Assembly (NCBI RefSeq): GCF_900188065.1
Contig: NZ_FZNQ01000008.1
Span: 1 to 64,000 of the forward strand
Reading direction: 5' to 3'
Length of the DNA: 64,000 bases
Source of the DNA: Halorubrum vacuolatum
GTDB taxonomy: Archaea; Halobacteriota; Halobacteria; Halobacteriales; Haloferacaceae
The notes beneath the pieces were generated by a model. That model did no database searches. It had not been told where the DNA came from and was given only the letters and a program-made list of their open reading frames with translations. Shown here in pieces: positions 1 to 64,000 of this stretch; within the stretch, counting starts at the first letter, position 1, and every line of letters starts with the position of its first letter. The translations under genes and the position numbers were made by a program.

Positions 1-230
1 TGATGATTTTTATCCCGAGCGACCACTTTCGCCCGTCGTTCCGGCAGACTCCCATCACTATGGAACGACGAGAGCGCCTCCACGGACGGTTCCGCCAGCG
101 AAATTTCGATGGCCCTCGCGTCGTCGGAAAGAGACCGCTCTTCCTCGACGGTCGTCCACGCTGCTTCGACTTCGCTTTCGGTCAGTGGCGTCAGTGGATG
201 GCGCGCTTCTTCAGGTTGTCCAAACGACAT
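1..230 (-). CDS. Copper-containing primary-amine oxidase, N-terminal part (cut by window edge)
   Basis: The gene runs off the left edge; about 76 codons are visible, read from the ATG at 228-230. The start reads MSFGQPEEARHPLTPLT, followed by SEVEAAW and IEISLAEPSVEAL. The HPL-x-PLT opening and the later 'slaEPsveal' stretch match the first small domain of copper amine oxidases, which oxidise primary amines to aldehydes with release of H2O2 and ammonia using a topaquinone cofactor. The catalytic Tyr and copper His residues lie outside the window, so the call rests on the N-terminal pattern only. A TATA-like stretch lies near 252-260, and a perfect palindrome covers the start codon. Confidence 0.6.
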   Translation of the reverse strand, partial: MSFGQPEEARHPLTPLTESEVEAAWTTVEEERSLSDDARAIEISLAEPSVEALSSFHSDGSLPERRAKVVARDKNH

Positions 231-245
231 GTGTCATGACACATG
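228..245. promoter_or_regulatory. Perfect 18-bp palindrome at amine oxidase start
   Basis: The sequence CATGTGTCATGACACATG equals its own reverse complement. It includes the start codon of the minus-strand amine oxidase and lies between that codon and a TATA-like TTAATCC on the minus strand (about 252-260). A site there would block initiation, so it looks like a repressor operator. The binding protein is unknown. Confidence 0.5.
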
Positions 246-280
246 ATGGCATAGGATTAATCTCTTTCCTCAGCAGTGAC

Positions 281-945
281 GGTAGTGTTCAGCTAAGCTG
301 ATTCCATGCGAAGGCGAACGATCTGATCCACTGTTCGGCAGTTTCTGGTTCTGCGTTGCTGAAACAGTTTGAGAACTAGAGTGTTCTGCGTTTTACCTCA
401 CGAAAGACATGTTCATTGCTGTTTCGATTTCCGTGACATTCGTCTCTGAAATCGAGGTCGTGCTTGCGGCAACCTCTGTGGAGTGAGTGCGCTCCGTCGA
501 TCAATATACTCGCCTCCTCGATCTCGTGTTTGGCGCAAGTTCAGTGAAGAACTGATCGACAATCATGTTGTTTCTCGTCGGTTCAAGACTTGTGTGTGAC
601 AGATCGCTTGAGTCGGGATCGACAGCAGCGTACAGCCAGGATTGTTCGTCGTCACGCTGAATCACCGTTTCATCAACAGCAACGTGATTCGGGCTTCGAC
701 CAGCCTCCGGCTGTCGATCTGCCTTATGAATCCAGTTATGAACGGTTGGACGACCCCGACCAACACCGAACATTTCAAGTGAAGAGGCAGTATTCGAAAG
801 CATAATTCGGAGGGATGAAGCCGAAGACTGAGCTTCATCAACAGCCGCGGTGTTGCTTCTCGTTCCACAAAATCTACGTTGATCTCATCCAAACAGCCGC
901 TGAGCTAGGCGTTTTCGGGCAGAGATCACTTTGAAAACGCATCGC
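281..945 (-). mobile_element. Degenerate IS6-family insertion sequence
   Basis: The remnant is bounded on the left by GGTAGTGTTCAGC (281-293), which looks like an IS6-type terminal repeat. On the right a diverged match is seen around 932-945 (reverse complement GGCGATGCGTTTTCA). Inside is a single broken transposase gene. The end coordinates are approximate because the right repeat has decayed; no target duplication could be confirmed. Confidence 0.4.
289..919 (-). pseudogene. IS6-family transposase pseudogene
   Basis: Minus-strand fragments in different frames join into one IS6-type DDE transposase. The N-terminus is PENA-stop-LSGCLDEINVDFVE (the ATG appears changed to CTG and a TAG sits at codon 5), followed by REATPRLLMKLSLRLH. 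After a frameshift near 810 comes FGVGRGRPTVHNWIHKADRQ and VAVDETVIQ (first catalytic Asp) and LYAAVDPDS. After a second shift near 530 come ILIDGAHSL (second Asp), HGNRNSNEHVFREVKRRT (catalytic Glu region), an in-frame TAG, and finally WIRSFAFAWNQLS. With at least two frameshifts, two nonsense codons and a lost start it cannot make a working transposase. Confidence 0.8.
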
Positions 946-960
946 CTCACCTTTCAATCC

Positions 961-1229
961 TTATCTGAACACCGCCCGTCGGACGAACCCAAGGTATTTG
1001 CGTTCGGTCGAGAGTTGAGAGGCGAGTGGTGTCCACGGGAATTCGTGTACGTCAACCTGGTGGGCATTCAGACATTCGATCGCCCATTGAGTCAGCGCGT
1101 GTCGAACGAGTTGATACCGTCGCTTGTCGAGTACGTCTCGACCGGATCCCGTTCGTCGAGATCGGAATCGTCGCTCCAGATGGCTGCATCAGTGACGTCA
1201 CTCGTGAGCGAGCGGATGCGGGTGTCCAC
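961..1229 (-). pseudogene. Possible decayed gene between IS remnant and MMPL gene
   Basis: From a GTG at 1227-1229 the minus strand reads VDTRIRSLTSDVTDAAIWSD with haloarchaea-like acidic composition, ending in TGA at 1092-1094. A one-base shift then continues WAIECLNAHQVDVHEFPWTP and on to FVRRAVFR before TAA at 961-963. The two pieces look like one frameshifted reading frame next to the dead insertion sequence. I do not recognise the family. The stretch 946-1301 otherwise shows no convincing gene; a plus-strand frame over 931-1305 lacks haloarchaeal composition. Confidence 0.2.
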
Positions 1230-1301
1230 TGAACGCGTCGTTTACATACCGCTCGGGAGGATATTCATTGTCGAGGCCGCTCCTCGCGTAACGACCGTAG
1301 C

Positions 1302-3848
1302 ATGACATCGCCATCGACCGACGGCCGACCCAACTGGGCAATCGTCCTGTTTGAGCGTCGAAGCCGGCTGTTGGTTGTCGTGTTGCTCCTTGCAACGGTC
1401 GCCGTCGGCAGTGGTCTCCTGTTCGGGTCGGGTGGCGGCTTCGAGGTGGCGACGTTCGACGTGAGTTCGCCGGAACACGAGGCCCTCGAAATGACGAGCG
1501 ACCGATTCGATCGGGACACGCGTCCGGTGTCACAGGTCGTCATCCATTCGGAGTCGACCGATACCGTCTCGAAACCCGTGTTGTTGGAGACGCTCAGAGT
1601 TCAACAGGACCTTCGAGCCGATCCGACGATTAACGCGACCCTCACAGAGAATCAGCCCACGGTCGGCCTTGCAAATGCGGTCGCGCTGGCGTCGGACCCA
1701 CGGATCGCCCTCGGCGGTGAGACCGACATCGAGGGGAAGTATCGGACGTTGGAGGGTCGAAGCGACGAGGAGATCGACGCCGCACTCGGCGTCGCACTCA
1801 GGAGTGACGACCTGTCGCCGCCCGACCAGCCGCCGGTCTCCGCGCTGGTTCCACGGGAGTACGAGGCCGGACAGCAGGCGAACGCACAGCTCATCATCGT
1901 CGTCCACGACGAGGAGGCCACTGACGCGGAGCTGCTCGAAGCCCAAGAGGCCATCGAGTCGACCGCCGACGAACGATTCGAGCAGTCCGGCGTCGAATCG
2001 TTCGTCCTCGGAGAACAGCTCGTGCTTGACCGGAGCGGGAGTGCGACCGGCGAGAGCTTCCTGGTCGTCGGGCCGCTGATCGTGCTCGTCGTGGTCGGGC
2101 TGCTGGCGTTGAGCTACCGGGATCCGCTCGACGTCGCGCTCGCGGCCGTGGGTATCGGACTCGTTTTCGTCTGGCTGGTCGGGGCGATGAGCTGGGTGGG
2201 GCTCTCGTTCAATCAGCTGCTGATCGCGGTTCCGTGCCTGCTGGTCGGCCTGAGCGTGGATTACTCGCTGCACGTCGTCATGCGCTATCGGGAGCATCGA
2301 ACACGCCAGCCGGCGTGGCCGGTTGCAACCGCGATGGCCGCCGGAGTCGCTGGCGTGGTGGTCGCCATCGGAGCGACGACGCTGACGACCGCAACCGGGT
2401 TTTTGGCCGGCCTCGCCAGCCCGATCGGCCTCTTGCGGGAGTTCGGGGTCGCCGCCGCGATCGGCATCGGCTCGGCGTTCGTCGTCTTCGGGCTGTTGCT
2501 TCCGGCCCTCCGTATCGAACTCGATGGACTGGTCGATCGCTCGGACCGTCCGGGCGCCCCATCGACGGTCGGCTCGCTCGACGGTGTCCGTCGGCTACTC
2601 GTCGCCTGTGGTTCGATCGGGAGCCGTCGACCGGTGCTGGTCGTCGCGCTCGCCGTTCTGGTGGCGGCCGGCGGCGCGATGGGTGCGACCGCCGTCGAGA
2701 CGTCGACCGATCGGACGGACTTTTTGCCTGAAGAACAAGCCGGCTGGATGGCGTCGCTGCCGGAGCCGCTGCAGCCGGCGTCGGCGGGACTCCGCGAGCA
2801 AACGCTGTTCGTCGAATCCACCTTCGAGTCGCCGTCGGATCGGACCGTCGAGATCCTGATAACTGGCAACGTCACCGCCGGGTCCGTCGATCGGACGCTC
2901 AATGCGGCGCACGCACACGCCGAGGACCGGCCCACGACGGCGACATCGGCGGCCGACGGACCGGTCATCGAGAGCCCACTGACGACCGTCGAGCAGATAG
3001 CTGCGGGGAACGAGACGGTCGCCACGCTCGCCGCCGAGCGCGGTGTGACGGGTACTGGCGATGACGATCAGGACTTGACGGCACTGTTCGATGCCGTCTA
3101 CGCCGCCGACGAGGCCGCAGCCAGCGGCACGATCCACCGAACCGCCGGGAGCGACAACGGCGGCGAGTACGACGCGCTTCGGCTGACGGTCGTGATCGAG
3201 GAAACGGCCGACGCCGAGGCGATCTACACGGACGCCCGCTCGACGGCGGCGGTGATCGATGACGACCCGAACCTGCAGGCGACGGCGACGGGCGAGCCGG
3301 TCGTCGAGGCGGTCGAACAGCGGGCGATCCTCGAGACGGTTCTCACGACGTTTCTGCTCGCACTCGGCGTGATCACGGCCCTCTTGGTGGGCGTGTTCCG
3401 GCTCCGCCATCGGTCGTGGTCCCTTGGGCTGGTCGCGATGCTGCCCGTGCTGTTGGCCATTGCGTGGTTGATCGGCACGCTGTGGGTGCTGTCGATCCCG
3501 TTCAACGCCGAGACCGCGTTGATCGTCGCCATCGCCATCGGGCTCGGAACCGACTATACGGTCCATCTCACCGATCGGTTCGTGACCGAACGCCGGGCAG
3601 GCGGTCGTCGGAACGCCCTCCGATTGACCCTGGTCGAAACCGGCGGGGCGGTCCTCGCCAGCGGAGTGACGACGATGGCCGGCTTCGGGCTGTTGATGCT
3701 GACGATCATCCCCTCGTTGCAGCGGTTCGGCTTCGTGACGGCGGTCGTCACGGGCTACGCGCTGATGGCGACGCTGGTCGTGCTTCCGGCCCTGTTGGTG
3801 CTCTGGGATCGTCGATTGACGACGTTGGATTCGGAAGGGGTCACTTGA
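1302..3848 (+). CDS. MMPL/RND-superfamily exporter
   Basis: This 848-residue membrane protein has the internal duplication of RND transporters. Each half consists of one TM helix (about 24-42 and 440-462), a large extracytoplasmic domain, and a cluster of five helices. Both halves carry the family signature with a membrane Asp: VGLSVDYSLHVVMRYRE (Asp about 320) and IGLGTDYTVHLTDRF (Asp about 751). These residues are expected to relay ions that drive export. It most resembles the archaeal 'predicted exporter' (HAE3-like) group; the substrate, possibly a lipid or hydrophobic compound, cannot be read from the sequence. The ATG at 1302 is the first start in frame with good coding. It is monocistronic, with a dead IS and decayed sequence upstream. 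Confidence 0.9.
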   Translation: MTSPSTDGRPNWAIVLFERRSRLLVVVLLLATVAVGSGLLFGSGGGFEVATFDVSSPEHEALEMTSDRFDRDTRPVSQVVIHSESTDTVSKPVLLETLRVQQDLRADPTINATLTENQPTVGLANAVALASDPRIALGGETDIEGKYRTLEGRSDEEIDAALGVALRSDDLSPPDQPPVSALVPREYEAGQQANAQLIIVVHDEEATDAELLEAQEAIESTADERFEQSGVESFVLGEQLVLDRSGSATGESFLVVGPLIVLVVVGLLALSYRDPLDVALAAVGIGLVFVWLVGAMSWVGLSFNQLLIAVPCLLVGLSVDYSLHVVMRYREHRTRQPAWPVATAMAAGVAGVVVAIGATTLTTATGFLAGLASPIGLLREFGVAAAIGIGSAFVVFGLLLPALRIELDGLVDRSDRPGAPSTVGSLDGVRRLLVACGSIGSRRPVLVVALAVLVAAGGAMGATAVETSTDRTDFLPEEQAGWMASLPEPLQPASAGLREQTLFVESTFESPSDRTVEILITGNVTAGSVDRTLNAAHAHAEDRPTTATSAADGPVIESPLTTVEQIAAGNETVATLAAERGVTGTGDDDQDLTALFDAVYAADEAAASGTIHRTAGSDNGGEYDALRLTVVIEETADAEAIYTDARSTAAVIDDDPNLQATATGEPVVEAVEQRAILETVLTTFLLALGVITALLVGVFRLRHRSWSLGLVAMLPVLLAIAWLIGTLWVLSIPFNAETALIVAIAIGLGTDYTVHLTDRFVTERRAGGRRNALRLTLVETGGAVLASGVTTMAGFGLLMLTIIPSLQRFGFVTAVVTGYALMATLVVLPALLVLWDRRLTTLDSEGVT

Positions 3849-4029
3849 CCCCGGCGGCTTCGTAATAGTATAACAGACGGCGACCACGGGACGGACCCGA
3901 GGCGGGAGCGGACGCTTCTTTCCTGGAGATACTCGTTCGCCTCGTGGCGGGTCCGCCGCGAAGGCGGTATAAACAACTGTATAGTCCAGACATATTCAAA
4001 TACCCCTAGGTGTCATACTCTCAACCGGG

Positions 4030-5637
4030 ATGAGTAACAAGGATAAACGCGAGCCGCCACTCGACGACGAGGAGGCGGCAGCGATAGAAGAGGAACTGAA
4101 CGGGAAGTTCACGATGCCTCGGGGGAGTTCCGAGACGCATCGGCGTCGACTGCTCGGGGCGATCGCCGGCGCTGGGACGGTAGCGGTTGCTGGCTGTCTG
4201 GGGCTGTTCGAGGAGCCGGAGCAGCGAGAACCCGAAGAACCCGAAGAACCTGATGACGACGACGTGGATGATGATGACGATGACGATGATGTAGTCGAAC
4301 GCCCAGATTATACCGCGATCGATACGATGATGCCGGACTGGGTAATGAAGGATCTCGTCATCCCGCTCGATACCCAGATCGCGTACAACGACGAGCAGAT
4401 CTTTTTCAATTTCACGTGGGAGTGGGACGTGCCAAACGGTTGGTTCCATGACCTATTTGTCTACGAAGATGATGAATGGGTTCGATACGGCGATCCAAAT
4501 CCTGGAGTCGCCGATCCCGACTACGGAGTCGGTGATATCTTCAACGGCTTCACCGAAGATCGGCTTTCGTTTATGATCGACGACGGGAGCGTTGAAGGGT
4601 TCGCAAACTTCGGTGGATGGCTAACCATTCACGAAGGGACGCGGACGTTGCCCGGTGCAGTCGAGGGCGAAGAAGTCGAAGATCACCCACACCACGGCGA
4701 CATTCTCGAAAACGACGACGTTCGAAAGTACATCCCCCAGTCTCGAAACGGCGAGTGGTGGGAGAACGACTGGGACGACGTCAAAGATCAAGAAGAACTC
4801 GACGAGATGCTCGAAAACGGCGAGTTCCTCGATATGCCGATGTTGCGAGCACACCGTGGCGCCCCCGGTGGGTATGGAACGACCCACTGTATTCTGGATC
4901 ACCGACACGGTGCCATGGACGAACCGTCGACGCGGATCCGAAACAGCCAAGATATCGTCGACGGCAACCCGGAGTTCATGTTTGACCCGGATGTCGTCGA
5001 AGGTGGAACACTTGACCTCGATGAAATCTATGAGGGCAACGTTCCACAAACCGACACGCACGCGCTGATCGAAGGCGAAAACATGGTTCCGTTCGACGAG
5101 GATGAAGCCGATGTCTATGAGGGTGCGGTGATCCCACGTCGGTACAGCCGCCCGGACGCGGTCGAAGGCCCTGGTGCAATCTGGCAGGTCGATGCGACGT
5201 ACGAAAACGGCACGTGGACCATGGAGATGTGGCGGGACCTGTCGGTTGGTTTCCTCGGTGAAACGGAGTTCGAACCGGGCGAAGTGTATGATTTCTCGCC
5301 GGCGGTCCACGGCGGCGGTGCACAGCGATGGCACTGGGTTGGCTATCCGTACAAACTCGGCCTCGGCGTCGAACCCGAGGATCCTGTCCACGAGGATGCT
5401 GGTCTCGTCGCCGAGGAAGTCGACGGGCGACCTGACTGGGACGAGATCGAAACGTACACCATCCCACTGATGTACCCCGGTCAGACTGACTGGACGTGGC
5501 TCGTCAGCGGTGAACATCCTCGCGTCGACGAAATTCGTAACGACGAGATCAATATCTGGGAGTACCACGACGAAGACCCCGAGGCGTTCGCCCAGCGGAT
5601 GATCGACCTCGAAGAAGCGATGGCCCCCCGAAAATAG
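4030..5637 (+). CDS. Tat-exported lipoprotein with ethylbenzene dehydrogenase-like (heme b subunit-type) domain
   Basis: This is a 535-residue protein with a Tat motif (HRRRLLGAIAGAG, RRR at 38-40) followed by a lipobox with Cys56 (VAVAGC), so it should be anchored outside the membrane. An Asp-rich linker follows (about residues 75-88), typical of haloarchaeal lipoproteins. The C-terminal half contains the pattern IWQVDATYENGTWTMEMWRD ... GEVYDFSPAVHGGGAQRWHW, which resembles the ethylbenzene dehydrogenase gamma-subunit / type II DMSO-reductase heme-binding domain. It lies 180 bases upstream of an Fe-S protein and an NrfD subunit, so a role as an external redox or heme subunit is likely (inference). 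Whether it binds heme is unproven. Confidence 0.75.
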   Translation: MSNKDKREPPLDDEEAAAIEEELNGKFTMPRGSSETHRRRLLGAIAGAGTVAVAGCLGLFEEPEQREPEEPEEPDDDDVDDDDDDDDVVERPDYTAIDTMMPDWVMKDLVIPLDTQIAYNDEQIFFNFTWEWDVPNGWFHDLFVYEDDEWVRYGDPNPGVADPDYGVGDIFNGFTEDRLSFMIDDGSVEGFANFGGWLTIHEGTRTLPGAVEGEEVEDHPHHGDILENDDVRKYIPQSRNGEWWENDWDDVKDQEELDEMLENGEFLDMPMLRAHRGAPGGYGTTHCILDHRHGAMDEPSTRIRNSQDIVDGNPEFMFDPDVVEGGTLDLDEIYEGNVPQTDTHALIEGENMVPFDEDEADVYEGAVIPRRYSRPDAVEGPGAIWQVDATYENGTWTMEMWRDLSVGFLGETEFEPGEVYDFSPAVHGGGAQRWHWVGYPYKLGLGVEPEDPVHEDAGLVAEEVDGRPDWDEIETYTIPLMYPGQTDWTWLVSGEHPRVDEIRNDEINIWEYHDEDPEAFAQRMIDLEEAMAPRK

Positions 5638-5688
5638 GCTCTCGACCCACTATCCTGTGCGGTCTTTTATAAACTGGTGAAAACATAC

Positions 5689-5743
5689 ACGGCGCTCACA
5701 CCGGAGATCGCTCGATCTCGGTAGTCGATCTCCGCGGCGCCGT
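5689..5743. repeat. Interrupted 55-bp inverted repeat upstream of Fe-S/NrfD promoter
   Basis: Outer arms ACGGCGC (5689-5695) and GCGCCGT (5737-5743) enclose inner arms CGGAGATCG (5702-5710) and CGATCTCCG (5726-5734). Sixteen base pairs in two blocks could form a long hairpin or a double operator. It begins about 50 bases after the lipoprotein stop codon and ends 13 bases before a TATA box, so it could be a terminator, an operator, or both. Confidence 0.55.
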
Positions 5744-5756
5744 ATCCATCAGGGGG

Positions 5757-5765
5757 TATATAAAT
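5757..5765 (+). promoter_or_regulatory. TATA box of the Fe-S/NrfD operon
   Basis: TATATAAAT lies about 53 bases before the ATG at 5818, giving an expected 5' leader near 30 bases. A second TATA-like TTTATAAA lies about 5665-5673, on the other side of the inverted repeat, so two promoters may be used. Confidence 0.5.
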
Positions 5766-5817
5766 AACTGCATTATACGGCGGATCTGCTACGGGGGGTG
5801 CGCGATGAATAGTATAT

Positions 5818-6978
5818 ATGAACGCATCAGATCCCCCAGACGATATCGACAGCGAGGCCTGGGAGGCGTGGGCGACCGAGGTCGTCGACGGTACCGGCTT
5901 CGACGTCGAACTCGGGGTCGGGCTCGCCCGCGACGCCCAGCGCGTCGCCCGAGGCGAGATGACCGAAGCCGAATACCAGGCCAAATACCACGAGGACGTT
6001 CTCGACGAGTTCGGCGTCGACGATCGACCCACCGCGCCGGAGCCACAGAAGGCGGACGGCTCGCCGCTGCCCGGGGTTCCCGGCACCGGAAACGGCAAAC
6101 GGTCACGCCGGTCGATGTTGAAAACCGCCGGCGCGATCGGCCTCGGGACGCTCGGGTTGAGCGCGGCACAGCAATCGACGCGCACGGTCGCCGCCCAGAG
6201 CGGCGACGGCGACTCCGAGTCGGACGTCCAGATGGGCATGGCGATCAACACCGACCGCTGTATCGCCTGTCTGCAGTGTATGGACGCCTGTAACGAGGAG
6301 AACGGCAACCCGGCGGAGTCGCTGTGGATGGCCGTCCTCCGCTACCAGGAGGACGACTACACCGACAACGAGGAGTTCCTCACCCGTCCCTGTCAGCACT
6401 GTTCGGACGCCCCGTGTGAGACGGCCTGTCCGACCAACGCCCGCTACACGCGGGAGGAGGACGGCATCGTCCTGACGGACTACGACCAGTGTACCGGCTG
6501 CCGGTACTGTGAGGTCTCCTGTCCGTACGGCGTCAACTACATGGAGTGGGCCGAACCCGGCGGGGGCGACTTCGAGGCCGACCGCGACGTCGACGGCGTC
6601 ACCGCCGCAGGCAGCGCCCCGCAGGGGACGATGGGCAAGTGTACGTTCTGTGCACACCGCCAGGTCAGCGACGACGAGTCGCTCCAAGGGACGACCGCCT
6701 GTGAGGACGTCTGCCCGGTCGATGCGATCCACTTCGGGGATATGAACGACGAGGAGAGCGCCCCGCGGCAGCATCTGGCCAACGACACCGGCGGCCAGCC
6801 GACCTACCGGCTGCTCGAGGACAAAGGAACCGAACCGAACATCGTCTACGTCGGCAACGAACCGTCGCGAACGGCGACCCAGACCGACGGTCCGACCGGC
6901 GAAAACGAGTTCGACCTCGTCCGCGAACGACACGGACGACGCGAGATCGAGATCGGCAGCCACGAGGATGATGACTGA
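5818..6978 (+). CDS. Four-cluster 4Fe-4S electron-transfer subunit (PsrB/HybA/NrfC type)
   Basis: This is a 386-residue iron-sulfur protein. Sixteen Cys in four groups bind four 4Fe-4S clusters: CIACLQCMDAC (148-158), CQHC...CETAC (192-204), CTGCRYCEVSC (225-235) and CTFC...CEDVC (275-299). Such subunits carry electrons between a quinone-reactive membrane subunit and a catalytic subunit. A Tat-like segment (KRSRRSMLKTAGAIGLG, RR about 97-98) is preceded by an unusual extension of about 93 acidic residues, a feature I associate with haloarchaeal members of this family. The stop overlaps the next start (TGATG), so it is co-translated with the NrfD gene. No molybdopterin subunit is adjacent. Confidence 0.88.
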   Translation: MNASDPPDDIDSEAWEAWATEVVDGTGFDVELGVGLARDAQRVARGEMTEAEYQAKYHEDVLDEFGVDDRPTAPEPQKADGSPLPGVPGTGNGKRSRRSMLKTAGAIGLGTLGLSAAQQSTRTVAAQSGDGDSESDVQMGMAINTDRCIACLQCMDACNEENGNPAESLWMAVLRYQEDDYTDNEEFLTRPCQHCSDAPCETACPTNARYTREEDGIVLTDYDQCTGCRYCEVSCPYGVNYMEWAEPGGGDFEADRDVDGVTAAGSAPQGTMGKCTFCAHRQVSDDESLQGTTACEDVCPVDAIHFGDMNDEESAPRQHLANDTGGQPTYRLLEDKGTEPNIVYVGNEPSRTATQTDGPTGENEFDLVRERHGRREIEIGSHEDDD

Positions 6979-8285
6979 TGTCAACCACTAACAACACCAT
7001 ATTAACGCCCCTGAAGACGCTCAGCGTGAAATTCCTCGCGCTGGTCGTCGTTCTCGGCATCGCCGCGCTGGTCATGCTCGAAGCGATCGTTCACCAGCTG
7101 CAACACGGACTGGCCGTGACCGACCTCGCCAGTTGGGGAACCCAGGAGGGCGTGACGTGGGGCATCTACATCGGCACCTTCGAATGGTTCGCCGGAATGG
7201 CCGTCGGTGCGCTCGCCGCCGTCGGCTACATTCGGTACAACGAGCTGACGCGCTACGACATCATCGCGCGCATCGGTGAGCTTTGGGCGCTCATCTCGGG
7301 ATTGTCGGCCGCCTACCTGATCGTCATCGATCTCGGGCGACCCGACCGGGTGCTCAACATCCTGACCGCGTGGTTCGTCACCGTCCAGTACTCGCCGCTG
7401 GCGTGGGACGTGACGTTCGTCACCGCGCTGTTGGTGATGACCTCGGCGATGCTGATCCTCTCGCTGCGGCGGGACTTCAGCGAGATGGATCTGAACAAGC
7501 TGCCGGTCTACACGGCGCTTCTCGGTGAACTGTTGACCCTAGGCTTCCGGCCTGAAGAGCGTGAAAAGCTCGATTCGATGCTGCGCTGGCTCGGCCTCGC
7601 GCTGTTGATCCTCGCGTTCACCGGCGGGATGGTGCCCGGCTGGCTCCTCGGCGTGGTCGGCGCACAGGCGGGCTGGTACGGCGGCATCGCCGGGATCGCG
7701 TTCCTTTCAGCCGGACTGATGAGCGGCGTCGCGGTGCTCGCCATCACGGCCGGGGTGCTTCGGTACCTCTACGGGATGGAGGAGGCCCTCCCCGAGGAGG
7801 TCTTCGTCGGACTCGGGAAAGCGCTCACCCTGTTCGGCTTCGTCTACCTCGTGGTGCAGTTCAACAACCTCCTCCCGAGCATCTTCCCGATGGCACCGCT
7901 GGCCGAATCACGGGTCGGTGAGGCGATGTTGTACGGTCACTTCGCGACCGACTTCTGGCTCGCCATGGGGGCCGTCGCGATCCCGATGCTCATCCTGGCG
8001 GTCTTCCGCGAACGGATGCTCGCCGGCGGCGTCGGGCTGGCGGTGGTCAGCGTAGTCATGCTGTGGGGTGTGTGGGTCAAGAGCCAACTGACCGTCATCG
8101 AGCCGCTCATGTACTCCTCGGGGCTGCCATATGAGGTGGGCACCTACGTGCCGACGCTCGTCGAGTGGGTGATCACGATCGGGTCGATCCTGGTCGCGAT
8201 CCTCCTGTTCTCGATAGCGACGAAACTCGTGCCGATGGGCCGACTGCTCGATGACACGGCGTCGACCGAGGAGGTGAGAAACTAA
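6978..8285 (+). CDS. NrfD/PsrC-family quinone-interacting membrane subunit
   Basis: This 435-residue protein is almost entirely hydrophobic with about ten TM segments. The pattern GTFEWFAGMAVGALAAVGYI near the N-terminus followed by LSAAYLIVIDLGRPDRVLNI is typical of NrfD/PsrC-family subunits, which exchange electrons and protons with menaquinone on behalf of a partner Fe-S protein. It overlaps the Fe-S gene upstream (TGATG) and the small membrane gene downstream (TAATG), so the three are one operon. The protein is longer than the usual eight-helix PsrC. The direction of electron flow (quinone oxidation or reduction) cannot be read from the sequence. Confidence 0.88.
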   Translation: MSTTNNTILTPLKTLSVKFLALVVVLGIAALVMLEAIVHQLQHGLAVTDLASWGTQEGVTWGIYIGTFEWFAGMAVGALAAVGYIRYNELTRYDIIARIGELWALISGLSAAYLIVIDLGRPDRVLNILTAWFVTVQYSPLAWDVTFVTALLVMTSAMLILSLRRDFSEMDLNKLPVYTALLGELLTLGFRPEEREKLDSMLRWLGLALLILAFTGGMVPGWLLGVVGAQAGWYGGIAGIAFLSAGLMSGVAVLAITAGVLRYLYGMEEALPEEVFVGLGKALTLFGFVYLVVQFNNLLPSIFPMAPLAESRVGEAMLYGHFATDFWLAMGAVAIPMLILAVFRERMLAGGVGLAVVSVVMLWGVWVKSQLTVIEPLMYSSGLPYEVGTYVPTLVEWVITIGSILVAILLFSIATKLVPMGRLLDDTASTEEVRN

Positions 8286-8488
8286 TGACAACCACTATCG
8301 GGATCCCGATCCTGCTCGGGCTCCTGCTGTTGCCGGTCTACACCGTCCTCGCCGGCTTCCTGTTCGGCGAGCCGCGGGACTTCAGGACCGCCGGGATCGG
8401 TCTCGGCGTCATGGCCGCAATGGCGGTGTTCATGATCGGCTCGACGGCGATGATGGGGATCGTCTTCGGCATGATTACCCCGTTTTAA
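8285..8488 (+). CDS. Small two-helix membrane protein of the NrfD operon
   Basis: This is a 67-residue protein with two predicted TM segments (about 4-24 and 33-64) separated by FGEPRDFRTAG. Its ATG shares a base with the stop of the NrfD gene (TAATG), which argues strongly for translational coupling and for a place in the same membrane complex. I do not recognise a named family. It may be an accessory helix subunit, as small subunits are common in membrane redox complexes (inference). Confidence 0.7.
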   Translation: MTTTIGIPILLGLLLLPVYTVLAGFLFGEPRDFRTAGIGLGVMAAMAVFMIGSTAMMGIVFGMITPF

Positions 8489-8527
8489 CCACCCTCCACC
8501 CCCACGCTTTCGGGTCACTCAACACAG

Positions 8528-8887
8528 ATGGATCGAAGCTCATCAGCAACGGAGACGACGCCCGTATCGGCCACCACCGAGCCGTGCGACCGGCAACTGT
8601 GTATTGCGCTCGAACGGTACGTTGATGAGATCGTGTCACACGAGGTCGCAACTGCGCAGGCGACGTGGGCCGCACATTCGACGATGACGGACGAGGAGGC
8701 GGCCGTCCTCCGCGAGTTGGCGGAAGCGATCGCGGCCGATGTGGTTACCGAACGCGTTCGGATGGCCGTCCGTGAGGAACTCGACGGCCGATCGACCGCG
8801 TCCACCGACGAGCGGTGTGAACGGATCGCCACGCTGTTCGATCTCCCGTTGGCCGAACCGTACGGCGACCCACCCTCGTCCGAGTAG
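8528..8887 (+). CDS. Unknown small helical protein
   Basis: This is a 119-residue, mostly helical, acidic protein without TM segments or signal peptide. After a Ser/Thr-rich start it has ERYVDEIVSHEVATAQATWA, then DEEAAVLRELAEAIAADVVT and AVREELDG. No catalytic motif is recognisable. It starts 40 bases after the small membrane gene of the NrfD operon and ends about 100 bases before the Mrp ATPase, so it may be the last gene of the electron-transfer operon. It could be a dedicated maturation or chaperone factor, but no sequence feature proves this. Confidence 0.5.
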   Translation: MDRSSSATETTPVSATTEPCDRQLCIALERYVDEIVSHEVATAQATWAAHSTMTDEEAAVLRELAEAIAADVVTERVRMAVREELDGRSTASTDERCERIATLFDLPLAEPYGDPPSSE

Positions 8888-8993
8888 GGCAGCCGATCGC
8901 GCATCCAATTTTGGGGAGGATGCCAACGCCCGTTTTTTTCAGCGGTCGTGTGGAAACACCACCACTATCATCCTGCCAGCCATCCACTCGTCC

Positions 8994-10052
8994 ATGACTG
9001 AGGACCTTCGCGAACGGCTCCGAACGATTCCAGCACCCGATCCATTCACCGACGGAACCGCGGTCGCGGACGATATCGTCGCACAGGGACTGGTCGGCGA
9101 GATCACGGTCGAGGGTGAAACCGCGACGATCGAACTCGCGCTTGGCGCGCCGCACTCACCGGCTGAAACCGAACTCGTCGAGCGAATCCGTGAGGCGGTC
9201 GACGCCGCTGGCTATGAACCGGCGCTGTCGGTGCGGATCGACGACGACACGCCAGCCTCGGGGGGGCCGATCGTGATCGCCGTTTCCTCCGGAAAGGGCG
9301 GCGTCGGCAAGAGTACGATCTCGACGAACCTGGCCGCCGGCATCGCCGATCGTGGGGCGTCCGTCGGCCTGTTCGACGCCGACGTGTTCGGCCCGAACAT
9401 CCCCCGAATGCTCGGCGTCGCCGACGAGATGGTCCCACCCGGCGGCGAAAACACCATCCTCCCGGTCGACGCCGGCGGCATTCAGGTACTGAGCGTCGGC
9501 TTCATGGTCGACGACTCGAACCCGATCACCTGGCGAGGCCCGGTCGTCGATCAGATGTTGAGCGACCTTTGGCACGACGTCGCGTGGGACGGCGTCGAGT
9601 ATCTCGTGGTCGACCTGCCACCCGGAACCGGGGACGCACAGCTGACGATGCTCCAGCAGATGCCCGTGCTGGGTTCGGTCGTGGTCACGACGCCCCAGGA
9701 CGTCGCGCTCGACAACGTTCGGAAAGGGATCTCGCAGTTCGAGCCGTACGAAGCCGAGGTGTTCGGCCTCGTCGAGAACATGAGCACGTTCGTCTGTCCA
9801 AACTGTGGCGAGGGCCACGCGGTGTTTCCGACGACCGGTGCAGCGGCCCTTGCCGACGAGTTTGACGTGCCGCTTCTGGGTCGCATTCCGCTCGATCCGG
9901 CTATCGGCGACCACTGCGAGGCCGGTGAGCCGATCGTCTTCGGGGAGACCGAGACGGCCGAGATCTTTCGTGACTTGGCCGGCGACGTCATGGACGCGGT
10001 CGGGAGACGTCGTCGACACGCACACAGTCGAAACAACATCTCTCACGTCTGA
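8994..10052 (+). CDS. Mrp/ApbC/NBP35-family Fe-S cluster carrier ATPase
   Basis: This is a 352-residue protein with two parts: an N-terminal MIP18/DUF59-type domain (about 1-85) and a deviant Walker A P-loop ATPase (SSGKGGVGKST, about 98-108). A CxxC motif (CPNCGEGH) sits near residue 265, the usual Fe-S binding site of this family. Mrp proteins load iron-sulfur clusters onto targets or, in archaea, act in other cofactor work. Coding also extends upstream in frame, but ATG 8994 gives the family-like start MTEDLRERL. Its place directly after an Fe-S redox module fits cluster delivery. The C-terminus is Arg/His-rich and diverged. Confidence 0.88.
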   Translation: MTEDLRERLRTIPAPDPFTDGTAVADDIVAQGLVGEITVEGETATIELALGAPHSPAETELVERIREAVDAAGYEPALSVRIDDDTPASGGPIVIAVSSGKGGVGKSTISTNLAAGIADRGASVGLFDADVFGPNIPRMLGVADEMVPPGGENTILPVDAGGIQVLSVGFMVDDSNPITWRGPVVDQMLSDLWHDVAWDGVEYLVVDLPPGTGDAQLTMLQQMPVLGSVVVTTPQDVALDNVRKGISQFEPYEAEVFGLVENMSTFVCPNCGEGHAVFPTTGAAALADEFDVPLLGRIPLDPAIGDHCEAGEPIVFGETETAEIFRDLAGDVMDAVGRRRRHAHSRNNISHV

Positions 10053-10336
10053 AACCAACCACCTGCACTGAGCGGTCCCCTGTGGAACCTATAGAGAACT
10101 CTTTCGGCCAATGACTTCCCCGAGAGTAGGTCATATCGTGTCCACCTTCGTGCGCTGTGAATGTGGCGGAACGCATCAGTCCCGTCGTCACCGATCAAAC
10201 CCACGTTGAGCCTTCCAGTTGAACGAAGATGGACGTACTCGCTGGTTGGTACGGATCGGCCAGAGAGGATGTCTGCTCACAAGACGATATCTGCGTGGTA
10301 GTCGAGGTCGGGGAGCCTCACGCGACGCCCGAAGGC

Positions 10337-10924
10337 TCAGATAAGGAGCTGGATGTCGGCCTCGGCCATCTCCTGGAACGCCGAGGCGGCACCGACGCCG
10401 GTCGTGACGCCGTCGTAGAAGTCGTCCTCGTCGTATTCGAGCAGGTCGATGGTCATCTGACAGGCCTGGAGGTCGACGCCGCTCTCGATGGCCGTGTGGA
10501 TCAGCTCCTCGACGGAGGCGACGTTGTTGTCGGCGATCTTCGAGCGCATCATTCGCGTCGTCATCCGGTCCATGCCGGGGAGCGCGCCGATGAGGTTGGG
10601 GACCGGCATGTTGGGGTTGCCGACGGAACTCAGCTTCAGATCCTTCGAGTTCTCCTCGTGGAGTATTTCGAGCCCCCAGAAGGTGTGGAAGACGGTCACC
10701 TCGTAGCCGAAGGCGGCGGCCGTACTCGCGAGAATAAGCGGCGGGTACGCCATATCGAGGGTTCCCTTCGTCGCGATGATGACCATCTTGTCGGGGGTGT
10801 CGTCGTCGGACACGGCCGCAACGTCGGCTTCGAGCTCTTCGATCCGGGCGCGAAGCTCGGCGAGGTCCTCCGCCGTCGGGGGGGCCACGTCCGTCTCCTC
10901 GGACGCTGGCGTATCGGTGCTCAT
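10337..10924 (-). CDS. DsrE-family sulfur-carrier protein (DsrE2-like)
   Basis: This is a 195-residue protein with an acidic, coiled N-terminus (about 1-40, ELRARIEELEADV) followed by a DsrE/F fold: KMVIIATKGTLDMAYPPLIL, VTVFHTFWGLEIL and a conserved Cys in GVDLQACQMTIDLLE (about residue 160), the expected persulfide site. DsrE proteins pass sulfane sulfur to partners such as TusA. The start codon overlaps the stop of tusA (TAATG), so the two are translated together. The region 10053-10336 on its 3' side has no supported gene. Confidence 0.88.
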   Translation of the reverse strand: MSTDTPASEETDVAPPTAEDLAELRARIEELEADVAAVSDDDTPDKMVIIATKGTLDMAYPPLILASTAAAFGYEVTVFHTFWGLEILHEENSKDLKLSSVGNPNMPVPNLIGALPGMDRMTTRMMRSKIADNNVASVEELIHTAIESGVDLQACQMTIDLLEYDEDDFYDGVTTGVGAASAFQEMAEADIQLLI

Positions 10925-11178
10925 TACTCGGCCTTCCGAACGTAGTGTTTGTAGACGGCTGTGCCGTCCTCGGTCGCCTCCACCTGATCGACGAGCTCCG
11001 CGCCGTCCGTCGACTCGGCCCATCCCGCGATGTCGCTCATGCTCCCCGAGTCGGTCGAGACGACCTCCATCGTCTCGCCGTTGGCGAGTTCATCGAAGGC
11101 ACCTTTCGTCTTGATGACGGGCATCGGGCAGTTCAGTCCTTTCACGTCCAGCGTCTCGTCCGCAGTTTCCGTGCTCAT
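10924..11178 (-). CDS. tusA: TusA-family sulfur carrier
   Basis: This is an 84-residue protein with the TusA signature LDVKGLNCPMPVIKTKGAF; the Cys in NCPMP is the persulfide-carrying residue. The ATG at 11176-11178 (MSTETADETLD) was chosen because the longer frame would add an unlikely extension. TusA accepts sulfur from rhodaneses or DsrE and hands it to biosynthetic or dissimilatory enzymes. It is first in a two-gene operon with dsrE and divergent from the rhodanese-MBL gene. A TATA-like AATATAAA on the minus strand lies at 11225-11232. Confidence 0.93.
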   Translation of the reverse strand: MSTETADETLDVKGLNCPMPVIKTKGAFDELANGETMEVVSTDSGSMSDIAGWAESTDGAELVDQVEATEDGTAVYKHYVRKAE

Positions 11179-11367
11179 GATGATCCAGCCTTTGTTGTGG
11201 CTGACACACAATACTAGTACAAAGAATATAAATCTGGTGGTGGATCCGTCGGCGGCGATATCCAGAATATAAGAAACGTCTTGGGCGGTGTGTGCGTATG
11301 TCTGGGTCTGGAGCCTCGAGCGCGACTTGGGAAAGAGTATTGCGTAAAAGTGGAAATACTAACCGAA

Positions 11368-11375
11368 GTTTTATG
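11368..11375 (+). promoter_or_regulatory. TATA box deciding the start of the rhodanese-MBL gene
   Basis: GTTTTATG is centred about 30 bases before the ATG at 11402. That spacing fits a leaderless transcript starting at that ATG and argues against the in-frame ATG at 11390. Confidence 0.45.
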
Positions 11376-11401
11376 TCCGTTGGTCCGGTATGGTACCGTA
11401 C

Positions 11402-12601
11402 ATGAATCCCGAAGAACTTGACTTTCCGACCCCGGAGTCGGACGTCGAGTCCGTGACCGCCGAGAGTCTGAAAGCACGCATCGACGCCGGAGAGGACGTG
11501 GTCATTCTCGATAGCCGCATGGCGAACGACTACGAAGAGTGGCGGATCGGCGGCGAGAACGTCACCACGATCAACGTGCCCTACTTCGAGTTCCTCGATG
11601 AGGAGATCGACGACGACGTGCTCGCGAAGATCCCGGCCGACGAACACGTCACCGTCTTGTGTGCGAAAGGCGGCGCGAGCGAATACGTCGCCGGCGCGCT
11701 CGCGGACCGTGGGTACGACGTCGACCACCTCGATGAGGGGATGAACGGCTGGGCCTCCATCTACGAGGCCCACGAGGTGACCGGCTACGACGGCGCGGGG
11801 ACGCTCCTGCAGTACCAGCGCCCCTCCAGCGGTTGTCTCGGCTATCTCCTCGTTTCCGGGGACGAGGCCGCGGTGATCGACCCGCTTCGGGCGTTCACGG
11901 ACCGATATCTCGCCGACGCCGATGACCTCGGCGTGGCGCTCCGATACGCGTTCGACACGCACGTCCACGCGGACCACATCTCCGGGCTCCGGGAGCTGGC
12001 CGCCGAGGACGTCGAGGCCGTGTTGCCATCGGCCGCCGCCGACCGCGGCGTCACCTACACCGACGAGGTGACGCTCACCGAGGACGGCGAGGAGTTCGCC
12101 GTCGGCGACGCGACGATCGAGGTCGTCTTCACCCCCGGGCACACGACCGGGATGACCTCGTACCTCCTCGATGGAAGCCTCCTCGCCACCGGCGACGGGC
12201 TCTTCATCGAAAGCGTCGCCCGTCCCGACTTGGAGGAGGGCGATGACGGGGCACCCGATGCGGCGCGGACGTTACACGAATCGTTACAGACTCGCGTCCT
12301 CAGCTTGGACCCGGACGTGCTCATCGGCGGTGCCCACTTCAGCGACGCCGCGGAGCCGGCGGCCGACGGCACCTACACGGCTCCGATCGGCGAGCTCCGC
12401 GAGCGAATGGACGCCCTCTCGATGGACGAGGAGGCGTTCGTCGAGACCGTCCTCGCGGACATGCCGCCACGACCGGCGAACTACGAGGAGATCATCGCGA
12501 CGAACCTCGGCGTGAACGACGTCGATGACGACGAGGCGTTCACGCTCGAACTCGGCCCGAACAACTGTGCGGCCAGTCAGAATGCGCTCACCAGCGACTG
12601 A
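11402..12601 (+). CDS. Rhodanese-metallo-beta-lactamase fusion (persulfide dioxygenase-like)
   Basis: This is a 399-residue fusion. Residues about 15-115 form a rhodanese domain with the active-site Cys in VTVLCAKGGASEYV. From about residue 130 it is an MBL-fold hydrolase with the metal motif THVHADHISG, the later GHTTGMTSYLL, and SVARPDLEEG. Rhodanese plus ETHE1-like MBL combinations oxidise glutathione- or thiol-persulfides to sulfite. It is divergent from tusA-dsrE and followed by two YeeE/YedE genes. Sulfite from this enzyme would be a natural substrate for the TSUP exporter downstream (inference). Confidence 0.9.
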   Translation: MNPEELDFPTPESDVESVTAESLKARIDAGEDVVILDSRMANDYEEWRIGGENVTTINVPYFEFLDEEIDDDVLAKIPADEHVTVLCAKGGASEYVAGALADRGYDVDHLDEGMNGWASIYEAHEVTGYDGAGTLLQYQRPSSGCLGYLLVSGDEAAVIDPLRAFTDRYLADADDLGVALRYAFDTHVHADHISGLRELAAEDVEAVLPSAAADRGVTYTDEVTLTEDGEEFAVGDATIEVVFTPGHTTGMTSYLLDGSLLATGDGLFIESVARPDLEEGDDGAPDAARTLHESLQTRVLSLDPDVLIGGAHFSDAAEPAADGTYTAPIGELRERMDALSMDEEAFVETVLADMPPRPANYEEIIATNLGVNDVDDDEAFTLELGPNNCAASQNALTSD

Positions 12602-12622
12602 TCGCCACGTTGAGGGCGAACC

Positions 12623-13186
12623 ATGATCGCCGAACTCCTCGGGGCCGGTACGGCCGAGGCGTTCTTTCCCAACGGGATCGCCCGCTACGCGGTCGGTGGG
12701 GTCCTCGTCGGGCTGGCGACCGCGATCATCTACCTCGGCACCGGCATCCATGCGGGCGCGAGCACGTTCCTCGAATCGACGCTCTCGTACGTCTCGGACC
12801 GGAGTCGGTTCCAGCAGGCCCGGTTCGTCACCTCGCGTGACTGGCGGGTGGTGTTCACCCTCGGCATCATCGGCGGCGCGGCGATCTACGCCGTGACCTT
12901 CCAGTCGGGCCTCCTGCAGAGTGGCCTCTATACGCCCGGCACGACCGGCGAGCTTCGCGAGGTCGGCGGGGTCACCGTCTGGTTGACCGACGTACAGCCG
13001 TGGCGGCTCTTCCTCGGCGGCGTCCTCGTCGGGATCGGGACGCGGATCGGGAAGGGGTGTACCTCCGGGCACGGGATCTGCGGCGTCGGCTCCGTCTCGC
13101 GGACGTCGCTCGTCGGGGTGGTCACCTTCCTGATCGTCGCCATCGTGACGGCGAACCTCGTCGCGGCGATGGGGGTGAGTCCCTGA
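12623..13186 (+). CDS. YeeE/YedE-type sulfur transporter, N-terminal half protein
   Basis: This 187-residue membrane protein has about five TM segments and the family Cys signature GKGCTSGHGICGVGS (about 151-165). In YeeE/YedE (TsuA-like) transporters such Cys residues relay thiosulfate or sulfane sulfur through the membrane. Here the family is split into two genes joined by a TGATG overlap at 13184-13188, so the pair most likely forms one transporter. It lies 21 bases after the rhodanese-MBL gene, in the same operon. Confidence 0.88.
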   Translation: MIAELLGAGTAEAFFPNGIARYAVGGVLVGLATAIIYLGTGIHAGASTFLESTLSYVSDRSRFQQARFVTSRDWRVVFTLGIIGGAAIYAVTFQSGLLQSGLYTPGTTGELREVGGVTVWLTDVQPWRLFLGGVLVGIGTRIGKGCTSGHGICGVGSVSRTSLVGVVTFLIVAIVTANLVAAMGVSP

Positions 13187-13644
13187 TGGCCGACCGTCAT
13201 CCGCTGTTCATCCCGCTCGTGCTGTTCGGTGGACTCGTCTTCGGGTTCGGGCTGGGCTTCAGCCATATGGCCCGGCCCGAGGTCGTGTTGAACTTCCTCA
13301 CGTTCGACGACCTCGGGCTGTTGTTCGTCATGTTTGGGGGCTCTATCGTGGCCGGGCTCGCGTTCTTCCTCGCGCCCCGGTTGCGATCCGGGGCGCCGCT
13401 CACCGGCCGACCGTACGGTCGCCGGTTGAAGTCCTTCGATCGAAACGTGCTCATCGGCGGATCGGTCTTCGGCGTCGGCTGGGGGCTATCGGGCATCTGT
13501 CCGGGCGCCGCCTACGCGAGCCTCGGGGTCGGGAACGTGACGATCCTGTGGGCCATCGCCGGGATGTTCCTCGGCGCGTACGCGCAGGGTGCCCTCAGGA
13601 GCATCCGGGCGGATTCGAGCACGGCGGCTCCGGCCGACGACTGA
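13186..13644 (+). CDS. YeeE/YedE-type sulfur transporter, C-terminal half protein
   Basis: This 152-residue protein has about four TM segments. The family motif GLSGICPGAAYASL (about 101-114) contains the second conserved Cys. The start at 13186 overlaps the stop of the first YeeE/YedE gene; coding in the same frame extends upstream but has no membrane character there. It pairs with the preceding gene to give a complete split transporter. The C-terminus ends in a short charged tail. A T-rich stretch (CTCTTTTTATA, about 13678-13688) between it and the convergent Usp gene may be a terminator. Confidence 0.87.
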   Translation: MADRHPLFIPLVLFGGLVFGFGLGFSHMARPEVVLNFLTFDDLGLLFVMFGGSIVAGLAFFLAPRLRSGAPLTGRPYGRRLKSFDRNVLIGGSVFGVGWGLSGICPGAAYASLGVGNVTILWAIAGMFLGAYAQGALRSIRADSSTAAPADD

Positions 13645-13691
13645 TCGGGTTCGTTCGACGCGGCGTCCGGGCGCCGCTCTCTTTTTATATG

Positions 13692-14522
13692 CTACGACGG
13701 CGGGACGATCATCACGTTGCCGGCTGCCCGTGCGACGATGTCCTCCGAGACGCTTCCGATGAGCAGCCGTCGAAGCCGACTTCGCCCTCGCGATCCGACG
13801 AGCGTCGTCGTCGGGTCGACCGCCTCCTCGACCGCGAGTATCTCCGCCGCCGGGTCACCCTGCCGGACCTCGATCCGCGTCTCGATGTCCCAGTCGGCGA
13901 GCTGTGCGGCGAGCGTCTCCAGTTGATCCGACGGGTCGTCACCGTCGCCGGGATCCTTCGGCGTCTCGACATGGACGAGCGTTACCTCCTTCGTCGCGTG
14001 CCGGAGGTACGAGAACGACTCGAACGCGCGGTCGGCGTTCTCGGAGAAGTCCGTCGCGTACAACATCCGCCTGAAGAGCTGTGTTTTCACCACCGACGGT
14101 TCGTCCGTCCCACGCTCGATCCGGTTGACGATCAACGGGGTCTCCGTCGTCCGGGCGAGGTTACGGGCCGTCGAGCCGATGATCCGGTTTTCGAGCGGGC
14201 TCTTCCCCCGGGAGCCGACGATCGTGAGGCTTGCCCCGAGCGTCTCCGCAAGCCCGCGGATCCGCCGGTGGGGCGTGCCGCGGACGACGTGGACCTCGCT
14301 GTCGAAGCCGGCCTCGGCGATCACCCGCTCGTAGCTGCGGATCGCCCGCCGACGGCGTTTCTCGAAGTCGATTCCGGGCATTCCACGGTGGACGTTCGCG
14401 GGGATGACCGTCACGAGGTGGATCTCCTCGACACCGATGCGGCCGAGACAGGCCAGGCAGGTCTCGTTGTGGATCGTCGCCTCGCTGGCCGCCGAGAGGT
14501 CGGTGGCGAGTACCGCTTTCAT
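13692..14522 (-). CDS. Tandem universal stress protein (two Usp domains)
   Basis: This is a 276-residue protein with two Usp domains. Domain 1 (MKAVLATDLSAASEATI) ends with the nucleotide-binding pattern IVGSRGKSPLENRIIGS. Domain 2 (MLYATDFSENADRAFESF) ends with LVGSRGRSRLRRLLIGSVSE. The G-2x-G-9x-G(S/T) type motif suggests ATP binding in both. Start 14522 removes an unconvincing upstream extension. The gene is convergent with the YeeE genes, and its promoter region adjoins the operator-rich stretch before the TSUP operon. Such tandem Usp proteins often sit beside transporters. Confidence 0.85.
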   Translation of the reverse strand: MKAVLATDLSAASEATIHNETCLACLGRIGVEEIHLVTVIPANVHRGMPGIDFEKRRRRAIRSYERVIAEAGFDSEVHVVRGTPHRRIRGLAETLGASLTIVGSRGKSPLENRIIGSTARNLARTTETPLIVNRIERGTDEPSVVKTQLFRRMLYATDFSENADRAFESFSYLRHATKEVTLVHVETPKDPGDGDDPSDQLETLAAQLADWDIETRIEVRQGDPAAEILAVEEAVDPTTTLVGSRGRSRLRRLLIGSVSEDIVARAAGNVMIVPPS

Positions 14523-14845
14523 ACCTGCTATACTCCCTACACCCATAATATTGTTTTGATCGATCAATATAGCTCCGTTCCGAAGTAATACGGATCGATC
14601 GAGACGATCGGTTGGACCCGTGAGTCGTTCCCGGGGAGCCGGTCGCGAGCGGCGATCGGATCGAAACGCGCGCGGTAACATCTCCGTGAGAACAGATCGG
14701 CGCGTGATGGATGCCGAGCCGATATTCCCATAACGTATGGGAATATTTCCGTTCGTTCCCTATCGGATACGTATCAATAGTATTGTAGAATATTCCCACA
14801 AGCGTTATTTGTTCACCCGCACTAAAGGGTACTGAAGAACAACGC
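14523..14845. other. Intergenic region with operator-like repeats
   Basis: There is no gene in this 323-base stretch between the divergent Usp and TSUP units. It holds a strong inverted repeat at 14722-14746, a TTCC-type mini-palindrome beside it, and a repeated TATTCCCA half-site near 14790. It probably carries both promoters. Confidence 0.6.
14722..14746. promoter_or_regulatory. 11-bp-arm inverted repeat, operator candidate
   Basis: Arms ATATTCCCATA (14722-14732) and TATGGGAATAT (14736-14746) are perfect reverse complements around ACG. The half-site TATTCCCA returns at about 14791-14798 and TATTCCCAC at about 14858-14866, all upstream of the small membrane/TSUP genes. The repeated use suggests several dimers of one repressor, perhaps sulfur- or redox-responsive (inference). 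Confidence 0.6.
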
Positions 14846-14890
14846 ATGTCATCCATCTATTCCCACGACACGTGGAGGGTCGCCGCATGA
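14846..14890 (+). CDS. 14-residue leader ORF overlapping the next start
   Basis: ATG at 14846 opens a 14-codon frame (MSSIYSHDTWRVAA) whose TGA overlaps the ATG of the small membrane protein (ATGA at 14887-14890). It is too short to judge by composition. The exact overlap suggests translational coupling or a leader peptide, but chance is possible. Confidence 0.3.
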   Translation: MSSIYSHDTWRVAA

Positions 14891-15033
14891 TCGAATCAGC
14901 GATGGAGCCCGGGATCCTGCAGGGCCTCGTCTTCGTCGGCGCGATCCTCGCCATCGCGGTCGTGTTGTACGTCGGGTATGCGGTGCTCGAACGGGTGGCG
15001 GAGCCGATCATCTCGTTCCTCACGGACGCATAA
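14887..15033 (+). CDS. Small single-helix membrane protein before the TSUP exporter
   Basis: This is a 48-residue protein: a short polar start (MIESAMEPG), one TM helix (LVFVGAILAIAVVLYVGYAV) and a short amphipathic end. It stops three bases before the ATG of the TSUP exporter, so the two are co-transcribed and probably coupled. The size and position suggest a small partner or regulator of the exporter; no family was assigned. Its ATG overlaps the stop of a 14-codon leader ORF. Confidence 0.6.
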   Translation: MIESAMEPGILQGLVFVGAILAIAVVLYVGYAVLERVAEPIISFLTDA

Positions 15034-15036
15034 CCG

Positions 15037-16077
15037 ATGGAGCTTCTGGGATTGAGCATCGGCCTGGTCGCCCTCTTCGTCAGCTTCGGCTTCACCGTCG
15101 GCGTCCTGTTCGGCTTCTTCGGCATGGGCGGGTCGTTTCTCATCACGCCGACGCTCCTTGTCCTCGGCTACCCGGCCTCGGTCGCGATCGGCAGCGGGCT
15201 GGCGTTCTACTTCGGGACCTCCGTCATCGCCGTGTTGAAACACTACGACGTGGGCGAGGTGGACTACCGACTCGGCGCGATCCTCTTCGTCGTCCTCTCG
15301 ATCGGGATCGAGATCGGCAGTCGGCTCATCTTCGGGTTGGAGGCGCTGGGGGTCGCCGACCTCGTGACCGGCGTCGCCTACGTGCTCCTCCTCGGCGGTA
15401 TCGGCGCGCTCTTCCTGCAGCGCGCTCGGTCGCTCTCGGATGATGATGAGGGGAGCGAAGGCGACGATGCCGCGGACGACGCGGGCGGCGTCAGCGACGA
15501 GGAGATCCCGCCCATCGCCCGGCGGATCCAGTCCTATCGGGTCCCGCCCATGATCGCCCTCTCCTCTGGTGGCCGCGCCTCGCTCTGGACGATCGGCGGC
15601 GCGGGCGGTACCGTCGGCGTGATATCGGGGCTCATCGGCGTCGGCGGCGGGTTCATCAGGATGCCGACGATCTACTACGTCATCGGGACGCCGCTTACCG
15701 CGGCCGTCGGGACCAGCCTCTTCGCCGGGCTCTTCGCGGGCGCATACGGGACGTTCGCGTACGGTACCGCCGGATCGGTCAACCTCACCGTCGTCGGGCT
15801 CCTCCTGCTCGGAAGCGCGCTCGGCGCGCGACTCGGCTCCGCGGCGACCACGAGCGTCGACGAGAACGACGTGATCGTCTACTTCGGGCTGATGATGGTG
15901 CTCGCGAGCGTCGGCATCGCGCTCCGCGAGCTCGCCACCTGGCTCGGCACCGACGCGCTCGACCTCCTCAGCGTGTTCCTGCTCGTCGGCTCCTCGTTCG
16001 TCCTCGGACTGCTCATCCTTTATAAAGCGGCCGAAGCGGCACGGACCTCACCCCGTCCGGAGCCGGTCCCCGAATGA
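15037..16077 (+). CDS. TSUP/TauE-SafE family sulfite/organosulfonate exporter
   Basis: This is a 346-residue membrane protein with two homologous halves, each opening with the glycine-rich family pattern: GVLFGFFGMGGSFLITPTLL near the N-terminus and VGVISGLIGVGGGFIRMPTI after the middle. A hydrophilic, acidic loop (SDDDEGSEGDDAADDAGG) separates them. About eight to nine TM helices are expected. Members export sulfite, sulfoacetate or related anions. Together with the persulfide dioxygenase-like, TusA, DsrE and YeeE genes, export of sulfite formed from persulfide oxidation is the simplest role (inference). Confidence 0.88.
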   Translation: MELLGLSIGLVALFVSFGFTVGVLFGFFGMGGSFLITPTLLVLGYPASVAIGSGLAFYFGTSVIAVLKHYDVGEVDYRLGAILFVVLSIGIEIGSRLIFGLEALGVADLVTGVAYVLLLGGIGALFLQRARSLSDDDEGSEGDDAADDAGGVSDEEIPPIARRIQSYRVPPMIALSSGGRASLWTIGGAGGTVGVISGLIGVGGGFIRMPTIYYVIGTPLTAAVGTSLFAGLFAGAYGTFAYGTAGSVNLTVVGLLLLGSALGARLGSAATTSVDENDVIVYFGLMMVLASVGIALRELATWLGTDALDLLSVFLLVGSSFVLGLLILYKAAEAARTSPRPEPVPE

Positions 16078-16194
16078 AGCCGGCCGCTCGGCGGTTTCGT
16101 CGGCGGGTCACTGACTTCGCGGTCGCGTCGGCGCGCGTATAAAAGGTCGGGTGCGGGCGTTCCCGGTCGGCGATCGTCGACTCCGCCAGCGACG

Positions 16195-16836
16195 TTACTC
16201 GTCGATGGCGACGTCGGAGGCGTCCACGTCGACGGCGGCCTCCTCCTCGGCGGCGACCTCCGCGGGACGCGCCTCGAGGGTCAGCTTCTGCACCTCCACG
16301 CGACGCAGCGGATAGATGGTCTTCGCCTCGCCGTAGACGGCCGACGAGAGGTTCCCGTCGACGACGACGTCGACGAACGACTCGAAGGTTCGGTCCTCGG
16401 CGGCGGCGTGTACCTTGTCGATCATGACGCGGCGGATCGCCTTCTCCTGGGAGCGGTCGGCCTTCTTCGTCGTCAACGCGACGGGCTGGACGCGAACCCG
16501 ATAGTCGTCGGTCGTCAACACCGTGATCGACGCCTCGACCTTCGAGGCACCGCGGCGGCCGAGCGAGCGCAGGTAGTCGCGGGTCAGCTCGTACTTGATG
16601 AACTCCGTGTAGGCCGTGTCGCTTCCCACGTCCGTGATCTTGAACGTGAGCTTCGTGTTGTTCGCGCCGGCGTCGCCGGTGAGCTCGCCGAGCGTGGTCG
16701 TGATCGTTCGGCCGATCACCTGCTCGGGCTCCTCGGCGAGCGTTTCGCCGAGCGCCGCGCGGTCGAACTGTTCGGGTGCCAGTACGTCGTACCAGCGTTT
16801 CTGTCCTCTACTCTTCGATACTGATCGTTCACTCAT
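16195..16836 (-). CDS. rps3ae: 30S ribosomal protein S3Ae
   Basis: This is a 213-residue basic-start, acidic-end protein typical of haloarchaeal S3Ae (eS1): MSERSVSKSRGQKRWYDVLA, then TTTLGELTGDAGANNTKLTF and TIYPLRRVEVQKLTLEARP. It belongs to the small subunit, near the mRNA exit. The start at 16836 leaves an 8-base overlap with pcc1, giving the operon order S15, RecJ-like, pcc1, S3Ae seen in haloarchaea. The acidic tail (EVAAEEEAAVDVDASD) is a halophilic adaptation. Confidence 0.95.
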   Translation of the reverse strand: MSERSVSKSRGQKRWYDVLAPEQFDRAALGETLAEEPEQVIGRTITTTLGELTGDAGANNTKLTFKITDVGSDTAYTEFIKYELTRDYLRSLGRRGASKVEASITVLTTDDYRVRVQPVALTTKKADRSQEKAIRRVMIDKVHAAAEDRTFESFVDVVVDGNLSSAVYGEAKTIYPLRRVEVQKLTLEARPAEVAAEEEAAVDVDASDVAIDE

Positions 16837-17188
16837 TGTTGGTTGATGTCTTGGTGGTCGATGATGCCCCGTCGGCGTCATCGCTCGTCCGCTGATCCGT
16901 GGCGGATCGACCGTCCGTCGATCCGCCCGTTCTGTGCGTCCGTGCCCGTATTCCGACCCGATCTGCGACCTGCAGGTTCACCACGTAATCGTCCGTCGTG
17001 GACCGGAGTCCCCCCGTCGTCGGCCGCTCGATCGTACAGACGATCGCGTCGCCATCGACGTGCAGGTTCATCGAGTCGGTGTTGTCGGGGGCGAGTGCCT
17101 CCGCGACGAGCGTCACATCGGTATGGGTCGTTCGAACGGTCGCGGACCGTCCGCCGGATCGTGTCCGCCCGTCGCCATCAGGGTTCAT
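16829..17188 (-). CDS. pcc1: KEOPS complex subunit Pcc1
   Basis: This is a 119-residue protein. The N-terminal two thirds match Pcc1: RTTHTDVTLVAEALAPDNTD, MNLHVDGDAIVCTIERP and DDYVVNLQVADRV. The KEOPS complex makes the universal t6A modification of tRNAs reading ANN codons; Pcc1 is the dimerisation subunit. The C-terminal 35 residues are low-complexity Ser/Thr/Asp. Its ATG overlaps the stop of the DHH gene (TAATG), and its end overlaps the S3Ae start. Confidence 0.88.
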   Translation of the reverse strand: MNPDGDGRTRSGGRSATVRTTHTDVTLVAEALAPDNTDSMNLHVDGDAIVCTIERPTTGGLRSTTDDYVVNLQVADRVGIRARTHRTGGSTDGRSATDQRTSDDADGASSTTKTSTNNE

Positions 17189-18366
17189 TACACCGACCCC
17201 CGGAGCGCCGCGAGCGCCCCTGAGACGGTCGCGTCGGGTGCGGCCGTCTCGATCTCGATCCCCCCACGCGTCGGCAACCCCCAGCCGGTTCCGCCGACCT
17301 CCGCGGCGGCGGCTCGACAGGCGTCACCCACGCCGAGCGGCTCCGTGGCCTCGACCGCGAGGCGGCCACCCGTCTCGTCGACGGCGACCACGACGGGTTC
17401 CGGCGACTGAAACGCGCAGGCGAGTCGGGCGACCGTCGGCAGGACGGCGCCAGTCGCGTCGACACGGACGACGAAACAGCCGTCGTACCGGGCCGTCGTC
17501 GCCGCATCGAGCGCGCGATGTGCCGCCATTCCGTGTGCCTGCCACGCATCGAGCGCGGCGGACCACGTCGGATCGCCGGCCCCCTCGGCGAGCAGCAGCG
17601 CGATCCCCGTACCGGGCGCTTCGCGCGCCAGGAGATCGAGTACGTCCGCGAGGCCGCCGACCGTCGCGGCGGGTCGACCGTCCGTGATGGCGTACGGCCC
17701 CAGCGCATGCGCCACCGCCTCCGGCGCGTTCGGACTCGCCTCGGGTGCCGCCGCGACGTCGATCGCGACGAGCGAAGCCAGTCGGCGGTGTGCATCGGCG
17801 TCGAGTTCGGTTGGTAGATCGAGGGCGACGAGCGTCGCCCGCGTCGCCTCGAGGTCGCCGGACCACGAGGCGCGGAGCAGCGTCGAGGCCGCGAGCCCCT
17901 GTGGCAGATCGGCGGTCGGCACCGCGACGCCGGGCCGGCGTTCGATGAGCCCCTCCTCGACGGCGGCTTCGAGCACGTCGGCGGAGCCATCCACGCCGGG
18001 TACGGAGCCCGCGGCGACGACGCCCGCGAGCGTCACTACCGGGTCCGGATCGTTTCCGAGCGCACGGGCGATCGCATGCGCGGACACGCTGGCCGGCTGG
18101 CCGGCCCCCGAGACGGTGTACGCTCCACCGGCCGCCGGGGTCCCGACGCTCACGCCGACGTCATCGCCCGTCGTTTCGGGCGTCGGATCGGCGGAGACGC
18201 GGGCCTGAAACGGCACGCCTCGCTCGCGAAGGGCGCGGGCGAGCAGCCCCGTCGCGGCGAGCGCGTCGCCGTCATTCGTCGCGACGAGCCGAACGAACGG
18301 CGCGTCGAGGAGGACGGCGGCGAGCGCGTCGGGGGCGGGCGTATCGACGGTCGTGGTCTCTGTCAC
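17188..18366 (-). CDS. DHH/RecJ-like exonuclease-family protein of the ribosomal operon
   Basis: This is a 392-residue protein starting at a GTG (18364-18366), VTETTTVDTPAPDALAAVL, because reading further upstream would translate the 19-bp repeats. FVRLVATNDGDALAATGLLA at about residue 25 is the degenerate first motif of the DHH phosphoesterase family; the full Asp-His-His set is not obvious, so activity is uncertain. A homologue sits between rps15 and rps3ae in many haloarchaea. The protein is Ala-rich, and its C-terminus (GIEIETAAPDATVSGALAAL) resembles the nucleic-acid-binding end. It may be a KEOPS- or replication-associated inactive RecJ paralogue (inference). Confidence 0.75.
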   Translation of the reverse strand: MTETTTVDTPAPDALAAVLLDAPFVRLVATNDGDALAATGLLARALRERGVPFQARVSADPTPETTGDDVGVSVGTPAAGGAYTVSGAGQPASVSAHAIARALGNDPDPVVTLAGVVAAGSVPGVDGSADVLEAAVEEGLIERRPGVAVPTADLPQGLAASTLLRASWSGDLEATRATLVALDLPTELDADAHRRLASLVAIDVAAAPEASPNAPEAVAHALGPYAITDGRPAATVGGLADVLDLLAREAPGTGIALLLAEGAGDPTWSAALDAWQAHGMAAHRALDAATTARYDGCFVVRVDATGAVLPTVARLACAFQSPEPVVVAVDETGGRLAVEATEPLGVGDACRAAAAEVGGTGWGLPTRGGIEIETAAPDATVSGALAALRGSV

Positions 18367-18446
18367 GGGTGGTCTCGGTGTGGTCGGGTGGTCTCGGTGT
18401 GGTCGGGTGGTCTCGGTGTGGTCGGGTGGTCTCGGTGTGGTCGGGT
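18366..18446. repeat. Four tandem copies of a 19-bp unit inside the ribosomal operon
   Basis: The unit GGTCTCGGTGTGGTCGGGT begins at 18371, 18390, 18409 and 18428, identical each time, with a partial copy before. It fills nearly all of the gap between the S15 stop (18449-18451) and the GTG start of the DHH gene. Perfect identity points to recent expansion. Confidence 0.95.
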
Positions 18447-18448
18447 CG

Positions 18449-18916
18449 TTACTTCTCGAGCAGTTCGGCGGCGTCCTCGTGTTTGTAGGCGAACTCCTCA
18501 TCGAGGACGTCGCCGCGGTAGTAGTTCACCAGGCGCCGGATCTTCGACTCCGTGTTCTGGAGCGCCCGCTTGTTCTGGTAGTCCTGGCCGTTGCTCTCCA
18601 TGTGCTCGCGCAGCCGAACCGCGCGGGCCATGAGGTTTCGGAGGTCCTCCGGGAGTTCGGGCTCGGCGTCGTGCTCGGCGAGGATCTCGGTGACCTTCTT
18701 GTCGGTCGCCAGCTTCACGTCAGGGACGGGAACGCCCTTGACGCCCTCATCACGAAGTTTGAGGCCGATGACGCTCGGGTCGTGACCCTGTTCCGCCAGT
18801 TCGACGACGCGGGACTCGATGTCCTCGGCGTCGACGTCGCTCCACTCCGGGGTTTCGTCCGTCGCCGGCTTGTCCGAACCGGACGAGCCGCGACGGCGCG
18901 TGTGCATTCGTGCCAT
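18449..18916 (-). CDS. rps15: 30S ribosomal protein S15
   Basis: This is a 155-residue protein matching archaeal S15 (uS15): MARMHTRRRGSSGSDKP, WSDVDAEDIESRVVELAEQG, SVIGLKLRDEGVKGVPVPDV, and the 16S-binding region HMESNGQDYQNKRALQNTES plus IRRLVNYYR. Start ATG is at 18914-18916. It is the first gene of the operon with the DHH protein, Pcc1 and S3Ae. Its stop lies next to the tandem 19-bp repeats. Confidence 0.96.
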   Translation of the reverse strand: MARMHTRRRGSSGSDKPATDETPEWSDVDAEDIESRVVELAEQGHDPSVIGLKLRDEGVKGVPVPDVKLATDKKVTEILAEHDAEPELPEDLRNLMARAVRLREHMESNGQDYQNKRALQNTESKIRRLVNYYRGDVLDEEFAYKHEDAAELLEK

Positions 18917-19588
18917 TGGTCTGATTGGAACGGCACAACTACGACGTGACCGTGACTCCGCGCGGCGCGGCTGGCGGGGCGACTCGCCGATGCGAGCGAC
19001 CCCGACGGTGGCGGCCGACCGCCCGATCGAATGGGTATCCAAACGGGCGAATGCGGCGGCCTGCCGCACGCCGGAGACGGCGGTGCACTGCTACATTCCC
19101 AAGCCGTGGGCGAATAGGCCCCGGCGCGTCGGATCTATAGCTGTGCTGTTCCCAAGATATGGGTCGCCGTCGGCACTCTTAAGCGTGTTCTTGTGCGCCC
19201 GATGCCGAGCCGATCCGGAGCGAAGTTCGAAATCCAAGCCGTTCCCGATCGGTCTCGTCCAGCGGTATCCAAGCAGTGTGTTCCGGCCTGAGTTGTCTTC
19301 ACCAGCCGCATTCATTTTAATAACAAAACAGAAAGTATATAATTTATATTATACTGTGGCTTTTGTGCGCGATTGAGGTCGGTATCCAGCGTCCCCGTTG
19401 CCCAATGTATGCCTCGTGATATGTGTGGGCGGGGCCGCGGCTGGCTCCATCATCAAGTCATGAGAGAACAGATGAGCGGGCGGCTAGCAGCGTTCGACGT
19501 ACTTCGGTGGATCTCTTTGATCCGGCGTTTCCGGATTCGGTGCGGATTGTCGATGCGATTTTTGCGTATCGAGGACCAATAGCGATCG
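18917..19588. other. Intergenic region without supported gene
   Basis: These 672 bases separate divergent S15 and a peroxiredoxin gene. The part next to S15 is GC-rich. An AT-rich patch with TATA-like words lies at about 19318-19362. Short open frames after 19373 lack start signals and haloarchaeal composition, although one frame (about 19450-19570) reads DLFDPAFPDSVRIVDAIFAY and might be decayed coding sequence. No tRNA or other RNA was recognised. Confidence 0.5.
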
Positions 19589-20080
19589 ATGGTCACACCT
19601 GGAGACCCGGCGCCGGCGTTTACGGTTCCGATGGCGGGTGGCGACGGATATGATGACGTTTCCGAACGCTCGCTCTCGGAGTTGCTCTCGGATGGACCGA
19701 TCGTCCTGGCGTTCGTCCCCGGCGCGTTCACGAGCGGCTGTACCGACGAGCTGCAGACGATCGACGCCTCGATGGATCGGTTTCGACGGCGGAACTGTCG
19801 GGTATTCGGGGTGAGTGTCGATCTCCCATTTGCACAGAACATTTGGATGGAGCGAGCCGGGTTCGATATTCCGTTGCTCTCGGACTGGAACCACGAACTC
19901 ATCCACGCGTATGACGTGGTGTATCCCGATATGTACGGCTCCATCGAGTCGGCCGAACGGAGCGTGTTCGTCATCGATCGGGATGGAATCGTCAGGTATC
20001 GGTGGATGCGTGGGGATGAAAACCCGGATTTCGACGTCTTCGTAGAGGACCTTATCGCGGAGATTGACGCCCTCGACTAG
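19589..20080 (+). CDS. Peroxiredoxin (AhpC/TSA, Bcp-like)
   Basis: This is a 163-residue thioredoxin-fold protein. The peroxidatic Cys lies in PGAFTSGCTDELQ (about residue 50), and the family patterns FGVSVDLPFAQ, PLLSDWNHELIHAYDV and SVFVIDRDGIVRYRW follow. It reduces peroxides using thiols. A CxxC or nearby resolving Cys in the Bcp position is not evident; Cys71 in RRRNCRVFG might serve. The Thr in the active-site loop (T-S-G-C) is present. No operon partner: the next gene starts 70 bases later with its own AT-rich promoter. Confidence 0.88.
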   Translation: MVTPGDPAPAFTVPMAGGDGYDDVSERSLSELLSDGPIVLAFVPGAFTSGCTDELQTIDASMDRFRRRNCRVFGVSVDLPFAQNIWMERAGFDIPLLSDWNHELIHAYDVVYPDMYGSIESAERSVFVIDRDGIVRYRWMRGDENPDFDVFVEDLIAEIDALD

Positions 20081-20150
20081 CCGGATCGTCGCCGCCTCGT
20101 TGTCCTTCCGCGAACGGAACGATTAATTTGAAAAACTGTGAGAGAATGAT

Positions 20151-20945
20151 ATGGACCTTCAACTGAAGGACTCGGCGGTCTTCGTGTCGGCTGCAAGCAA
20201 AGGGCTCGGGTTCGGGACGGCGCTCGAATTCGCCCGTGAGGGCGCGAACGTCACCATCGCCTCCCGCTCCGCGGAGAACCTCGCTGCCGCACGCGAACGG
20301 ATCACAGAGGAGACCGGCCGAGACGACGCCGTCCACGCCGTCGAAGTCGACCTCGAAGATCGCGACTCGATCGAGTCCGGGATCGCCGAGGCGATCGAGA
20401 CCTTTGGCGGGCTGGACGTGCTCGTGACGAACCACGGTGGCCCGGAGAACGCGACGTTCGAGGAGACCACTCTCGACGAGCTCGACGGCGGTTACAACGA
20501 CGTGCTTCGGAGCACGGCGATCCAGTGTAAGGCCGCGCTCCCGGCGCTTCGCGAGGGTGGCGGGGCGATTACCCATCTCGTCGCCGCGTCGGCCGCCGAA
20601 CCGAAATCCCCCGGGACGCTGGGGAACGTCTTCCGTCCGGGGATCTACGGCCTCTCGAAGACGCTCGCGAACGAGGAGGGCGAACGAGGGGTTCGATCGA
20701 ACTGTGTCGCACCCCGTGGCGTGCTCTCGGACCGGATCGAAGAGAAGATCCAAGCACGCGCGGAACGTGAGGGGATCAGCGAACAGCGGGTCCGTGAACT
20801 GCGCGTCGAAGAGCTTCCCCTCCCGCAAATGGGCACGCTTGATGAGTTCGGTAAGGCGGTGGCGTTCGTCTCCTCGCCGGCCGCCTCCTACATCACGGGC
20901 GCCGTCATCCCGCTCGATGGCGGCTGGACCCGCCGCATTATGTAG
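20151..20945 (+). CDS. Short-chain dehydrogenase/reductase
   Basis: This is a 264-residue SDR. The cofactor motif is altered from TGxxxGxG to SAASKGLGFG (about 13-22), VLVTNHGG stands in place of the usual NNAG, and the active-site Tyr/Lys are in YGLSKTLANEE. The end AVAFVSSPAASYITGAVIPLDGGWTRRIM is typical of FabG-like enzymes. The unusual glycine motif and NHGG resemble the 3-oxoacyl reductase-like subgroup seen in catabolic clusters. It faces another SDR gene convergently (30 bases apart) at the start of the catabolic block. Substrate unknown. Confidence 0.82.
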   Translation: MDLQLKDSAVFVSAASKGLGFGTALEFAREGANVTIASRSAENLAAARERITEETGRDDAVHAVEVDLEDRDSIESGIAEAIETFGGLDVLVTNHGGPENATFEETTLDELDGGYNDVLRSTAIQCKAALPALREGGGAITHLVAASAAEPKSPGTLGNVFRPGIYGLSKTLANEEGERGVRSNCVAPRGVLSDRIEEKIQARAEREGISEQRVRELRVEELPLPQMGTLDEFGKAVAFVSSPAASYITGAVIPLDGGWTRRIM

Positions 20946-20976
20946 CGCGGCTCCGTCTTCGCGTTATTCTTCCGAT

Positions 20977-21747
20977 TCAGTCGATCGGGATCACGTTCGC
21001 CGTCGGATAGGTGCCGCCGTTGACGTGGATGACCTGTCCCGTGAGGAACGACGACGAGTCGGACGCCAGAAAACAGCAGGCGTCGGCGATCTCCTCGGGC
21101 TCCCCGAGGCGTCCGAGCGGCGTCGCCTCGATCACCGACCGTTCGATCCGATCCCACTCGTCGGTCCGTGTGCGTTCGACGTCGATCAGTCCGGGCGAGA
21201 TGGCATTCACCCGTATTCCGTCCGATCCGAACTCGGTCGCCAGCTGTCGCACCTGCCCTTCGATCCCAAATTTGGTCCCGTAGGAGTGTGCGTGTCCGGG
21301 CTTTCCGAGATAGACCATCGTGCCGATCAGGTTCACCACGGACCCGCCGCCCGCCCGCTGCATGTCGGGTATCACGGCTTGGGTCGTGAGCAGAAAGCCG
21401 CGGACGTTCACGTCGGTCACCCGATCGATGTCCGCCGGTTCCAGATCCTCGAACGGCTTCGTCGGTCGGATCGTCGCGTTGTTTACGAGGATATCGAACG
21501 GTCCGAGCGTCTCCCGAAGCTCCTCAACCATGCGGCGTATCGCGTCCGGGTCGCCGAGGTCCGCGAGCGCGACGGCGGCGCTCGACCCGGTCTCACGGAC
21601 CAACCGGGCCGTCTCCTTACAGCCCTCCTCGTTCGACCGAGCGGTGATCCCCACGTCCGCCCCGGCTTCGGCCAGTCGGACGGCGGTCGCCCGACCGATG
21701 TTGCGACTCGATCCGGTCACGAGGGCCGTCCGTCCGGTCAGATCCAT
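20977..21747 (-). CDS. SDR-family oxidoreductase (FabG-like)
   Basis: This is a 256-residue classical SDR with all motifs: TGSSRNIGRA (cofactor), DILVNNATIRP, NLIGTM with the catalytic region SYGTKFGIEG, and the C-terminal FLTGQVIHVNGGTYPTANVI. NAD(P)-dependent oxidation or reduction of a hydroxyl/keto group is expected. It is the last gene of a minus-strand run with Usp, D-2-hydroxyacid dehydrogenase and cupin genes, suggesting a shared catabolic role. Substrate not readable. Confidence 0.85.
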   Translation of the reverse strand: MDLTGRTALVTGSSRNIGRATAVRLAEAGADVGITARSNEEGCKETARLVRETGSSAAVALADLGDPDAIRRMVEELRETLGPFDILVNNATIRPTKPFEDLEPADIDRVTDVNVRGFLLTTQAVIPDMQRAGGGSVVNLIGTMVYLGKPGHAHSYGTKFGIEGQVRQLATEFGSDGIRVNAISPGLIDVERTRTDEWDRIERSVIEATPLGRLGEPEEIADACCFLASDSSSFLTGQVIHVNGGTYPTANVIPID

Positions 21748-21774
21748 ACGGCATCACCCCCTGTGGTGTTCGGA

Positions 21775-22164
21775 TTATACATGGAACTCGGTCTGGTAGT
21801 CCGTCGCATCGAGTTTGTCCTCACGAACGGGCCAGATCGCGAGCAGGCGACAGGGCTCGTCCGAGACGGCGCGGCTCGCGTGCTCGATCTCCGGTGGAAT
21901 GGTGAACGCGTTGTACGGCTCCAGTGAGACCCGCTCCCCGTCGACGATGAAGTCGATCGTCCCTTCCAGGACGATATTCGTCTGTTCGTACGGATGCCTG
22001 TGCGGCGGTTTGTCCTCCCGTTCCGGTCCGATGGTCGACAGCCCGACCATCCGATCGACCCCTCTGAACACCGTCTGCTCGAAGCCCGGTTCCGTGGAGG
22101 CCACCGGTGTTTCCCGGAGATCGTACACCGTGGGTATCGCATCTGCCACGTAATCACGTGCCAT
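21775..22164 (-). CDS. Cupin-domain protein
   Basis: This 129-residue single-domain cupin has both conserved boxes: PPHRHPYEQTNIVLEGTIDF (metal-binding His, His, Gln/Glu set) and AFTIPPEIEHASRA (third His). Small cupins of this type act as isomerases, lyases, dioxygenases or sugar-acid binding proteins; none can be fixed here. It lies 27 bases upstream of an SDR gene in the same direction, and about 100 bases after a D-2-hydroxyacid dehydrogenase gene, so it is probably part of that catabolic operon. Confidence 0.8.
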   Translation of the reverse strand: MARDYVADAIPTVYDLRETPVASTEPGFEQTVFRGVDRMVGLSTIGPEREDKPPHRHPYEQTNIVLEGTIDFIVDGERVSLEPYNAFTIPPEIEHASRAVSDEPCRLLAIWPVREDKLDATDYQTEFHV

Positions 22165-22265
22165 GCGAATTTGTCGGAACAGATCCTGATAAGTGGTGAG
22201 GTCGGGCTGGGTCTTGCCGCAACGTCGTCCACGTCGCCGACCGCGTCACCGGTCAGTTGGCGGCA

Positions 22266-23246
22266 TCACCGATCAGTCGGCGGCGTCGGCGCGAGAAACC
22301 GGTCCGGCGGAACCTCACCGTCGAGAAACCGGGCCGTACAGTCGACAAGTGTGTGAATGATCGCGGCGCGTGCCCGGATCGACGACGCCGCGATATGCGG
22401 TGTCGTCACCACGTTCTCGAACCCGTGCAACGGGGAGTCGGGGGGAAGCGGTTCCGTTTCAAAGACGTCGAGTCCGGCCCCGGCCAGCCGTCCCTCACGC
22501 AGGGCATCGACCAGCGAATCGGTATCGACGATCGGGCCGCGGGCGGTGTTGACGAGGACGGCGTCGTCCCGCATCGTCGCGAACGCGTCCGCATCGATCA
22601 TCCCACGCGTCTCTGCGGTGTGTTCCGCGGTGACGACGACGGCCTCCGGCTCCGACAGCGTCGTTTCGAGGTCGGTCAACTCTGCGCCCGTTATCTGGGT
22701 GTCGATGTCGTGGACGTACGGATCGTACGCGTACACGTCCACGTTGAATCCGTCCAGGAGGCCCGCGAGGCGGGACCCGACGTTTCCGAACCCGACGATC
22801 CCGACCGACGTACCTGCGACGGGCGTCGCGTTCGGTACCTCATCTCGCCACTTGCCCGCCTCCAGCGCCCGCTGGCCGACGAGGACGTTACGCTTGACGC
22901 ACAAAAGCAGCGTGAGCGCATGCTCGGCCACGGAACGCGCGTTCATCCCCGGGGTGTACACGACGGTCACGTCCTGTTCGGCCGCGGCCGTGAGATCTAT
23001 GGTGTCGAGGCCGGTGCCGATCTTCGCGACCAGCCGGAGCGACTCAACGGCCTCCAACACTTCGCGGTTGACCGGAAGCCGTGACGTCGTGTAGAGGATC
23101 TCCTTCCCTTCGAGCGCCGCGATGAGCGCCTCCTCCGTCGGCTCGACGCCGACCTCGAGATCGAGGAGACCTTCAACCCCCTGTTCAAGGACTGCACGCG
23201 GCTTGACGTCTTGGTCGACGAGTGCGGTCGGGCGGTCACCGCTCAC
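22266..23246 (-). CDS. D-isomer-specific 2-hydroxyacid dehydrogenase
   Basis: This is a 326-residue enzyme with the Rossmann motif VGIVGFGNVGSRLAG (about 145-159) and the family catalytic residues: Arg in LVNTARGPIVDTD, Glu in DVFETEPLPP and His in TPHIAASSIR. It interconverts a D-2-hydroxy acid and a 2-oxo acid with NAD(P)H. It starts with GTG at 23246, overlapping the stop of the upstream Usp gene (GTGA). Phosphoglycerate dehydrogenase is the nearest textbook relative, but the absence of a C-terminal ACT domain and the catabolic context suggest another acid. Confidence 0.85.
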   Translation of the reverse strand: MSGDRPTALVDQDVKPRAVLEQGVEGLLDLEVGVEPTEEALIAALEGKEILYTTSRLPVNREVLEAVESLRLVAKIGTGLDTIDLTAAAEQDVTVVYTPGMNARSVAEHALTLLLCVKRNVLVGQRALEAGKWRDEVPNATPVAGTSVGIVGFGNVGSRLAGLLDGFNVDVYAYDPYVHDIDTQITGAELTDLETTLSEPEAVVVTAEHTAETRGMIDADAFATMRDDAVLVNTARGPIVDTDSLVDALREGRLAGAGLDVFETEPLPPDSPLHGFENVVTTPHIAASSIRARAAIIHTLVDCTARFLDGEVPPDRFLAPTPPTDR

Positions 23247-23683
23247 GCGTCGTCACCGTCACGCATCGTGGTGACGACCGGACGCTCCGTGCCCAAGAGC
23301 ACGTCCTGGGTCACGCTTCCGAACAGCGCCTTCCCGACCACCGAGCGCCGGCGGCCGCCGACACAGATGTAGCGGGCCTCCACACGGTCCGCATAATCGA
23401 TGATCTCGTCGGCCGGATCCCCGACGAGCCCCTTCGCCTCGTAGGCCTCCGCCGTTTCCGCAGCGACTTTCTCCGCCTCCTCGCGTGCGCGCTCGCGAAT
23501 TTCGTCCATCGGGACCGTCTTTCCGGAACGGTCGACGCTCGATTGCTCGATCTCCCGGAATTCGGACTGGCTGATCACGTGGACCACGTGGAGCGGCTCG
23601 TCGAAGGCTTCCGCGAGCGCGATGCCCTGTTTCACCGCTTTACTGTCCCGTTCGTCTCGATCGACCGCTGCGACGATGGTCAT
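23243..23683 (-). CDS. Universal stress protein (UspA family)
   Basis: This is a 146-residue single Usp domain: MTIVAAVDRDERDSKAVKQG at the start and RYICVGGRRRSVVGKALFGS plus TQDVLLGTERPVVTTM at the end. The usual VMGSRG is CVGGRRRS, so the ATP-binding loop (G-2x-G-9x-G) is changed to Gly-Gly-Arg and binding may differ. It overlaps the D-2-hydroxyacid dehydrogenase gene downstream and lies head to head with the SLC13 permease gene, consistent with a stress or energy-status link to transport. Confidence 0.85.
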   Translation of the reverse strand: MTIVAAVDRDERDSKAVKQGIALAEAFDEPLHVVHVISQSEFREIEQSSVDRSGKTVPMDEIRERAREEAEKVAAETAEAYEAKGLVGDPADEIIDYADRVEARYICVGGRRRSVVGKALFGSVTQDVLLGTERPVVTTMRDGDDA

Positions 23684-23894
23684 TGTGGCTGCGTATGTGC
23701 GCCGTCACGGTTTATACCTTTCACCGGCGTCGCGTCGACACGTTTCTCCCCTGTCCGACGCTCGGAACGGATGCGTATCCACTCCTCACCGGGGTACCGC
23801 GTGCCGGTGGCTGGAGACGAGTTCCACCAAGCGGTGTCCGGGCATTGCTGCTTGTTCCCGTGATGTTTTATTGTCGTCAGGAGAACGGGGAGCA

Positions 23895-25334
23895 ATGGGT
23901 ATTTCGACCGATCGTATCGATGGGCTCCAATGGGTGCTCTCGGTGAAGTGGATCGGTATCTGGGCTTCTACTGCAGTGTTGATCGCTGGGATCGTTTCGT
24001 CTCCTGTCGGCGGACTCGAACGGGAGATGCAGTTGGTCCTCGCCGTGTTCGGCTTCACGCTCATCCTGTGGCTCACCGAAAGCGTTCCCTACACGGTGTC
24101 GAGTACGGCGGCGATCGTGTTGCTGTACGCGCTCGATCTCGTGGACACGTTCGGGGAGGCCGCCGGTGGCTTCGCATCCGAACTCGTGTTCTTTCTGTTC
24201 TTATTGTTGCTTCTGGGTGGGGCGATCTCGAAGGTCGGACTCGCCGAGATCGCCGCGGGTCGGATGCTCTCGACGCGTAGCACGCCGCGATCGACCGTCA
24301 AATCGCTCGGCGCGCATCTCATGGCGTTGTCGCTTCTCATGCCCTCGGCGGTCGCGCGGGCGGTGACGTTCATCCCGATCGTAAACGAAATGACCGACGC
24401 CTACGGGCTCGACCGTGACGGCCCGTTCCGGAACGCCTCGTTTCTGGTTCTCGGCCACGTGAACCCGATCGGATCGATGATGCTGATGACCGGCGGCGGC
24501 ATGGCGATCATCACCTCACAGCTGATCAACGATTCGGTGCGGACGGTGACGTGGGTCGAGTGGGCGATCTACATGATCCCGCCGATGGTTCTGCTCTTTT
24601 GGGCGTCGACGCTGGCGACGCTGGTGCTGTATCCGATCGATGGGGAACGGACCGTCGATTCCGAGGATCTCAGCGATGGAATGGCGGCCGCCATCACGGA
24701 GGATCGGGAGCCGCTCACACGTAATCAGACCGTCGTGGGTCTCGTGATGCTCGGCGCGGTAGTTGCATGGATTATCGGTTCGTTCATCGGGGTTCCGACC
24801 ATCGTTCCGGCCGTCGCCGCGGTCGCCGTGCTGGCGCTTCCGGGCGTCGCCGTCGTCGATCGGGAACTCGTTGCCGACGTCAGCTGGGGGATCCTCTTTC
24901 TCATCGGGGCGATGTTCTCCATCCTGGAGGTGATGGAGGAAACCGGCACACTCGAGTTGGTGGTCGATAGCCTCATTACGCTCATCCCTTTCGATGCAAT
25001 GAGTACACTGTTTGTCGTGGGGACGCTGCTCGGACTGGCGGTCTTTATCCGGGTGTGGTTCTCGACGGCGTCAGCGGCGATCGTGGTGACGCTTCCGATC
25101 ATCATGGAGTTCGGTGCCGTCCTCGGCGTCAATCAGGTGTATCTCGCGCTGTCGGTGCTCATCGTCGTCGGTTCCACGACGTTTTTTCCGTTCAACACCA
25201 CATCGGTGCTCCTATCGTTTGATAAGGGGCCACTGGAGTTACGGGAGGTGTTCGGCTTTGGGGCCGTGATGATGCTGCTCGGAGCCGTTACCGTCGTGCT
25301 GTCGTGGCATCTATACTGGCCGCTCGTCGTGTGA
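23895..25334 (+). CDS. SLC13/DASS-family anion symporter
   Basis: This is a 479-residue membrane protein with about twelve TM segments. LILWLTESVPYTVSSTAAIV near the N-terminus is typical of divalent-anion:sodium symporters (CitT/SdcS group), and the second half repeats it with IRVWFSTASAAIVVTLPIIM followed by TTFFPFNTTSVLLSF. Such carriers import di- or tricarboxylates or sulfate with sodium. I chose ATG 23895 since upstream frame sequence has no membrane or family character. It precedes the TctCBA genes, so the region has two carboxylate uptake systems. Confidence 0.85.
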   Translation: MGISTDRIDGLQWVLSVKWIGIWASTAVLIAGIVSSPVGGLEREMQLVLAVFGFTLILWLTESVPYTVSSTAAIVLLYALDLVDTFGEAAGGFASELVFFLFLLLLLGGAISKVGLAEIAAGRMLSTRSTPRSTVKSLGAHLMALSLLMPSAVARAVTFIPIVNEMTDAYGLDRDGPFRNASFLVLGHVNPIGSMMLMTGGGMAIITSQLINDSVRTVTWVEWAIYMIPPMVLLFWASTLATLVLYPIDGERTVDSEDLSDGMAAAITEDREPLTRNQTVVGLVMLGAVVAWIIGSFIGVPTIVPAVAAVAVLALPGVAVVDRELVADVSWGILFLIGAMFSILEVMEETGTLELVVDSLITLIPFDAMSTLFVVGTLLGLAVFIRVWFSTASAAIVVTLPIIMEFGAVLGVNQVYLALSVLIVVGSTTFFPFNTTSVLLSFDKGPLELREVFGFGAVMMLLGAVTVVLSWHLYWPLVV

Positions 25335-25492
25335 CCGTCTTCTTGGGATGTGGACCCTATTTGATCGTATGATAAATAATGGTTCCTTCCTCCACACATC
25401 ATTTGGCACATGTGAGATTATTGTAGTATATTCGCAAAAGACGATGAAGGATCATAAATTATATTAACAATGAGCGATGATCCCTACCCGGA

Positions 25493-26575
25493 ATGTCAAG
25501 TGAAACCAACAAGCAAGGACCGAACAGACGGCGATTCATCAAATATACCGGCGCAGCGTCGACCATCGGCATTGCCGGACTGGCTGGATGTGCCGACGAC
25601 GACGACGCGGCTGACGACGCCGGAGCGGACGACGCGGCTGACGACACTGGAGAGGACGACTTCCCCACACAGGACATCCGGTACATCATCCCGTTCGGCG
25701 AGGGTGGTGGAACGGACACCTATGCTCGCCAGATGGTACCGGAGATGGACGATCGGCTAGATGTCAACATCGCCATCGAGAACATCTCCGGTGCCGCATC
25801 GCTGCGGGGCACCGGCGAGGCGTTTAATTCGGAGCCCGACGGGCACACGCTCTGCGCGTTCAACCCGCCGTCGACGCCCGTGTCCGAGATGGTCAACCCG
25901 CAGGACTTCGAACTCCCCGACATGGAGGGCGTCTGTACGTACGCCCGGACACCGTTCGTCATTGTCGCGAACTCCGATTACGAGATCGAGGGATACAACG
26001 ACCTCATGGATCGGTACGAGGACGGGGATCTCGAAGTGTTCAGCGGCAAGGAACGGGGCGGCGTCGACCACGTGATGGCGCTGCTGATGCAGGAACTTCA
26101 CGGCCTCAACTGGGACACCTACGTCGGCTACGACGGTACCGGCCCCGCAGTACAAGCGACCATTTCGGATGAGGTTCCCGCGTGTATCGCGACCGACACC
26201 GGGTCGGAGGCCGGCGTCGAGGACGGCTCGCTCGACCTCGTCGTCTCGCTCGTAAGCGAGGAGGCCGGCGGTACCAATGTGTTCCCCGACCTCGAAGACA
26301 TCACCGAACTCGGCTACGAAAACATCGACTTCATCTCGAACCTCACCCGCGGCATCTACGCGCCCCCGGACACGCCGGCGGATCGGCGGCAGGTGATCGC
26401 CGATGTGGTTGAAGAAGCGCTCGCGACCGACGCGGTCCAGGAGTGGTCCGAGGACACCGGTAATGTCGTCGAGTTCGGCGACGGCGACTTCGCGGATCAG
26501 GTCCTCCAGGACGCCTACGAGATCATCCCGGAGAACGTCGACCTCGAAGAGGTTCGCGAAGCGGCGGCGGAGTAA
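25493..26575 (+). CDS. tctC: TctC-type tricarboxylate-binding lipoprotein
   Basis: This is a 360-residue solute-binding protein. The Tat motif NRRRFIKYTGAAST precedes a lipobox (GIAGLAGC, Cys about 33) and an Asp-rich linker. The mature part starts with the TctC signature IRYIIPFGEGGGTDTYARQM and continues with the Bug-type ENISGAASLRGTGEAFNSEP. It captures a carboxylate outside the cell and hands it to TctAB. Compared with bacterial TctC, the entry loop is preserved. The gene opens the operon TctC-TctB-TctA with a TATA-like AT-rich stretch at about 25455-25470. Confidence 0.9.
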   Translation: MSSETNKQGPNRRRFIKYTGAASTIGIAGLAGCADDDDAADDAGADDAADDTGEDDFPTQDIRYIIPFGEGGGTDTYARQMVPEMDDRLDVNIAIENISGAASLRGTGEAFNSEPDGHTLCAFNPPSTPVSEMVNPQDFELPDMEGVCTYARTPFVIVANSDYEIEGYNDLMDRYEDGDLEVFSGKERGGVDHVMALLMQELHGLNWDTYVGYDGTGPAVQATISDEVPACIATDTGSEAGVEDGSLDLVVSLVSEEAGGTNVFPDLEDITELGYENIDFISNLTRGIYAPPDTPADRRQVIADVVEEALATDAVQEWSEDTGNVVEFGDGDFADQVLQDAYEIIPENVDLEEVREAAAE

Positions 26576-26626
26576 CGGTAGGAGTCGGCACCTTTATTGC
26601 GCCGATTCTAAATATTGTGATCGAAT

Positions 26627-27187
26627 ATGGACGTACAGCAAACGTATCTCAGGGTCATCGAGCGAATCAGCTTAGAGCACATCGTTCTCCTCACGATGCT
26701 CGTCTCGTCGGTGTACATGCTGTGGGACTCGTTCCGCTTCGGAATTGCTCCCGCTGCGACGTTCCCTCGAATGATGGGATCGGTCGTGTTGATCATGACC
26801 CTCCTCCTCATCTTCCGATCGTACCTGCCTGAGCCGCTCCGCTCGGTCGTCGCCGACTCACCGGATCTCATCGACGTCGACGAGGATTTCGCTGCGCAGG
26901 AGGACGATGAAGAGACCGAGGAACAGATCTCGGTCGTCGACCGGCCGATCCACGACTCGCTCATGGTCGGGACGCTCATCGTTGGATTCGGACTGCTGGC
27001 GTACGCGATCGGGATCATGTGGGCGAGTCCGATCTTTGTGGCGGTGTACGGGCTCTGGTTCAGGCTCTCGTGGAAGATCATTCTTCTATTGGTCGTCGTA
27101 TCACTGCTCATCGGCTTTGGATTCTTCGAAGCGCTTGGACTGCGGGTCGATAGAGGCGAGATATTCCTCACGGAGGGGGTCCTGTGA
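26627..27187 (+). CDS. tctB: TctB-type small membrane subunit of tripartite tricarboxylate transporter
   Basis: This is a 186-residue protein with about four TM helices in two pairs, separated by an acidic loop (DEDFAAQEDDEETEEQ). FRFGIAPAATFPRMMG matches the TctB start pattern (G.gP..fP...). Its stop overlaps the GTG of tctA (GTGA), so they are translationally coupled. TctB pairs with TctA to form the membrane carrier. Confidence 0.88.
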   Translation: MDVQQTYLRVIERISLEHIVLLTMLVSSVYMLWDSFRFGIAPAATFPRMMGSVVLIMTLLLIFRSYLPEPLRSVVADSPDLIDVDEDFAAQEDDEETEEQISVVDRPIHDSLMVGTLIVGFGLLAYAIGIMWASPIFVAVYGLWFRLSWKIILLLVVVSLLIGFGFFEALGLRVDRGEIFLTEGVL

Positions 27188-28677
27188 GCGCGACACAGGC
27201 AATCATCGAGGCGACGTTCACCCTCTTCGCGTGGCCGACGTTCGGCTGGGTGGTCGTCGGAATCATCCTCGGCGTGATCGCCGGCTCGCTGCCGGGGGTG
27301 GGCAGTGCGATGGGTATGGCGATCGTGCTCCCACTCACGCTCCCGTTAGGGCCCGTTAACGCCATCGTCCTGCTCGTGAGCATGTACAGCGGCGCGATGT
27401 ACGGCGGCTCGATATCCGCCATCTTAGTCAACGTCCCGGGAACTGGCGGGGCAGCAGCGACGACGCTTGACGGCTATCAGATGACCAAACAGGGGAACGC
27501 GGTCAAGGCGCTCGCGATGTCGGCGACGGCGTCGGCGACCGCCGGCTTCTTTACGGTATTAACGCTGGTGCTGTTCTCTCCGATCCTGATCGAGATCGTG
27601 TTGATGTTCGGCTCGCCCGAGTTCTTCCTCATGGCGGCGTTCGGTATCGCGATGATCACCGTCGTCGTTCAAGGGTCGATGGTGAAAGGGATCGCCGCGG
27701 GCACGTTTGGCCTGTTGCTCACCTCGATCGGTATCGCACCGAACGCGCCCGAACTTCGCTACACGTTCGGGTCGCTCGCGTTATACGACGGGTTGGACTT
27801 CATCGCGGCGCTGATCGGGATGTTCGCGATCGCGGAGATGCTCAAACTCGCCGCGAAGGAGGGCGGGATCGCCGATGAGGAGCTCGACATGTCCGGCAGC
27901 GTCACCGAGGGCGTCTGGGAGACGTTCCGCTATCCGGTGACGGTCGTGAAGTCGGGCTACATGGGGATGCTCATCGGCGCGATTCCCGGGGCGGGTGCGA
28001 CCGTTGCCAACTTCTTCGCGTACGGCGAGGCGATGCGAGCGAGCAAGGACTCGGAAAGCTTCGGAAAGGGGAATCCGGAGGGCGTCATCTCGGCGGAGTC
28101 GTCGAACAACGGAACGATCGGTGGTTCGCTCATTCCGACCATCTCGTTCGGGATCCCCGGCAGCGGCTCCACGGCGGTGCTGCTCGGCGGGCTGCTCATG
28201 CACGGGCTGCGACCGGGCCCGCAGCTGTTCGGTGAGGAGTTGGCGACGACCTACACGTTTCTCCTCGCATTGATGGTCGGCAACGTGTTCATCATTCTCG
28301 CGGGCGTATTTCTCGTCACGCGAATGGGCCGGATCACGCAGGTCAACACTCACGTCATCATTCCCGTGATCGTCGTTCTCTCGGTGGTCGGTGGCTACTC
28401 GCTTCGGACGAACTGGATCGATGTACTCACCGTCATCGGGCTCGGCGTGCTCGGGTACATGATGGTGAAACACGACTACTCGATCATCGCGTTCGTGCTC
28501 GGCGTGGTGCTCGGCCCGATCGCCGAGGAGAACCTGATGCGATCGCTGCAGCTCTCGGACGGATCGTTCCTGATATTCGTCACCCGACCGCTCTCGCTGC
28601 TTATCGTTATCCTCATCATCGCGGTGCTAGCCGGACCGTACGTTAAACCATGGCTGGCCGATCGCCGCGCGGGGTAG
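27184..28677 (+). CDS. tctA: TctA-type large membrane subunit of tripartite tricarboxylate transporter
   Basis: This is a 497-residue membrane protein with about twelve TM helices. Signatures: GVIAGSLPGVGSAMGMAIVL, YGGSISAILVNVPGTGGAAA near the N-terminus, and IGAIPGAGATVANFFAYG with FGKGNPEGVISAESSNN and IPTISFGIPGSGSTAVLLGG in the middle, all diagnostic of TctA. It imports citrate, tricarballylate, aconitate or related acids with sodium or protons. It starts with GTG at 27184, coupled to tctB. Substrate unknown; the surrounding genes favour a tricarboxylate. Confidence 0.93.
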   Translation: MSATQAIIEATFTLFAWPTFGWVVVGIILGVIAGSLPGVGSAMGMAIVLPLTLPLGPVNAIVLLVSMYSGAMYGGSISAILVNVPGTGGAAATTLDGYQMTKQGNAVKALAMSATASATAGFFTVLTLVLFSPILIEIVLMFGSPEFFLMAAFGIAMITVVVQGSMVKGIAAGTFGLLLTSIGIAPNAPELRYTFGSLALYDGLDFIAALIGMFAIAEMLKLAAKEGGIADEELDMSGSVTEGVWETFRYPVTVVKSGYMGMLIGAIPGAGATVANFFAYGEAMRASKDSESFGKGNPEGVISAESSNNGTIGGSLIPTISFGIPGSGSTAVLLGGLLMHGLRPGPQLFGEELATTYTFLLALMVGNVFIILAGVFLVTRMGRITQVNTHVIIPVIVVLSVVGGYSLRTNWIDVLTVIGLGVLGYMMVKHDYSIIAFVLGVVLGPIAEENLMRSLQLSDGSFLIFVTRPLSLLIVILIIAVLAGPYVKPWLADRRAG

Positions 28678-28802
28678 ATTGCCCTGCGTCCCCACCGCGG
28701 CGTTTCAGCGCGGTTCGTCCTCGTTCTCGGATAGGTACACGGTGATCGTCGTCTCCGGGACGGAATAAAATAAATAAACGAGCCGCGCAGCCGCAATGCT
28801 AC

Positions 28803-29780
28803 TTAAAAGAAGGTGAACTCGCCGTCCTCGACGACCACTTCGCCGTCGAGTTCGAGGGTCGGCTCCGCCATCATCGCGTCGAAGTGAACCGGCGCACGGG
28901 TCGTCCCGCCGAGGTTGCTGCTGGTGCCGATGCCGAAGTGGACGTTGCCGTAGCGGCCATGATCGTTCGAGAACCAGCCGTTGAACTCGGGACATTCGGG
29001 GTTCATACCGACCGCAAGCTGGGCGATATTGTACACCGCGGGGTCGTCGTGTTCGGCCCAGACGCGCTCGATCGTCTCCGCCTCCTTGCCACCGTCGACG
29101 GAGGTGACGGCGCCGTCCTCGATCTCCATGGTCACCGGCTCCTTCAGCACACCGATATCGAGGTTGGGGATCGCCCCGTCGAAGACGACCGTCCCGTCCG
29201 TGCCACCCTCGACCGGTGCGATGTTGGACTCGATGTGGACGAGCGCCGTGAACTCGCCGGGCTCGTCCGCGATCCCGGGGTGCGCGTTTCCGTCCCGTCC
29301 CTCGAGGTCGACGGTGACGTCGGTTCCTTGGGGGGAGGTGACCCGTGCCTCGCTCGCCTCGGTGAATTTCCGGGCCATTTCCTCACAGTGGGGTCGCATC
29401 CCCTCGTAGTCGGCATACAGCCCGCCCTTCACGAGCTGCTCGTCGGTGAACTTCACCATGCTGATGACGCGGGCCCCGTTCTCTTTCGCCTCCGCCGTCG
29501 CCGACGAGTGGGTGATCGACCGATGTACGGGCGTGATGATCACGTCCGCCTCCATCATCGCCGCTGCGACGGTGTCCTCCGGCTCGTTACCGTCGTACTC
29601 CCGTGGGTCCATCATCGCCATCGTCACGTTCGCATCACGCTCGTTCGCCGCGGCGGCGACACGTTCGGCGACGTCAGCGACCTCCCAGTCGGTAACGACT
29701 AATACGTCTTCACCCGGCTTCACGGCGGCACAGGTTTCGACGACGATACTCGCGCCTTTCATCTCCTGAACGGAGTCCAT
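28803..29780 (-). CDS. M29 aminopeptidase / NicX-like metalloenzyme, paralogue 1
   Basis: This is a 325-residue protein of the thermophilic aminopeptidase (M29) fold. Typical blocks are VVETCAAVKPGEDVLVVTDW at the start, SPQGTDVTVDLEG in the middle, and NIAQLAVGMNPECPEF, GNVHFGIGTSSNLGGTTRAP and HFDAMM in the metal-binding C-terminal half. The fold is shared by aminopeptidases and 2,5-dihydroxypyridine dioxygenase (NicX), and haloarchaeal members in catabolic loci more often resemble the latter in length and composition. Substrate unknown. It is divergent from a paralogue that starts 157 bases away. Confidence 0.7.
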   Translation of the reverse strand: MDSVQEMKGASIVVETCAAVKPGEDVLVVTDWEVADVAERVAAAANERDANVTMAMMDPREYDGNEPEDTVAAAMMEADVIITPVHRSITHSSATAEAKENGARVISMVKFTDEQLVKGGLYADYEGMRPHCEEMARKFTEASEARVTSPQGTDVTVDLEGRDGNAHPGIADEPGEFTALVHIESNIAPVEGGTDGTVVFDGAIPNLDIGVLKEPVTMEIEDGAVTSVDGGKEAETIERVWAEHDDPAVYNIAQLAVGMNPECPEFNGWFSNDHGRYGNVHFGIGTSSNLGGTTRAPVHFDAMMAEPTLELDGEVVVEDGEFTFF

Positions 29781-29936
29781 GTCCCGAAAACACACAGCGG
29801 GGTACTAATACGTTCCTGTAACGGATCCGGTCGTGTGGAGCCGCCCCGTCCACACCGACTCCGGACGTCAGCCAGCGTGCACTCTCATTATCGATGATTT
29901 TATGCGTAAACGTGATAAGAGCCAGTGTACGTTACC

Positions 29937-30911
29937 ATGTTAGACGTTGAGATGGCGGAGGCGGCAAGCGGCATCGTCGAGGAGTGTCTCGACGTGCAGC
30001 CGGGTGAGGAAGTGTTGATCATCGCCGACGCGCGGAAGGAGCGCGTCGGCCGTGCCATCGCCCGTGCGGCGGCGGCCGTGGGCGGTGAGTCGATCACGAT
30101 GACGATGCCGCTGCTCGACAGTCACGGCAACGAACCGCCCGAGGCGGTCGCCGCCGCGATGAAATCCGCGGACGTGGCGTTTACCTGTACGAGCCACGCG
30201 ATCACCCACACGCGGTCCCGCCTGGCGGCCGCGGAGGCCGGGACGCGCTTCGGCATCCTTCGAAGCGTCACCGAGGACATGATGGTCGAGGGGGCGATGA
30301 GCGTCGATTTCGAGGAGCTCCGACGACGAACCGAAGCGGTTCGAGACGTGCTCGATGCCGCCTCAGACGTTCACGTCACGAGCGAGGAGGGCACGGACGT
30401 GACGTTCAGCGTCGAGGGGTGCTCGGCGTTTTCACTCGACGGCTACTTCCACGAGAACTACGGGTTCGCGACGCTTCCCCCGGGAGAGTCGCCGACCCAT
30501 CCCGCCGAGGGGACCGCAAACGGCACCATCGTCGTCGACGTCTCGATGGACAACCTCGGCCAGCTCGATGAGCCGATCTCCCTCGAAATCGAGGACGGCT
30601 TCGTCACGTCGGTAGACGGCGGAGAGCAGGCGGACGACCTCCGTCGGATCATCGAGGAGAACGACGAGAACGCCGGCAACCTTGCGGAGTTCGCCATCGG
30701 CACGAACCCGAAGGCAAAGCTCATCGGGAACCTCGCCGAGGACAAAAAGCTCGCGGGGACGGTCCACTTCGCGATCGGCGACAACGAGTCACTCGGCGGG
30801 ACGCTTAAAAGCGATATCCACCTCGACGGGGTTCTCAGGCGGCCGACCGTCGACCTCGATGGACGCACGGTCGTGGAGAACGGCGAACTGGCAACGGACC
30901 TCTTCGAATAG
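29937..30911 (+). CDS. M29 aminopeptidase / NicX-like metalloenzyme, paralogue 2
   Basis: This is a 324-residue paralogue of the divergent upstream protein: GIVEECLDVQPGEEVLIIAD, TSEEGTDVTFSVEG, NLAEFAIGTNPKAKLIGNLA, GTVHFAIGDNESLGGTLKSD and IHLDGVL occupy the same places. ATG 29937 was chosen because a TATA-like TTTTATG lies about 35 bases upstream. The two copies differ widely, so the duplication is old. The pair could form two steps or a heteromer. After the stop, CCCCGATTCGGGG (30914-30926) may form a small terminator hairpin. Function is inferred only at family level. Confidence 0.7.
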   Translation: MLDVEMAEAASGIVEECLDVQPGEEVLIIADARKERVGRAIARAAAAVGGESITMTMPLLDSHGNEPPEAVAAAMKSADVAFTCTSHAITHTRSRLAAAEAGTRFGILRSVTEDMMVEGAMSVDFEELRRRTEAVRDVLDAASDVHVTSEEGTDVTFSVEGCSAFSLDGYFHENYGFATLPPGESPTHPAEGTANGTIVVDVSMDNLGQLDEPISLEIEDGFVTSVDGGEQADDLRRIIEENDENAGNLAEFAIGTNPKAKLIGNLAEDKKLAGTVHFAIGDNESLGGTLKSDIHLDGVLRRPTVDLDGRTVVENGELATDLFE

Positions 30912-31107
30912 CTCCCCGATTCGGGGTCGTTAAACGGCCTGGCTTTATGACTGGTCACGCAGGGAGCCGCCGTCGTTCTCGACACGCCCGCAATCGTCGC
31001 GGTTCGTTTTATAAACACAGTCGCTACATTCCGGTGGTGATCTGCGTTCTCGGCGTCCCGTCGTCAACCAGGGCGTCACCCATCTACCCATGGCCGTCCG
31101 GGGTCGT

Positions 31108-32259
31108 TTATAATCGGTCGGGATCCCGGGCGTAGGCGGTGCCGCTCATCAGCAGTCGAGCCGTTCGATCGATGGAGACGGACGCGATCGTCTCCCCGTC
31201 GCCGCGTTCGACGCCGATCCGGATCGTCCCCTTCGGGTGGCCGATCCGCACCGCGTCGCCCGTGCCACGCGCGACCGTGGCTGGGATCGTTTCCGGAACC
31301 CGGGTCGCCGCGGCGAGACACATCGCGCCGGTGGTGGCGTACGCGTGGTGTGGACGTCCCGTCGACACCATCCGCGCGACCACGTCGACGTCGGCGGCCG
31401 CCACCGATCCCCCGACCGTGGTCTCGTATCCCTGTGGCGGGGCGACGACGGCGATAAACGGCATGGTCGGGCGCGCCTCGCTCGCGGCTGCGGGCTCGTC
31501 GACGAGTCCGAGTTCGACGCAGGCCGCACCGCGGATCCGTTCGAGCCGTTCGAGCAGTCCCTCGCGTGCCTCAAGCGTCGCCGGCGACTCGGTCCCGTCG
31601 AGGCCCAGATCCGACGCCTCGAGAAACACCGTCACGTTCGTCGCGTCGACGACGGAGACGCGGTACGTCTCGCCATCGACGGACAGCTCGTCGACGGCGT
31701 TGCCGGTCGGCAGCGTCGCGCCGAGCATCCCCCCGCCCGGATGGAGGTAGCGGGTGGGGATCCGCGCGCCGCTGCCGGGAACGCCGTCGATCCGGCAGTC
31801 GCCGTACGGGGTCGGCTCACCGTCGACGACCGGCATCGCCTGTTCGAGCGTGGAGTCGGTGTTCACGCTGTGGATCCGGACGGTCGTCGTCGGCTCCGTC
31901 GGCTCGACGAGCCCCTCAAGGATCCCGTACACCCCGACCGCGCTCGCGAGATTGCCACAGTTGCCGTCCCAGTCGACCGTCGCGTGCTCGATCCCGACCT
32001 GTGCGTACTCGTAGGTCAGGTCGACGCCGTCACGCTCGGACCGATCGACGAGCATGAGCTTGCTCGTGTGGGTGTGTGAGCCCCCGAGCCCGTCGACCTG
32101 CAGCGGGTCAGGCGAGCCGAACAGTTCGAGCACGAACGCGTCCCGCGCGTCCGGCTCCGTGGGGATCGCGTCGCTCGACGTGAAAAATCCCTTGCTCGTT
32201 CCGCCCCGGATCAGGTGCCCGTCTATCCCGTGTTGCAGTCGGGAGTCATCCGTGACCAT
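31108..32259 (-). CDS. PrpF-family isomerase/tautomerase, paralogue 1
   Basis: This is a 383-residue protein of the PrpF family (diaminopimelate-epimerase fold): LIRGGTSKGFFTSSDAIP at the start (catalytic-Lys region), GSHTHTSKLMLVD, DWDGNCGNLASAVGVYGI with the conserved Cys, and GVPGSGARIPT. Family members isomerise double bonds in 2-methylaconitate, aconitate or 4-oxalomesaconate. It lies on the minus strand opposite a 34-codon ORF, and a second PrpF gene lies 2.8 kb away beside a TcuA-like dehydrogenase, suggesting both act on unsaturated tricarboxylates (inference). Confidence 0.86.
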   Translation of the reverse strand: MVTDDSRLQHGIDGHLIRGGTSKGFFTSSDAIPTEPDARDAFVLELFGSPDPLQVDGLGGSHTHTSKLMLVDRSERDGVDLTYEYAQVGIEHATVDWDGNCGNLASAVGVYGILEGLVEPTEPTTTVRIHSVNTDSTLEQAMPVVDGEPTPYGDCRIDGVPGSGARIPTRYLHPGGGMLGATLPTGNAVDELSVDGETYRVSVVDATNVTVFLEASDLGLDGTESPATLEAREGLLERLERIRGAACVELGLVDEPAAASEARPTMPFIAVVAPPQGYETTVGGSVAAADVDVVARMVSTGRPHHAYATTGAMCLAAATRVPETIPATVARGTGDAVRIGHPKGTIRIGVERGDGETIASVSIDRTARLLMSGTAYARDPDRL

Positions 32260-32301
32260 GCCGGACGATGGCGGAGTGTGGAAATAAACGCGACCATCCC
32301 A

Positions 32302-32406
32302 ATGGACGACCGTGCGGAGGCGATACTCGCCCGCCTCGCGGCGCTCTCTGCACCGTTCGGTACCGAAATCGTCGTCGAGGACGGGATCGGCCGAGTCGTT
32401 AGCTGA
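32302..32406 (+). CDS. Possible 34-residue acidic protein
   Basis: ATG at 32302 opens a frame MDDRAEAILARLAALSAPFG followed by TEIVVEDGIGRVVS. The composition is haloarchaeal and a helix followed by a short beta hairpin is plausible. It is divergent from the PrpF gene (42 bases apart) and its stop codon abuts the stop of the convergent zinc dehydrogenase with no gap (32406/32407). No family is recognised; it could be a microprotein or chance. Confidence 0.35.
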   Translation: MDDRAEAILARLAALSAPFGTEIVVEDGIGRVVS

Positions 32407-33510
32407 TCACAACACGATCTGTGCCGGCCCCAACGCGTCGTGTTCGTCCTTCGCGAGCGTGATCTCGACCGCGCGCTCGAACGCGTCCAGTCCGTCGAGT
32501 TCGTGTGTCACGTATCGATCGATCGGGACGTCGCCGTCGGCCACGAGCCGCGCGGCGAGCGTTGCGGTGTCGGTACGTGGCGTCAAATCGGCGACCCCCT
32601 TACGTGGGTTGACCCAGTCGATCGACTTCGATCGGAACGAGCGGGGCCGGACCGAGAGGTCTCCCGTGATGTGACCAACCTGGAGGATCGTGCCGCCGCC
32701 CCGGACCGCCCGATACGCCTGTGCGAGCGGATCATCGCCCACGGTTCCGTGCGATTGGTCGCCGCCAACCGCCTCAATCGCCACGTCGACGCCGAGCCCA
32801 TCGGTCCGGTCACGCATCGCGGCGACCGGATCGGTCGTCCGTGCGTCGATCGGGACGAGTCCGCATTCGGCGGCGACCTCGAGCGGCCGGTCCCTGACGT
32901 CGACGGCGAAGACGCGATCCGCGCCGAAGCGTCGTGCCAACACCCCGCACTGAAATCCCATGACGCCGGCACCCAGCACCGCGACGTCGTCGCCGGGATC
33001 GATGTCGGCGTCGACCATACAGAGCACCGAACTGGCGAGCGGCTGGAGCGCGGCGGCGGCGGGGGCGCTGACCCCCTCCGGAACTCGCCGGAGCGGCTCG
33101 ACAGGCAGTGTGAGGTACTCCGCGAGCGCCCCGGGGCGGTCGTATCCGATGGCGACGGTGTCCACACACCCGTTCGCATGCCCCGACCGACAGTAGCTGC
33201 AGGTTCCACAGTGGATCTTCCCCGGTGCATACACCCGATCGCCGACTGCGAGCGATTCGACGGCAGCGCCACGGTCGATGACCTCGCCGACGAACTCATG
33301 CCCGAAGAGCCGGGTGCCGTCGGCCGCTCCGTTGATCGCCTCCGCAACGGCATCGTAGTGTGCGACCTCCATTCCCCGATAGAGGCTACACTCGGTGACG
33401 CTCAACTGAACCCGTTCGACCCGGATCAGCACTTCCCCTCGGTTCGGGGTCGGACGCTCCACGTCGCTGATGCGTGCGGATCCGAACCCGTCGATGACAA
33501 CAGCTTGCAT
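32407..33510 (-). CDS. Zinc-dependent alcohol dehydrogenase (MDR family)
   Basis: This is a 367-residue medium-chain dehydrogenase. The GHEFVGEVIDRGAAV signature holds catalytic zinc ligands, CGTCSYCRSGHANGC binds the structural zinc with four Cys, and VAVLGAGVMGFQCGVLARR binds NAD(P). ATG 33510 was chosen: a TATA-like TATTTATC lies about 27 bases upstream on the minus strand (33531-33538). It probably oxidises an alcohol or polyol of the pathway served by the neighbouring isomerases. Divergent from the TcuA-like gene, with a short palindrome TGTGTGACACA (33564-33574) between the two promoters. Confidence 0.86.
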   Translation of the reverse strand: MQAVVIDGFGSARISDVERPTPNRGEVLIRVERVQLSVTECSLYRGMEVAHYDAVAEAINGAADGTRLFGHEFVGEVIDRGAAVESLAVGDRVYAPGKIHCGTCSYCRSGHANGCVDTVAIGYDRPGALAEYLTLPVEPLRRVPEGVSAPAAAALQPLASSVLCMVDADIDPGDDVAVLGAGVMGFQCGVLARRFGADRVFAVDVRDRPLEVAAECGLVPIDARTTDPVAAMRDRTDGLGVDVAIEAVGGDQSHGTVGDDPLAQAYRAVRGGGTILQVGHITGDLSVRPRSFRSKSIDWVNPRKGVADLTPRTDTATLAARLVADGDVPIDRYVTHELDGLDAFERAVEITLAKDEHDALGPAQIVL

Positions 33511-33563
33511 GGAGGGTGCTGATCGGGCCTGGGATAAATACCCTCGCACGACGGCAGCCTCCG

Positions 33564-33574
33564 TGTGTGACACA
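33564..33574. promoter_or_regulatory. Palindrome between divergent MDR and TcuA-like promoters
   Basis: TGTGTGACACA (arms TGTGT/ACACA) sits midway between a TATA box for the minus-strand dehydrogenase (33531-33538) and one for the plus-strand flavoprotein (CTATACTC, about 33605-33612). A factor bound here could control both; the IclR protein encoded downstream is a candidate. Confidence 0.35.
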
Positions 33575-33636
33575 TTTAGCGAGGTGTGTCTCGGGACGAA
33601 ACGCCTATACTCGTGCCCTATTCAGATGCATGTGTA

Positions 33637-35067
33637 ATGAACGTGATCGACGATCAGGATCTGGTCGTGGTAGGGTGTGGTATCGCGGGGCTTAGCGCCG
33701 CCAACCGGGCGGTCGAGCTCGGACTCGACGTGACGGTGCTTGAGAAAGCGCCGAAGGAAAACCGTGGCGGACACACCTGGCACAGCGAGTCGTTTCGTGT
33801 CGCCTCCACCGACTGTGACCTCGAACAGTATGGCTACGAGTTCGCCATCGACGACTACACGCCGGAGGACTTCTATGCGGACATCATGAAACAGACGAAC
33901 GGGCGAGCCGACCCCGACCTCGCTCGCACCATCGTCGACGAGATCGGTGGGACGGTCGAGTGGCTCACCGAGCATGGCGTCGAGTGGGACATGGAGCCGC
34001 TCAACTCGGGATACACCGTCGCCCGGACGTTCTTCGACGGTGACCAGCTCGTAAGCGCGCTCGTTGAGGCGGCCGAGTCGGAGGGAGCGACGTTCCAGTA
34101 CCGGACCGAAGCGCGCGAGATCGTGTTCGATGACGGCGAGGTCGCCGGCGTCCGCGCGCGCACCGACGACGGCCACGTCGAGTTCCGATCCGACGCCGTC
34201 GTGGTCGCTGCGGGTGGATACGAGTCGAGCGAGGAGAAACGGACCCGATATTATGGCTCGGATTACGACGCGATAAAAGTCCGCGGAAGCCGGTACAACA
34301 CCGGTGAGGGGATCGACATGGTGCTCGACGCCGGCGGCCGCGCGACCGGACAGTGGGGTGGCGCACACATGGCGCTCATCGACAGCGCCTCCCCCGACTA
34401 CGAGGGTGGGGCAAATCGCGTCGACGGCTATCAGTACGGCGTGCTGCTCAACGACCGCGGCGAGCGGTTCTTCGACGAGGGCGAGGACGCCCGGGCACAC
34501 ACGTACGCGAAGCTCGGTCGGATCATCTTCGAGGAGCCGAACCACGTCGCATACATCGTCATCGACGACTCGCTCACCGAACATATGCGCGCAACGGGCC
34601 CCGGCGACTGGGTGACGGGCGACAGCGTGGCGGCGGTCCTCGACGAACTGGGCTGTGCGTCGCCGGAGACGGGCGCTGAAACGGTCGCGGCGTTCAACGA
34701 GGCGACCGATCCCGACGACTTCGATCCCGACTCGCTGGATGGAAACCGGACGCATGGGCTCGATCCGGAAAAGACTAACTGGGCGATCCCGCTCGAGGAA
34801 CCGCCGTTCCACGGCTATCGCGTCACCGGCGGCATCACCTTCGGATTCGGGGGCGCCGCGACCGACGATCGGGCCCGCGCGCTGGACACGATCGGGCGAC
34901 CCATTCCCGGACTCTACGTCGCCGGAAACACGACGGGCGGCCTTTTTTATGACAACTATCCGGGCGGGACGGGACTCGCGAACGGTGCCGTGTTCGGCCG
35001 CATCGCCGCCGAGGAGAGCGCCGAGTTCGTGGGGATGGTACCTGCGGGGGTGGGGAACGACGCATGA
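33637..35067 (+). CDS. FAD-dependent tricarballylate dehydrogenase-like flavoprotein
   Basis: This is a 476-residue member of the fumarate reductase/succinate dehydrogenase flavoprotein family. The FAD site is [20 protein letters not shown], followed by [20 protein letters not shown], a pattern close to TcuA (lead GGNSRHT in bacteria), [26 protein letters not shown] and [20 protein letters not shown] with the C-terminal [17 protein letters not shown]. TcuA oxidises tricarballylate to cis-aconitate. ATG 33637 fits a TATA box about 28 bases upstream. The stop overlaps the second PrpF start (ATGA), so the pair is coupled. Confidence 0.8.
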
Positions 35068-36197
35068 CTGGCGATCAGCACGCGATCGACTGTGCGATCG
35101 TCCGTGGTGGCACGAGCAAAGGGGTGTTCATTCCTCGCGAGAATCTTCCGGCAACGGACCCTGACGGCGCGATCCTCTCGCTTTTCGGCAGCCCTGACGA
35201 TCGCCAGATCGACGGGCTCGGCGGTGCCACCTCGACGACCTCGAAGCTCATGATCGTCTCCGAAAGCGATCGGGAGGGGATCGACATCGAGTACACCTTC
35301 GGACAGGTCGCGGTCGACGAACCGGTCATCGACTACGGCGGCAACTGTGGTAACCTCACGTGTGCCATCGGTTCCTTCGCGATAGATGAGGGCATGGTCG
35401 AGGTCGATCCCGATGCCGAAAGCCGGACGCTTGAACTGTTCAACACCAACACCGAGGCGGCGATCACCCAGACCGTGCCGCTCGTGGATGGTCGGGCGGC
35501 GACCGTCGGCGAGTTCAAAGTCCACGGCGTCCCGGGTACGGGGGCGCGGATCGACACGACGTTTCACGACCCGGCGGGGGCCGTGACGGACGGACTCTAT
35601 CCGCTTGGAGGCCCGATCGTCGAGATTCCGTTCGAGGACGGATCCATCGAGGCGAGCGTCGTCGACGTCACGACGCCCATCGCGTTCGTTCGCGCGGCCG
35701 ACCTCGGCTTGACGGCGACCGAGGGGCGTGCGGAGATCGACGGCAACGAGGAACTCTTGGAGCGACTTGAGACGCTGCGGGGAATCGTCGCCGCCGAACT
35801 CGGCATGGTCGATGAGCCGGAACGCGCCCGTATCGAGACCCCTGGCTATCCGAAGCTCGTCTTCGTCGCCCCCCCGACCGACTACACGACGCCGGAAGGC
35901 GGCGATGTCGACGCGGCGGAGATCAACCTGACGGCGCGATATATGAGCATGCAGAAGCTTCATCCCGTCTACGCGGTCACCGGCGTTTCGTGTACGGCGG
36001 CGGCCGCCCAGTTGCCGGGAACGATCCCGAACGAGGTCGCCGAACTCTCCGGTGAGACCGTAACGCTCGGGCATCCCAAGGGAACGATGGCTGCGACCGC
36101 GACGGTCGACGCCGACGCCGAAACGGTCGGATCCGTGACGGTCTACCGGACCCAGCGCCGGCTGATGGACGGGACCGGTTACTACCGACGCGACTGA
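35064..36197 (+). CDS. PrpF-family isomerase/tautomerase, paralogue 2
   Basis: This is a 377-residue PrpF protein: [60 protein letters not shown] and [14 protein letters not shown] match the active-site blocks (Lys and Cys regions) of aconitate/methylaconitate isomerases. It is translated with the TcuA-like dehydrogenase (ATGA overlap), so it likely acts on the dehydrogenase product, e.g. trans- and cis-aconitate interconversion (inference). It is clearly a paralogue of the protein at 31108-32259 but diverged. Confidence 0.87.
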
Positions 36198-36206
36198 GCT
36201 TTAGAC

Positions 36207-36223
36207 GTCCCGCGATGCGGGAC
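36207..36223. promoter_or_regulatory. Inverted repeat before the IclR gene
   Basis: GTCCCGC (36207-36213) and GCGGGAC (36217-36223) are perfect arms around GAT. It lies just before a TATA-like CTTATG (36225-36230) and about 30 bases before the IclR start. It could be an autoregulatory operator or a terminator for the PrpF gene, whose stop is 10 bases earlier. Confidence 0.45.
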
Positions 36224-36253
36224 ACTTATGCGTGCCGATGGCGACACTCACCT

Positions 36254-37006
36254 ATGACAGACGGGAGCGACCGAACGCGGGTGAAGTCCGTCGAGACGGC
36301 GTTGGACGTCATTGAGTACATCCATCGGGAGCGTTCGGCGACGATCGGAGAGGTCGCTGACGCCCTCGGGATCGGTAAAAGCACCGCTCACCGCCACCTC
36401 ACGACCCTTCACGACCGTCGGTACGTGACCCGTGAGGATGACCGATACCGGCTGAGCCTTCGATTTCTCACCTTCGGCGGCCGGACGGTATATGAACTTC
36501 CCGCACGGGAGATGATCGAACGCAAGGTCGAACAACTGTGTGATGAAACGGGTGAGCGGGCACAGTTCGTCATCGAGGAGCACGGTGAGCGGGTCTACGC
36601 CTATACGCACGCCGGCCCTAATGCCGTCCGCACGGATGCCGCAGTCGGAAAACGCGGGCCGCTACACGTAAGCGCCGCCGGGAAGGCCATCCTCGCGCAC
36701 CTCCCGGTCGAACGACGGGAGGCGCTCATCACGGAGGTGTCCGATGACGCGTCGCTCGGTGCGCGTCGGGTTCGAGAGGAGCTCGCGGCGGTCCGCGAGC
36801 GCGGATACGCGTTTAATGATGAGGAGTCGACGACGGGGTTGCGGGCCGTCGGCGTGCCGGTCGCCTGTCCCGACGGACGCGTGCTCGGCGCGATCAGTGT
36901 CTCCGGGCCCGCAAACCGACTGACCGGTGCCTACTTTCGTGAGGAGATCCCGGTGCTCCTGCTCGGTGCGGTCAACGAGATCGAATTGAACCTGAAATAT
37001 CGCTGA
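36254..37006 (+). CDS. IclR-family transcriptional regulator
   Basis: This is a 250-residue regulator. An N-terminal winged helix (about 8-70: VKSVETALDVIEYIHRERSA, GEVADALGIGKSTAHRHLTT) is joined to the IclR effector domain with RGPLHVSAAGKAILAHLP, STTGLRAVGVPVACPDGRVL and GAISVSGPANRLTGAYF. IclR proteins respond to small carboxylates or aromatic acids. It is the last gene of the catabolic block and the obvious regulator for it. ATG 36254 excludes a poor upstream extension. Confidence 0.92.
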   Translation: MTDGSDRTRVKSVETALDVIEYIHRERSATIGEVADALGIGKSTAHRHLTTLHDRRYVTREDDRYRLSLRFLTFGGRTVYELPAREMIERKVEQLCDETGERAQFVIEEHGERVYAYTHAGPNAVRTDAAVGKRGPLHVSAAGKAILAHLPVERREALITEVSDDASLGARRVREELAAVRERGYAFNDEESTTGLRAVGVPVACPDGRVLGAISVSGPANRLTGAYFREEIPVLLLGAVNEIELNLKYR

Positions 37007-37733
37007 CGGCCCCGATCGGTGACTTTCATCCCGTAATGTAGAACAGCTCTAGCCCACGAGACGCTTTTGAGTCCCGAACTCGGCCTCTTTCGGACGGTTC
37101 ATCGTGTGATGTCGGCGTTTTCGACGATCTGGACCGGTCGTTGGGATCGTCGGATCGAACCGCATCCCGCGATTCGAAACGATGTGTCACTGGACGATCC
37201 GAGAACTTGCATTTTCACCCGATCTCAAAACAATTACAAACGTATGAATGTAATTTCTTTGATTCCTGTACCGGCTGCAGGCAGCGGGTTCCACCCCGCG
37301 TGGTGGATCCGGCTAATATTATATATTCTGTTATACTAAAATAATGAAATGTATAAATAGTTTATTACTGCCTCCGCCACAACGAACGCGATCTCATATC
37401 GTTTCCAATCCCTGAATATATATTCTCTTCTCATTCGTGTTTTTGCACACGGGATTCTTATCTGAACCTGCGTTAGAACTATCTTATTGGGCCGATATGG
37501 GCGGTTAATCGACGTAATGCGAAAATGAGCGACGGAACGAATTCTCGAGTGTCAGCTATTGGATACGATTCCGATCGAGTATTATTAAACCATGATCGAG
37601 TTCACCGTTCTATGACTGTTAAATAAACTAGGTCTTGTTTATTATCAAATTGAATATGTTTCGCGTGGACGTTCGCGTCCGCTCCGTTTCGGCGGGGCCG
37701 TGAATTATATGTATCGCCGACGGTGTATCGGAT
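37007..37733. other. Long AT-rich intergenic region without supported gene
   Basis: These 727 bases between the IclR and phosphodiesterase genes are much richer in A+T than the rest of the window, with TATA-like runs at about 37315-37370 and 37605-37660. There is no convincing coding frame, tRNA or IS end. A short GC stretch near 37272-37312 (GCGGGTTCCACCCCGC) could form a hairpin. A TATA-like AATTATATG (about 37703-37711) serves the phosphodiesterase gene. Confidence 0.5.
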
Positions 37734-38258
37734 ATGCTCGTCGTCGTCTCCGATACGCACAGCAGCGAAACTCACCGACTGCGTGGACGAACCCTCGCCG
37801 CCGTTCGGGAAGCGGATCTGGTCGTTCACGTCGGTGACTTCTATCGAGAGCCCGTGCTCGATGCCTTCGAGGTGGAGGCGACGACGCTTCGGGCAGTCTA
37901 CGGCAACAACGACGACGCGGCGATCCGCGATCGCGTCCCGAAGGCGAGAACCGTCGAGTATGCGGGCGTCCGGTTCGCCGTCACCCATCGACATCGCGGC
38001 GGGGACACCGGTCTCGTGATGTTCGGTCGCGAGCGCGACGCCGACGCCGTGATCTATGGCCATAGCCACAAGCCTCGGTTCGACGCCACGACGTCGCTGC
38101 CGCTGCTCAATCCCGGCAGTCACGCACAGCCTCGCGGCAACCGCGCGGCCCATGCGGAGCTCGATCCGATCGATGACGCCGGTGGCGGTGACGGGCTGCT
38201 CGGTCGACTCGTCACCCCTACGGGTGAGGTGTTCCGTGAGTTCCAGATCGACGGCTGA
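37734..38258 (+). CDS. YfcE/MJ0936-type metallophosphoesterase
   Basis: This is a 174-residue calcineurin-like phosphoesterase with all metal motifs: DTHS at the start (SDTHSSET), VVHVGDFY, YGNNDD, THRHRGG and IYGHSHKP. These enzymes hydrolyse phosphodiesters or phosphomonoesters with two metal ions. The cellular substrate is unknown. It stands alone upstream of the acetate module, 143 bases from acs. Confidence 0.88.
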   Translation: MLVVVSDTHSSETHRLRGRTLAAVREADLVVHVGDFYREPVLDAFEVEATTLRAVYGNNDDAAIRDRVPKARTVEYAGVRFAVTHRHRGGDTGLVMFGRERDADAVIYGHSHKPRFDATTSLPLLNPGSHAQPRGNRAAHAELDPIDDAGGGDGLLGRLVTPTGEVFREFQIDG

Positions 38259-38401
38259 CCGGACGTGTCACCGGCTGACTCGGGTGTTGGAGCTCGGTTA
38301 CAATGCCTCCCTCGTCTGTACCGCTCTCGACCACCTCCACCCTGCTCGCTTACATCCATCCTGATCTTTTATATGGGATGCTTCATATTCACTGATACGC
38401 C

Positions 38402-40393
38402 ATGGAAGAAGGTGACGGCCAACTGGAGGCGAGACTTGCTGAAGGCGATGTGTTCGAACCGTCGGAATCGTTCATGGAAGGCGCGAACGTCTCCGATCCC
38501 GATATCTATGATGAGTTCGAGGAGAATTGGCCGGAGTGCTGGGAGGCTGCGGCCGACCTGCTCGAGTGGGAGTCCCCGTATGAGCAGGTGTTGGACGACT
38601 CGAACCCGCCGTTTTACGAGTGGTTCACCGAGGGAAAACTCAACGCGTCCGCGAACTGTCTCGATCGACATCTCGACGATCGTGGCGATGAGGTCGCCAT
38701 CGAGTGGATCGGCGAGCCCGTCGAGGAGGCGAACCGGTCGTTCACCTACGCCGAGTTACACCGGGAAGTAAACGAGTTTGCCGCGGCGCTCCGCGAGCTC
38801 GGTGTCGGCGAGGACGACATCGTCACGATGTATATGCCGATGATCCCGGAGCTGCCGATCGCGATGTTGGCGTGTGCGCGGATCGGCGCGCCTCACAGCG
38901 TCGTCTTCGCGGGCTTCTCCGCGGAGGCGCTTGCGACCCGGATGAACGCCGCCGATTCCGAGTACCTCGTCACCTGTGACGGCTACTATCGCCGCGGCGA
39001 TCCGCTCGACCACCTCGACAAAGCGAACGAGGGGCTGGATGCGGTCGAACACGAGACGTCGACCGTGGTCGTCGACCGCTTGGGCGCCAACGACGACGAC
39101 TTCGGCCACGACCTGACCGACGATCAGTACGACTACGGGGCGCTCGTCGAGGACAACGCGGGCGCCGAGGTCGACCCGGTCGTCCGGGACGCCGAGGACA
39201 TGCTGTTTCTCATGTACACCTCGGGGACGACGGGCCAACCCAAAGGCGTCAAACACACCACCGGCGGCTACCTCTCGTGGGCGTCGTGGACCTCACAGGC
39301 GGTTCTCGACGTGAAACCCGAGGACACCTACTTCTGTGCGGCCGATATCGGCTGGATCACGGGTCACTCATACATCGTCTACGGGCCGCTCGCGCTCGGA
39401 ACCACGACGATGATGTACGAGGGAACCCCGGACTATCCCGACCGTGACCGGCTCTGGGAGATCATCGACGAGTACGACGCGACCCAGCTGTACACCGCCC
39501 CGACGGCCATCCGGGCGTTCATGAAGTGGGGCACGACGTACCCCGAAGGTTACGACCTCTCCTCGCTGCGGCTGCTCGGAACGGTCGGGGAGCCGATCAA
39601 CCCGCGCGCGTGGAAGTGGTATTACACGCACATCGGCAACGAGGAGTGCCCCATCGTCGACACGTGGTGGCAGACGGAGACTGGCGGGATGATGGTCACG
39701 ACGTTGCCGGGGATCAAGGATATGAAGCCGGGTGCCGCTGGGCCGCCGTTGCCGGGCGTCGACGTGCGGATCGTTGACGCCACAGGTGAGGAGGTCGACG
39801 CCGGACAGGCCGGCTACCTCACGGTCCAGAAGCCGTGGCCGGGGATGTTGCGCACCCTCTATCGGAACGACGAGCGGTACATCCGGGAGTACTGGGCGGA
39901 GTACTCCGATACCGAGAGCGACGATCCCGATGACTGGGTATACTTCCCGGAGGACGGCGCGAAGATCGACGAGGACGGCTACATCACCGTCCTCGGTCGT
40001 GTCGACGACGTGATCAACGTCTCCGGGCATCGGCTCGGAACGATGGAGATCGAATCGGCCATCGTCGGCGTCGAAGGGGTTGCGGAGGCAGCCGTCGTCG
40101 GCGGCGACCACGACCTCAAAGGCGAGGCCGTCTACGCGTACGTCATCACCGAAGACGGCTACGAGGGCGGTGACGAACTCCGCGAACGCATCATCGCCGG
40201 CGTGGAGGAGGCGATCGGCCCGATCGCCCGCCCCGAACAGGTCGTCTTCACGCCCGATCTGCCGAAGACGCGCTCGGGGAAGATCATGCGTCGACTGCTC
40301 GAGAACATCGCCGACGGCGACGAACTCGGGAACACGAGCACGCTTCGTAACCCCGAGATCGTGGAGGACATCCAGAAACAGGTGCAGGGATAG
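38402..40393 (+). CDS. acs: Acetate-CoA ligase (AMP-forming)
   Basis: This is a 663-residue acetyl-CoA synthetase, close to full length for the family. P-loop YTSGTTGQPKGVKHTTGGYL, ADIGWITGHSYIVYGPL, the acetate-pocket Trp in DTWWQTETGGMMVTTLPG, hinge and CoA region GRVDDVINVSGHRLGTMEIE and the C-terminal acetylatable Lys motif KTRSGKIMRRLLENI are all present. It makes acetyl-CoA from acetate, ATP and CoA. A TATA-like TTTTATATG lies about 30 bases before ATG 38402. Its neighbours are an acetate-type symporter and a Usp protein. Confidence 0.96.
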   Translation: MEEGDGQLEARLAEGDVFEPSESFMEGANVSDPDIYDEFEENWPECWEAAADLLEWESPYEQVLDDSNPPFYEWFTEGKLNASANCLDRHLDDRGDEVAIEWIGEPVEEANRSFTYAELHREVNEFAAALRELGVGEDDIVTMYMPMIPELPIAMLACARIGAPHSVVFAGFSAEALATRMNAADSEYLVTCDGYYRRGDPLDHLDKANEGLDAVEHETSTVVVDRLGANDDDFGHDLTDDQYDYGALVEDNAGAEVDPVVRDAEDMLFLMYTSGTTGQPKGVKHTTGGYLSWASWTSQAVLDVKPEDTYFCAADIGWITGHSYIVYGPLALGTTTMMYEGTPDYPDRDRLWEIIDEYDATQLYTAPTAIRAFMKWGTTYPEGYDLSSLRLLGTVGEPINPRAWKWYYTHIGNEECPIVDTWWQTETGGMMVTTLPGIKDMKPGAAGPPLPGVDVRIVDATGEEVDAGQAGYLTVQKPWPGMLRTLYRNDERYIREYWAEYSDTESDDPDDWVYFPEDGAKIDEDGYITVLGRVDDVINVSGHRLGTMEIESAIVGVEGVAEAAVVGGDHDLKGEAVYAYVITEDGYEGGDELRERIIAGVEEAIGPIARPEQVVFTPDLPKTRSGKIMRRLLENIADGDELGNTSTLRNPEIVEDIQKQVQG

Positions 40394-40527
40394 GCGACGA
40401 CCCCGTCTTTCGAGCATCGCATCGACGAGATCGGGTACGGCTCCCGTGTGACCACCGAATCGACGAGACCGAATACGGAACCCGGACGGCCACGAATATG
40501 CGAGATAAACACACGCACGACGCATCC

Positions 40528-40968
40528 ATGACGGACACAGAGCCACAAGACGAATCGACACCCCAACGAGTTCGTGCCGACGGCGGACGAAGCGACGTCG
40601 AGATCGAACGCGAAATCGACTATCTGGACGTCGAGATCAATCTCCTGAAGCCCGCGACGCCGTTTATGCGCGATCACCTTCGGGTGATCTGGATCGGCTT
40701 TGGGATCTGGGTAGTCACCACGTTCGGCCCGATCACCGCGACACGGATCGCCCCGGATCTGATGACGACGCCGATGCCGATACTCGAGTTCCCGTTGCAC
40801 TACTTCCTCATCGCCATCGTCGCCCCGTCTTCCGCGCTGATATTGTCGGTGTGGTACGCCAAAAAGCGGGACGAGATCGACGAAAAGTACGGTATCGAGC
40901 AGGTAACGACCGAACCGGCGGACGAGCGTGCAGCGGCCGCCGCGGCTGACGGAGGAACCGACGAATGA
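40528..40968 (+). CDS. DUF4212-type small subunit of sodium:solute symporter
   Basis: This is a 146-residue protein (from ATG 40528) with two TM helices (about 53-73 and 88-110: WIGFGIWVVTTFGPITATRI, YFLIAIVAPSSALILSVWYA). An acidic N-terminal tail and a charged C-terminal tail flank them. The shape, and its position directly before an SSS symporter with an ATGA overlap, match the small subunit of two-component (VC_2705-like) acetate symporters. An in-frame ATG 10 codons earlier (40498) is possible, but the TATA-like AATATGCG suits the later start. Confidence 0.82.
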   Translation: MTDTEPQDESTPQRVRADGGRSDVEIEREIDYLDVEINLLKPATPFMRDHLRVIWIGFGIWVVTTFGPITATRIAPDLMTTPMPILEFPLHYFLIAIVAPSSALILSVWYAKKRDEIDEKYGIEQVTTEPADERAAAAAADGGTDE

Positions 40969-42650
40969 GCGGCGTAGCGGTCCTGTTACAGACCGACGAT
41001 CTGCTCCCCGAGGGGCTCGACATCTCGTTCAAACTCGTCCCCGGTATCATCGTCGTCTCGATGATGCTGCTGTTTCTGGCGATCGGGTTCATCTTCAAGG
41101 TGGCCGACACCGACGATATGTGGGTCGCCGGCCGCTCGATCGGCAACGTCGAAAACGGCATGGCGATCGGGGCGAACTGGATGTCCGCCGCCTCATATCT
41201 CGGCATGGCGGCAGTTATCGCGCTCTCGGGCGTCTACGGGCTGGCGTTCGTCGTCGGCTGGACGACCGGCTACTTCGTGTTGTTGATCTTCATGGCCGCC
41301 CAGATGCGCCGGTTCGGGAAGTACACCGCACCGGATTTCGTCGGGGATCGATTCAACTCGGACGGCGCGCGTGCGCTCGCGGCCATCACGACCTTCCTCC
41401 TCGCGTTCGTCTACGCGCTCGGACAGGCGGTCGGAATGGGGTTGGTCGGGATGTACATCCTCGGCGACCTCAACAACGTGGTCACCATTCCCGGCCTCGA
41501 CGCGTACCAGGCGATGATGGTGCTGTTTATGATCGTCACCATCTCCTATCTCGCCCTCTCGGGAATGCTCGGTGCGACCAAGAACATGGCGCTGCAGTAC
41601 ATCATCCTCATCGTCGCGTTCCTCGTGGGGCTGTCCGTCACCGGCTGGACGTCCGGCTATTCGACGATCCTCCCACAGATCGAATACGGGATGTTGATAA
41701 GCGAACTCGGAGCGGAATTCTCCGATCCGTTCGCGGGCGGGAGCTACTACCTCTGGGTCGCGACCTGTTTCAGCCTCGTGTTCGGAACGTGCGGGCTTCC
41801 ACACGTGTTGGTCCGGTTTTACACCGTCGACAACGAGCGCACCGCCCGCTGGTCGTGTACGTGGGGGCTGTTTTTCATCTGTGTACTGTACCTCTCCGCG
41901 CCCGCGTTCGCTGCGTTCGGCACCGATCTGTACGCCCAGAACATCGCCGACCCATACGGGGATCCGGGTATGACGGACGCCGCAGCCGACGTGATCGTCG
42001 TGCTCGCCGCCCAGCTGTCGGGACTGCCGGAATGGCTGGTCGGATTCGTCGCTGCCGGCGGGATCGCCGCCGCCGTGGCAACGACCGCCGGACTCTTCAT
42101 CGCTGGGTCGTCGGCGATCGCACACGACATCTACGCGAACATCATCAACGAGGACGCGACACAGCGTCAGCAGGTGTTGGTCGGCCGCCTGAGCATCGTT
42201 GCGCTCGGCGTGCTCACCATCATCTTCTCGCTTGACCCGACGGCACCGATCGCGGCGCTCGTTTCGTTCGCGTTCTCGCTCGCCGCAATCGTGTTGTTCC
42301 CGATGTTCTTCCTCGGACTCTGGTGGGAGAACACCAACCGGCAGGGTGCGCTCGCCGGGATGACCAGCGGACTGATCATCTGGCTTATTCCGATGTTCAA
42401 CGAGGGACACTTCGGGAGCGGCTGGGGGATCGAGGTGATCGCCACGTGGATGCCCGCGATCGGCTCCGGCTTGATCGGGATGCCGATCGTCATGCTCATC
42501 ACCATCTTCGTCTCGTACGTCACCGACGAGCCGCCGGAGCGGACGAAGATGATGGTGCGCCAGTGTCACAGCCCGGAGCCGATGCCGCGTGACAAGACCG
42601 CGGCGGCGGTCGTCCGCGAAAAGAACGGGGAAACGCCCGCAGATGACTGA
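40965..42650 (+). CDS. SSS-family sodium:acetate-type symporter, large subunit
   Basis: This is a 561-residue membrane protein with about 13 TM helices. Sodium:solute symporter patterns are present: DMWVAGRSIGNVENGMAIGA, ANWMSAASYLGMAAVIALSG, GKYTAPDFVGDRFNSDGARA and the motif FGTCGLPHVLVRFYTVDNER, typical of ActP-like acetate/monocarboxylate carriers. It overlaps the DUF4212 gene (ATGA) and is followed after 2 bases by a Usp gene. With acs upstream, uptake of acetate or a short monocarboxylate is the likely role. Confidence 0.92.
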   Translation: MSGVAVLLQTDDLLPEGLDISFKLVPGIIVVSMMLLFLAIGFIFKVADTDDMWVAGRSIGNVENGMAIGANWMSAASYLGMAAVIALSGVYGLAFVVGWTTGYFVLLIFMAAQMRRFGKYTAPDFVGDRFNSDGARALAAITTFLLAFVYALGQAVGMGLVGMYILGDLNNVVTIPGLDAYQAMMVLFMIVTISYLALSGMLGATKNMALQYIILIVAFLVGLSVTGWTSGYSTILPQIEYGMLISELGAEFSDPFAGGSYYLWVATCFSLVFGTCGLPHVLVRFYTVDNERTARWSCTWGLFFICVLYLSAPAFAAFGTDLYAQNIADPYGDPGMTDAAADVIVVLAAQLSGLPEWLVGFVAAGGIAAAVATTAGLFIAGSSAIAHDIYANIINEDATQRQQVLVGRLSIVALGVLTIIFSLDPTAPIAALVSFAFSLAAIVLFPMFFLGLWWENTNRQGALAGMTSGLIIWLIPMFNEGHFGSGWGIEVIATWMPAIGSGLIGMPIVMLITIFVSYVTDEPPERTKMMVRQCHSPEPMPRDKTAAAVVREKNGETPADD

Positions 42651-42652
42651 CA

Positions 42653-43129
42653 ATGAGTGAGACGATGTACAAACGGATCCTGATCCCGACGGACGGTAGC
42701 GACGTGGCGGAGAACGCGGTGGATCACGCGATGGTCCTCGCGAAACAGTTTGACGCCGAGGTACATGCGCTCTTCGTGGCGGACACCGACGCCGTCCACT
42801 ACGCGCTCGGCACCGAGCAGGTCGATCGGATCCGCCAAGGACGGTTCCCGGAGATGACCGAGCTGCGCGAGGACGCCGAGGCGGCGACCGGCTACGTTCG
42901 TGAACGGGCCGAAGCCGCCGGCCTCGAATTCGTCGAGCGTCACGCCGGCGGACAGCCCCACAACGTCATCGCCGATTACGCACGCGAGAACGACATCGAC
43001 CTCGTCGTGATGGGCAGTCACGGACGTGCCGGCGTGCGACGTGCGCTGTTAGGCAGCGTCACTGAGCGAACGCTTCGATCGACACACGTCCCAGTACTCG
43101 TGGTCGACTACCGAGCCGAAAAGGAGTGA
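42653..43129 (+). CDS. Universal stress protein (UspA family)
   Basis: This is a 158-residue single Usp domain: KRILIPTDGSDVAENAVDHA at the start and IDLVVMGSHGRAGVRRALLG with SVTERTLRSTHVPVLVVDY at the end, so the G-2x-G-9x-G(S) nucleotide motif is intact. It begins 2 bases after the stop of the symporter, in the same operon. Usp proteins next to transporters often tune them to energy status. Confidence 0.92.
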   Translation: MSETMYKRILIPTDGSDVAENAVDHAMVLAKQFDAEVHALFVADTDAVHYALGTEQVDRIRQGRFPEMTELREDAEAATGYVRERAEAAGLEFVERHAGGQPHNVIADYARENDIDLVVMGSHGRAGVRRALLGSVTERTLRSTHVPVLVVDYRAEKE

Positions 43130-43183
43130 CGGGCGGGGAAAGACTAAGGTAGCCGCTTTCCCTCCCTTCGATATCCGAGCACA

Positions 43184-43420
43184 ATGAGCATCAAAGAGCG
43201 CGTCATCGACCACGTCCGCGAAAATCGGACCGGGATGGTCCACGACCTGATCTTCGCCGTCGCGTGGGTCGCGCTGGTGTCGTTCCTGTTCGATTTCGTG
43301 TTCACGAGCGCCCCGCAGTGGGCCTTCTATCTGTTCATGCTCGCGGGGATCCCCGCGTACTTCGGCTTTTTCATCTCGTTGGAGATGGCCCGCGAGCAGC
43401 AGGCCGCCCGAAACGGGTAA
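43184..43420 (+). CDS. Small two-helix membrane protein
   Basis: This is a 78-residue protein with an N-terminal charged helix (MSIKERVIDHVRENRTG) and two TM segments (DLIFAVAWVALVSFLFDFVF and WAFYLFMLAGIPAYFGFFIS), ending with EMAREQQAARNG. No enzyme motif. I do not recognise a named family. It lies 54 bases after the Usp gene, in the same direction, and is convergent with another small membrane gene. Confidence 0.65.
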   Translation: MSIKERVIDHVRENRTGMVHDLIFAVAWVALVSFLFDFVFTSAPQWAFYLFMLAGIPAYFGFFISLEMAREQQAARNG

Positions 43421-43439
43421 TCGAACCCCTCCAGATCGG

Positions 43440-43667
43440 CTACTTCTCGCTCGTCTCTCTGGCTGCACGGACACGTTGTCGGAGACGAAACGCGAGGATA
43501 CTCACGATGCCGAACGTGACCGGCAACGCGTAGTCGCTCGGTGCGCCGCCGATCGCGTTTCCGAGCGTGATGCCGGCCATCAGCGCGAAAAGCAGCGACA
43601 ACAGTCCGGCGATGGGGACGACGAATCCCTCCGAAAACGCCGCACCGCGTCGGTCATCGTCTGCCAT
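43440..43667 (-). CDS. Small two-helix membrane protein
   Basis: This is a 75-residue protein with two TM segments (VVPIAGLLSLLFALMAGITL and YALPVTFGIVSILAFRL) and a basic C-terminal tail (RQRVRAARETSEK). It ends 20 bases from the end of the convergent small membrane gene and is upstream of grpE in the same direction (61 bases). No family assigned; a helix pair of this kind is common in haloarchaea. Confidence 0.6.
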   Translation of the reverse strand: MADDDRRGAAFSEGFVVPIAGLLSLLFALMAGITLGNAIGGAPSDYALPVTFGIVSILAFRLRQRVRAARETSEK

Positions 43668-43728
43668 GTGGACCGATCTCCGTGTACCGTGTTAAACCCC
43701 CGGCGACCGTGGCCCGTGCTGTCGCGAA

Positions 43729-44412
43729 CTAGTCGTCCGCGGAACCCTTACTGACGGTGACCTGTGCCTCGCTGATGATCCGATCGCCCATCTCGTAGCC
43801 CGGCTCGTACACCTCGTGAACGGTCCCCTCGGGCTGCTCGCTTTCGACGCGAAGCATCACCTGATGGCGTGCGGGATCGACCTCATCGCCCGGCTCCGGT
43901 TCGATGGGCTCGACGCCCTCCTCGGCGAGCACCTCGTCGAACTTCTCCAGCGTCGAGGCGACGCCGGGGCGGATGTCGCTGTCACCGTCCTGATCGAGCG
44001 CACGGAGGAGGTCGTTGCGGACGGGCGTGATCCGCTCGACGAGCGCCTCGGAGGCCCGCTCGCGGATCTCCTCGCGCTTGCGCTTTGCGCGCTCCTTGTA
44101 GTTCTTAAAGTCGGCGCGGACCCGAGCGAGCTTGCTCGTGAGCTCCTCCACTTCGGCCTCGAGCGCGACCGCCTCGGCCTCCGTCTCCGCGAGATCGGAT
44201 TCGAGCGCCGCGACCTCCGCGGCGAGGTCCTCGTCGTGTTCCGCGACCTGCGCGGCGAGGGTCGTCTCGGATTCGGCGAGCTCCTCGCCCGCAGCCTCGT
44301 CGGTTTCCTCGCCGCCTGCGTGTCCGTTGCCCTCGGGATCGACGTCGTCCTCGGAGGACCCGTCCTCGGACTCCGCTGTCGGCTCGACCTCGACGGCGTC
44401 GTCTTCGCTCAT
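43729..44412 (-). CDS. grpE: Nucleotide exchange factor GrpE
   Basis: This is a 227-residue protein. An acidic N-terminal tail (about 1-60) is followed by a long coiled coil (EHDEDLAAEVAALESDLAET, VALEAEVEELTSKLARVRAD), then FKNYKERAKRKREEIRERAS and the GrpE core with GVEPIEPEPGDEVDPARHQV and VHEVYEPGYEMGDRIISEAQ. It releases ADP from DnaK. ATG 44412 is used; longer in-frame starts lack family match. No dnaK gene is adjacent in the window; the downstream side is a small membrane gene. Confidence 0.93.
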   Translation of the reverse strand: MSEDDAVEVEPTAESEDGSSEDDVDPEGNGHAGGEETDEAAGEELAESETTLAAQVAEHDEDLAAEVAALESDLAETEAEAVALEAEVEELTSKLARVRADFKNYKERAKRKREEIRERASEALVERITPVRNDLLRALDQDGDSDIRPGVASTLEKFDEVLAEEGVEPIEPEPGDEVDPARHQVMLRVESEQPEGTVHEVYEPGYEMGDRIISEAQVTVSKGSADD

Positions 44413-44509
44413 AGTCGATCGGAGTCGTTCGGCGTGTATAAGCGTTGCAGAACGCGCTCGTCGTACCCATCGGGATGCGATCCGAATCGCCCCCGACGAC
44501 TCGAATGGG

Positions 44510-44518
44510 TATTTAAAT
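44510..44518 (+). promoter_or_regulatory. TATA box of menD
   Basis: TATTTAAAT ends 21 bases before ATG 44540, the spacing of a leaderless haloarchaeal transcript. It supports this start for menD over in-frame positions upstream that overlap grpE. Confidence 0.5.
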
Positions 44519-44539
44519 CGCGACATCGAAGTGGCCGTA

Positions 44540-46375
44540 ATGACCGCGCCCAACCGGAACACGCTGTGGGCGACCGCGATCATCGACGAGCTCGTCGCCG
44601 CGGGCGTCACGGCCGTCGTCATCTCCCCAGGAAGCCGCTCGACGCCGCTCACGATGGCCGCCGCGCGCGACGACGACCTCCACGTCTTTTCGGCGCTCGA
44701 TGAGCGGTCCGGGGCGTTCTTCGCGCTCGGCCGCGCCAGACGAACCGGCCGGGTGACCCCGCTCATCTGTACCTCGGGAACCGCCGCCGCAAACTACCAC
44801 CCCGCCGTCATGGAGGCCGACAACGCCCGCGTCCCGATGCTCGCGCTCACCGCCGACCGGCCCCCGGAGCTTCGCGACTCCGGGGCGAACCAGACGGCCG
44901 ATCAGGAGAAGCTCTACGGCGACGCCGTCCGGCTTTATAAAGACCTCCCCGAGCCGGCCGCGAACGACCGGGCACTCCGGTCGGTTCGAACGACCGTCGC
45001 ACGCGCGCTCGTCGCCGCCGAGGGTGTCGAGCCCGGGCCGGTCCACCTCAACGTCCCGTTTTCAAAGCCGCTGGAGCCGACCCCCGTCGAGGGCGACGTG
45101 CCGACGGATCTCGACCCCTTCGCGGCACACGGTCGCGACGGCGCGTATGTCGAGGCGGTTCGGGGGATGACGGAACCGGCCGGGGACGACATCCGGACGC
45201 TCGCGGGCGCGCTTTCAGCCGATCGGGGGCTGATCGTCGCCGGGCCGGCGGACCCTCCGGGGCTCGATCCGGAGGCCGTCGTCGCGCTCGCACACGCGAC
45301 GGGCTATCCGATCCTCGCGGATCCGCTCTCGAACCTCCGGTACGGCGGGCACGTCCGCGTCGCGCCCGTGATCGGCGCGTACGACGCCTATCTCTCGGCG
45401 GCGGCCGCGAGTCACCCGTCATGGGCCGACCCCGAGGTCGTCCTCCGACTGGGCGCGTCACCGACCTCGAAACGGCTTCGGAAGTACCTCGCGGCGACGG
45501 GTGCGGACGAGTACGTCGTCGATCCGGCTGGTCGGTGGCGGGAGGCGGAGTTCGCGGCGACCGACCTCGTCGTGGTCGAGCCGAACCGCCTCTGCCAGCG
45601 GCTCGCAGGGGTTGTCAACCGCTCGGCCGATTCAGCGTGGCGCGAACGGTGGATCGAGGCCGACCGGGTCGCCCGGGCGGTGCATTCGGGCGACGATGTC
45701 GAACACCTCGATAGCGGGATGGCTCCCGACGGCGTCCACGAGGGCGACATCCTCCGTGTCGTCGTCGATGCGCTTCCCGACCCGGCGACGCTTTTCGTCT
45801 CCAATTCGATGCCCGTCCGCGACCTCGACCGGTTCGCGCCGCCGTCGACGACGAGCGTGACGGCGCTCGGGAACCGCGGCGTGAGCGGGATCGACGGCAT
45901 CGTCTCCAGCGCGCTCGGTGCCGGCTCGGCGACGACGGACGACCTCACGCTCGTCCTCGGTGACCTCGCGCTCTATCACGATTCGAACGGGTTGCTCGCG
46001 ATCGATCGGTGTGGCGTCGACGCCACGGTCGTCGTCATCAACAACGACGGCGGCGGGATCTTTCATAAGCTCCCGATCGAGTCGTTCGAACCGGCGTTCA
46101 CGGCGCAGTTCAAGACGCCGCACGGGATCGAGTTCGAGCCGCTTGCGGACCTCCACGGGCTCACTTATGAGTGTGTGGACCTGCGGCCGATCGAGACGCG
46201 CGATCCCGCCGTAGAGAGGGTCGCAACCGCGTTTCGTGAGGCACAGGAGGCAGCCGGATCACGCCTGCTTGAGGTTCAAATCGACGCCCGAACGAGCCAT
46301 CGTATCCGCGAGCGGCTCCGCGATGTCGTCGAGGAATCCGTACACGGCGCTGTGTTGACGGAGACCGAGCGCTGA
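44540..46375 (+). CDS. menD: 2-succinyl-5-enolpyruvyl-6-hydroxy-3-cyclohexene-1-carboxylate synthase
   Basis: This is a 611-residue ThDP enzyme. N-terminal signatures NRNTLWATAIIDELVAAGVT, VISPGSRSTPLTMAAARD and SALDERSGAFFALGRAR, SGTAAANYHPAVMEA, and the C-terminal ThDP site LVLGDLALYHDSNGLL and VVINNDGGGIFHKLP are characteristic of MenD. It joins 2-oxoglutarate and isochorismate in menaquinone biosynthesis; menaquinone is the main quinone of haloarchaea and the partner expected for the NrfD subunit elsewhere in this window. No other men gene is adjacent. Divergent from grpE. Confidence 0.95.
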   Translation: MTAPNRNTLWATAIIDELVAAGVTAVVISPGSRSTPLTMAAARDDDLHVFSALDERSGAFFALGRARRTGRVTPLICTSGTAAANYHPAVMEADNARVPMLALTADRPPELRDSGANQTADQEKLYGDAVRLYKDLPEPAANDRALRSVRTTVARALVAAEGVEPGPVHLNVPFSKPLEPTPVEGDVPTDLDPFAAHGRDGAYVEAVRGMTEPAGDDIRTLAGALSADRGLIVAGPADPPGLDPEAVVALAHATGYPILADPLSNLRYGGHVRVAPVIGAYDAYLSAAAASHPSWADPEVVLRLGASPTSKRLRKYLAATGADEYVVDPAGRWREAEFAATDLVVVEPNRLCQRLAGVVNRSADSAWRERWIEADRVARAVHSGDDVEHLDSGMAPDGVHEGDILRVVVDALPDPATLFVSNSMPVRDLDRFAPPSTTSVTALGNRGVSGIDGIVSSALGAGSATTDDLTLVLGDLALYHDSNGLLAIDRCGVDATVVVINNDGGGIFHKLPIESFEPAFTAQFKTPHGIEFEPLADLHGLTYECVDLRPIETRDPAVERVATAFREAQEAAGSRLLEVQIDARTSHRIRERLRDVVEESVHGAVLTETER

Positions 46376-46536
46376 GCGATCGGGGCAGCTCTGAGCTATT
46401 CACGGACGTGTCGGTATCTGAAACAGCCGATCGCTGAGCAGGGTGAATCGGGCGGTTGTTCGCTCGGGTTGTTTATAAGCGGCCATGAGTGGCCGGCTGG
46501 CTATTTATAAGTAGAAACGGTGATCGGGGGCATACG

Positions 46537-46569
46537 GTGGCACGACGAGCGAGGCTCGACCGCTGCCAC
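46537..46569 (+). ncRNA. Candidate structured RNA downstream of a TATA box
   Basis: GTGGCA (46537-46542) pairs with TGCCAC (46564-46569), and inside CGAGC pairs with GCTCG around GAG. A TATA-like ATTTATAA lies about 30 bases upstream (46503-46510), so a transcript would begin with or just before this stem and run into the tandem repeats. Only pairing and spacing support this. Confidence 0.25.
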
Positions 46570-46574
46570 ACCCG

Positions 46575-46662
46575 CACCGCACCCGCACCGCATTCGCACC
46601 GCATTCGCACCGCACCCGCACCGCATTCGCACCGCATTCGCACCGCATTCGCACCGCAACCT
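46575..46662. repeat. 11-bp tandem repeat array (8 units)
   Basis: Units of 11 bp read CACCGCATTCG or CACCGCACCCG, in the order acccg, attcg, attcg, acccg, attcg, attcg, attcg, then a diverged last unit (CACCGCAACCT). Two interleaved variants and a unit length near one DNA turn are notable. The open frames across it are low complexity and not taken as genes. Confidence 0.9.
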
Positions 46663-46683
46663 CACACCTCCCCAGCCTCGGCA

Positions 46684-46722
46684 GGCGGGCGGCGAGCGGT
46701 TTCCGCTCGCTCGCCGCCCGCC
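46684..46722. repeat. GC-rich 13-bp-arm hairpin
   Basis: GGCGGGCGGCGAG (46684-46696) is the exact reverse complement of CTCGCCGCCCGCC (46710-46722), with a 13-base loop in which CGG and CCG can pair further. CCGCCCGCCGTG (about 46715-46726) recurs at about 46774-46785, and CTCCGG/CCGGAG arms lie between. Terminator, RNA element or small repeat family are all possible. Confidence 0.6.
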
Positions 46723-46906
46723 GTGCCTCCCTCGCGCTCGGTTTCGCGCCCTCCGGGCGCTCACCGGAGCGCGCCGCCCGCCGTGGAGGTTTTATAAATG
46801 GCCCCGTCGCCAGCTCAGTGGGGGGGTATAACCGGACGATCGAGTTCGGGAGCGCACGCTGCGTCCCCTGAGCTAAATAAAAAGAAATCGAGCGGTGACG
46901 ACCGGC

Positions 46907-49132
<2,226 letters not shown>

Positions 49133-49331
49133 TTACAAAAGGTGCTTTCCAATATTCTGTGAAAGTATACTCGGTAACGTCGCGGGGATCATCGACATCC
49201 CGCCCGCCGCTCCTGGCGAGCCTCCCGGCGACCCAGCACGTCCCGGATGCCGCGTCGCTGGGCATCCCTCGTACGGCGGCGCCGAGCCTCGGTCGGGAAC
49301 GACTTTACCCGCCCGGCGAGAACGCCCGACA

Positions 49332-50225
49332 ATGAGCGAGGACACCGACGCAACGAACGGCCCGGACGGCGGCTGGTTCGACGGCCTCGACCCCGAGGAC
49401 GACGACGCAGCCGCCGCGATCATCGAGGGACGAGCGGAGACACCTCGGGGGTGGCCGACGCTGGCGGTCGATTCGGGATTCGCCGACGACACGGACGACT
49501 ACTACGACCGACTCCGCGCGGCGGCGACGCGGGCCACACGGCGGACGGTCCGCGAGCGCGAACGGGCGGATGACCGACAGCTGATCCACGCGGTCAGGGC
49601 GATGGACGACTGTGAACGAACGGCGAACGAGGTCGCCGAGCGCGCGACCGAGTGGGCGGGGGCGATCTTCGACACGGCACCGACCGGGGTCGACGGGGCC
49701 CGCGATGTCGCCGCCCGTGAGCCGAACGAAGCCGCGGAGCGACGCGCAGTCTCGCTCGCGACCCGTGCGGTCGATCTCGCCGACGAGCGCGACGAGCTGT
49801 CGGCGTACATCGAACGGACCGCGCCCTCAGTCGCGCCAAATCTCTCGGCGATGGCCGGCCCGGAGCTCGCCGCCCGGCTCATCGCGCTTGCCGGCGGGCT
49901 GGAGCCGCTCGCGAAGAAGCCGTCCGGAACGGTCCAGGTTCTCGGGGCGGAGGACGCACTCTTCGCGCACCTCGCCGGTCGAGCCCCGTCGCCGAAACAC
50001 GGCGTCATCTACACCCACGACTTCGTGCGAAACACACGGCCGGCGGATCGTGGCTCGGCCGCCCGCGCGTTCGCCGGAAAGCTCACCCTTGCCGCCCGGG
50101 TCGATCACTACTCGGGTGAGCTGCGCGCGGAGCTCCACGAGGACCTCAGGGAGCGGATCGCGACGATCCGGGCGCGTGCCGATTCGGAACGCGCTGACAC
50201 GGAAGGGGTGAGCGCTGATGAGTGA
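49332..50225 (+). CDS. nop5: Nop5 (C/D-box RNP protein)
   Basis: This is a 297-residue protein with an acidic N-terminal extension, a central coiled coil (ATEWAGAIFDTAP to DERDELSAYIERTAP) and the Nop RNA-binding domain: NLSAMAGPELAARLIALAGG, LEPLAKKPSGTVQVLGAEDA, HLAGRAPSPKHGVIY. Together with fibrillarin and L7Ae it forms the C/D box RNPs guiding 2'-O-methylation of rRNA and tRNA. It is about 100 residues shorter than most archaeal Nop5, as in other haloarchaea. Its stop lies in the first copy of a 19-bp duplication before the fibrillarin gene. Confidence 0.9.
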   Translation: MSEDTDATNGPDGGWFDGLDPEDDDAAAAIIEGRAETPRGWPTLAVDSGFADDTDDYYDRLRAAATRATRRTVRERERADDRQLIHAVRAMDDCERTANEVAERATEWAGAIFDTAPTGVDGARDVAAREPNEAAERRAVSLATRAVDLADERDELSAYIERTAPSVAPNLSAMAGPELAARLIALAGGLEPLAKKPSGTVQVLGAEDALFAHLAGRAPSPKHGVIYTHDFVRNTRPADRGSAARAFAGKLTLAARVDHYSGELRAELHEDLRERIATIRARADSERADTEGVSADE

Positions 50226-50244
50226 GGTGAGCGCTGATGAGTGA
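50207..50244. repeat. 19-bp tandem duplication at the nop5-fibrillarin junction
   Basis: GGTGAGCGCTGATGAGTGA occurs at 50207-50225 and again at 50226-50244. The first copy includes the nop5 stop; the second contains the fibrillarin ATG (50237). The first copy's ATG at 50218 therefore opens an 8-codon frame ending at 50244. Confidence 0.95.
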
Positions 50245-50881
50245 GACGAGCGAGCGACTTCCCGCCGGCGTCGAACGTCGATCCATCGAGGGTCGCTCGC
50301 GGCTCGCGACGCGCGGGGAGCCGGTCTACGGTGAGCCCACCGCGGACGGCTGGCGGACGTGGGACCCGAACCGCTCGAAGCTCGGCGCGATGATCGAACT
50401 CGGCATGGATCACGGGCTCGTCGGCGACGAGACGGTCCTGTATCTCGGCGCGGCGGCCGGGACGACGGTCAGTCACGTCGCCGACTTCGCGGGGCCGACC
50501 TACGCCGTGGAGTTCGCGGCGCGGCCCGCACGCGACCTGCTTTCGGCGGCGGAGACGCGCGACCGACTGATCCCGCTGCTCAAGGACGCCCGTCGGCCGG
50601 AGACCTACGGCCACGTCGTCGAGGCGGACGTCGACGCCATCATTCAGGACGTTGCGACGCGGGGACAGGCAGCGGTCGCCGTCCGCAACGCGCGGTTTCT
50701 CGCGCCCGACGGCCGGCTCCTTTTGGCGGTGAAAGCGCGCAGCGAGGACGTCACCGACGCGCCGGCGGCCGTCTTCGAGCGGACGCTCGACCGCCTCCGT
50801 GACCGCTACGAGATACGCGAGACCGAACGACTCGATCCGTATCACGAGGACCACCTCGGCGTGATCGCGACGCTGCGGTAG
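50237..50881 (+). CDS. flpA: Fibrillarin-like rRNA/tRNA 2'-O-methyltransferase
   Basis: This is a 214-residue SAM methyltransferase: WRTWDPNRSKLGAMIELGM, SAM motif VLYLGAAAGTTVSHVADFAG, YAVEFAARPARDLL, VEADVDAIIQDVATRGQAAV and LLLAVKARSEDVT. It methylates ribose 2'-OH at sites chosen by C/D guide RNAs with Nop5. The usual acid in 'DvaqpqQ' appears as QDVATRGQ. Start 50237 lies in the second copy of a 19-bp duplication, giving a very short spacer to nop5. Confidence 0.95.
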   Translation: MSETSERLPAGVERRSIEGRSRLATRGEPVYGEPTADGWRTWDPNRSKLGAMIELGMDHGLVGDETVLYLGAAAGTTVSHVADFAGPTYAVEFAARPARDLLSAAETRDRLIPLLKDARRPETYGHVVEADVDAIIQDVATRGQAAVAVRNARFLAPDGRLLLAVKARSEDVTDAPAAVFERTLDRLRDRYEIRETERLDPYHEDHLGVIATLR

Positions 50882-51035
50882 TCGCCGGCTCGGTCGGGAA
50901 GCGCTCGATCGATATCGCCATCTCCGTGGGTGTCTTGGGTCGATATCCACATGTTCGGGTGGAAGTCGTGAGCCGATATCGACAGAGGCGGCCGGGTTCA
51001 CACCTTATAAGAGCGCCGGGAGTGAATAGGGGATA

Positions 51036-52115
51036 ATGGAATTCGGTTCACGGGACGCGTTCGACCGAATGGGTACCCTCGGGATCGAAGAGGAATTCTT
51101 CATCGTCGACGCCGAGGGCCGCCCGACGTCCGGAACCGACGACCTCGTCTACGCCAGCGAGCCGCCCGCGGAGATCCCGAACGGGTTCGACCACGAACTC
51201 TTTCAATGTACGATCGAAGCCCAAACGCCGCTGCTTGAGGGATACACCGAGGCGGAAGGGGCGCTCACGACCGTGCGGGAGGCGCTCGTCTCACACGCGG
51301 ACGCACACGGCTATCGGATCGCGAGCGCCGGACTCCATCCCGACGCGACGTGGCGGGAACTCGATCACGCCCAGAAGCCGCGGTATCGATCACAGCTGGA
51401 CCGGATCCGGTATCCGCAACACCGAAACACGACCGCCGGATTGCACGTCCACGTCGGGGTCGACGACGCGGACAAGGCCATCTGGATCGCGAACGAGCTC
51501 CGCTGGTACTGTCCCGTGTTGTTGGCGCTGTCGGCGAACTCGCCGTTCTGGAACGGGTTCGACACCGGCCTCTCGTCGGCCCGCGCGAAGATCTTCGAGA
51601 ACCTCCCGAATACGGGGGTCCCCTCGGCGTTCGAGGATTTCGAGGCGTTCGAGCGCTACGAGCGCCGGATGGTCGAACACGGCTCCATCGAGGACCGCGG
51701 CGAGCTCTGGTTCGACGTCCGACCCCATACCGGCCACGGGACCGTCGAGGTTCGCGCGCCCGACGCCCAACGCGACCCGGAGCTGACGCTTGCGTTCGCC
51801 GAGTGCGTCCATGCGCTCGTCGTCGACCTCGCGGAGCGATATCAGGACGGCGAGCCGGCGACGCGGATGCGGCGTGAGCTCCTCGATGAAAACAAGTGGC
51901 GCGCGATCCGCCACGGCCACGGGGCGTCCTTCATCACCCGAGACGGCAAGGAAACCGTTTCCCTGGCGACGGCCGTCGACCGGCTGTGTGATCGCCTCGG
52001 CGTCTCCGGGCTCCGAGGGGTCCTCGACCGTGAAAGCGGGGCGGAGCGACAGCGACGGATCCACGCCGATGAGGGTCCGGAGGCGCTCCGTGCGGACCTG
52101 ATCGTTCGGCCGTGA
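51036..52115 (+). CDS. gshA: Glutamate-cysteine ligase (haloarchaeal GshA)
   Basis: This is a 359-residue GCS2-type (YbdK-like) ligase: [79 protein letters not shown] and [15 protein letters not shown]. Haloarchaea use gamma-glutamylcysteine as their main low-molecular-weight thiol, made by this enzyme. A TATA-like TTATAA (51005-51010) fits a leaderless start at ATG 51036. The thiol may be the acceptor in the persulfide reactions of the sulfur block (inference). Confidence 0.95.
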
Positions 52116-52208
52116 CGGCACAACGGCGGTTCGACGGCGACCCGTCACTTTCGTCGCCGGCAAAGCGACGGGAAACGCTTTTCCGCGCGCGGGGATGACC
52201 CCTCTGAT

Positions 52209-52823
52209 ATGACCACGGACGAAGCGGACGAGGAGGGCTCCCGAACGGAGCGGACACGGGAGGAGCTTCGTCGGACACGCGAGCGGATCGGTGAGGGCGC
52301 CGACCGGGCCGTCAGGGGCTTCGACGACAACGTCGTCGATCTGCTCTCGTGGCTGCTCGATACGGAGACACGCGCCCGGATCTACGTCTTCCTCCGGGAG
52401 CATCCGGATAGCACGAGCGGGGAGGTCGCCGACGGGACCGGGCTCTATCCGAGCACCGTCCGTGAGGCGCTCGCGGAGCTGCACGACGAGGGCAAAGTCA
52501 CCCGCAGAAAGCGCGAGTCCAGCGGGGCCGGCAACAACCCCTACGAGTACGAGGCGATCGCACCGAGCGAGCTCGTCCAGGGGGTCGTCGGTGACGTCCA
52601 GCGTGAGCTCAACGCCGTGTTCAACCTCGATCGGCGTCTCGGCGGCGAGTCGCGTGACGGCGACCGGGATCCGGTCCGCATCTCGGTCGACGGCGCTGGG
52701 GACGACGGCGAGCACGAGGACGGTGTCGAGGGCAACGACGAGCCTGCGGGTGGCGTCGAGGACGGTGAGGACCGTGAGGGTGGCGTCGACGCCGACGGCG
52801 ACGGCGGGGACCGACCGGCCTGA
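52209..52823 (+). CDS. Winged-helix transcriptional regulator with acidic tail
   Basis: This is a 204-residue protein. After a charged helical start comes a winged-helix domain (about 38-105): VVDLLSWLLDTETRARIYVF, SGEVADGTGLYPSTVREALA, ELHDEGKVTRRKR. Residues 155-204 are a repetitive Glu/Gly/Asp tail (EHEDGVEGNDEPAGGVEDGE), unusual for this fold. It precedes coaD by 68 bases in the same direction. The target is unknown; an ArsR/MarR-like regulator is the best general call. Confidence 0.75.
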   Translation: MTTDEADEEGSRTERTREELRRTRERIGEGADRAVRGFDDNVVDLLSWLLDTETRARIYVFLREHPDSTSGEVADGTGLYPSTVREALAELHDEGKVTRRKRESSGAGNNPYEYEAIAPSELVQGVVGDVQRELNAVFNLDRRLGGESRDGDRDPVRISVDGAGDDGEHEDGVEGNDEPAGGVEDGEDREGGVDADGDGGDRPA

Positions 52824-52891
52824 TCGCCGTTGGCTCGACCCGGCCGTCGCGCTTCGGGACGTTTTAAGGTTCGGCCACGCGACTGACGGGC

Positions 52892-53386
52892 ATGAACGTC
52901 GCGCTCGGTGGCACGTTCGATCCGATCCACGACGGCCACCGGAGGCTCTTCGACCGCGCGTTCGAACTCGGCGACGTCACCATCGGGCTCACATCCGATG
53001 ACCTTGCCCCCCGGACGCGCCACGTCGAACGATACGTCCGCTCGTATGAGGATCGCAGACGGGACCTCGAAGCCGAGCTCGAGCGGTTTGCGGAAACATA
53101 CGGCCGTGAGTTTACCGTCCGGGAGCTGACCGAGCCGACCGGCATCGCCGTCGAGCCGCAGTTCGACGCGCTCATCGTCTCCCCGGAGACCCGCGAGGGG
53201 GGTGAGCGGATCAACGAGATCCGCATCGAGCGCGGTCACGATCCGTTGGAGATCGTCGTCGTCGATCACGTGCCGGCCGCTGACGGCGATCGGATCTCCT
53301 CGACGCGGATCGTCAGCGGCGAGATAGACGAACACGGCAACCTCACGCCCGAACGGACGGGGCGAGGAGCGACGAACCCGAAATGA
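52892..53386 (+). CDS. coaD: Phosphopantetheine adenylyltransferase (archaeal type)
   Basis: This is a 164-residue nucleotidyltransferase: VALGGTFDPIHDGHRRLF contains the T/HxGH motif, with VTIGLTSDDLA and DRISSTRIVSGEIDEHG (the ISSTR motif) at the C-terminal end. It forms dephospho-CoA from phosphopantetheine and ATP. Archaeal CoaD lacks some bacterial features but this core is clear. Its stop overlaps the next membrane gene (ATGA). Confidence 0.93.
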   Translation: MNVALGGTFDPIHDGHRRLFDRAFELGDVTIGLTSDDLAPRTRHVERYVRSYEDRRRDLEAELERFAETYGREFTVRELTEPTGIAVEPQFDALIVSPETREGGERINEIRIERGHDPLEIVVVDHVPAADGDRISSTRIVSGEIDEHGNLTPERTGRGATNPK

Positions 53387-53838
53387 CGGTTGATACGACG
53401 ACCGCGCGGACGGATGGCGGGGAACGGACCGACGGTCGGCCCCGTCGCGCAGCGCTTCGTGCAAGCCTCCTCGGCGAGCATGGTTTCGAACGGGCGACGG
53501 TCTGGGGCGCCGTCGGCTTCGCGCTCGCGTTCGTCTCCTTCGACCTCCTGCCGGTATCCGACGGCGGCACGGCAGCGTGGCTCGCGGCCACCGCCGTCGC
53601 CGTCGGTGCGCTCGGGGCCGTCGCGATGGCGCGGATCGGGACCGGGGCGCTCCCGTGTACGCTATTTATGTATGGCCCCGCGGCCGCCGTCGGGCTCCGG
53701 ACGGTTGAGCCGCGATATCTGGACGCGTTGCCGGCGGGTGCCGCCGTGGAGCCGCTGGCGGTCGCCGCGGCCGTGGCGCTCGCCATCGGGCCCGCGAGCT
53801 ACGTCGTCGGGCGGGTGATCGCGCCCGCGGACGGCTAG
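53383..53838 (+). CDS. Multi-pass membrane protein of unknown function
   Basis: This is a 151-residue protein with a polar N-terminus (about 1-38, Arg/Thr-rich) followed by about four TM segments (ATVWGAVGFALAFVSFDLLP, AWLAATAVAVGALGAVAMA, LPCTLFMYGPAAAVGLR, PLAVAAAVALAIGPASYVVG). It overlaps the coaD stop (ATGA), so it is co-translated. No family recognised. Confidence 0.65.
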   Translation: MTVDTTTARTDGGERTDGRPRRAALRASLLGEHGFERATVWGAVGFALAFVSFDLLPVSDGGTAAWLAATAVAVGALGAVAMARIGTGALPCTLFMYGPAAAVGLRTVEPRYLDALPAGAAVEPLAVAAAVALAIGPASYVVGRVIAPADG

Positions 53839-53882
53839 GTTCCTTCGGGGGCCGAATGCGACCGACGCCCGTCGGATCGCGA

Positions 53883-54269
53883 TCAGTGTTCGACGAATTC
53901 GAGGAGGACGCCGCCCGTCGAGGCGGGGTGTAAGAACGCAACGTCGTGACCCCATGCGCCCGCTCGAGGCTCCTCATCGACGAGGTCGATCCCGAGCGAG
54001 CGGGCTCGCGAGAGCGCCCCGTCGATGTCCGCGGTTTCGAGCGCGACGTGATGGATGCCGGGGCCGTGCCGGTCGAGATATCGGCCGATCGTTCCCTCCG
54101 CGACCGGCTCCAACAGCTCGAAATACCCGCCCCCCTCGAGCTTCAAAAAGACGATCCGCAGGTCCTCGAACCGCTCCTCGTGGACGACCGGTGCGTGGAG
54201 CAGGTCCTCGAACAGGACGCCTATCGTCCCGATGTCGCGGGTCGCGATCCCGACGTGATCAAAACGCAT
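53883..54269 (-). CDS. Methylmalonyl-CoA epimerase-like VOC-family protein
   Basis: This is a 128-residue glyoxalase-fold protein from ATG 54269: MRFDHVGIATRDIGTIGVLF, IVFLKLEGGGYFELLEPVAE, GRYLDRHGPGIHHVALETAD, and AFLHPASTGGVLLEFVEH. His and Glu at the expected metal-binding places (FDHVGIA, YFELLEP, IHHVALE, LLEFVEH) match methylmalonyl-CoA epimerase. That enzyme interconverts (R)- and (S)-methylmalonyl-CoA. A 6-codon longer start is possible. No mutase gene is adjacent. Confidence 0.85.
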   Translation of the reverse strand: MRFDHVGIATRDIGTIGVLFEDLLHAPVVHEERFEDLRIVFLKLEGGGYFELLEPVAEGTIGRYLDRHGPGIHHVALETADIDGALSRARSLGIDLVDEEPRAGAWGHDVAFLHPASTGGVLLEFVEH

Positions 54270-54497
54270 CCCCGTCTCATCGTGCATACCCGTCTCATCG
54301 TCGCGCTCGCTTTATATAGGTCCGCCCACCGACCGGGATGGCGGATAGTTGAGGACTTCGTCAGCACATCTCGTGTATCTCCCTTCGGGCGGAGCCTGTT
54401 TGGGTTATATCCAATCGATCGCGTCCATGGTGCCGGTTCGGTTTCTCCCCCGTTGAGGGGGTTGGTGATTTATATCCACTCGGCTAGAGATCCGCGT

Positions 54498-54812
54498 ATG
54501 CAGCTCTCCAACACCGATTCCGTCGCCGGCCGGGAGGTCGTCGAGACGCTCGGCGTCGTCCGTGGCAACACCGTCCGCGCCCGCAACGTGGGTCGCGATA
54601 TCACGCAGGGTCTCCGCAACCTCGCCGGCGGCGAGCTGAAGGGATACACCGAGTTGATGACCGACGCACGCGATGAAGCACAGGGCCGGATGGTACAGGA
54701 GGCGGAAGCGCTCGGGGCTGACGCCGTCGTCAACGTCCGATTCACCACGTCCTCGATCGCCGAGAGCGGCGCCGAGATCCTCGCGTACGGCACCGCAGTG
54801 CGGTTGCGGTGA
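54498..54812 (+). CDS. YbjQ-family (DUF74) protein
   Basis: This is a 104-residue protein: TDSVAGREVVETLGVVRGNT, VRARNVGRDITQGLRNLAGG, YTELMTDARDEAQGRMVQEA and GADAVVNVRFTTSSIAESGA match the YbjQ family, which is often listed as heavy-metal binding but whose function is unclear. A TATA-like ATTTATAT (54468-54475) lies 23-30 bases before ATG 54498, so the transcript is likely leaderless. Confidence 0.88.
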   Translation: MQLSNTDSVAGREVVETLGVVRGNTVRARNVGRDITQGLRNLAGGELKGYTELMTDARDEAQGRMVQEAEALGADAVVNVRFTTSSIAESGAEILAYGTAVRLR

Positions 54813-54836
54813 CCGCCGTCCAGGGAGCGTCGTCGC

Positions 54837-55355
54837 TCACCGGCGCTCGGTCGCGTCGGTTTCTTCGGCGTCGAGGACGGTATCGTCCGGCGTGTCGGCG
54901 CTCCGTTGTTCCACGTCGCCGTCGCGATCCGCTCCTCCGCCGTCATCCGCCGCTTCACGGCCTCCGTCACGGTCGGTCCCGCCCGCGTCCCTCGTCGTGG
55001 TCGCCGTCGCGCGCCGCCGCGCCACGTGATCGGTCGCATCCGCCACCGTCTCGGTCTCCAGTACGTCCTCGAGCCGCTTCTCGAACTCGTCGTAGTCGAT
55101 CTCCCCGGCGGCATACCGGGCACGGACCTCGTCCAACGCGTCGGCGCGTCGATCCGACGCCTCCGCGAGCACCGGATTCTCCTCCTCGAAGAGCATCGCG
55201 GTGATCGGCACGACGACGATGTAGCCGAAAAGCAACGCGGCGAGCCACCAGTCGTACCCGAGGATCAGCGCGGGCAGCCACGTCCCCGTCACCAACAGCG
55301 CGGCGATACCGCTCGCGTTCCGTTTCGCCCGGTCGCGGACGGTGAGCTCCGACAT
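54837..55355 (-). CDS. SHOCT-domain membrane protein
   Basis: This is a 172-residue protein (from ATG 55355) with two TM helices (GIAALLVTGTWLPALILGY, WWLAALLFGYIVVVPITAML), then a SHOCT domain (about 75-105: DALDEVRARYAAGEIDYDEF, EKRLEDVLETE), and a long disordered Asp/Arg/Gly-rich tail. SHOCT domains are short oligomerisation modules. The function is unknown. Upstream and downstream genes are unrelated. Confidence 0.75.
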   Translation of the reverse strand: MSELTVRDRAKRNASGIAALLVTGTWLPALILGYDWWLAALLFGYIVVVPITAMLFEEENPVLAEASDRRADALDEVRARYAAGEIDYDEFEKRLEDVLETETVADATDHVARRRATATTTRDAGGTDRDGGREAADDGGGADRDGDVEQRSADTPDDTVLDAEETDATERR

Positions 55356-55418
55356 ACATCGCGGGTCACTCGCGGCGAACATAAACGCTCCCTCCGGTGC
55401 GGCCCGTATATCTCCTCG

Positions 55419-56021
55419 CTAGAGGTCCGCCCACGCGCCCCGGAACCGCTGGAGTGCGGTGAGGTGGCCGACGACGGCGAGGAGCACGAGCAGCAGTTCG
55501 ACCACGTTCAATCCGACGACGAGCGGGGCCGTCGTGATCGCGGCGAGGACGCCGACGACGCCCATCAGCGCGAGTCGGTCGGCACGGCCGAGGAGCCCGC
55601 CGTACTCACGCCCGATGCCGACCGCCTGGATCTGCGTGCCGAGATAGGAGGTCATGAGCACGCCGGTGACGGCGAGAAAGCCCAGCGCATACGCGCCGAC
55701 GCCGGCGGTGAACCCGGCGATGATCACGATGTCGGCGTAGCGGTCAAGCACGTGATCGAGGAAGTCGCCGCCGTCGGAGGCGATCCCCTCTTCCCTCGCG
55801 AGCGCGCCGTCAACGAGGTCGAGCCAGCCGTTGAGCAGCACACAGATCGCGCCGAACAGGTAAAAAATCGGATCGGCGACCGCGAACGCCCCGGCGGCGA
55901 CGACGGCGACACCGAAGGCGACGACGCTCACCTGATCGGGGGTGAGCCCGAGCCACTGTGCGGCGCTCACCCACGGGCCGAGCAGCCGATCGGCCACCGG
56001 ACGAAACTGATCGAGGGTCAT
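55419..56021 (-). CDS. CDP-alcohol phosphatidyltransferase-family protein
   Basis: This is a 200-residue membrane enzyme with the family motif D-x2-DG-x2-AR-x8-G-x3-D-x3-D in DLVDGALAREEGIASDGGDF and LDHVLDRYADI. About six TM helices are expected. Archaeal members attach serine, glycerol or inositol head groups to CDP-archaeol. ATG 56021 (MTLDQFRPVADRLLG) was chosen over a longer frame. Homologues near adk-like and hisC genes are known in haloarchaea. Confidence 0.86.
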   Translation of the reverse strand: MTLDQFRPVADRLLGPWVSAAQWLGLTPDQVSVVAFGVAVVAAGAFAVADPIFYLFGAICVLLNGWLDLVDGALAREEGIASDGGDFLDHVLDRYADIVIIAGFTAGVGAYALGFLAVTGVLMTSYLGTQIQAVGIGREYGGLLGRADRLALMGVVGVLAAITTAPLVVGLNVVELLLVLLAVVGHLTALQRFRGAWADL

Positions 56022-56155
56022 CCGTGTCCCACCTCGGCGCGCATTGTTATCCGTTCGGTCGCCCGGCGAGGATATAAACCGTCGGTCATCGCTCCGTGAT
56101 AATTCGGGCTGGCCGTCCGATTCCACACGCTGACAACGGACGAATCGAGTGCCGC

Positions 56156-56782
56156 TCAGGAGGTGACGTTACGTCGGTGGACGCTGCCCCCTGCGGCTGC
56201 CATGTCGTCGACCTGCTCCGCGTCGGCGATCTGTTGTTGGATCACCCGATGGACCGCCTCGGGGTTCGGCACGTCCTTGACCCGGATGTTCTTCGCCGAC
56301 CCGAGTCCTCGGACGAGAATGTCCCCCGTATCGAGGAACTTGTCCCACCGGTCCTGTCTGAACTTGGCGTCCTTGGCGCGGTTTATCGGGAGCGATTCGC
56401 TTCGCGTCGTCGACGGCGTGTCCCGGTATCGAATGAACTGCTCGTCGGTAGCGGCGTACTCGATATGGGTGTTTTTCATGTAGTAGTACTTGTATCCGAT
56501 ATACCCAACAGGGGCGAGGATCCCGATAAGCAGGAACGCGAGAAAGCCCCAAATAAAGCCCAACGCGGCTAACACGACAAACGCGGCGACGATTCCGGCA
56601 CCGAACAGGATGACGAGCGTCTTGATTTTATGTAAGATCAGGCTCAACCAGGCCGTTCGAAGGTCCCGTTTTGCGACCCACTGGATCTCTTGATCCGGTG
56701 GAACTTGGTTCCGGAGCCCGTGTGATGGCTCCGCGTTTCGGATCTCGGCTTCTGCCTCTTGAATCTCCGCCTGTGAAACCAT
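56156..56782 (-). CDS. Membrane protein with PH-like domain
   Basis: This is a 208-residue protein. The N-terminus is helical and polar (VSQAEIQEAEAEIRNAEPSH), followed by two TM helices (LVILFGAGIVAAFVVLAAL, GFLAFLLIGILAPVGYIGYK) and a soluble C-terminal domain (YMKNTHIEYAATDEQFIRYR, DILVRGLGSAKNIRVKDVPN) resembling a bacterial PH (YdbS-like) domain. AT-rich sequence at 56783-56888 is likely its promoter. Base composition is more AT-rich than its neighbours. Confidence 0.65.
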   Translation of the reverse strand: MVSQAEIQEAEAEIRNAEPSHGLRNQVPPDQEIQWVAKRDLRTAWLSLILHKIKTLVILFGAGIVAAFVVLAALGFIWGFLAFLLIGILAPVGYIGYKYYYMKNTHIEYAATDEQFIRYRDTPSTTRSESLPINRAKDAKFRQDRWDKFLDTGDILVRGLGSAKNIRVKDVPNPEAVHRVIQQQIADAEQVDDMAAAGGSVHRRNVTS

Positions 56783-56888
56783 GGCGTGAGGCACTGGATG
56801 AAATGATATATTACTAACGTAAAATAGAACATATTTACTGGTTGAAATTTACTCCTGGCGGCCGTTCAAACTTACTCCCGGTGGCCGA

Positions 56889-57410
56889 TCACAGATAGTC
56901 GGTGAAATCGACTTCGCCCGCGCTCGGGTCCCGACGTCCCTCGATGACGTCACGGATCCCGGCGGCGATCTCCTGGGGAGTCCGCTCGGTTCCGTCGATC
57001 TCATACACCCGGTCGAGGCCATGTTCGGCGACCGCCTCCGAGAGTATCACGTCGAGTGCCTCCGCCTCGGCGTTTTCGGCCACCTTCGTGGGGGGTGCAC
57101 CACGTTCACGGAGCCGACGTTCGAGCGTCTCGGGCGCACAGCGCAACACGACGACCCGGTCGACGGCGAACCGGTGTGCGAGATGTGAATCCAGCACCCC
57201 GGACCAGTCGCCGAGTCGGTCCGCGATCGCCTCCAGATCCGCGACGAGGCTCCCCCGCTGAGGATCTCGCTCCGTCCAGAGATCCTCGTCGTCCTGTATA
57301 AGGTCGTTGAGGTGGATCACGTCGTACTCGTCGGCGAGCAACGCCGTCGCCGTCGATTTTCCCGTCCCCGGGGTACCGGTCACCGCGATCCGGTCACCGC
57401 TCTCGCTCAT
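56889..57410 (-). CDS. Adenylate kinase-like NTPase (Fap7/hCINAP type)
   Basis: This is a 173-residue P-loop kinase with TGTPGTGKSTATALLADEY, LDSHLAHRFAVDRVVVLRCA, PETLERRLRERGAPPTKVAE and NAEAEALDVILSEA. This length and the HLAHR pattern fit the archaeal adenylate kinase / Fap7 family, which acts in 18S/16S rRNA maturation and nucleotide balance. ATG 57410 was taken; longer starts are unlikely. It is 96 bases downstream of hisC in the same direction. Confidence 0.9.
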   Translation of the reverse strand: MSESGDRIAVTGTPGTGKSTATALLADEYDVIHLNDLIQDDEDLWTERDPQRGSLVADLEAIADRLGDWSGVLDSHLAHRFAVDRVVVLRCAPETLERRLRERGAPPTKVAENAEAEALDVILSEAVAEHGLDRVYEIDGTERTPQEIAAGIRDVIEGRRDPSAGEVDFTDYL

Positions 57411-57506
57411 CCGTCCACCCCGCGATCCCCACCCTCCTCGCTGTCCGCACCCGTGTGTCCATTCCGTGTTGGACACCGCTCCCGACTCTGGACCCGACCC
57501 CGCCGC

Positions 57507-58601
57507 TTACGCATGTGCGCCGAGTTTGAGGTCCGCGAACACCTCGTTGAGCGTCTCGACCGCCTGACGGGTTTCGTCGCGGGTCCCCGTCGAGATCCGG
57601 ACACAGCCGGGGAGCCCGAAGGAGGTACAGTCACGGATGATCACCCCTTCCGGCTGGGCCGCCTCGGTGACGGCCGTCGCGTCGCCGACCCTCGCGAGCA
57701 CGAAGTTCCCGGCGGATTCGAACGTCGGCGCGTCGAGCTCGGCGGTAATATACCCACGTGCCCAGCGGGCGGTCTCGACGGAGCGTTCGACGTGTTCGGT
57801 GTCGTCCAACGCCGCAAGGGCCGCACGACAGGCCAGCTCGCTCGCGGCGAAGGGTGTGTTCACCCGCGCGTACGCGTCACCCCACGCCTCCGGGACCACC
57901 GCGTAGCCGATCCGAAGTCCCGCAAGCCCGTAGGCCTTCGAGAACGTTCTGAGGACGGCCACGTTGTCGCGTTCCGCAAGCAACGACACCGCGCTCTCGC
58001 CGTCGGCGAACTCGCCGTACGCCTCGTCGACGACGACGAGCGTCTCCGGGTCGACGGCCTCCGTAAGCGCACGCACCTCCGCAAGCGACATCACCGAACC
58101 GGATGGATTGTGTGGGGAAGTAACGTAGATCATCCGCTCGCCGTCATAGGATTCGAGCACGCCGTCGGCCGTCTGTGCGAAACCGTCCGCACGCGTGAGC
58201 GGATACGTGTTCACCTCGCCGTGGTGATATCGGGCGGACATCGCGTAGTACGCGAAGCCCGGATCGGAGACGAGTATCCGGTCTCCGGGATCCAGCATCG
58301 CCCGTGAGAGGTAATCGATGGATCCGTCCGCGCCCGGCGAGACCCAGACCTGCGCCGTCGATACGTCCCACTTCTCCGCGAGTCGGGCGATGAGATCCGT
58401 GTGTGCGGCCTTCGGATAGACGTGGATCCCCTCGGCGTGCGCCCGGATCGCTTCGATGGCGTCCGGACTCGCGCCATGGGGGTTCTCGTTCGAGGAGAGT
58501 TTGATCAGGTTGCCGGGGTCGATTCCGAGGTCACGAGCGACCTCCTCGACGCCCCGTCCCGGCACGTACGGCGAATGCGAGGACAGATCCCGTGGTTCCA
58601 T
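57507..58601 (-). CDS. hisC: Histidinol-phosphate aminotransferase
   Basis: This is a 364-residue PLP enzyme: KLSSNENPHGASPDAIEAIR, VSPGADGSIDYLSRAMLDPG, SPHNPSGSVMSLAEV, VVVDEAYGEFADG and the PLP-Lys site FSKAYGLAGLRIGYAV, ending in RISTGTRDETRQAVETL. It converts histidinol phosphate to imidazole-acetol phosphate in histidine synthesis, though relatives transaminate other aromatics. It leads the adk-like/CDP-alcohol transferase run. Confidence 0.93.
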   Translation of the reverse strand: MEPRDLSSHSPYVPGRGVEEVARDLGIDPGNLIKLSSNENPHGASPDAIEAIRAHAEGIHVYPKAAHTDLIARLAEKWDVSTAQVWVSPGADGSIDYLSRAMLDPGDRILVSDPGFAYYAMSARYHHGEVNTYPLTRADGFAQTADGVLESYDGERMIYVTSPHNPSGSVMSLAEVRALTEAVDPETLVVVDEAYGEFADGESAVSLLAERDNVAVLRTFSKAYGLAGLRIGYAVVPEAWGDAYARVNTPFAASELACRAALAALDDTEHVERSVETARWARGYITAELDAPTFESAGNFVLARVGDATAVTEAAQPEGVIIRDCTSFGLPGCVRISTGTRDETRQAVETLNEVFADLKLGAHA

Positions 58602-58733
58602 ACCTCCTTTCAGCCGGCACCGACCTTAAGGGTGGCCGATGCGGTTCGCGGACGACCAATCGCGACGGTACCACGGCCGCAATGATGCCGCCGCCGGCGG
58701 GAGTGCTGTCGGAAACGTGCTGGAGGATACGCC

Positions 58734-59360
58734 TCACTCCTCGCGGTCGGCGAGCAGCTCCGAGGCGGTGAGCAGCGCCTCCAGCTCGATGTCGTGTTCG
58801 GCGAGCAGCTCGCGTGCACCCTCCTCGCGGTCGACGACGACGAACACGCGGTCGACGACGGCGCCGGCCTCGCGTAACGCCTCAACCGCGTCGACCGCGG
58901 AGCGCCCGGTCGTCGCGATGTCCTCCAAGACGATGACCGGCTCGCCCGCCTCAAGTCGTCCCTCGATCCGGTTGCCCGTACCGTACTCCTTCGTCCGTTT
59001 GCGCGCGATGACGTATCGTCGACCGAGCCGATCGGCGGTCACCGCGACGAGCGGGACCGCCCCGAGGGCGACGCCGGCGAGCGTCTCGTCGGTGTCGGCG
59101 AGCCGGGCGGCGAATGCGTCGGCGATGACGGCGAGCGCCTCCGGGTCCGTCTCGAAGAGATACTTGTCGACGTAGTACTCGCTCGTGCCGCCGTGGGACA
59201 GTTCGAACTCCCCGAACCGAACCGCGTCCGCCGCGCGCAGAGCGGAGACCAGTTCCGTCCGTGTCGGTCCGCCCGCCGTCCCGCCCCCATCCGCGAGCGC
59301 GTGACGTTCCCCGTTTCCGCTCGCCTTCGATGCCCTCGAAGTCGGCTCGGTGTCGTCCAT
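58734..59360 (-). CDS. pyrE: Orotate phosphoribosyltransferase
   Basis: This is a 208-residue type [64 protein letters not shown], and the PRPP motif [20 protein letters not shown]. It makes OMP in pyrimidine synthesis. The first 30 residues (Ser/Gly/Asp-rich) are an extension not seen in bacterial PyrE, so an internal start is possible. pyrE is widely used as a genetic marker in haloarchaea. No other pyr gene is adjacent. Confidence 0.94.
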
Positions 59361-59427
59361 ACGGCATACGCTTCGTCGACCGAAATAAACGGGTCGGAAC
59401 CGCGCTCCCGCCGGGCGCGCCCGGAGC

Positions 59428-60852
59428 TCAGTCGGCCGCGGGTATCCGCATGGTCACCGCGGTCCCCGTTCCGTCGATCCCGGGACCGAACGAGAGGTCG
59501 CCGCCGTACGCCCCGACGATCCACGAGACGAGCCAGAGCCCGATGCCGGAGTTGTGCTGGAGCTGGGTAATCTCGCCCTCCCCGGCCACCACCGTTCGGA
59601 TCGAGTCGGGAATCCCGGGGCCGTCGTCGGCGACGACGAGCGAGACCTCCCCGGATCCGTCATCCTGTCCGTCGACGGTCGCCTCAACGAGAACCCGTGG
59701 CGTCTCGCCGCCGTGTTCGATCGCGTTCTCGACGAGCTCTTCGATCGCGGTTTCGAGGTCCTCGTCCGCGTGGGCAGTCGCCGATGCGGGCACGTCGACG
59801 TCGATCCTCGCCGTCGGATAGCGATCCCGAAGGTCCGCGGCGACGCGCTCCGCCATCGGCTTGAGCGGGACGGGTCCGAGTTCGATGGCGGCCCCTCCGT
59901 CGATGTACTGTTTAAGTTCGGCCGCCCCCTCGGCGAGACCGGCGAGTTCGCGGCCCGTCTGTTCGATACGTCTCGCGTACTCGACGGCCACGTCGTCCTC
60001 GGCGAGCCGAACGATCTCGCTCGCGTACCCGAAGACAACGTTCAACTCGTTTCGGAGGTTGTGTCTCAGGATCCGGTTCGTGACCTGGAGGTAGCGTTCG
60101 CGGTGTTTCTGCTCGGTGATATCCGTGTAGATGCCGAACGCACGCGTTTTCGACCCGGATTCGTAGGTGAACCCCCGAAACAGGAACTCCCGGGGACCGT
60201 CCACCGTCCGGCGACGGAACTGATCGGTGAGGACGCCGCCTTCCCGAACTCGTTCGTCGATCGATCGTCCATCCGCGTCCACATCGGTCCCATAATGAAG
60301 GTCGAGGTGACGTATCGAACGTCCCTCGATCGCGGTCGGGTCGTGACCGAACCGCTCCGCGAAGGCGTCGTTTATCGAGCGGACGACCGTGTCATCCTCC
60401 ACGTATTCGACCTCGAGGATCGGGTCCGGGATCTGCTCGAAGAGCCGCAGGAACCGGTCTCGCTCGTGACCGAGTGCCGTGCGTGCCCGGACGAGTTCGG
60501 TCGTATCGTCGAGTGAACCGACCGTCTGTCCGGGCTGGGCGGGCAGCGGCGAGAGCCGCAGGACGCCACGGCGGGTGCTGCCATCGGTTCGATCAACCGC
60601 GAGGTCGACGGTCACCTCCCCGTCCTTATCGAGCGAATCGAGCGCCTCTCGGAGCGCTTCGGCAGCGTCCGGGGGAAGCACATCGACGAGCGGTCGACCG
60701 ACCAGCTCCTCCCGTGTCGTGTCGAGCCATGACGCGAGCGGCGTGGTCGCATACGACACCCGCTCGCCGTCGAGGACGCACACCATATCGTCGACGGTCT
60801 CGAGCACACGCTCGTAGATCCGGAGCCGATCCTGGCGGCCGACCCGATCCAT
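59428..60852 (-). CDS. PAS-containing sensor histidine kinase
   Basis: This is a 474-residue cytoplasmic kinase (from ATG 60852). Two PAS domains (about 10-125 and 135-255: [40 protein letters not shown]) are followed by the dimerisation His region [20 protein letters not shown] (phospho-acceptor His in [10 protein letters not shown]) and the ATPase domain with N box [11 protein letters not shown] and G boxes [12 protein letters not shown] and [18 protein letters not shown]. No TM segment, so it senses an internal signal. No response regulator is adjacent; divergent from a DUF7344-like gene. Confidence 0.9.
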
Positions 60853-60925
60853 CGCGGCGGCGGCGACACAATCCACCGGGCCCTCCGAGCCGACCGAGGA
60901 CGTTTCGGAGGACGAACTGTTCGAG

Positions 60926-61429
60926 GTGCTCGCGAACCAGCGGCGTCGGTTCGCGGTTCACCTGCTGAAACGCGAGGAGGAATCGCTCTCCATCGGCGAG
61001 ATGGCTGAACAGATCGCGGCGTGGGAGAACGGCGTGGACCGGGCACAGGTTACGGGCAACGACCGCAAGCGCGTCTACACGGCGCTTCAGCAGTCACACC
61101 TTCCGAAGATGGATCGGGTGGGCGTGATCCGATTCAACAAGAGCCGCGGCGTGGTTGAGCCGACCCCGGCGTTGGAGAACGTCGACCTCTATCTCGACGT
61201 CGTCGAGGGCAAGGAGATCCCGTGGAGCGAGTACTATCTCGGGCTTTCGGGCGTGTCGGCCGCGCTCGTGATCGCCGTCTGGCTGGGGACGTGGCCGTTC
61301 GTGCTGCTGCCGGAGATCGCTTGGACGCTGGCCGTCGTGGTCGCGTTCCTCTTCTCCGCGCTCGCACACAAGTACTACACCACGGAGATGAAGGTCGGAC
61401 ACCGCGAGAAGCCGCCGGAACTGCAGTGA
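60926..61429 (+). CDS. DUF7344-like winged-helix protein with two C-terminal TM helices
   Basis: This is a 167-residue protein (from GTG 60926): LANQRRRFAVHLLKREEESL, LSIGEMAEQIAAWENGVDRA, RKRVYTALQQSHLPKMDRVG form the winged-helix/DUF7344 domain, followed by two TM helices (YLGLSGVSAALVIAVWLGTW, AWTLAVVVAFLFSALAHKYY). Haloarchaeal homologues have about six more residues before LAN (e.g. ELFEV), and those codons exist here (60896-60925) but no ATG, GTG or TTG precedes them up to a TAG near 60814. The real start is thus uncertain. Divergent from the histidine kinase. Confidence 0.7.
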   Translation: MLANQRRRFAVHLLKREEESLSIGEMAEQIAAWENGVDRAQVTGNDRKRVYTALQQSHLPKMDRVGVIRFNKSRGVVEPTPALENVDLYLDVVEGKEIPWSEYYLGLSGVSAALVIAVWLGTWPFVLLPEIAWTLAVVVAFLFSALAHKYYTTEMKVGHREKPPELQ

Positions 61430-61658
61430 TCGTCGTGTTCCGACGGCCCTCCTCCCCACGGAGCGTCTGCGACGCCGAACCCTCCGTCCGGACGGATCCG
61501 ATCGGTCACTCGGTGGCCCCCTCACGGTCAAAATCCCGGACGGCGCGGGGATCGATCGGCGTTTCAGGCACACCCTACCGCCGGTTCAATCGGTGTATAA
61601 CTAGGGGTATGAAGCCCGAAAGATCGGATGAGAATCAACTCGCGGCAGTCACGGGTCG

Positions 61659-62070
61659 ATGAAACGACGACACCTCATCCTCATGCTCGGCGGGGCGAGC
61701 TGCGGGAACTGGTGAAGGTGTGAATAACAACGCGGTGTACCTGTTCGATGGCATGTTCGGTATCTCCAATCTCCGGGGTGACGACGAAGGATTCACCCCT
61801 CAGATGGAATTCATTCCGGATGACGACCTCTCGGATGAGGCAATCGGGATCTATGCCCAGGCATCCGGAAGTATAGACGACCCCGAGGACCCCGATCTCA
61901 CTGAGGCCAATACAGCTAGTGTAGGCGGACTTCCGGCGGGGAGCGCTAATTACAGCGCCAGCGTTGCGATCGATACGCGTCCTGTTGAGTGGGACGAGGA
62001 TAACGATGAACCCGTAGACGAAATTGGTGGGACGATCAGAGTAACTACCGGCGAGAGTGAGTGGGCATAA
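61659..62070 (+). pseudogene. Broken gene for a small exported haloarchaeal protein
   Basis: ATG at 61659 starts a typical secretion signal MKRRHLILMLGGASCGNW, then hits TGA (61713-61715). In a different frame a GTG (61720) opens a 116-codon frame NNAVYLFDGMFGISNLRGDD ... GGTIRVTTGESEWA, resembling the body of Halobacteria 'signal-peptide plus beta' proteins. The signal and body would join through a frameshift with a deletion between. The ATG also overlaps the TGA of a 17-codon frame (ATGA). Function unknown; it could be a pseudogene or two short real genes. Confidence 0.45.
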
Positions 62071-62192
62071 AGGATCTTTAATCTCGCATAATTGGCTTTC
62101 TCACGTCATATTGATCCACCGATGAATCGGTCGTAAGGATCTGGCACTTCCACTGCTCACCAGCGTAAATCACTATCTGTTGGAAAACGCTT

Positions 62193-62217
62193 GTATACAT
62201 CCTATACATAGTATACA
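62193..62217. promoter_or_regulatory. Triple 9-bp direct repeat before the first toxin-antitoxin pair
   Basis: The units GTATACATC, CTATACATA and GTATACAGC follow without gaps (62193-62219), so TATACA recurs every 9 bp, ending at the base before ATG 62220. GTATAC palindromes mark the first and third unit. The position at the transcription start fits autorepression by an antitoxin. Confidence 0.6.
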
Positions 62218-62219
62218 GC

Positions 62220-62510
62220 ATGGGAACCATCTCTACGCGTGTCCCCGAGGACCTCGAAGCCGAACTCGAGGCCTACCTCGATGCGGAGCGCCTCGATCGG
62301 AGCACGGCCGTCAGGAAGCTCCTCGCCGAAGGCCTCGAAACGTGGCGGCGCGAGCAGGCGCTCGAGCGATTCGCCGATGGCGAGTGCTCCCTGACCGCGG
62401 CCGCTGAACTCGCCGACTGCTCCGTCTGGGAGTTCGCCCGGTTGGTTGAGGAGGCCGACCGCGCGTGGGTTTCGGGATCACACCTCGAAGCCGACCTTGA
62501 GGACCTGTGA
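62220..62510 (+). CDS. UPF0175-family antitoxin-like protein
   Basis: This is a 96-residue protein with an N-terminal ribbon-helix-helix-like start (MGTISTRVPEDLEAELEAYL, LDRSTAVRKLLAEGLETWRR) and a UPF0175 domain with EQALERFADGECSLTAAAEL and ADCSVWEFARLVEEADRAW. It is translated with a PIN-like gene (GTGA overlap), as in type II toxin-antitoxin operons. The triple 9-bp repeat before it is a likely operator for autoregulation. Confidence 0.85.
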   Translation: MGTISTRVPEDLEAELEAYLDAERLDRSTAVRKLLAEGLETWRREQALERFADGECSLTAAAELADCSVWEFARLVEEADRAWVSGSHLEADLEDL

Positions 62511-63028
62511 TCCGCGTCTTCGACGCCACCCCGCTCATATACCTCGCGAAGGTCGACCGACTCGGGCTGATTGCGGATCTCGATGGGCGGAACCTAATCC
62601 CGGAGGCCGTGTACGACGAGGTCGTTACCGTGGGGATGCAGGGGGGGTACGAGGACGCACGCCGGATCGATCGTGCTGTTGAGGACGGCATCTTCGAGGT
62701 CGTGTCGGTCGAGCGCGACGATTCACGTGTCGCCGCTGGACTGGCTCGGCATCCTGGGTTGAGCGAAGCCGATGTCGACGTGCTGGTGTGCGCCGACGCG
62801 CGTGAGGCGGTGGCGATCCTGGACGAAGCGGCCGGATGCAGCGCCGCCGTGGTTGAGGGCATTGAAACCAGAGGAACGGCGTTCCCGATACTCATGGCCG
62901 TCAAGAAGGGTATCATCGAGACTGGGGTCGGACGGGAGGTCATAGATGAGATGATCGAGACAGGATGGTATCTCACGCCTGAACTATATACGAAAGTGGT
63001 TCGGAAACTGGAGTCACTCGGCGAGTGA
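62507..63028 (+). CDS. DUF3368-type PIN-like toxin
   Basis: This is a 173-residue protein starting at GTG 62507. FDATPLIYLAKVDRLGLIAD carries the first PIN Asp, LIPEAVYDEVVTVGM the next acidic residue and HPGLSEADVDVLVCADAREA/VAILDEAAG the third and fourth acidic positions (Asp pair). Such PIN-like proteins (DUF3368) are paired with UPF0175 antitoxins and are thought to cut RNA. Co-translated with the antitoxin. An intact acidic set suggests activity. Confidence 0.82.
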   Translation: MIRVFDATPLIYLAKVDRLGLIADLDGRNLIPEAVYDEVVTVGMQGGYEDARRIDRAVEDGIFEVVSVERDDSRVAAGLARHPGLSEADVDVLVCADAREAVAILDEAAGCSAAVVEGIETRGTAFPILMAVKKGIIETGVGREVIDEMIETGWYLTPELYTKVVRKLESLGE

Positions 63029-63121
63029 CTGGCACTGAAACCTCGGCACTATGTTCAAATTCATATAAAACCAGCCGAGAGCGGTAGAAACGTTTACTTA
63101 GTTAACGACGGAACTACATAT

Positions 63122-63394
63122 ATGGCGACGGCAGTCAAGGTCGATGAAGACGCGAAATCCCGCCTCGAGGAGCTACAGGCGGAGATCAGGCTCCGAACGG
63201 GTGAGAGCGTCACCCAACAGGAACTCCTGTCGCGACTCATTGACGAAGCATACGACTCCCGCAAGGAGGTGATCGATTCCTTCCGTAGTTCGACACTGCC
63301 GCTTTCGGAGGCCGAGAAGGAGGCAATGCGGCAGGGTCGGATCAGTTCCGGTGTCGAGACCGACGAGGACGACATCGACGACGTGCTGTACTGA
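63122..63394 (+). CDS. VapB-like antitoxin
   Basis: This is a 90-residue protein: an N-terminal RHH-type region (ATAVKVDEDAKSRLEELQAE, IRLRTGESVTQQELLSRLID) and an acidic C-terminal tail (EKEAMRQGRISSGVETDEDD) suited to wrap a PIN toxin. Its stop overlaps the toxin ATG (TGATG). A near-palindrome CGTTTACTTAGTTAACG lies upstream (about 63091-63107) and could be its operator. Similar pairs are common in archaea. Confidence 0.8.
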   Translation: MATAVKVDEDAKSRLEELQAEIRLRTGESVTQQELLSRLIDEAYDSRKEVIDSFRSSTLPLSEAEKEAMRQGRISSGVETDEDDIDDVLY

Positions 63395-63834
63395 TGACCG
63401 TTCTCATCGATACTGGGGTGTTATACGCCGATTACGACACGGACGCAACACGGCACGAAGCGGCGAGCGAAGCGCTTGAGTCAGTTTATAAGGGAGAGCT
63501 CGGTGCGGCCTACATTACCGATTATATTTACGACGAGGTGGTGACTCTCACCCTCAAACGCACCGGATCGGTGGCCACGGCGACGCAGGCTGGGAAGCGG
63601 CTCCGCGGAGCGGATCCGTATCCAAGCACCTACGAACTACTGTACGTATCCGAGGGAGGATTCATCGAAACGGTTGAGACGTTCGAACGCTACGACGATC
63701 AGGGACTCAGTTTTACCGACGCGAGCACCGTCACGCTGTGTGAACGACACGACATCGACGGGGTGTTGAGCTTCGACGACGACTTCGACGGCGTTGTCGA
63801 GCGATTTGATCCGCACGTCGTGGCATCGGATTGA
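63394..63834 (+). CDS. VapC-like PIN-domain toxin
   Basis: This is a 146-residue PIN nuclease. The four acidic positions are seen in MTVLIDTGVLYADYD (Asp6), TDYIYDEVVTLTLKRTG (Glu), LSFTDASTVTLCERHD (Asp) and GVLSFDDDFDGV (Asp). VapC proteins cut specific RNAs when free of VapB. The ORF appears complete, and its TGA (63832-63834) is only a few bases from the right end of a TnpB element on the other strand. Confidence 0.86.
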   Translation: MTVLIDTGVLYADYDTDATRHEAASEALESVYKGELGAAYITDYIYDEVVTLTLKRTGSVATATQAGKRLRGADPYPSTYELLYVSEGGFIETVETFERYDDQGLSFTDASTVTLCERHDIDGVLSFDDDFDGVVERFDPHVVASD

Positions 63835-63902
63835 CCTCCTCCCGCGCCTGAAGACGCGGGAATCCCACCAAGGGATTTCAGGCCGAGTGTGGCCCTCTGG
63901 TT
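63835..63902 (-). other. Right end of an IS200/IS605 (TnpB) element with terminal hairpin; putative guide-RNA scaffold
   Basis: The stretch lies after the tnpB stop on the minus strand. TCCCGCG (63840-63846) pairs with CGCGGGA (63855-63861) around an 8-base loop, the kind of imperfect hairpin found at the right end of IS200/IS605 elements. In TnpB systems this end is transcribed as a guide (omega/re) RNA whose scaffold is here and whose guide extends into flanking DNA, which is the 3' end of the PIN toxin gene. Exact boundary unknown. Confidence 0.55.
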
Positions 63903-64000
63903 TCAAGACGCATACGTCCCAAGCGTCTCCTGCTGGGTTTCAGCATCCGATTGGGCGTCTTGTGGGGCGGTCAAACGCCCCCCATCCTCAGCCGAGTCAT
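63903..64000 (-). CDS. TnpB/OrfB-type transposon-encoded RNA-guided nuclease, C-terminal end (cut by window edge)
   Basis: Only 31 codons before the TGA (63903-63905) are visible: DSAEDGGRLTAPQDAQSDAE then TQQETLGTYAS. This resembles the disordered C-terminal tails of haloarchaeal OrfB/TnpB proteins (Ala/Asp/Gln-rich, ending near TYAS), and the sequence after the stop has a typical IS200/IS605 right-end hairpin. The catalytic RuvC and zinc-finger parts lie beyond the window, so the call depends on the tail and the end structure. Confidence 0.6.
   Translation of the reverse strand, partial: DSAEDGGRLTAPQDAQSDAETQQETLGTYAS

Follow-up and report, generated by a model that had tools for sequence, protein, structure and literature searches.

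The window, a stretch of 64,000 nucleotides of Halorubrum vacuolatum (contig NZ_FZNQ01000008.1), encodes a four-cluster Fe-S protein and a NrfD-like membrane protein, and no molybdopterin subunit was found near them among the window genes by Pfam. This raises the question of which partner such a pair exchanges electrons with. The initial annotation had read the genes at 4030-8488 as an electron-transfer module of lipoprotein, Fe-S protein, NrfD and small membrane protein without a catalytic molybdopterin subunit, possibly for electron traffic between menaquinone and an acceptor outside the cell. Open reading frames, Pfam and the cysteine count confirmed this gene content (Table 1).

Gene content of the locus

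Table 1. Features of the locus, in window positions
Feature	Position	Strand	Basis
MMPL/RND-family membrane transporter	1302..3848	+	PF03176, 105 bits
Lipoprotein with Tat/lipobox and EB_dh fold (535 aa)	4030..5637	+	PF09459, AF2/Foldseek, HMM
Four-[4Fe-4S] Fe-S protein (386 aa)	5818..6978	+	Tat motif, 16 cluster Cys
Ferredoxin_N domain (PF16947), N-terminal extension ahead of Tat motif	5848..6036	+	85 bits, residues 11-73
NrfD-like membrane protein with predicted quinone site (435 aa)	6978..8285	+	PF03916, hydrophobicity, invariant residues
67-aa membrane protein, two hydrophobic segments, conserved 3' of NrfD	8285..8488	+	Sequence and locus comparison
119-aa relative of the C-terminal dimerisation domain of glutamyl-tRNA reductase (GluTR, HemA)	8528..8887	+	hhalign, same-position relatives
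Mrp/ApbC-type P-loop Fe-S-cluster carrier	8994..10052	+	PF10609, 293 bits

The Fe-S gene overlaps the NrfD gene by one base, as does the NrfD gene that of the small protein, and a gap of 180 bp separates the lipoprotein gene from the Fe-S gene. The upstream MMPL gene (181 bp from the lipoprotein gene) and the downstream genes for the GluTR relative and Mrp, overlooked in the initial annotation, all run in the same direction as the module. Further downstream, at 10337-13186, are the sulfur-transfer genes DsrE, TusA, rhodanese-lactamase and YeeE. Assignment of the locus to a sulfur-metabolism module on account of these neighbours was rejected, since their linkage to the module is not conserved. 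A promoter and terminator scan with a sigma-70-type model, which is unsuited to archaea, gave matches at chance level only.

The lipoprotein carries RRR at residues 38-40 and a lipobox cysteine at position 56, and a genome-wide profile search identified it as the sole EB_dh protein of this genome. PF09459 matched residues 107-435 with 87 bits (cut-off 33.3). No direct match was obtained when the PDB was searched with the single sequence of the lipoprotein or of NrfD. An AlphaFold2 model of the lipoprotein (pLDDT 77) was matched by Foldseek to NxrC (7b04_C, E 2.7e-5) and EbDH gamma (2ivf_C, E 5.6e-5), the next unrelated match being far weaker (E 0.4), and HMM comparison of its profile with 2ivf_C gave an E value of 3.7e-5. 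At the level of a predicted structure, the heme-b gamma-subunit fold of type II DMSO reductases was thus independently confirmed beyond Pfam. Gamma subunits of this type bind heme b through Met/Lys axial ligands. The aligned Lys of EbDH is not kept in the lipoprotein, although K233, M317 and H140 were invariant in all 43 homologues and H435 in 42 of them. The lipoprotein may thus bind heme by other residues, if it does so.

The Fe-S protein matched Pfam Fer4_11 and is by sequence of the DmsB/PsrB/ArrB type. It contains exactly 16 cysteines in four groups, nearly all of them invariant among 33 homologues, indicating four [4Fe-4S] sites. The extension in front of its Tat motif (SRRSMLK, residues 96-102) had been considered unusual, but it proved to be the Ferredoxin_N domain, which was found in 148 of 292 haloarchaeal genomes. 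Tyr230, located in a CRYC motif next to a proximal-cluster cysteine, was kept in 32 of the 33 homologues; it corresponds in the alignment to the Tyr at the quinone site of QrcC (PMC13059093), whereas Thermus PsrB has Ala at this position. The NrfD protein matched PF03916 with 67 bits (cut-off 25.8). Its invariant residues include G120, P122, R124, S139 and P140; in QrcD, the quinone-site and ion-path residues are Ser138, Asp70 and Arg358.

Relatives of the module and their exported partners

Modules that pair an Fe-S gene with a NrfD gene are widespread in haloarchaea and were seen at 54 of the 80 loci examined in a family survey. Mrp was present at 50 of the 54 and is usually the last gene of the Fe-S/NrfD/small-protein operon. 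The four genes of the initial annotation are not a closed set: the common core is formed by the Fe-S protein, NrfD, the small protein and Mrp, and the EB_dh lipoprotein is an alternative partner. Only 2 of the 54 loci had a MopB gene at a distance of 6.5 kb or less, indicating that absence of a molybdopterin subunit is the rule in this family.

The neighbours of the Fe-S/NrfD pair include exported one-electron carriers, namely halocyanin, [2Fe-2S] lipoproteins or the heme-b-type EB_dh lipoprotein, which fits the suggested transfer between menaquinone and an external acceptor. A halocyanin gene was found 19-65 bp upstream of the operon at six loci (L125, L128, L202, L206, L207, L211) and directly upstream at three more (L270, L271, L272), giving nine in total. 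The [2Fe-2S] lipoproteins adjoin the module in L121, L143, L146 and L147, and a homologue of the EB_dh lipoprotein in L072 and L073. The EB_dh lipoprotein is linked to Fe-S/NrfD in the window and in L071, L078, L141, L142, L143, L145, L146, L147, L149 and L167, in two orientations and with identity down to 34-54%. In L151 the linkage extends to the Fe-S gene only, at a contig edge, and in L178, an actinobacterial MAG, a Tat Fe-S protein directly follows an EB_dh protein where the contig ends. Lipoprotein-linked Fe-S proteins cluster in the tree, with 2 changes compared to 8.6 after shuffling, and none of 500 shuffles gave so low a number. In two genomes (G254, G045) a halocyanin-led copy occurs alongside a lipoprotein-linked one, an argument for partner specificity. 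EB_dh relatives without NrfD also exist (cytoplasmic ones adjoining an MFS transporter and bacterial ones standing alone), indicating that the lipoprotein is able to act without the module.

At the relatives' loci, the lipoprotein is mostly accompanied by a relative of the heme-synthesis enzyme GluTR and often by an MMPL transporter. The protein encoded at 8528-8887 lacks the catalytic and NADPH domains of GluTR. It had no direct Pfam match to GlutR_dimer and was connected by hhalign to the pseudo-GluTR of L145/L149/L078 (E 9e-8). Relatives at the same position match PF00745/PF05201; the GlutR_dimer score of the L167 intermediate (150 aa) was 31.9 bits, above the cut-off, and that of L145 was 22.0 bits, just below it. 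The structure model of this protein (pLDDT 50) was too poor for use. A second, full-length GluTR adjoins the lipoprotein in G033, G141 and G268. The MMPL gene adjoins the lipoprotein homologue in L071, L072, L073, L076/L148, L089, L143 and L144, and lies 5 kb from it in L146 with an insertion between. In the openly accessible literature we found nothing relevant on a GluTR paralogue linked to a NrfD/Fe-S module.

Direction of electron flow

The module is probably a quinone:exported-carrier oxidoreductase that works without a molybdenum catalyst, most likely from menaquinol to the EB_dh lipoprotein. The Fe-S protein, NrfD and the 67-aa protein would form a membrane complex at the outer face of the cell membrane, in which NrfD would bind menaquinone and the four Fe-S clusters would connect it to the exported lipoprotein with one heme b held in its EB_dh fold. 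Menaquinol would most likely be oxidised and single electrons passed to the lipoprotein, whose own acceptor would be an oxidase, an external acceptor or a further exported carrier. Heme for the lipoprotein would be provided or handled by the GluTR relative and perhaps also by MMPL, and Mrp would serve cluster assembly. The heme b of EbDH has a potential of +256 mV (PMC8840923), which would suit quinol oxidation if the potential of the lipoprotein is similar.

A 2021 review of haloarchaeal protein-function issues listed the route from menaquinone to halocyanin as unresolved for the one-third of haloarchaea that lack complex III (PMC8305020). The NrfD family was encoded in 67 of 69 haloarchaea without complex III cytochrome b (PF13631), the two exceptions being G007 and G093, and in 31 of 223 with it. 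Within two families, its presence in cytochrome b-less versus cytochrome b-bearing genomes was 8/8 versus 5/50 and 56/56 versus 9/18 (stratified p about 3e-12). Three of the nine halocyanin-led loci are in genomes without cytochrome b. Since relatives occur in almost all complex III-less haloarchaea, they may be the missing respiratory link, and the NrfD family is a candidate answer to the question of how electrons reach halocyanin, which is now open to gene-deletion testing. Tentatively, the NrfD/Fe-S/small-protein family could be an unrecognised haloarchaeal substitute for complex III, a menaquinol:halocyanin oxidoreductase; the window would be a specialised branch in which a heme-b lipoprotein replaces halocyanin, with a dedicated GluTR protein that was duplicated and reduced. 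This branch adds a predicted exported heme-b lipoprotein as another kind of partner, together with an association with relatives of GluTR. Strict replacement of complex III by the module in the window genome was rejected because cytochrome b is present, as it is in most genomes with the lipoprotein-linked branch. The openly accessible literature yielded nothing relevant on NrfD together with halocyanin.

Flow in the opposite direction, from an external donor such as sulfide or another reduced compound through the lipoprotein and Fe-S/NrfD to menaquinone, is unlikely, although QrcCD of Qrc runs that way (PMC13059093) and the sulfur-transfer genes downstream would fit it. These genes are absent beside the module in L071 and L146, and the halocyanin neighbours and the complementarity with complex III favour quinol oxidation for the family at large, which need not extend to the window branch.

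The suggestion that the lipoprotein is the catalytic part found no supporting evidence, and it looks like a carrier rather than a catalyst. A catalytic or substrate-binding function of the EB_dh/CBM9-like fold, with the linkage reflecting substrate-specific respiration, seems improbable: the structures that match it best are electron-exit subunits with heme b, no catalytic EB_dh protein is known and the GluTR neighbours suit heme binding. The very high conservation across 400 residues, many Trp, His and Arg among them being invariant, nevertheless exceeds the need of a simple carrier, and the family is concentrated in haloalkaline habitats.

An ordinary CISM enzyme with its molybdopterin subunit encoded elsewhere, which the type of the Fe-S subunit and the DmsR-type regulators near the module in L071, L146 and L149 might suggest, is very improbable and was rejected for the window genome, in which a genome-wide profile search accounted for all four molybdopterin subunits, none an orphan partner: two belong to complete Dms-type operons, each of which includes an Fe-S protein and an anchor (C64; C65:102575, about 94 kb away) and two appear cytoplasmic, without a Tat signal.

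Comparison with known systems

Haloarchaeal DmsABC/PsrABC likewise combine an Fe-S protein with a NrfD-type anchor, and share the DmsR-type regulator with some loci; in the window module, however, the molybdopterin subunit is missing and the Fe-S protein itself is exported. Among NCBIfam models, the Fe-S protein scored highest with DsrO of DsrMKJOP (148 bits) and NrfD matched DsrP alone (56 bits), both scores lying far below the curated cut-offs of 200 and 350, respectively; DsrMKJ were not found beside the module.

EbDH gamma and NxrC share fold and profile with the lipoprotein, which is about twice as long, does not keep the Lys heme ligand of EbDH at the position aligned to 2ivf_C and is without an alpha/beta type II molybdoenzyme partner. 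Alternative complex III (ActABCDEF) resembles the proposed system in that quinol oxidation is of the NrfD type and feeds a one-electron carrier, and its ActB matches the Fe-S protein. Neither the ActB fusion, the multiheme cytochrome ActA nor two NrfD-like subunits were found in window positions 1-14000 or beside relatives; the window has a single NrfD, and its Fe-S protein keeps all 16 cysteines with no [3Fe-4S] site.

QrcCD of Qrc (Desulfobacterota) and NrfCD are likewise pairs of a four-[4Fe-4S] Fe-S protein and a NrfD-like membrane protein that link quinone with an exported redox carrier and have no catalytic site of their own, and QrcCD also shares the conserved quinone-site Tyr. Qrc contains the additional subunits QrcA (cytochrome) and QrcB (MopB-like), neither of which has a counterpart beside the module, and in Nrf the pair works for a c-type nitrite reductase, whereas the partner in the window is the EB_dh lipoprotein. 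Compared to both, the window module has in addition the 67-aa membrane protein, the PF16947 domain, Mrp and the GluTR relative.

Gene content of the locus

All four genes that the initial annotation had grouped as an electron-transfer module at 4030-8488 were found where it had placed them. The genes for the Fe-S protein, NrfD and the 67-aa membrane protein were each joined to the next by a 1-base overlap, and the lipoprotein was the sole match to EB_dh PF09459 in a profile search of the window genome. The module is real and occurs beyond this genome too; in the closest named relative, a Halorubrum MAG (locus L141), the lipoprotein, Fe-S protein and NrfD were 98-100% identical. Beyond the module, at 10337-13644, the window has genes for YeeE-type membrane proteins, DsrE, TusA and a metallo-beta-lactamase/rhodanese protein; their linkage to the module was not kept in relatives.

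Genes of the module and its flanks in the window
Feature	Position	Strand	Remarks
MMPL transporter	1302-3848	same as module	upstream
Lipoprotein	4030-5637	+	Tat-like RRR motif; lipobox Cys56; EB_dh PF09459, 87 bits
Fe-S protein	5818-6978	+	16 Cys in four groups
NrfD	6978-8285	+	67 bits
67-aa membrane protein	8285-8488	+	directly after NrfD
119-aa protein	8528-8887	same as module	
Mrp/ApbC protein	8994-10052	same as module	

The N-terminal extension of the Fe-S protein, earlier deemed unusual, proved to be an already known domain: residues 11-73 are Pfam PF16947 (85 bits), found in 148 of 292 haloarchaeal genomes. Another match to this Ferredoxin_N domain in the window genome (contig C65, 102085-102210; loci L069 and L090) lay in a 95-aa open frame just 5' of a DmsA-like gene with its own DmsB and membrane anchor. 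PF16947 domains elsewhere were seen in frames of about 80-100 aa. Such separate short frames suggest that the domain may have a role of its own in maturation or as a chaperone.

Candidate partners encoded beside the module

The window genome encodes four molybdopterin subunits, two in complete Dms-type operons that include dedicated Fe-S and membrane subunits, and two cytoplasmic by appearance. Among 80 loci of the Fe-S family, picked from the most similar matches and not at random, NrfD lay within 6.5 kb of the Fe-S gene at 54, and 22 had none of the other searched genes nearby. Mrp was also present at 50 of the 54 Fe-S/NrfD loci, a molybdopterin subunit within 6.5 kb at just two. The view of a module without a catalytic molybdopterin subunit thus holds, and the module is something other than an ordinary molybdoenzyme.

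In place of that subunit, exported one-electron carriers are encoded at Fe-S/NrfD loci. A halocyanin gene was located 19-65 bp 5' of the Fe-S gene and co-directional with it at L125, L128, L202, L206, L207 and L211, and immediately upstream at L270, L271 and L272. [2Fe-2S] lipoproteins adjoin the module at L121, L143, L146 and L147, and the lipoprotein homologue at L072 and L073. The EB_dh lipoprotein was linked to Fe-S/NrfD in the window and at L071, L078, L141, L142, L143, L145, L146, L147, L149 and L167, and to an Fe-S gene at a contig edge (L151). In a bacterial MAG (Nitriliruptorales, L178), an EB_dh protein gene was followed directly by a Tat Fe-S protein gene and then the contig end. 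Lipoprotein-linked members clustered in the Fe-S tree separately from those of the Mrp-only type, and two genomes (G254, G045) each carried one halocyanin-led and one lipoprotein-linked copy. Where the flanks were intact, an MMPL gene was found with the lipoprotein in roughly half of the contexts or more.

Related Fe-S proteins at L133, L134, L138 and L223, some in small (2.1-3 Mb) haloarchaeal genomes, occurred together with a double [2Fe-2S] lipoprotein, an anchor resembling DmsC, and genes of the ABC-transporter or CoxG-like type.

The wider NrfD family and complex III

Roughly one third of haloarchaea have no complex III, and the route from menaquinone to halocyanin is then an unresolved question (PMC8305020). 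Cytochrome b (PF13631) and the NrfD family (alignment A4; core members, E <1e-150) were compared across the same 292 genomes, cytochrome b being scored absent when nothing exceeded the cut-off of this one Pfam model, and some genomes being drafts. NrfD was found in 67 of 69 genomes without cytochrome b versus 31 of 223 with it, and the Fe-S family in 68 of 69 versus 54 of 223. The NrfD contrast recurred within family f3 (8/8 versus 5/50) and family f4 (56/56 versus 9/18), with a stratified p of about 3e-12 for genomes that are related and not independent. The two exceptions, having neither cytochrome b nor this NrfD, were family f2 genomes of 2.1-2.2 Mb. In the genomes without petB, quinol oxidases could just as well provide a way around complex III. 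Our strongest lead concerns this wider family: it is a candidate for the complex III function missing from such haloarchaea, and one that can be tested.

Many petB-less genomes held a second, unlinked NrfD copy without notable neighbours; in Natrialbaceae (L257-L266, L275, L276) it was solitary, with no Mrp, small-protein or Fe-S gene beside it, and an unpaired Fe-S paralogue was located elsewhere.

The window genome has cytochrome b; therefore the lipoprotein-linked module is a parallel branch, and a role for it as a strict replacement of complex III in this genome was rejected.

Probable lipoprotein heme and direction of electron flow

The AlphaFold2 model of the lipoprotein (mean pLDDT 77) had PDB matches at E <0.001 in just two protein families, NxrC (7b04 chains C and O) and ethylbenzene dehydrogenase (EbDH) gamma, and a 43-sequence profile matched 2ivf_C (E 3.7e-5). 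The EbDH Lys ligand was missing at the aligned position; K233, M317 and H140 were invariant in the 43 sequences and H435 almost so. The family also has bacterial members, most of them from soda lakes or other saline settings. EB_dh paralogues without a signal peptide (L079, L080, L152-L159 and others) often came together with an ArsC-like phosphatase, a DUF892 protein and a conserved MFS transporter.

G033, G141 and G268 carry, besides the housekeeping copy, a second full-length gene for glutamyl-tRNA reductase (GluTR), located after the lipoprotein gene. At this position L145, L078 and L149 had a version of 304-313 aa that lacks the reductase (NADPH) domain, and L167 a 150-aa protein with the dimerisation domain alone (PF00745, 31.9 bits); members of the window's group had a protein of 107-153 aa that hhalign relates to the 305-aa version (E 9e-8). 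The lipoprotein likely carries heme b, and heme binding is supported by this linkage, given that the product of GluTR is the first committed heme precursor. Two lipoprotein-linked loci had a 216-224-aa membrane protein without a Pfam match after the GluTR-like gene (L149, 11496-12146; L167, 10929-11603).

By analogy with NrfCD and QrcCD (PMC8076601, PMC13059093), NrfD would have its quinone site on the outer side and hand electrons on through the Fe-S protein, whose Tyr230 aligns with the QrcC Tyr needed for the quinone reaction (PMC13059093). The heme b of EbDH has a potential of +256 mV (PMC8840923), and a lipoprotein heme near this value would favour the direction that we infer, from menaquinol to the lipoprotein. 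The module is a variant within the NrfD/Fe-S quinone oxidoreductase kind, with an exported lipoprotein of predicted heme-b type as its probable partner.
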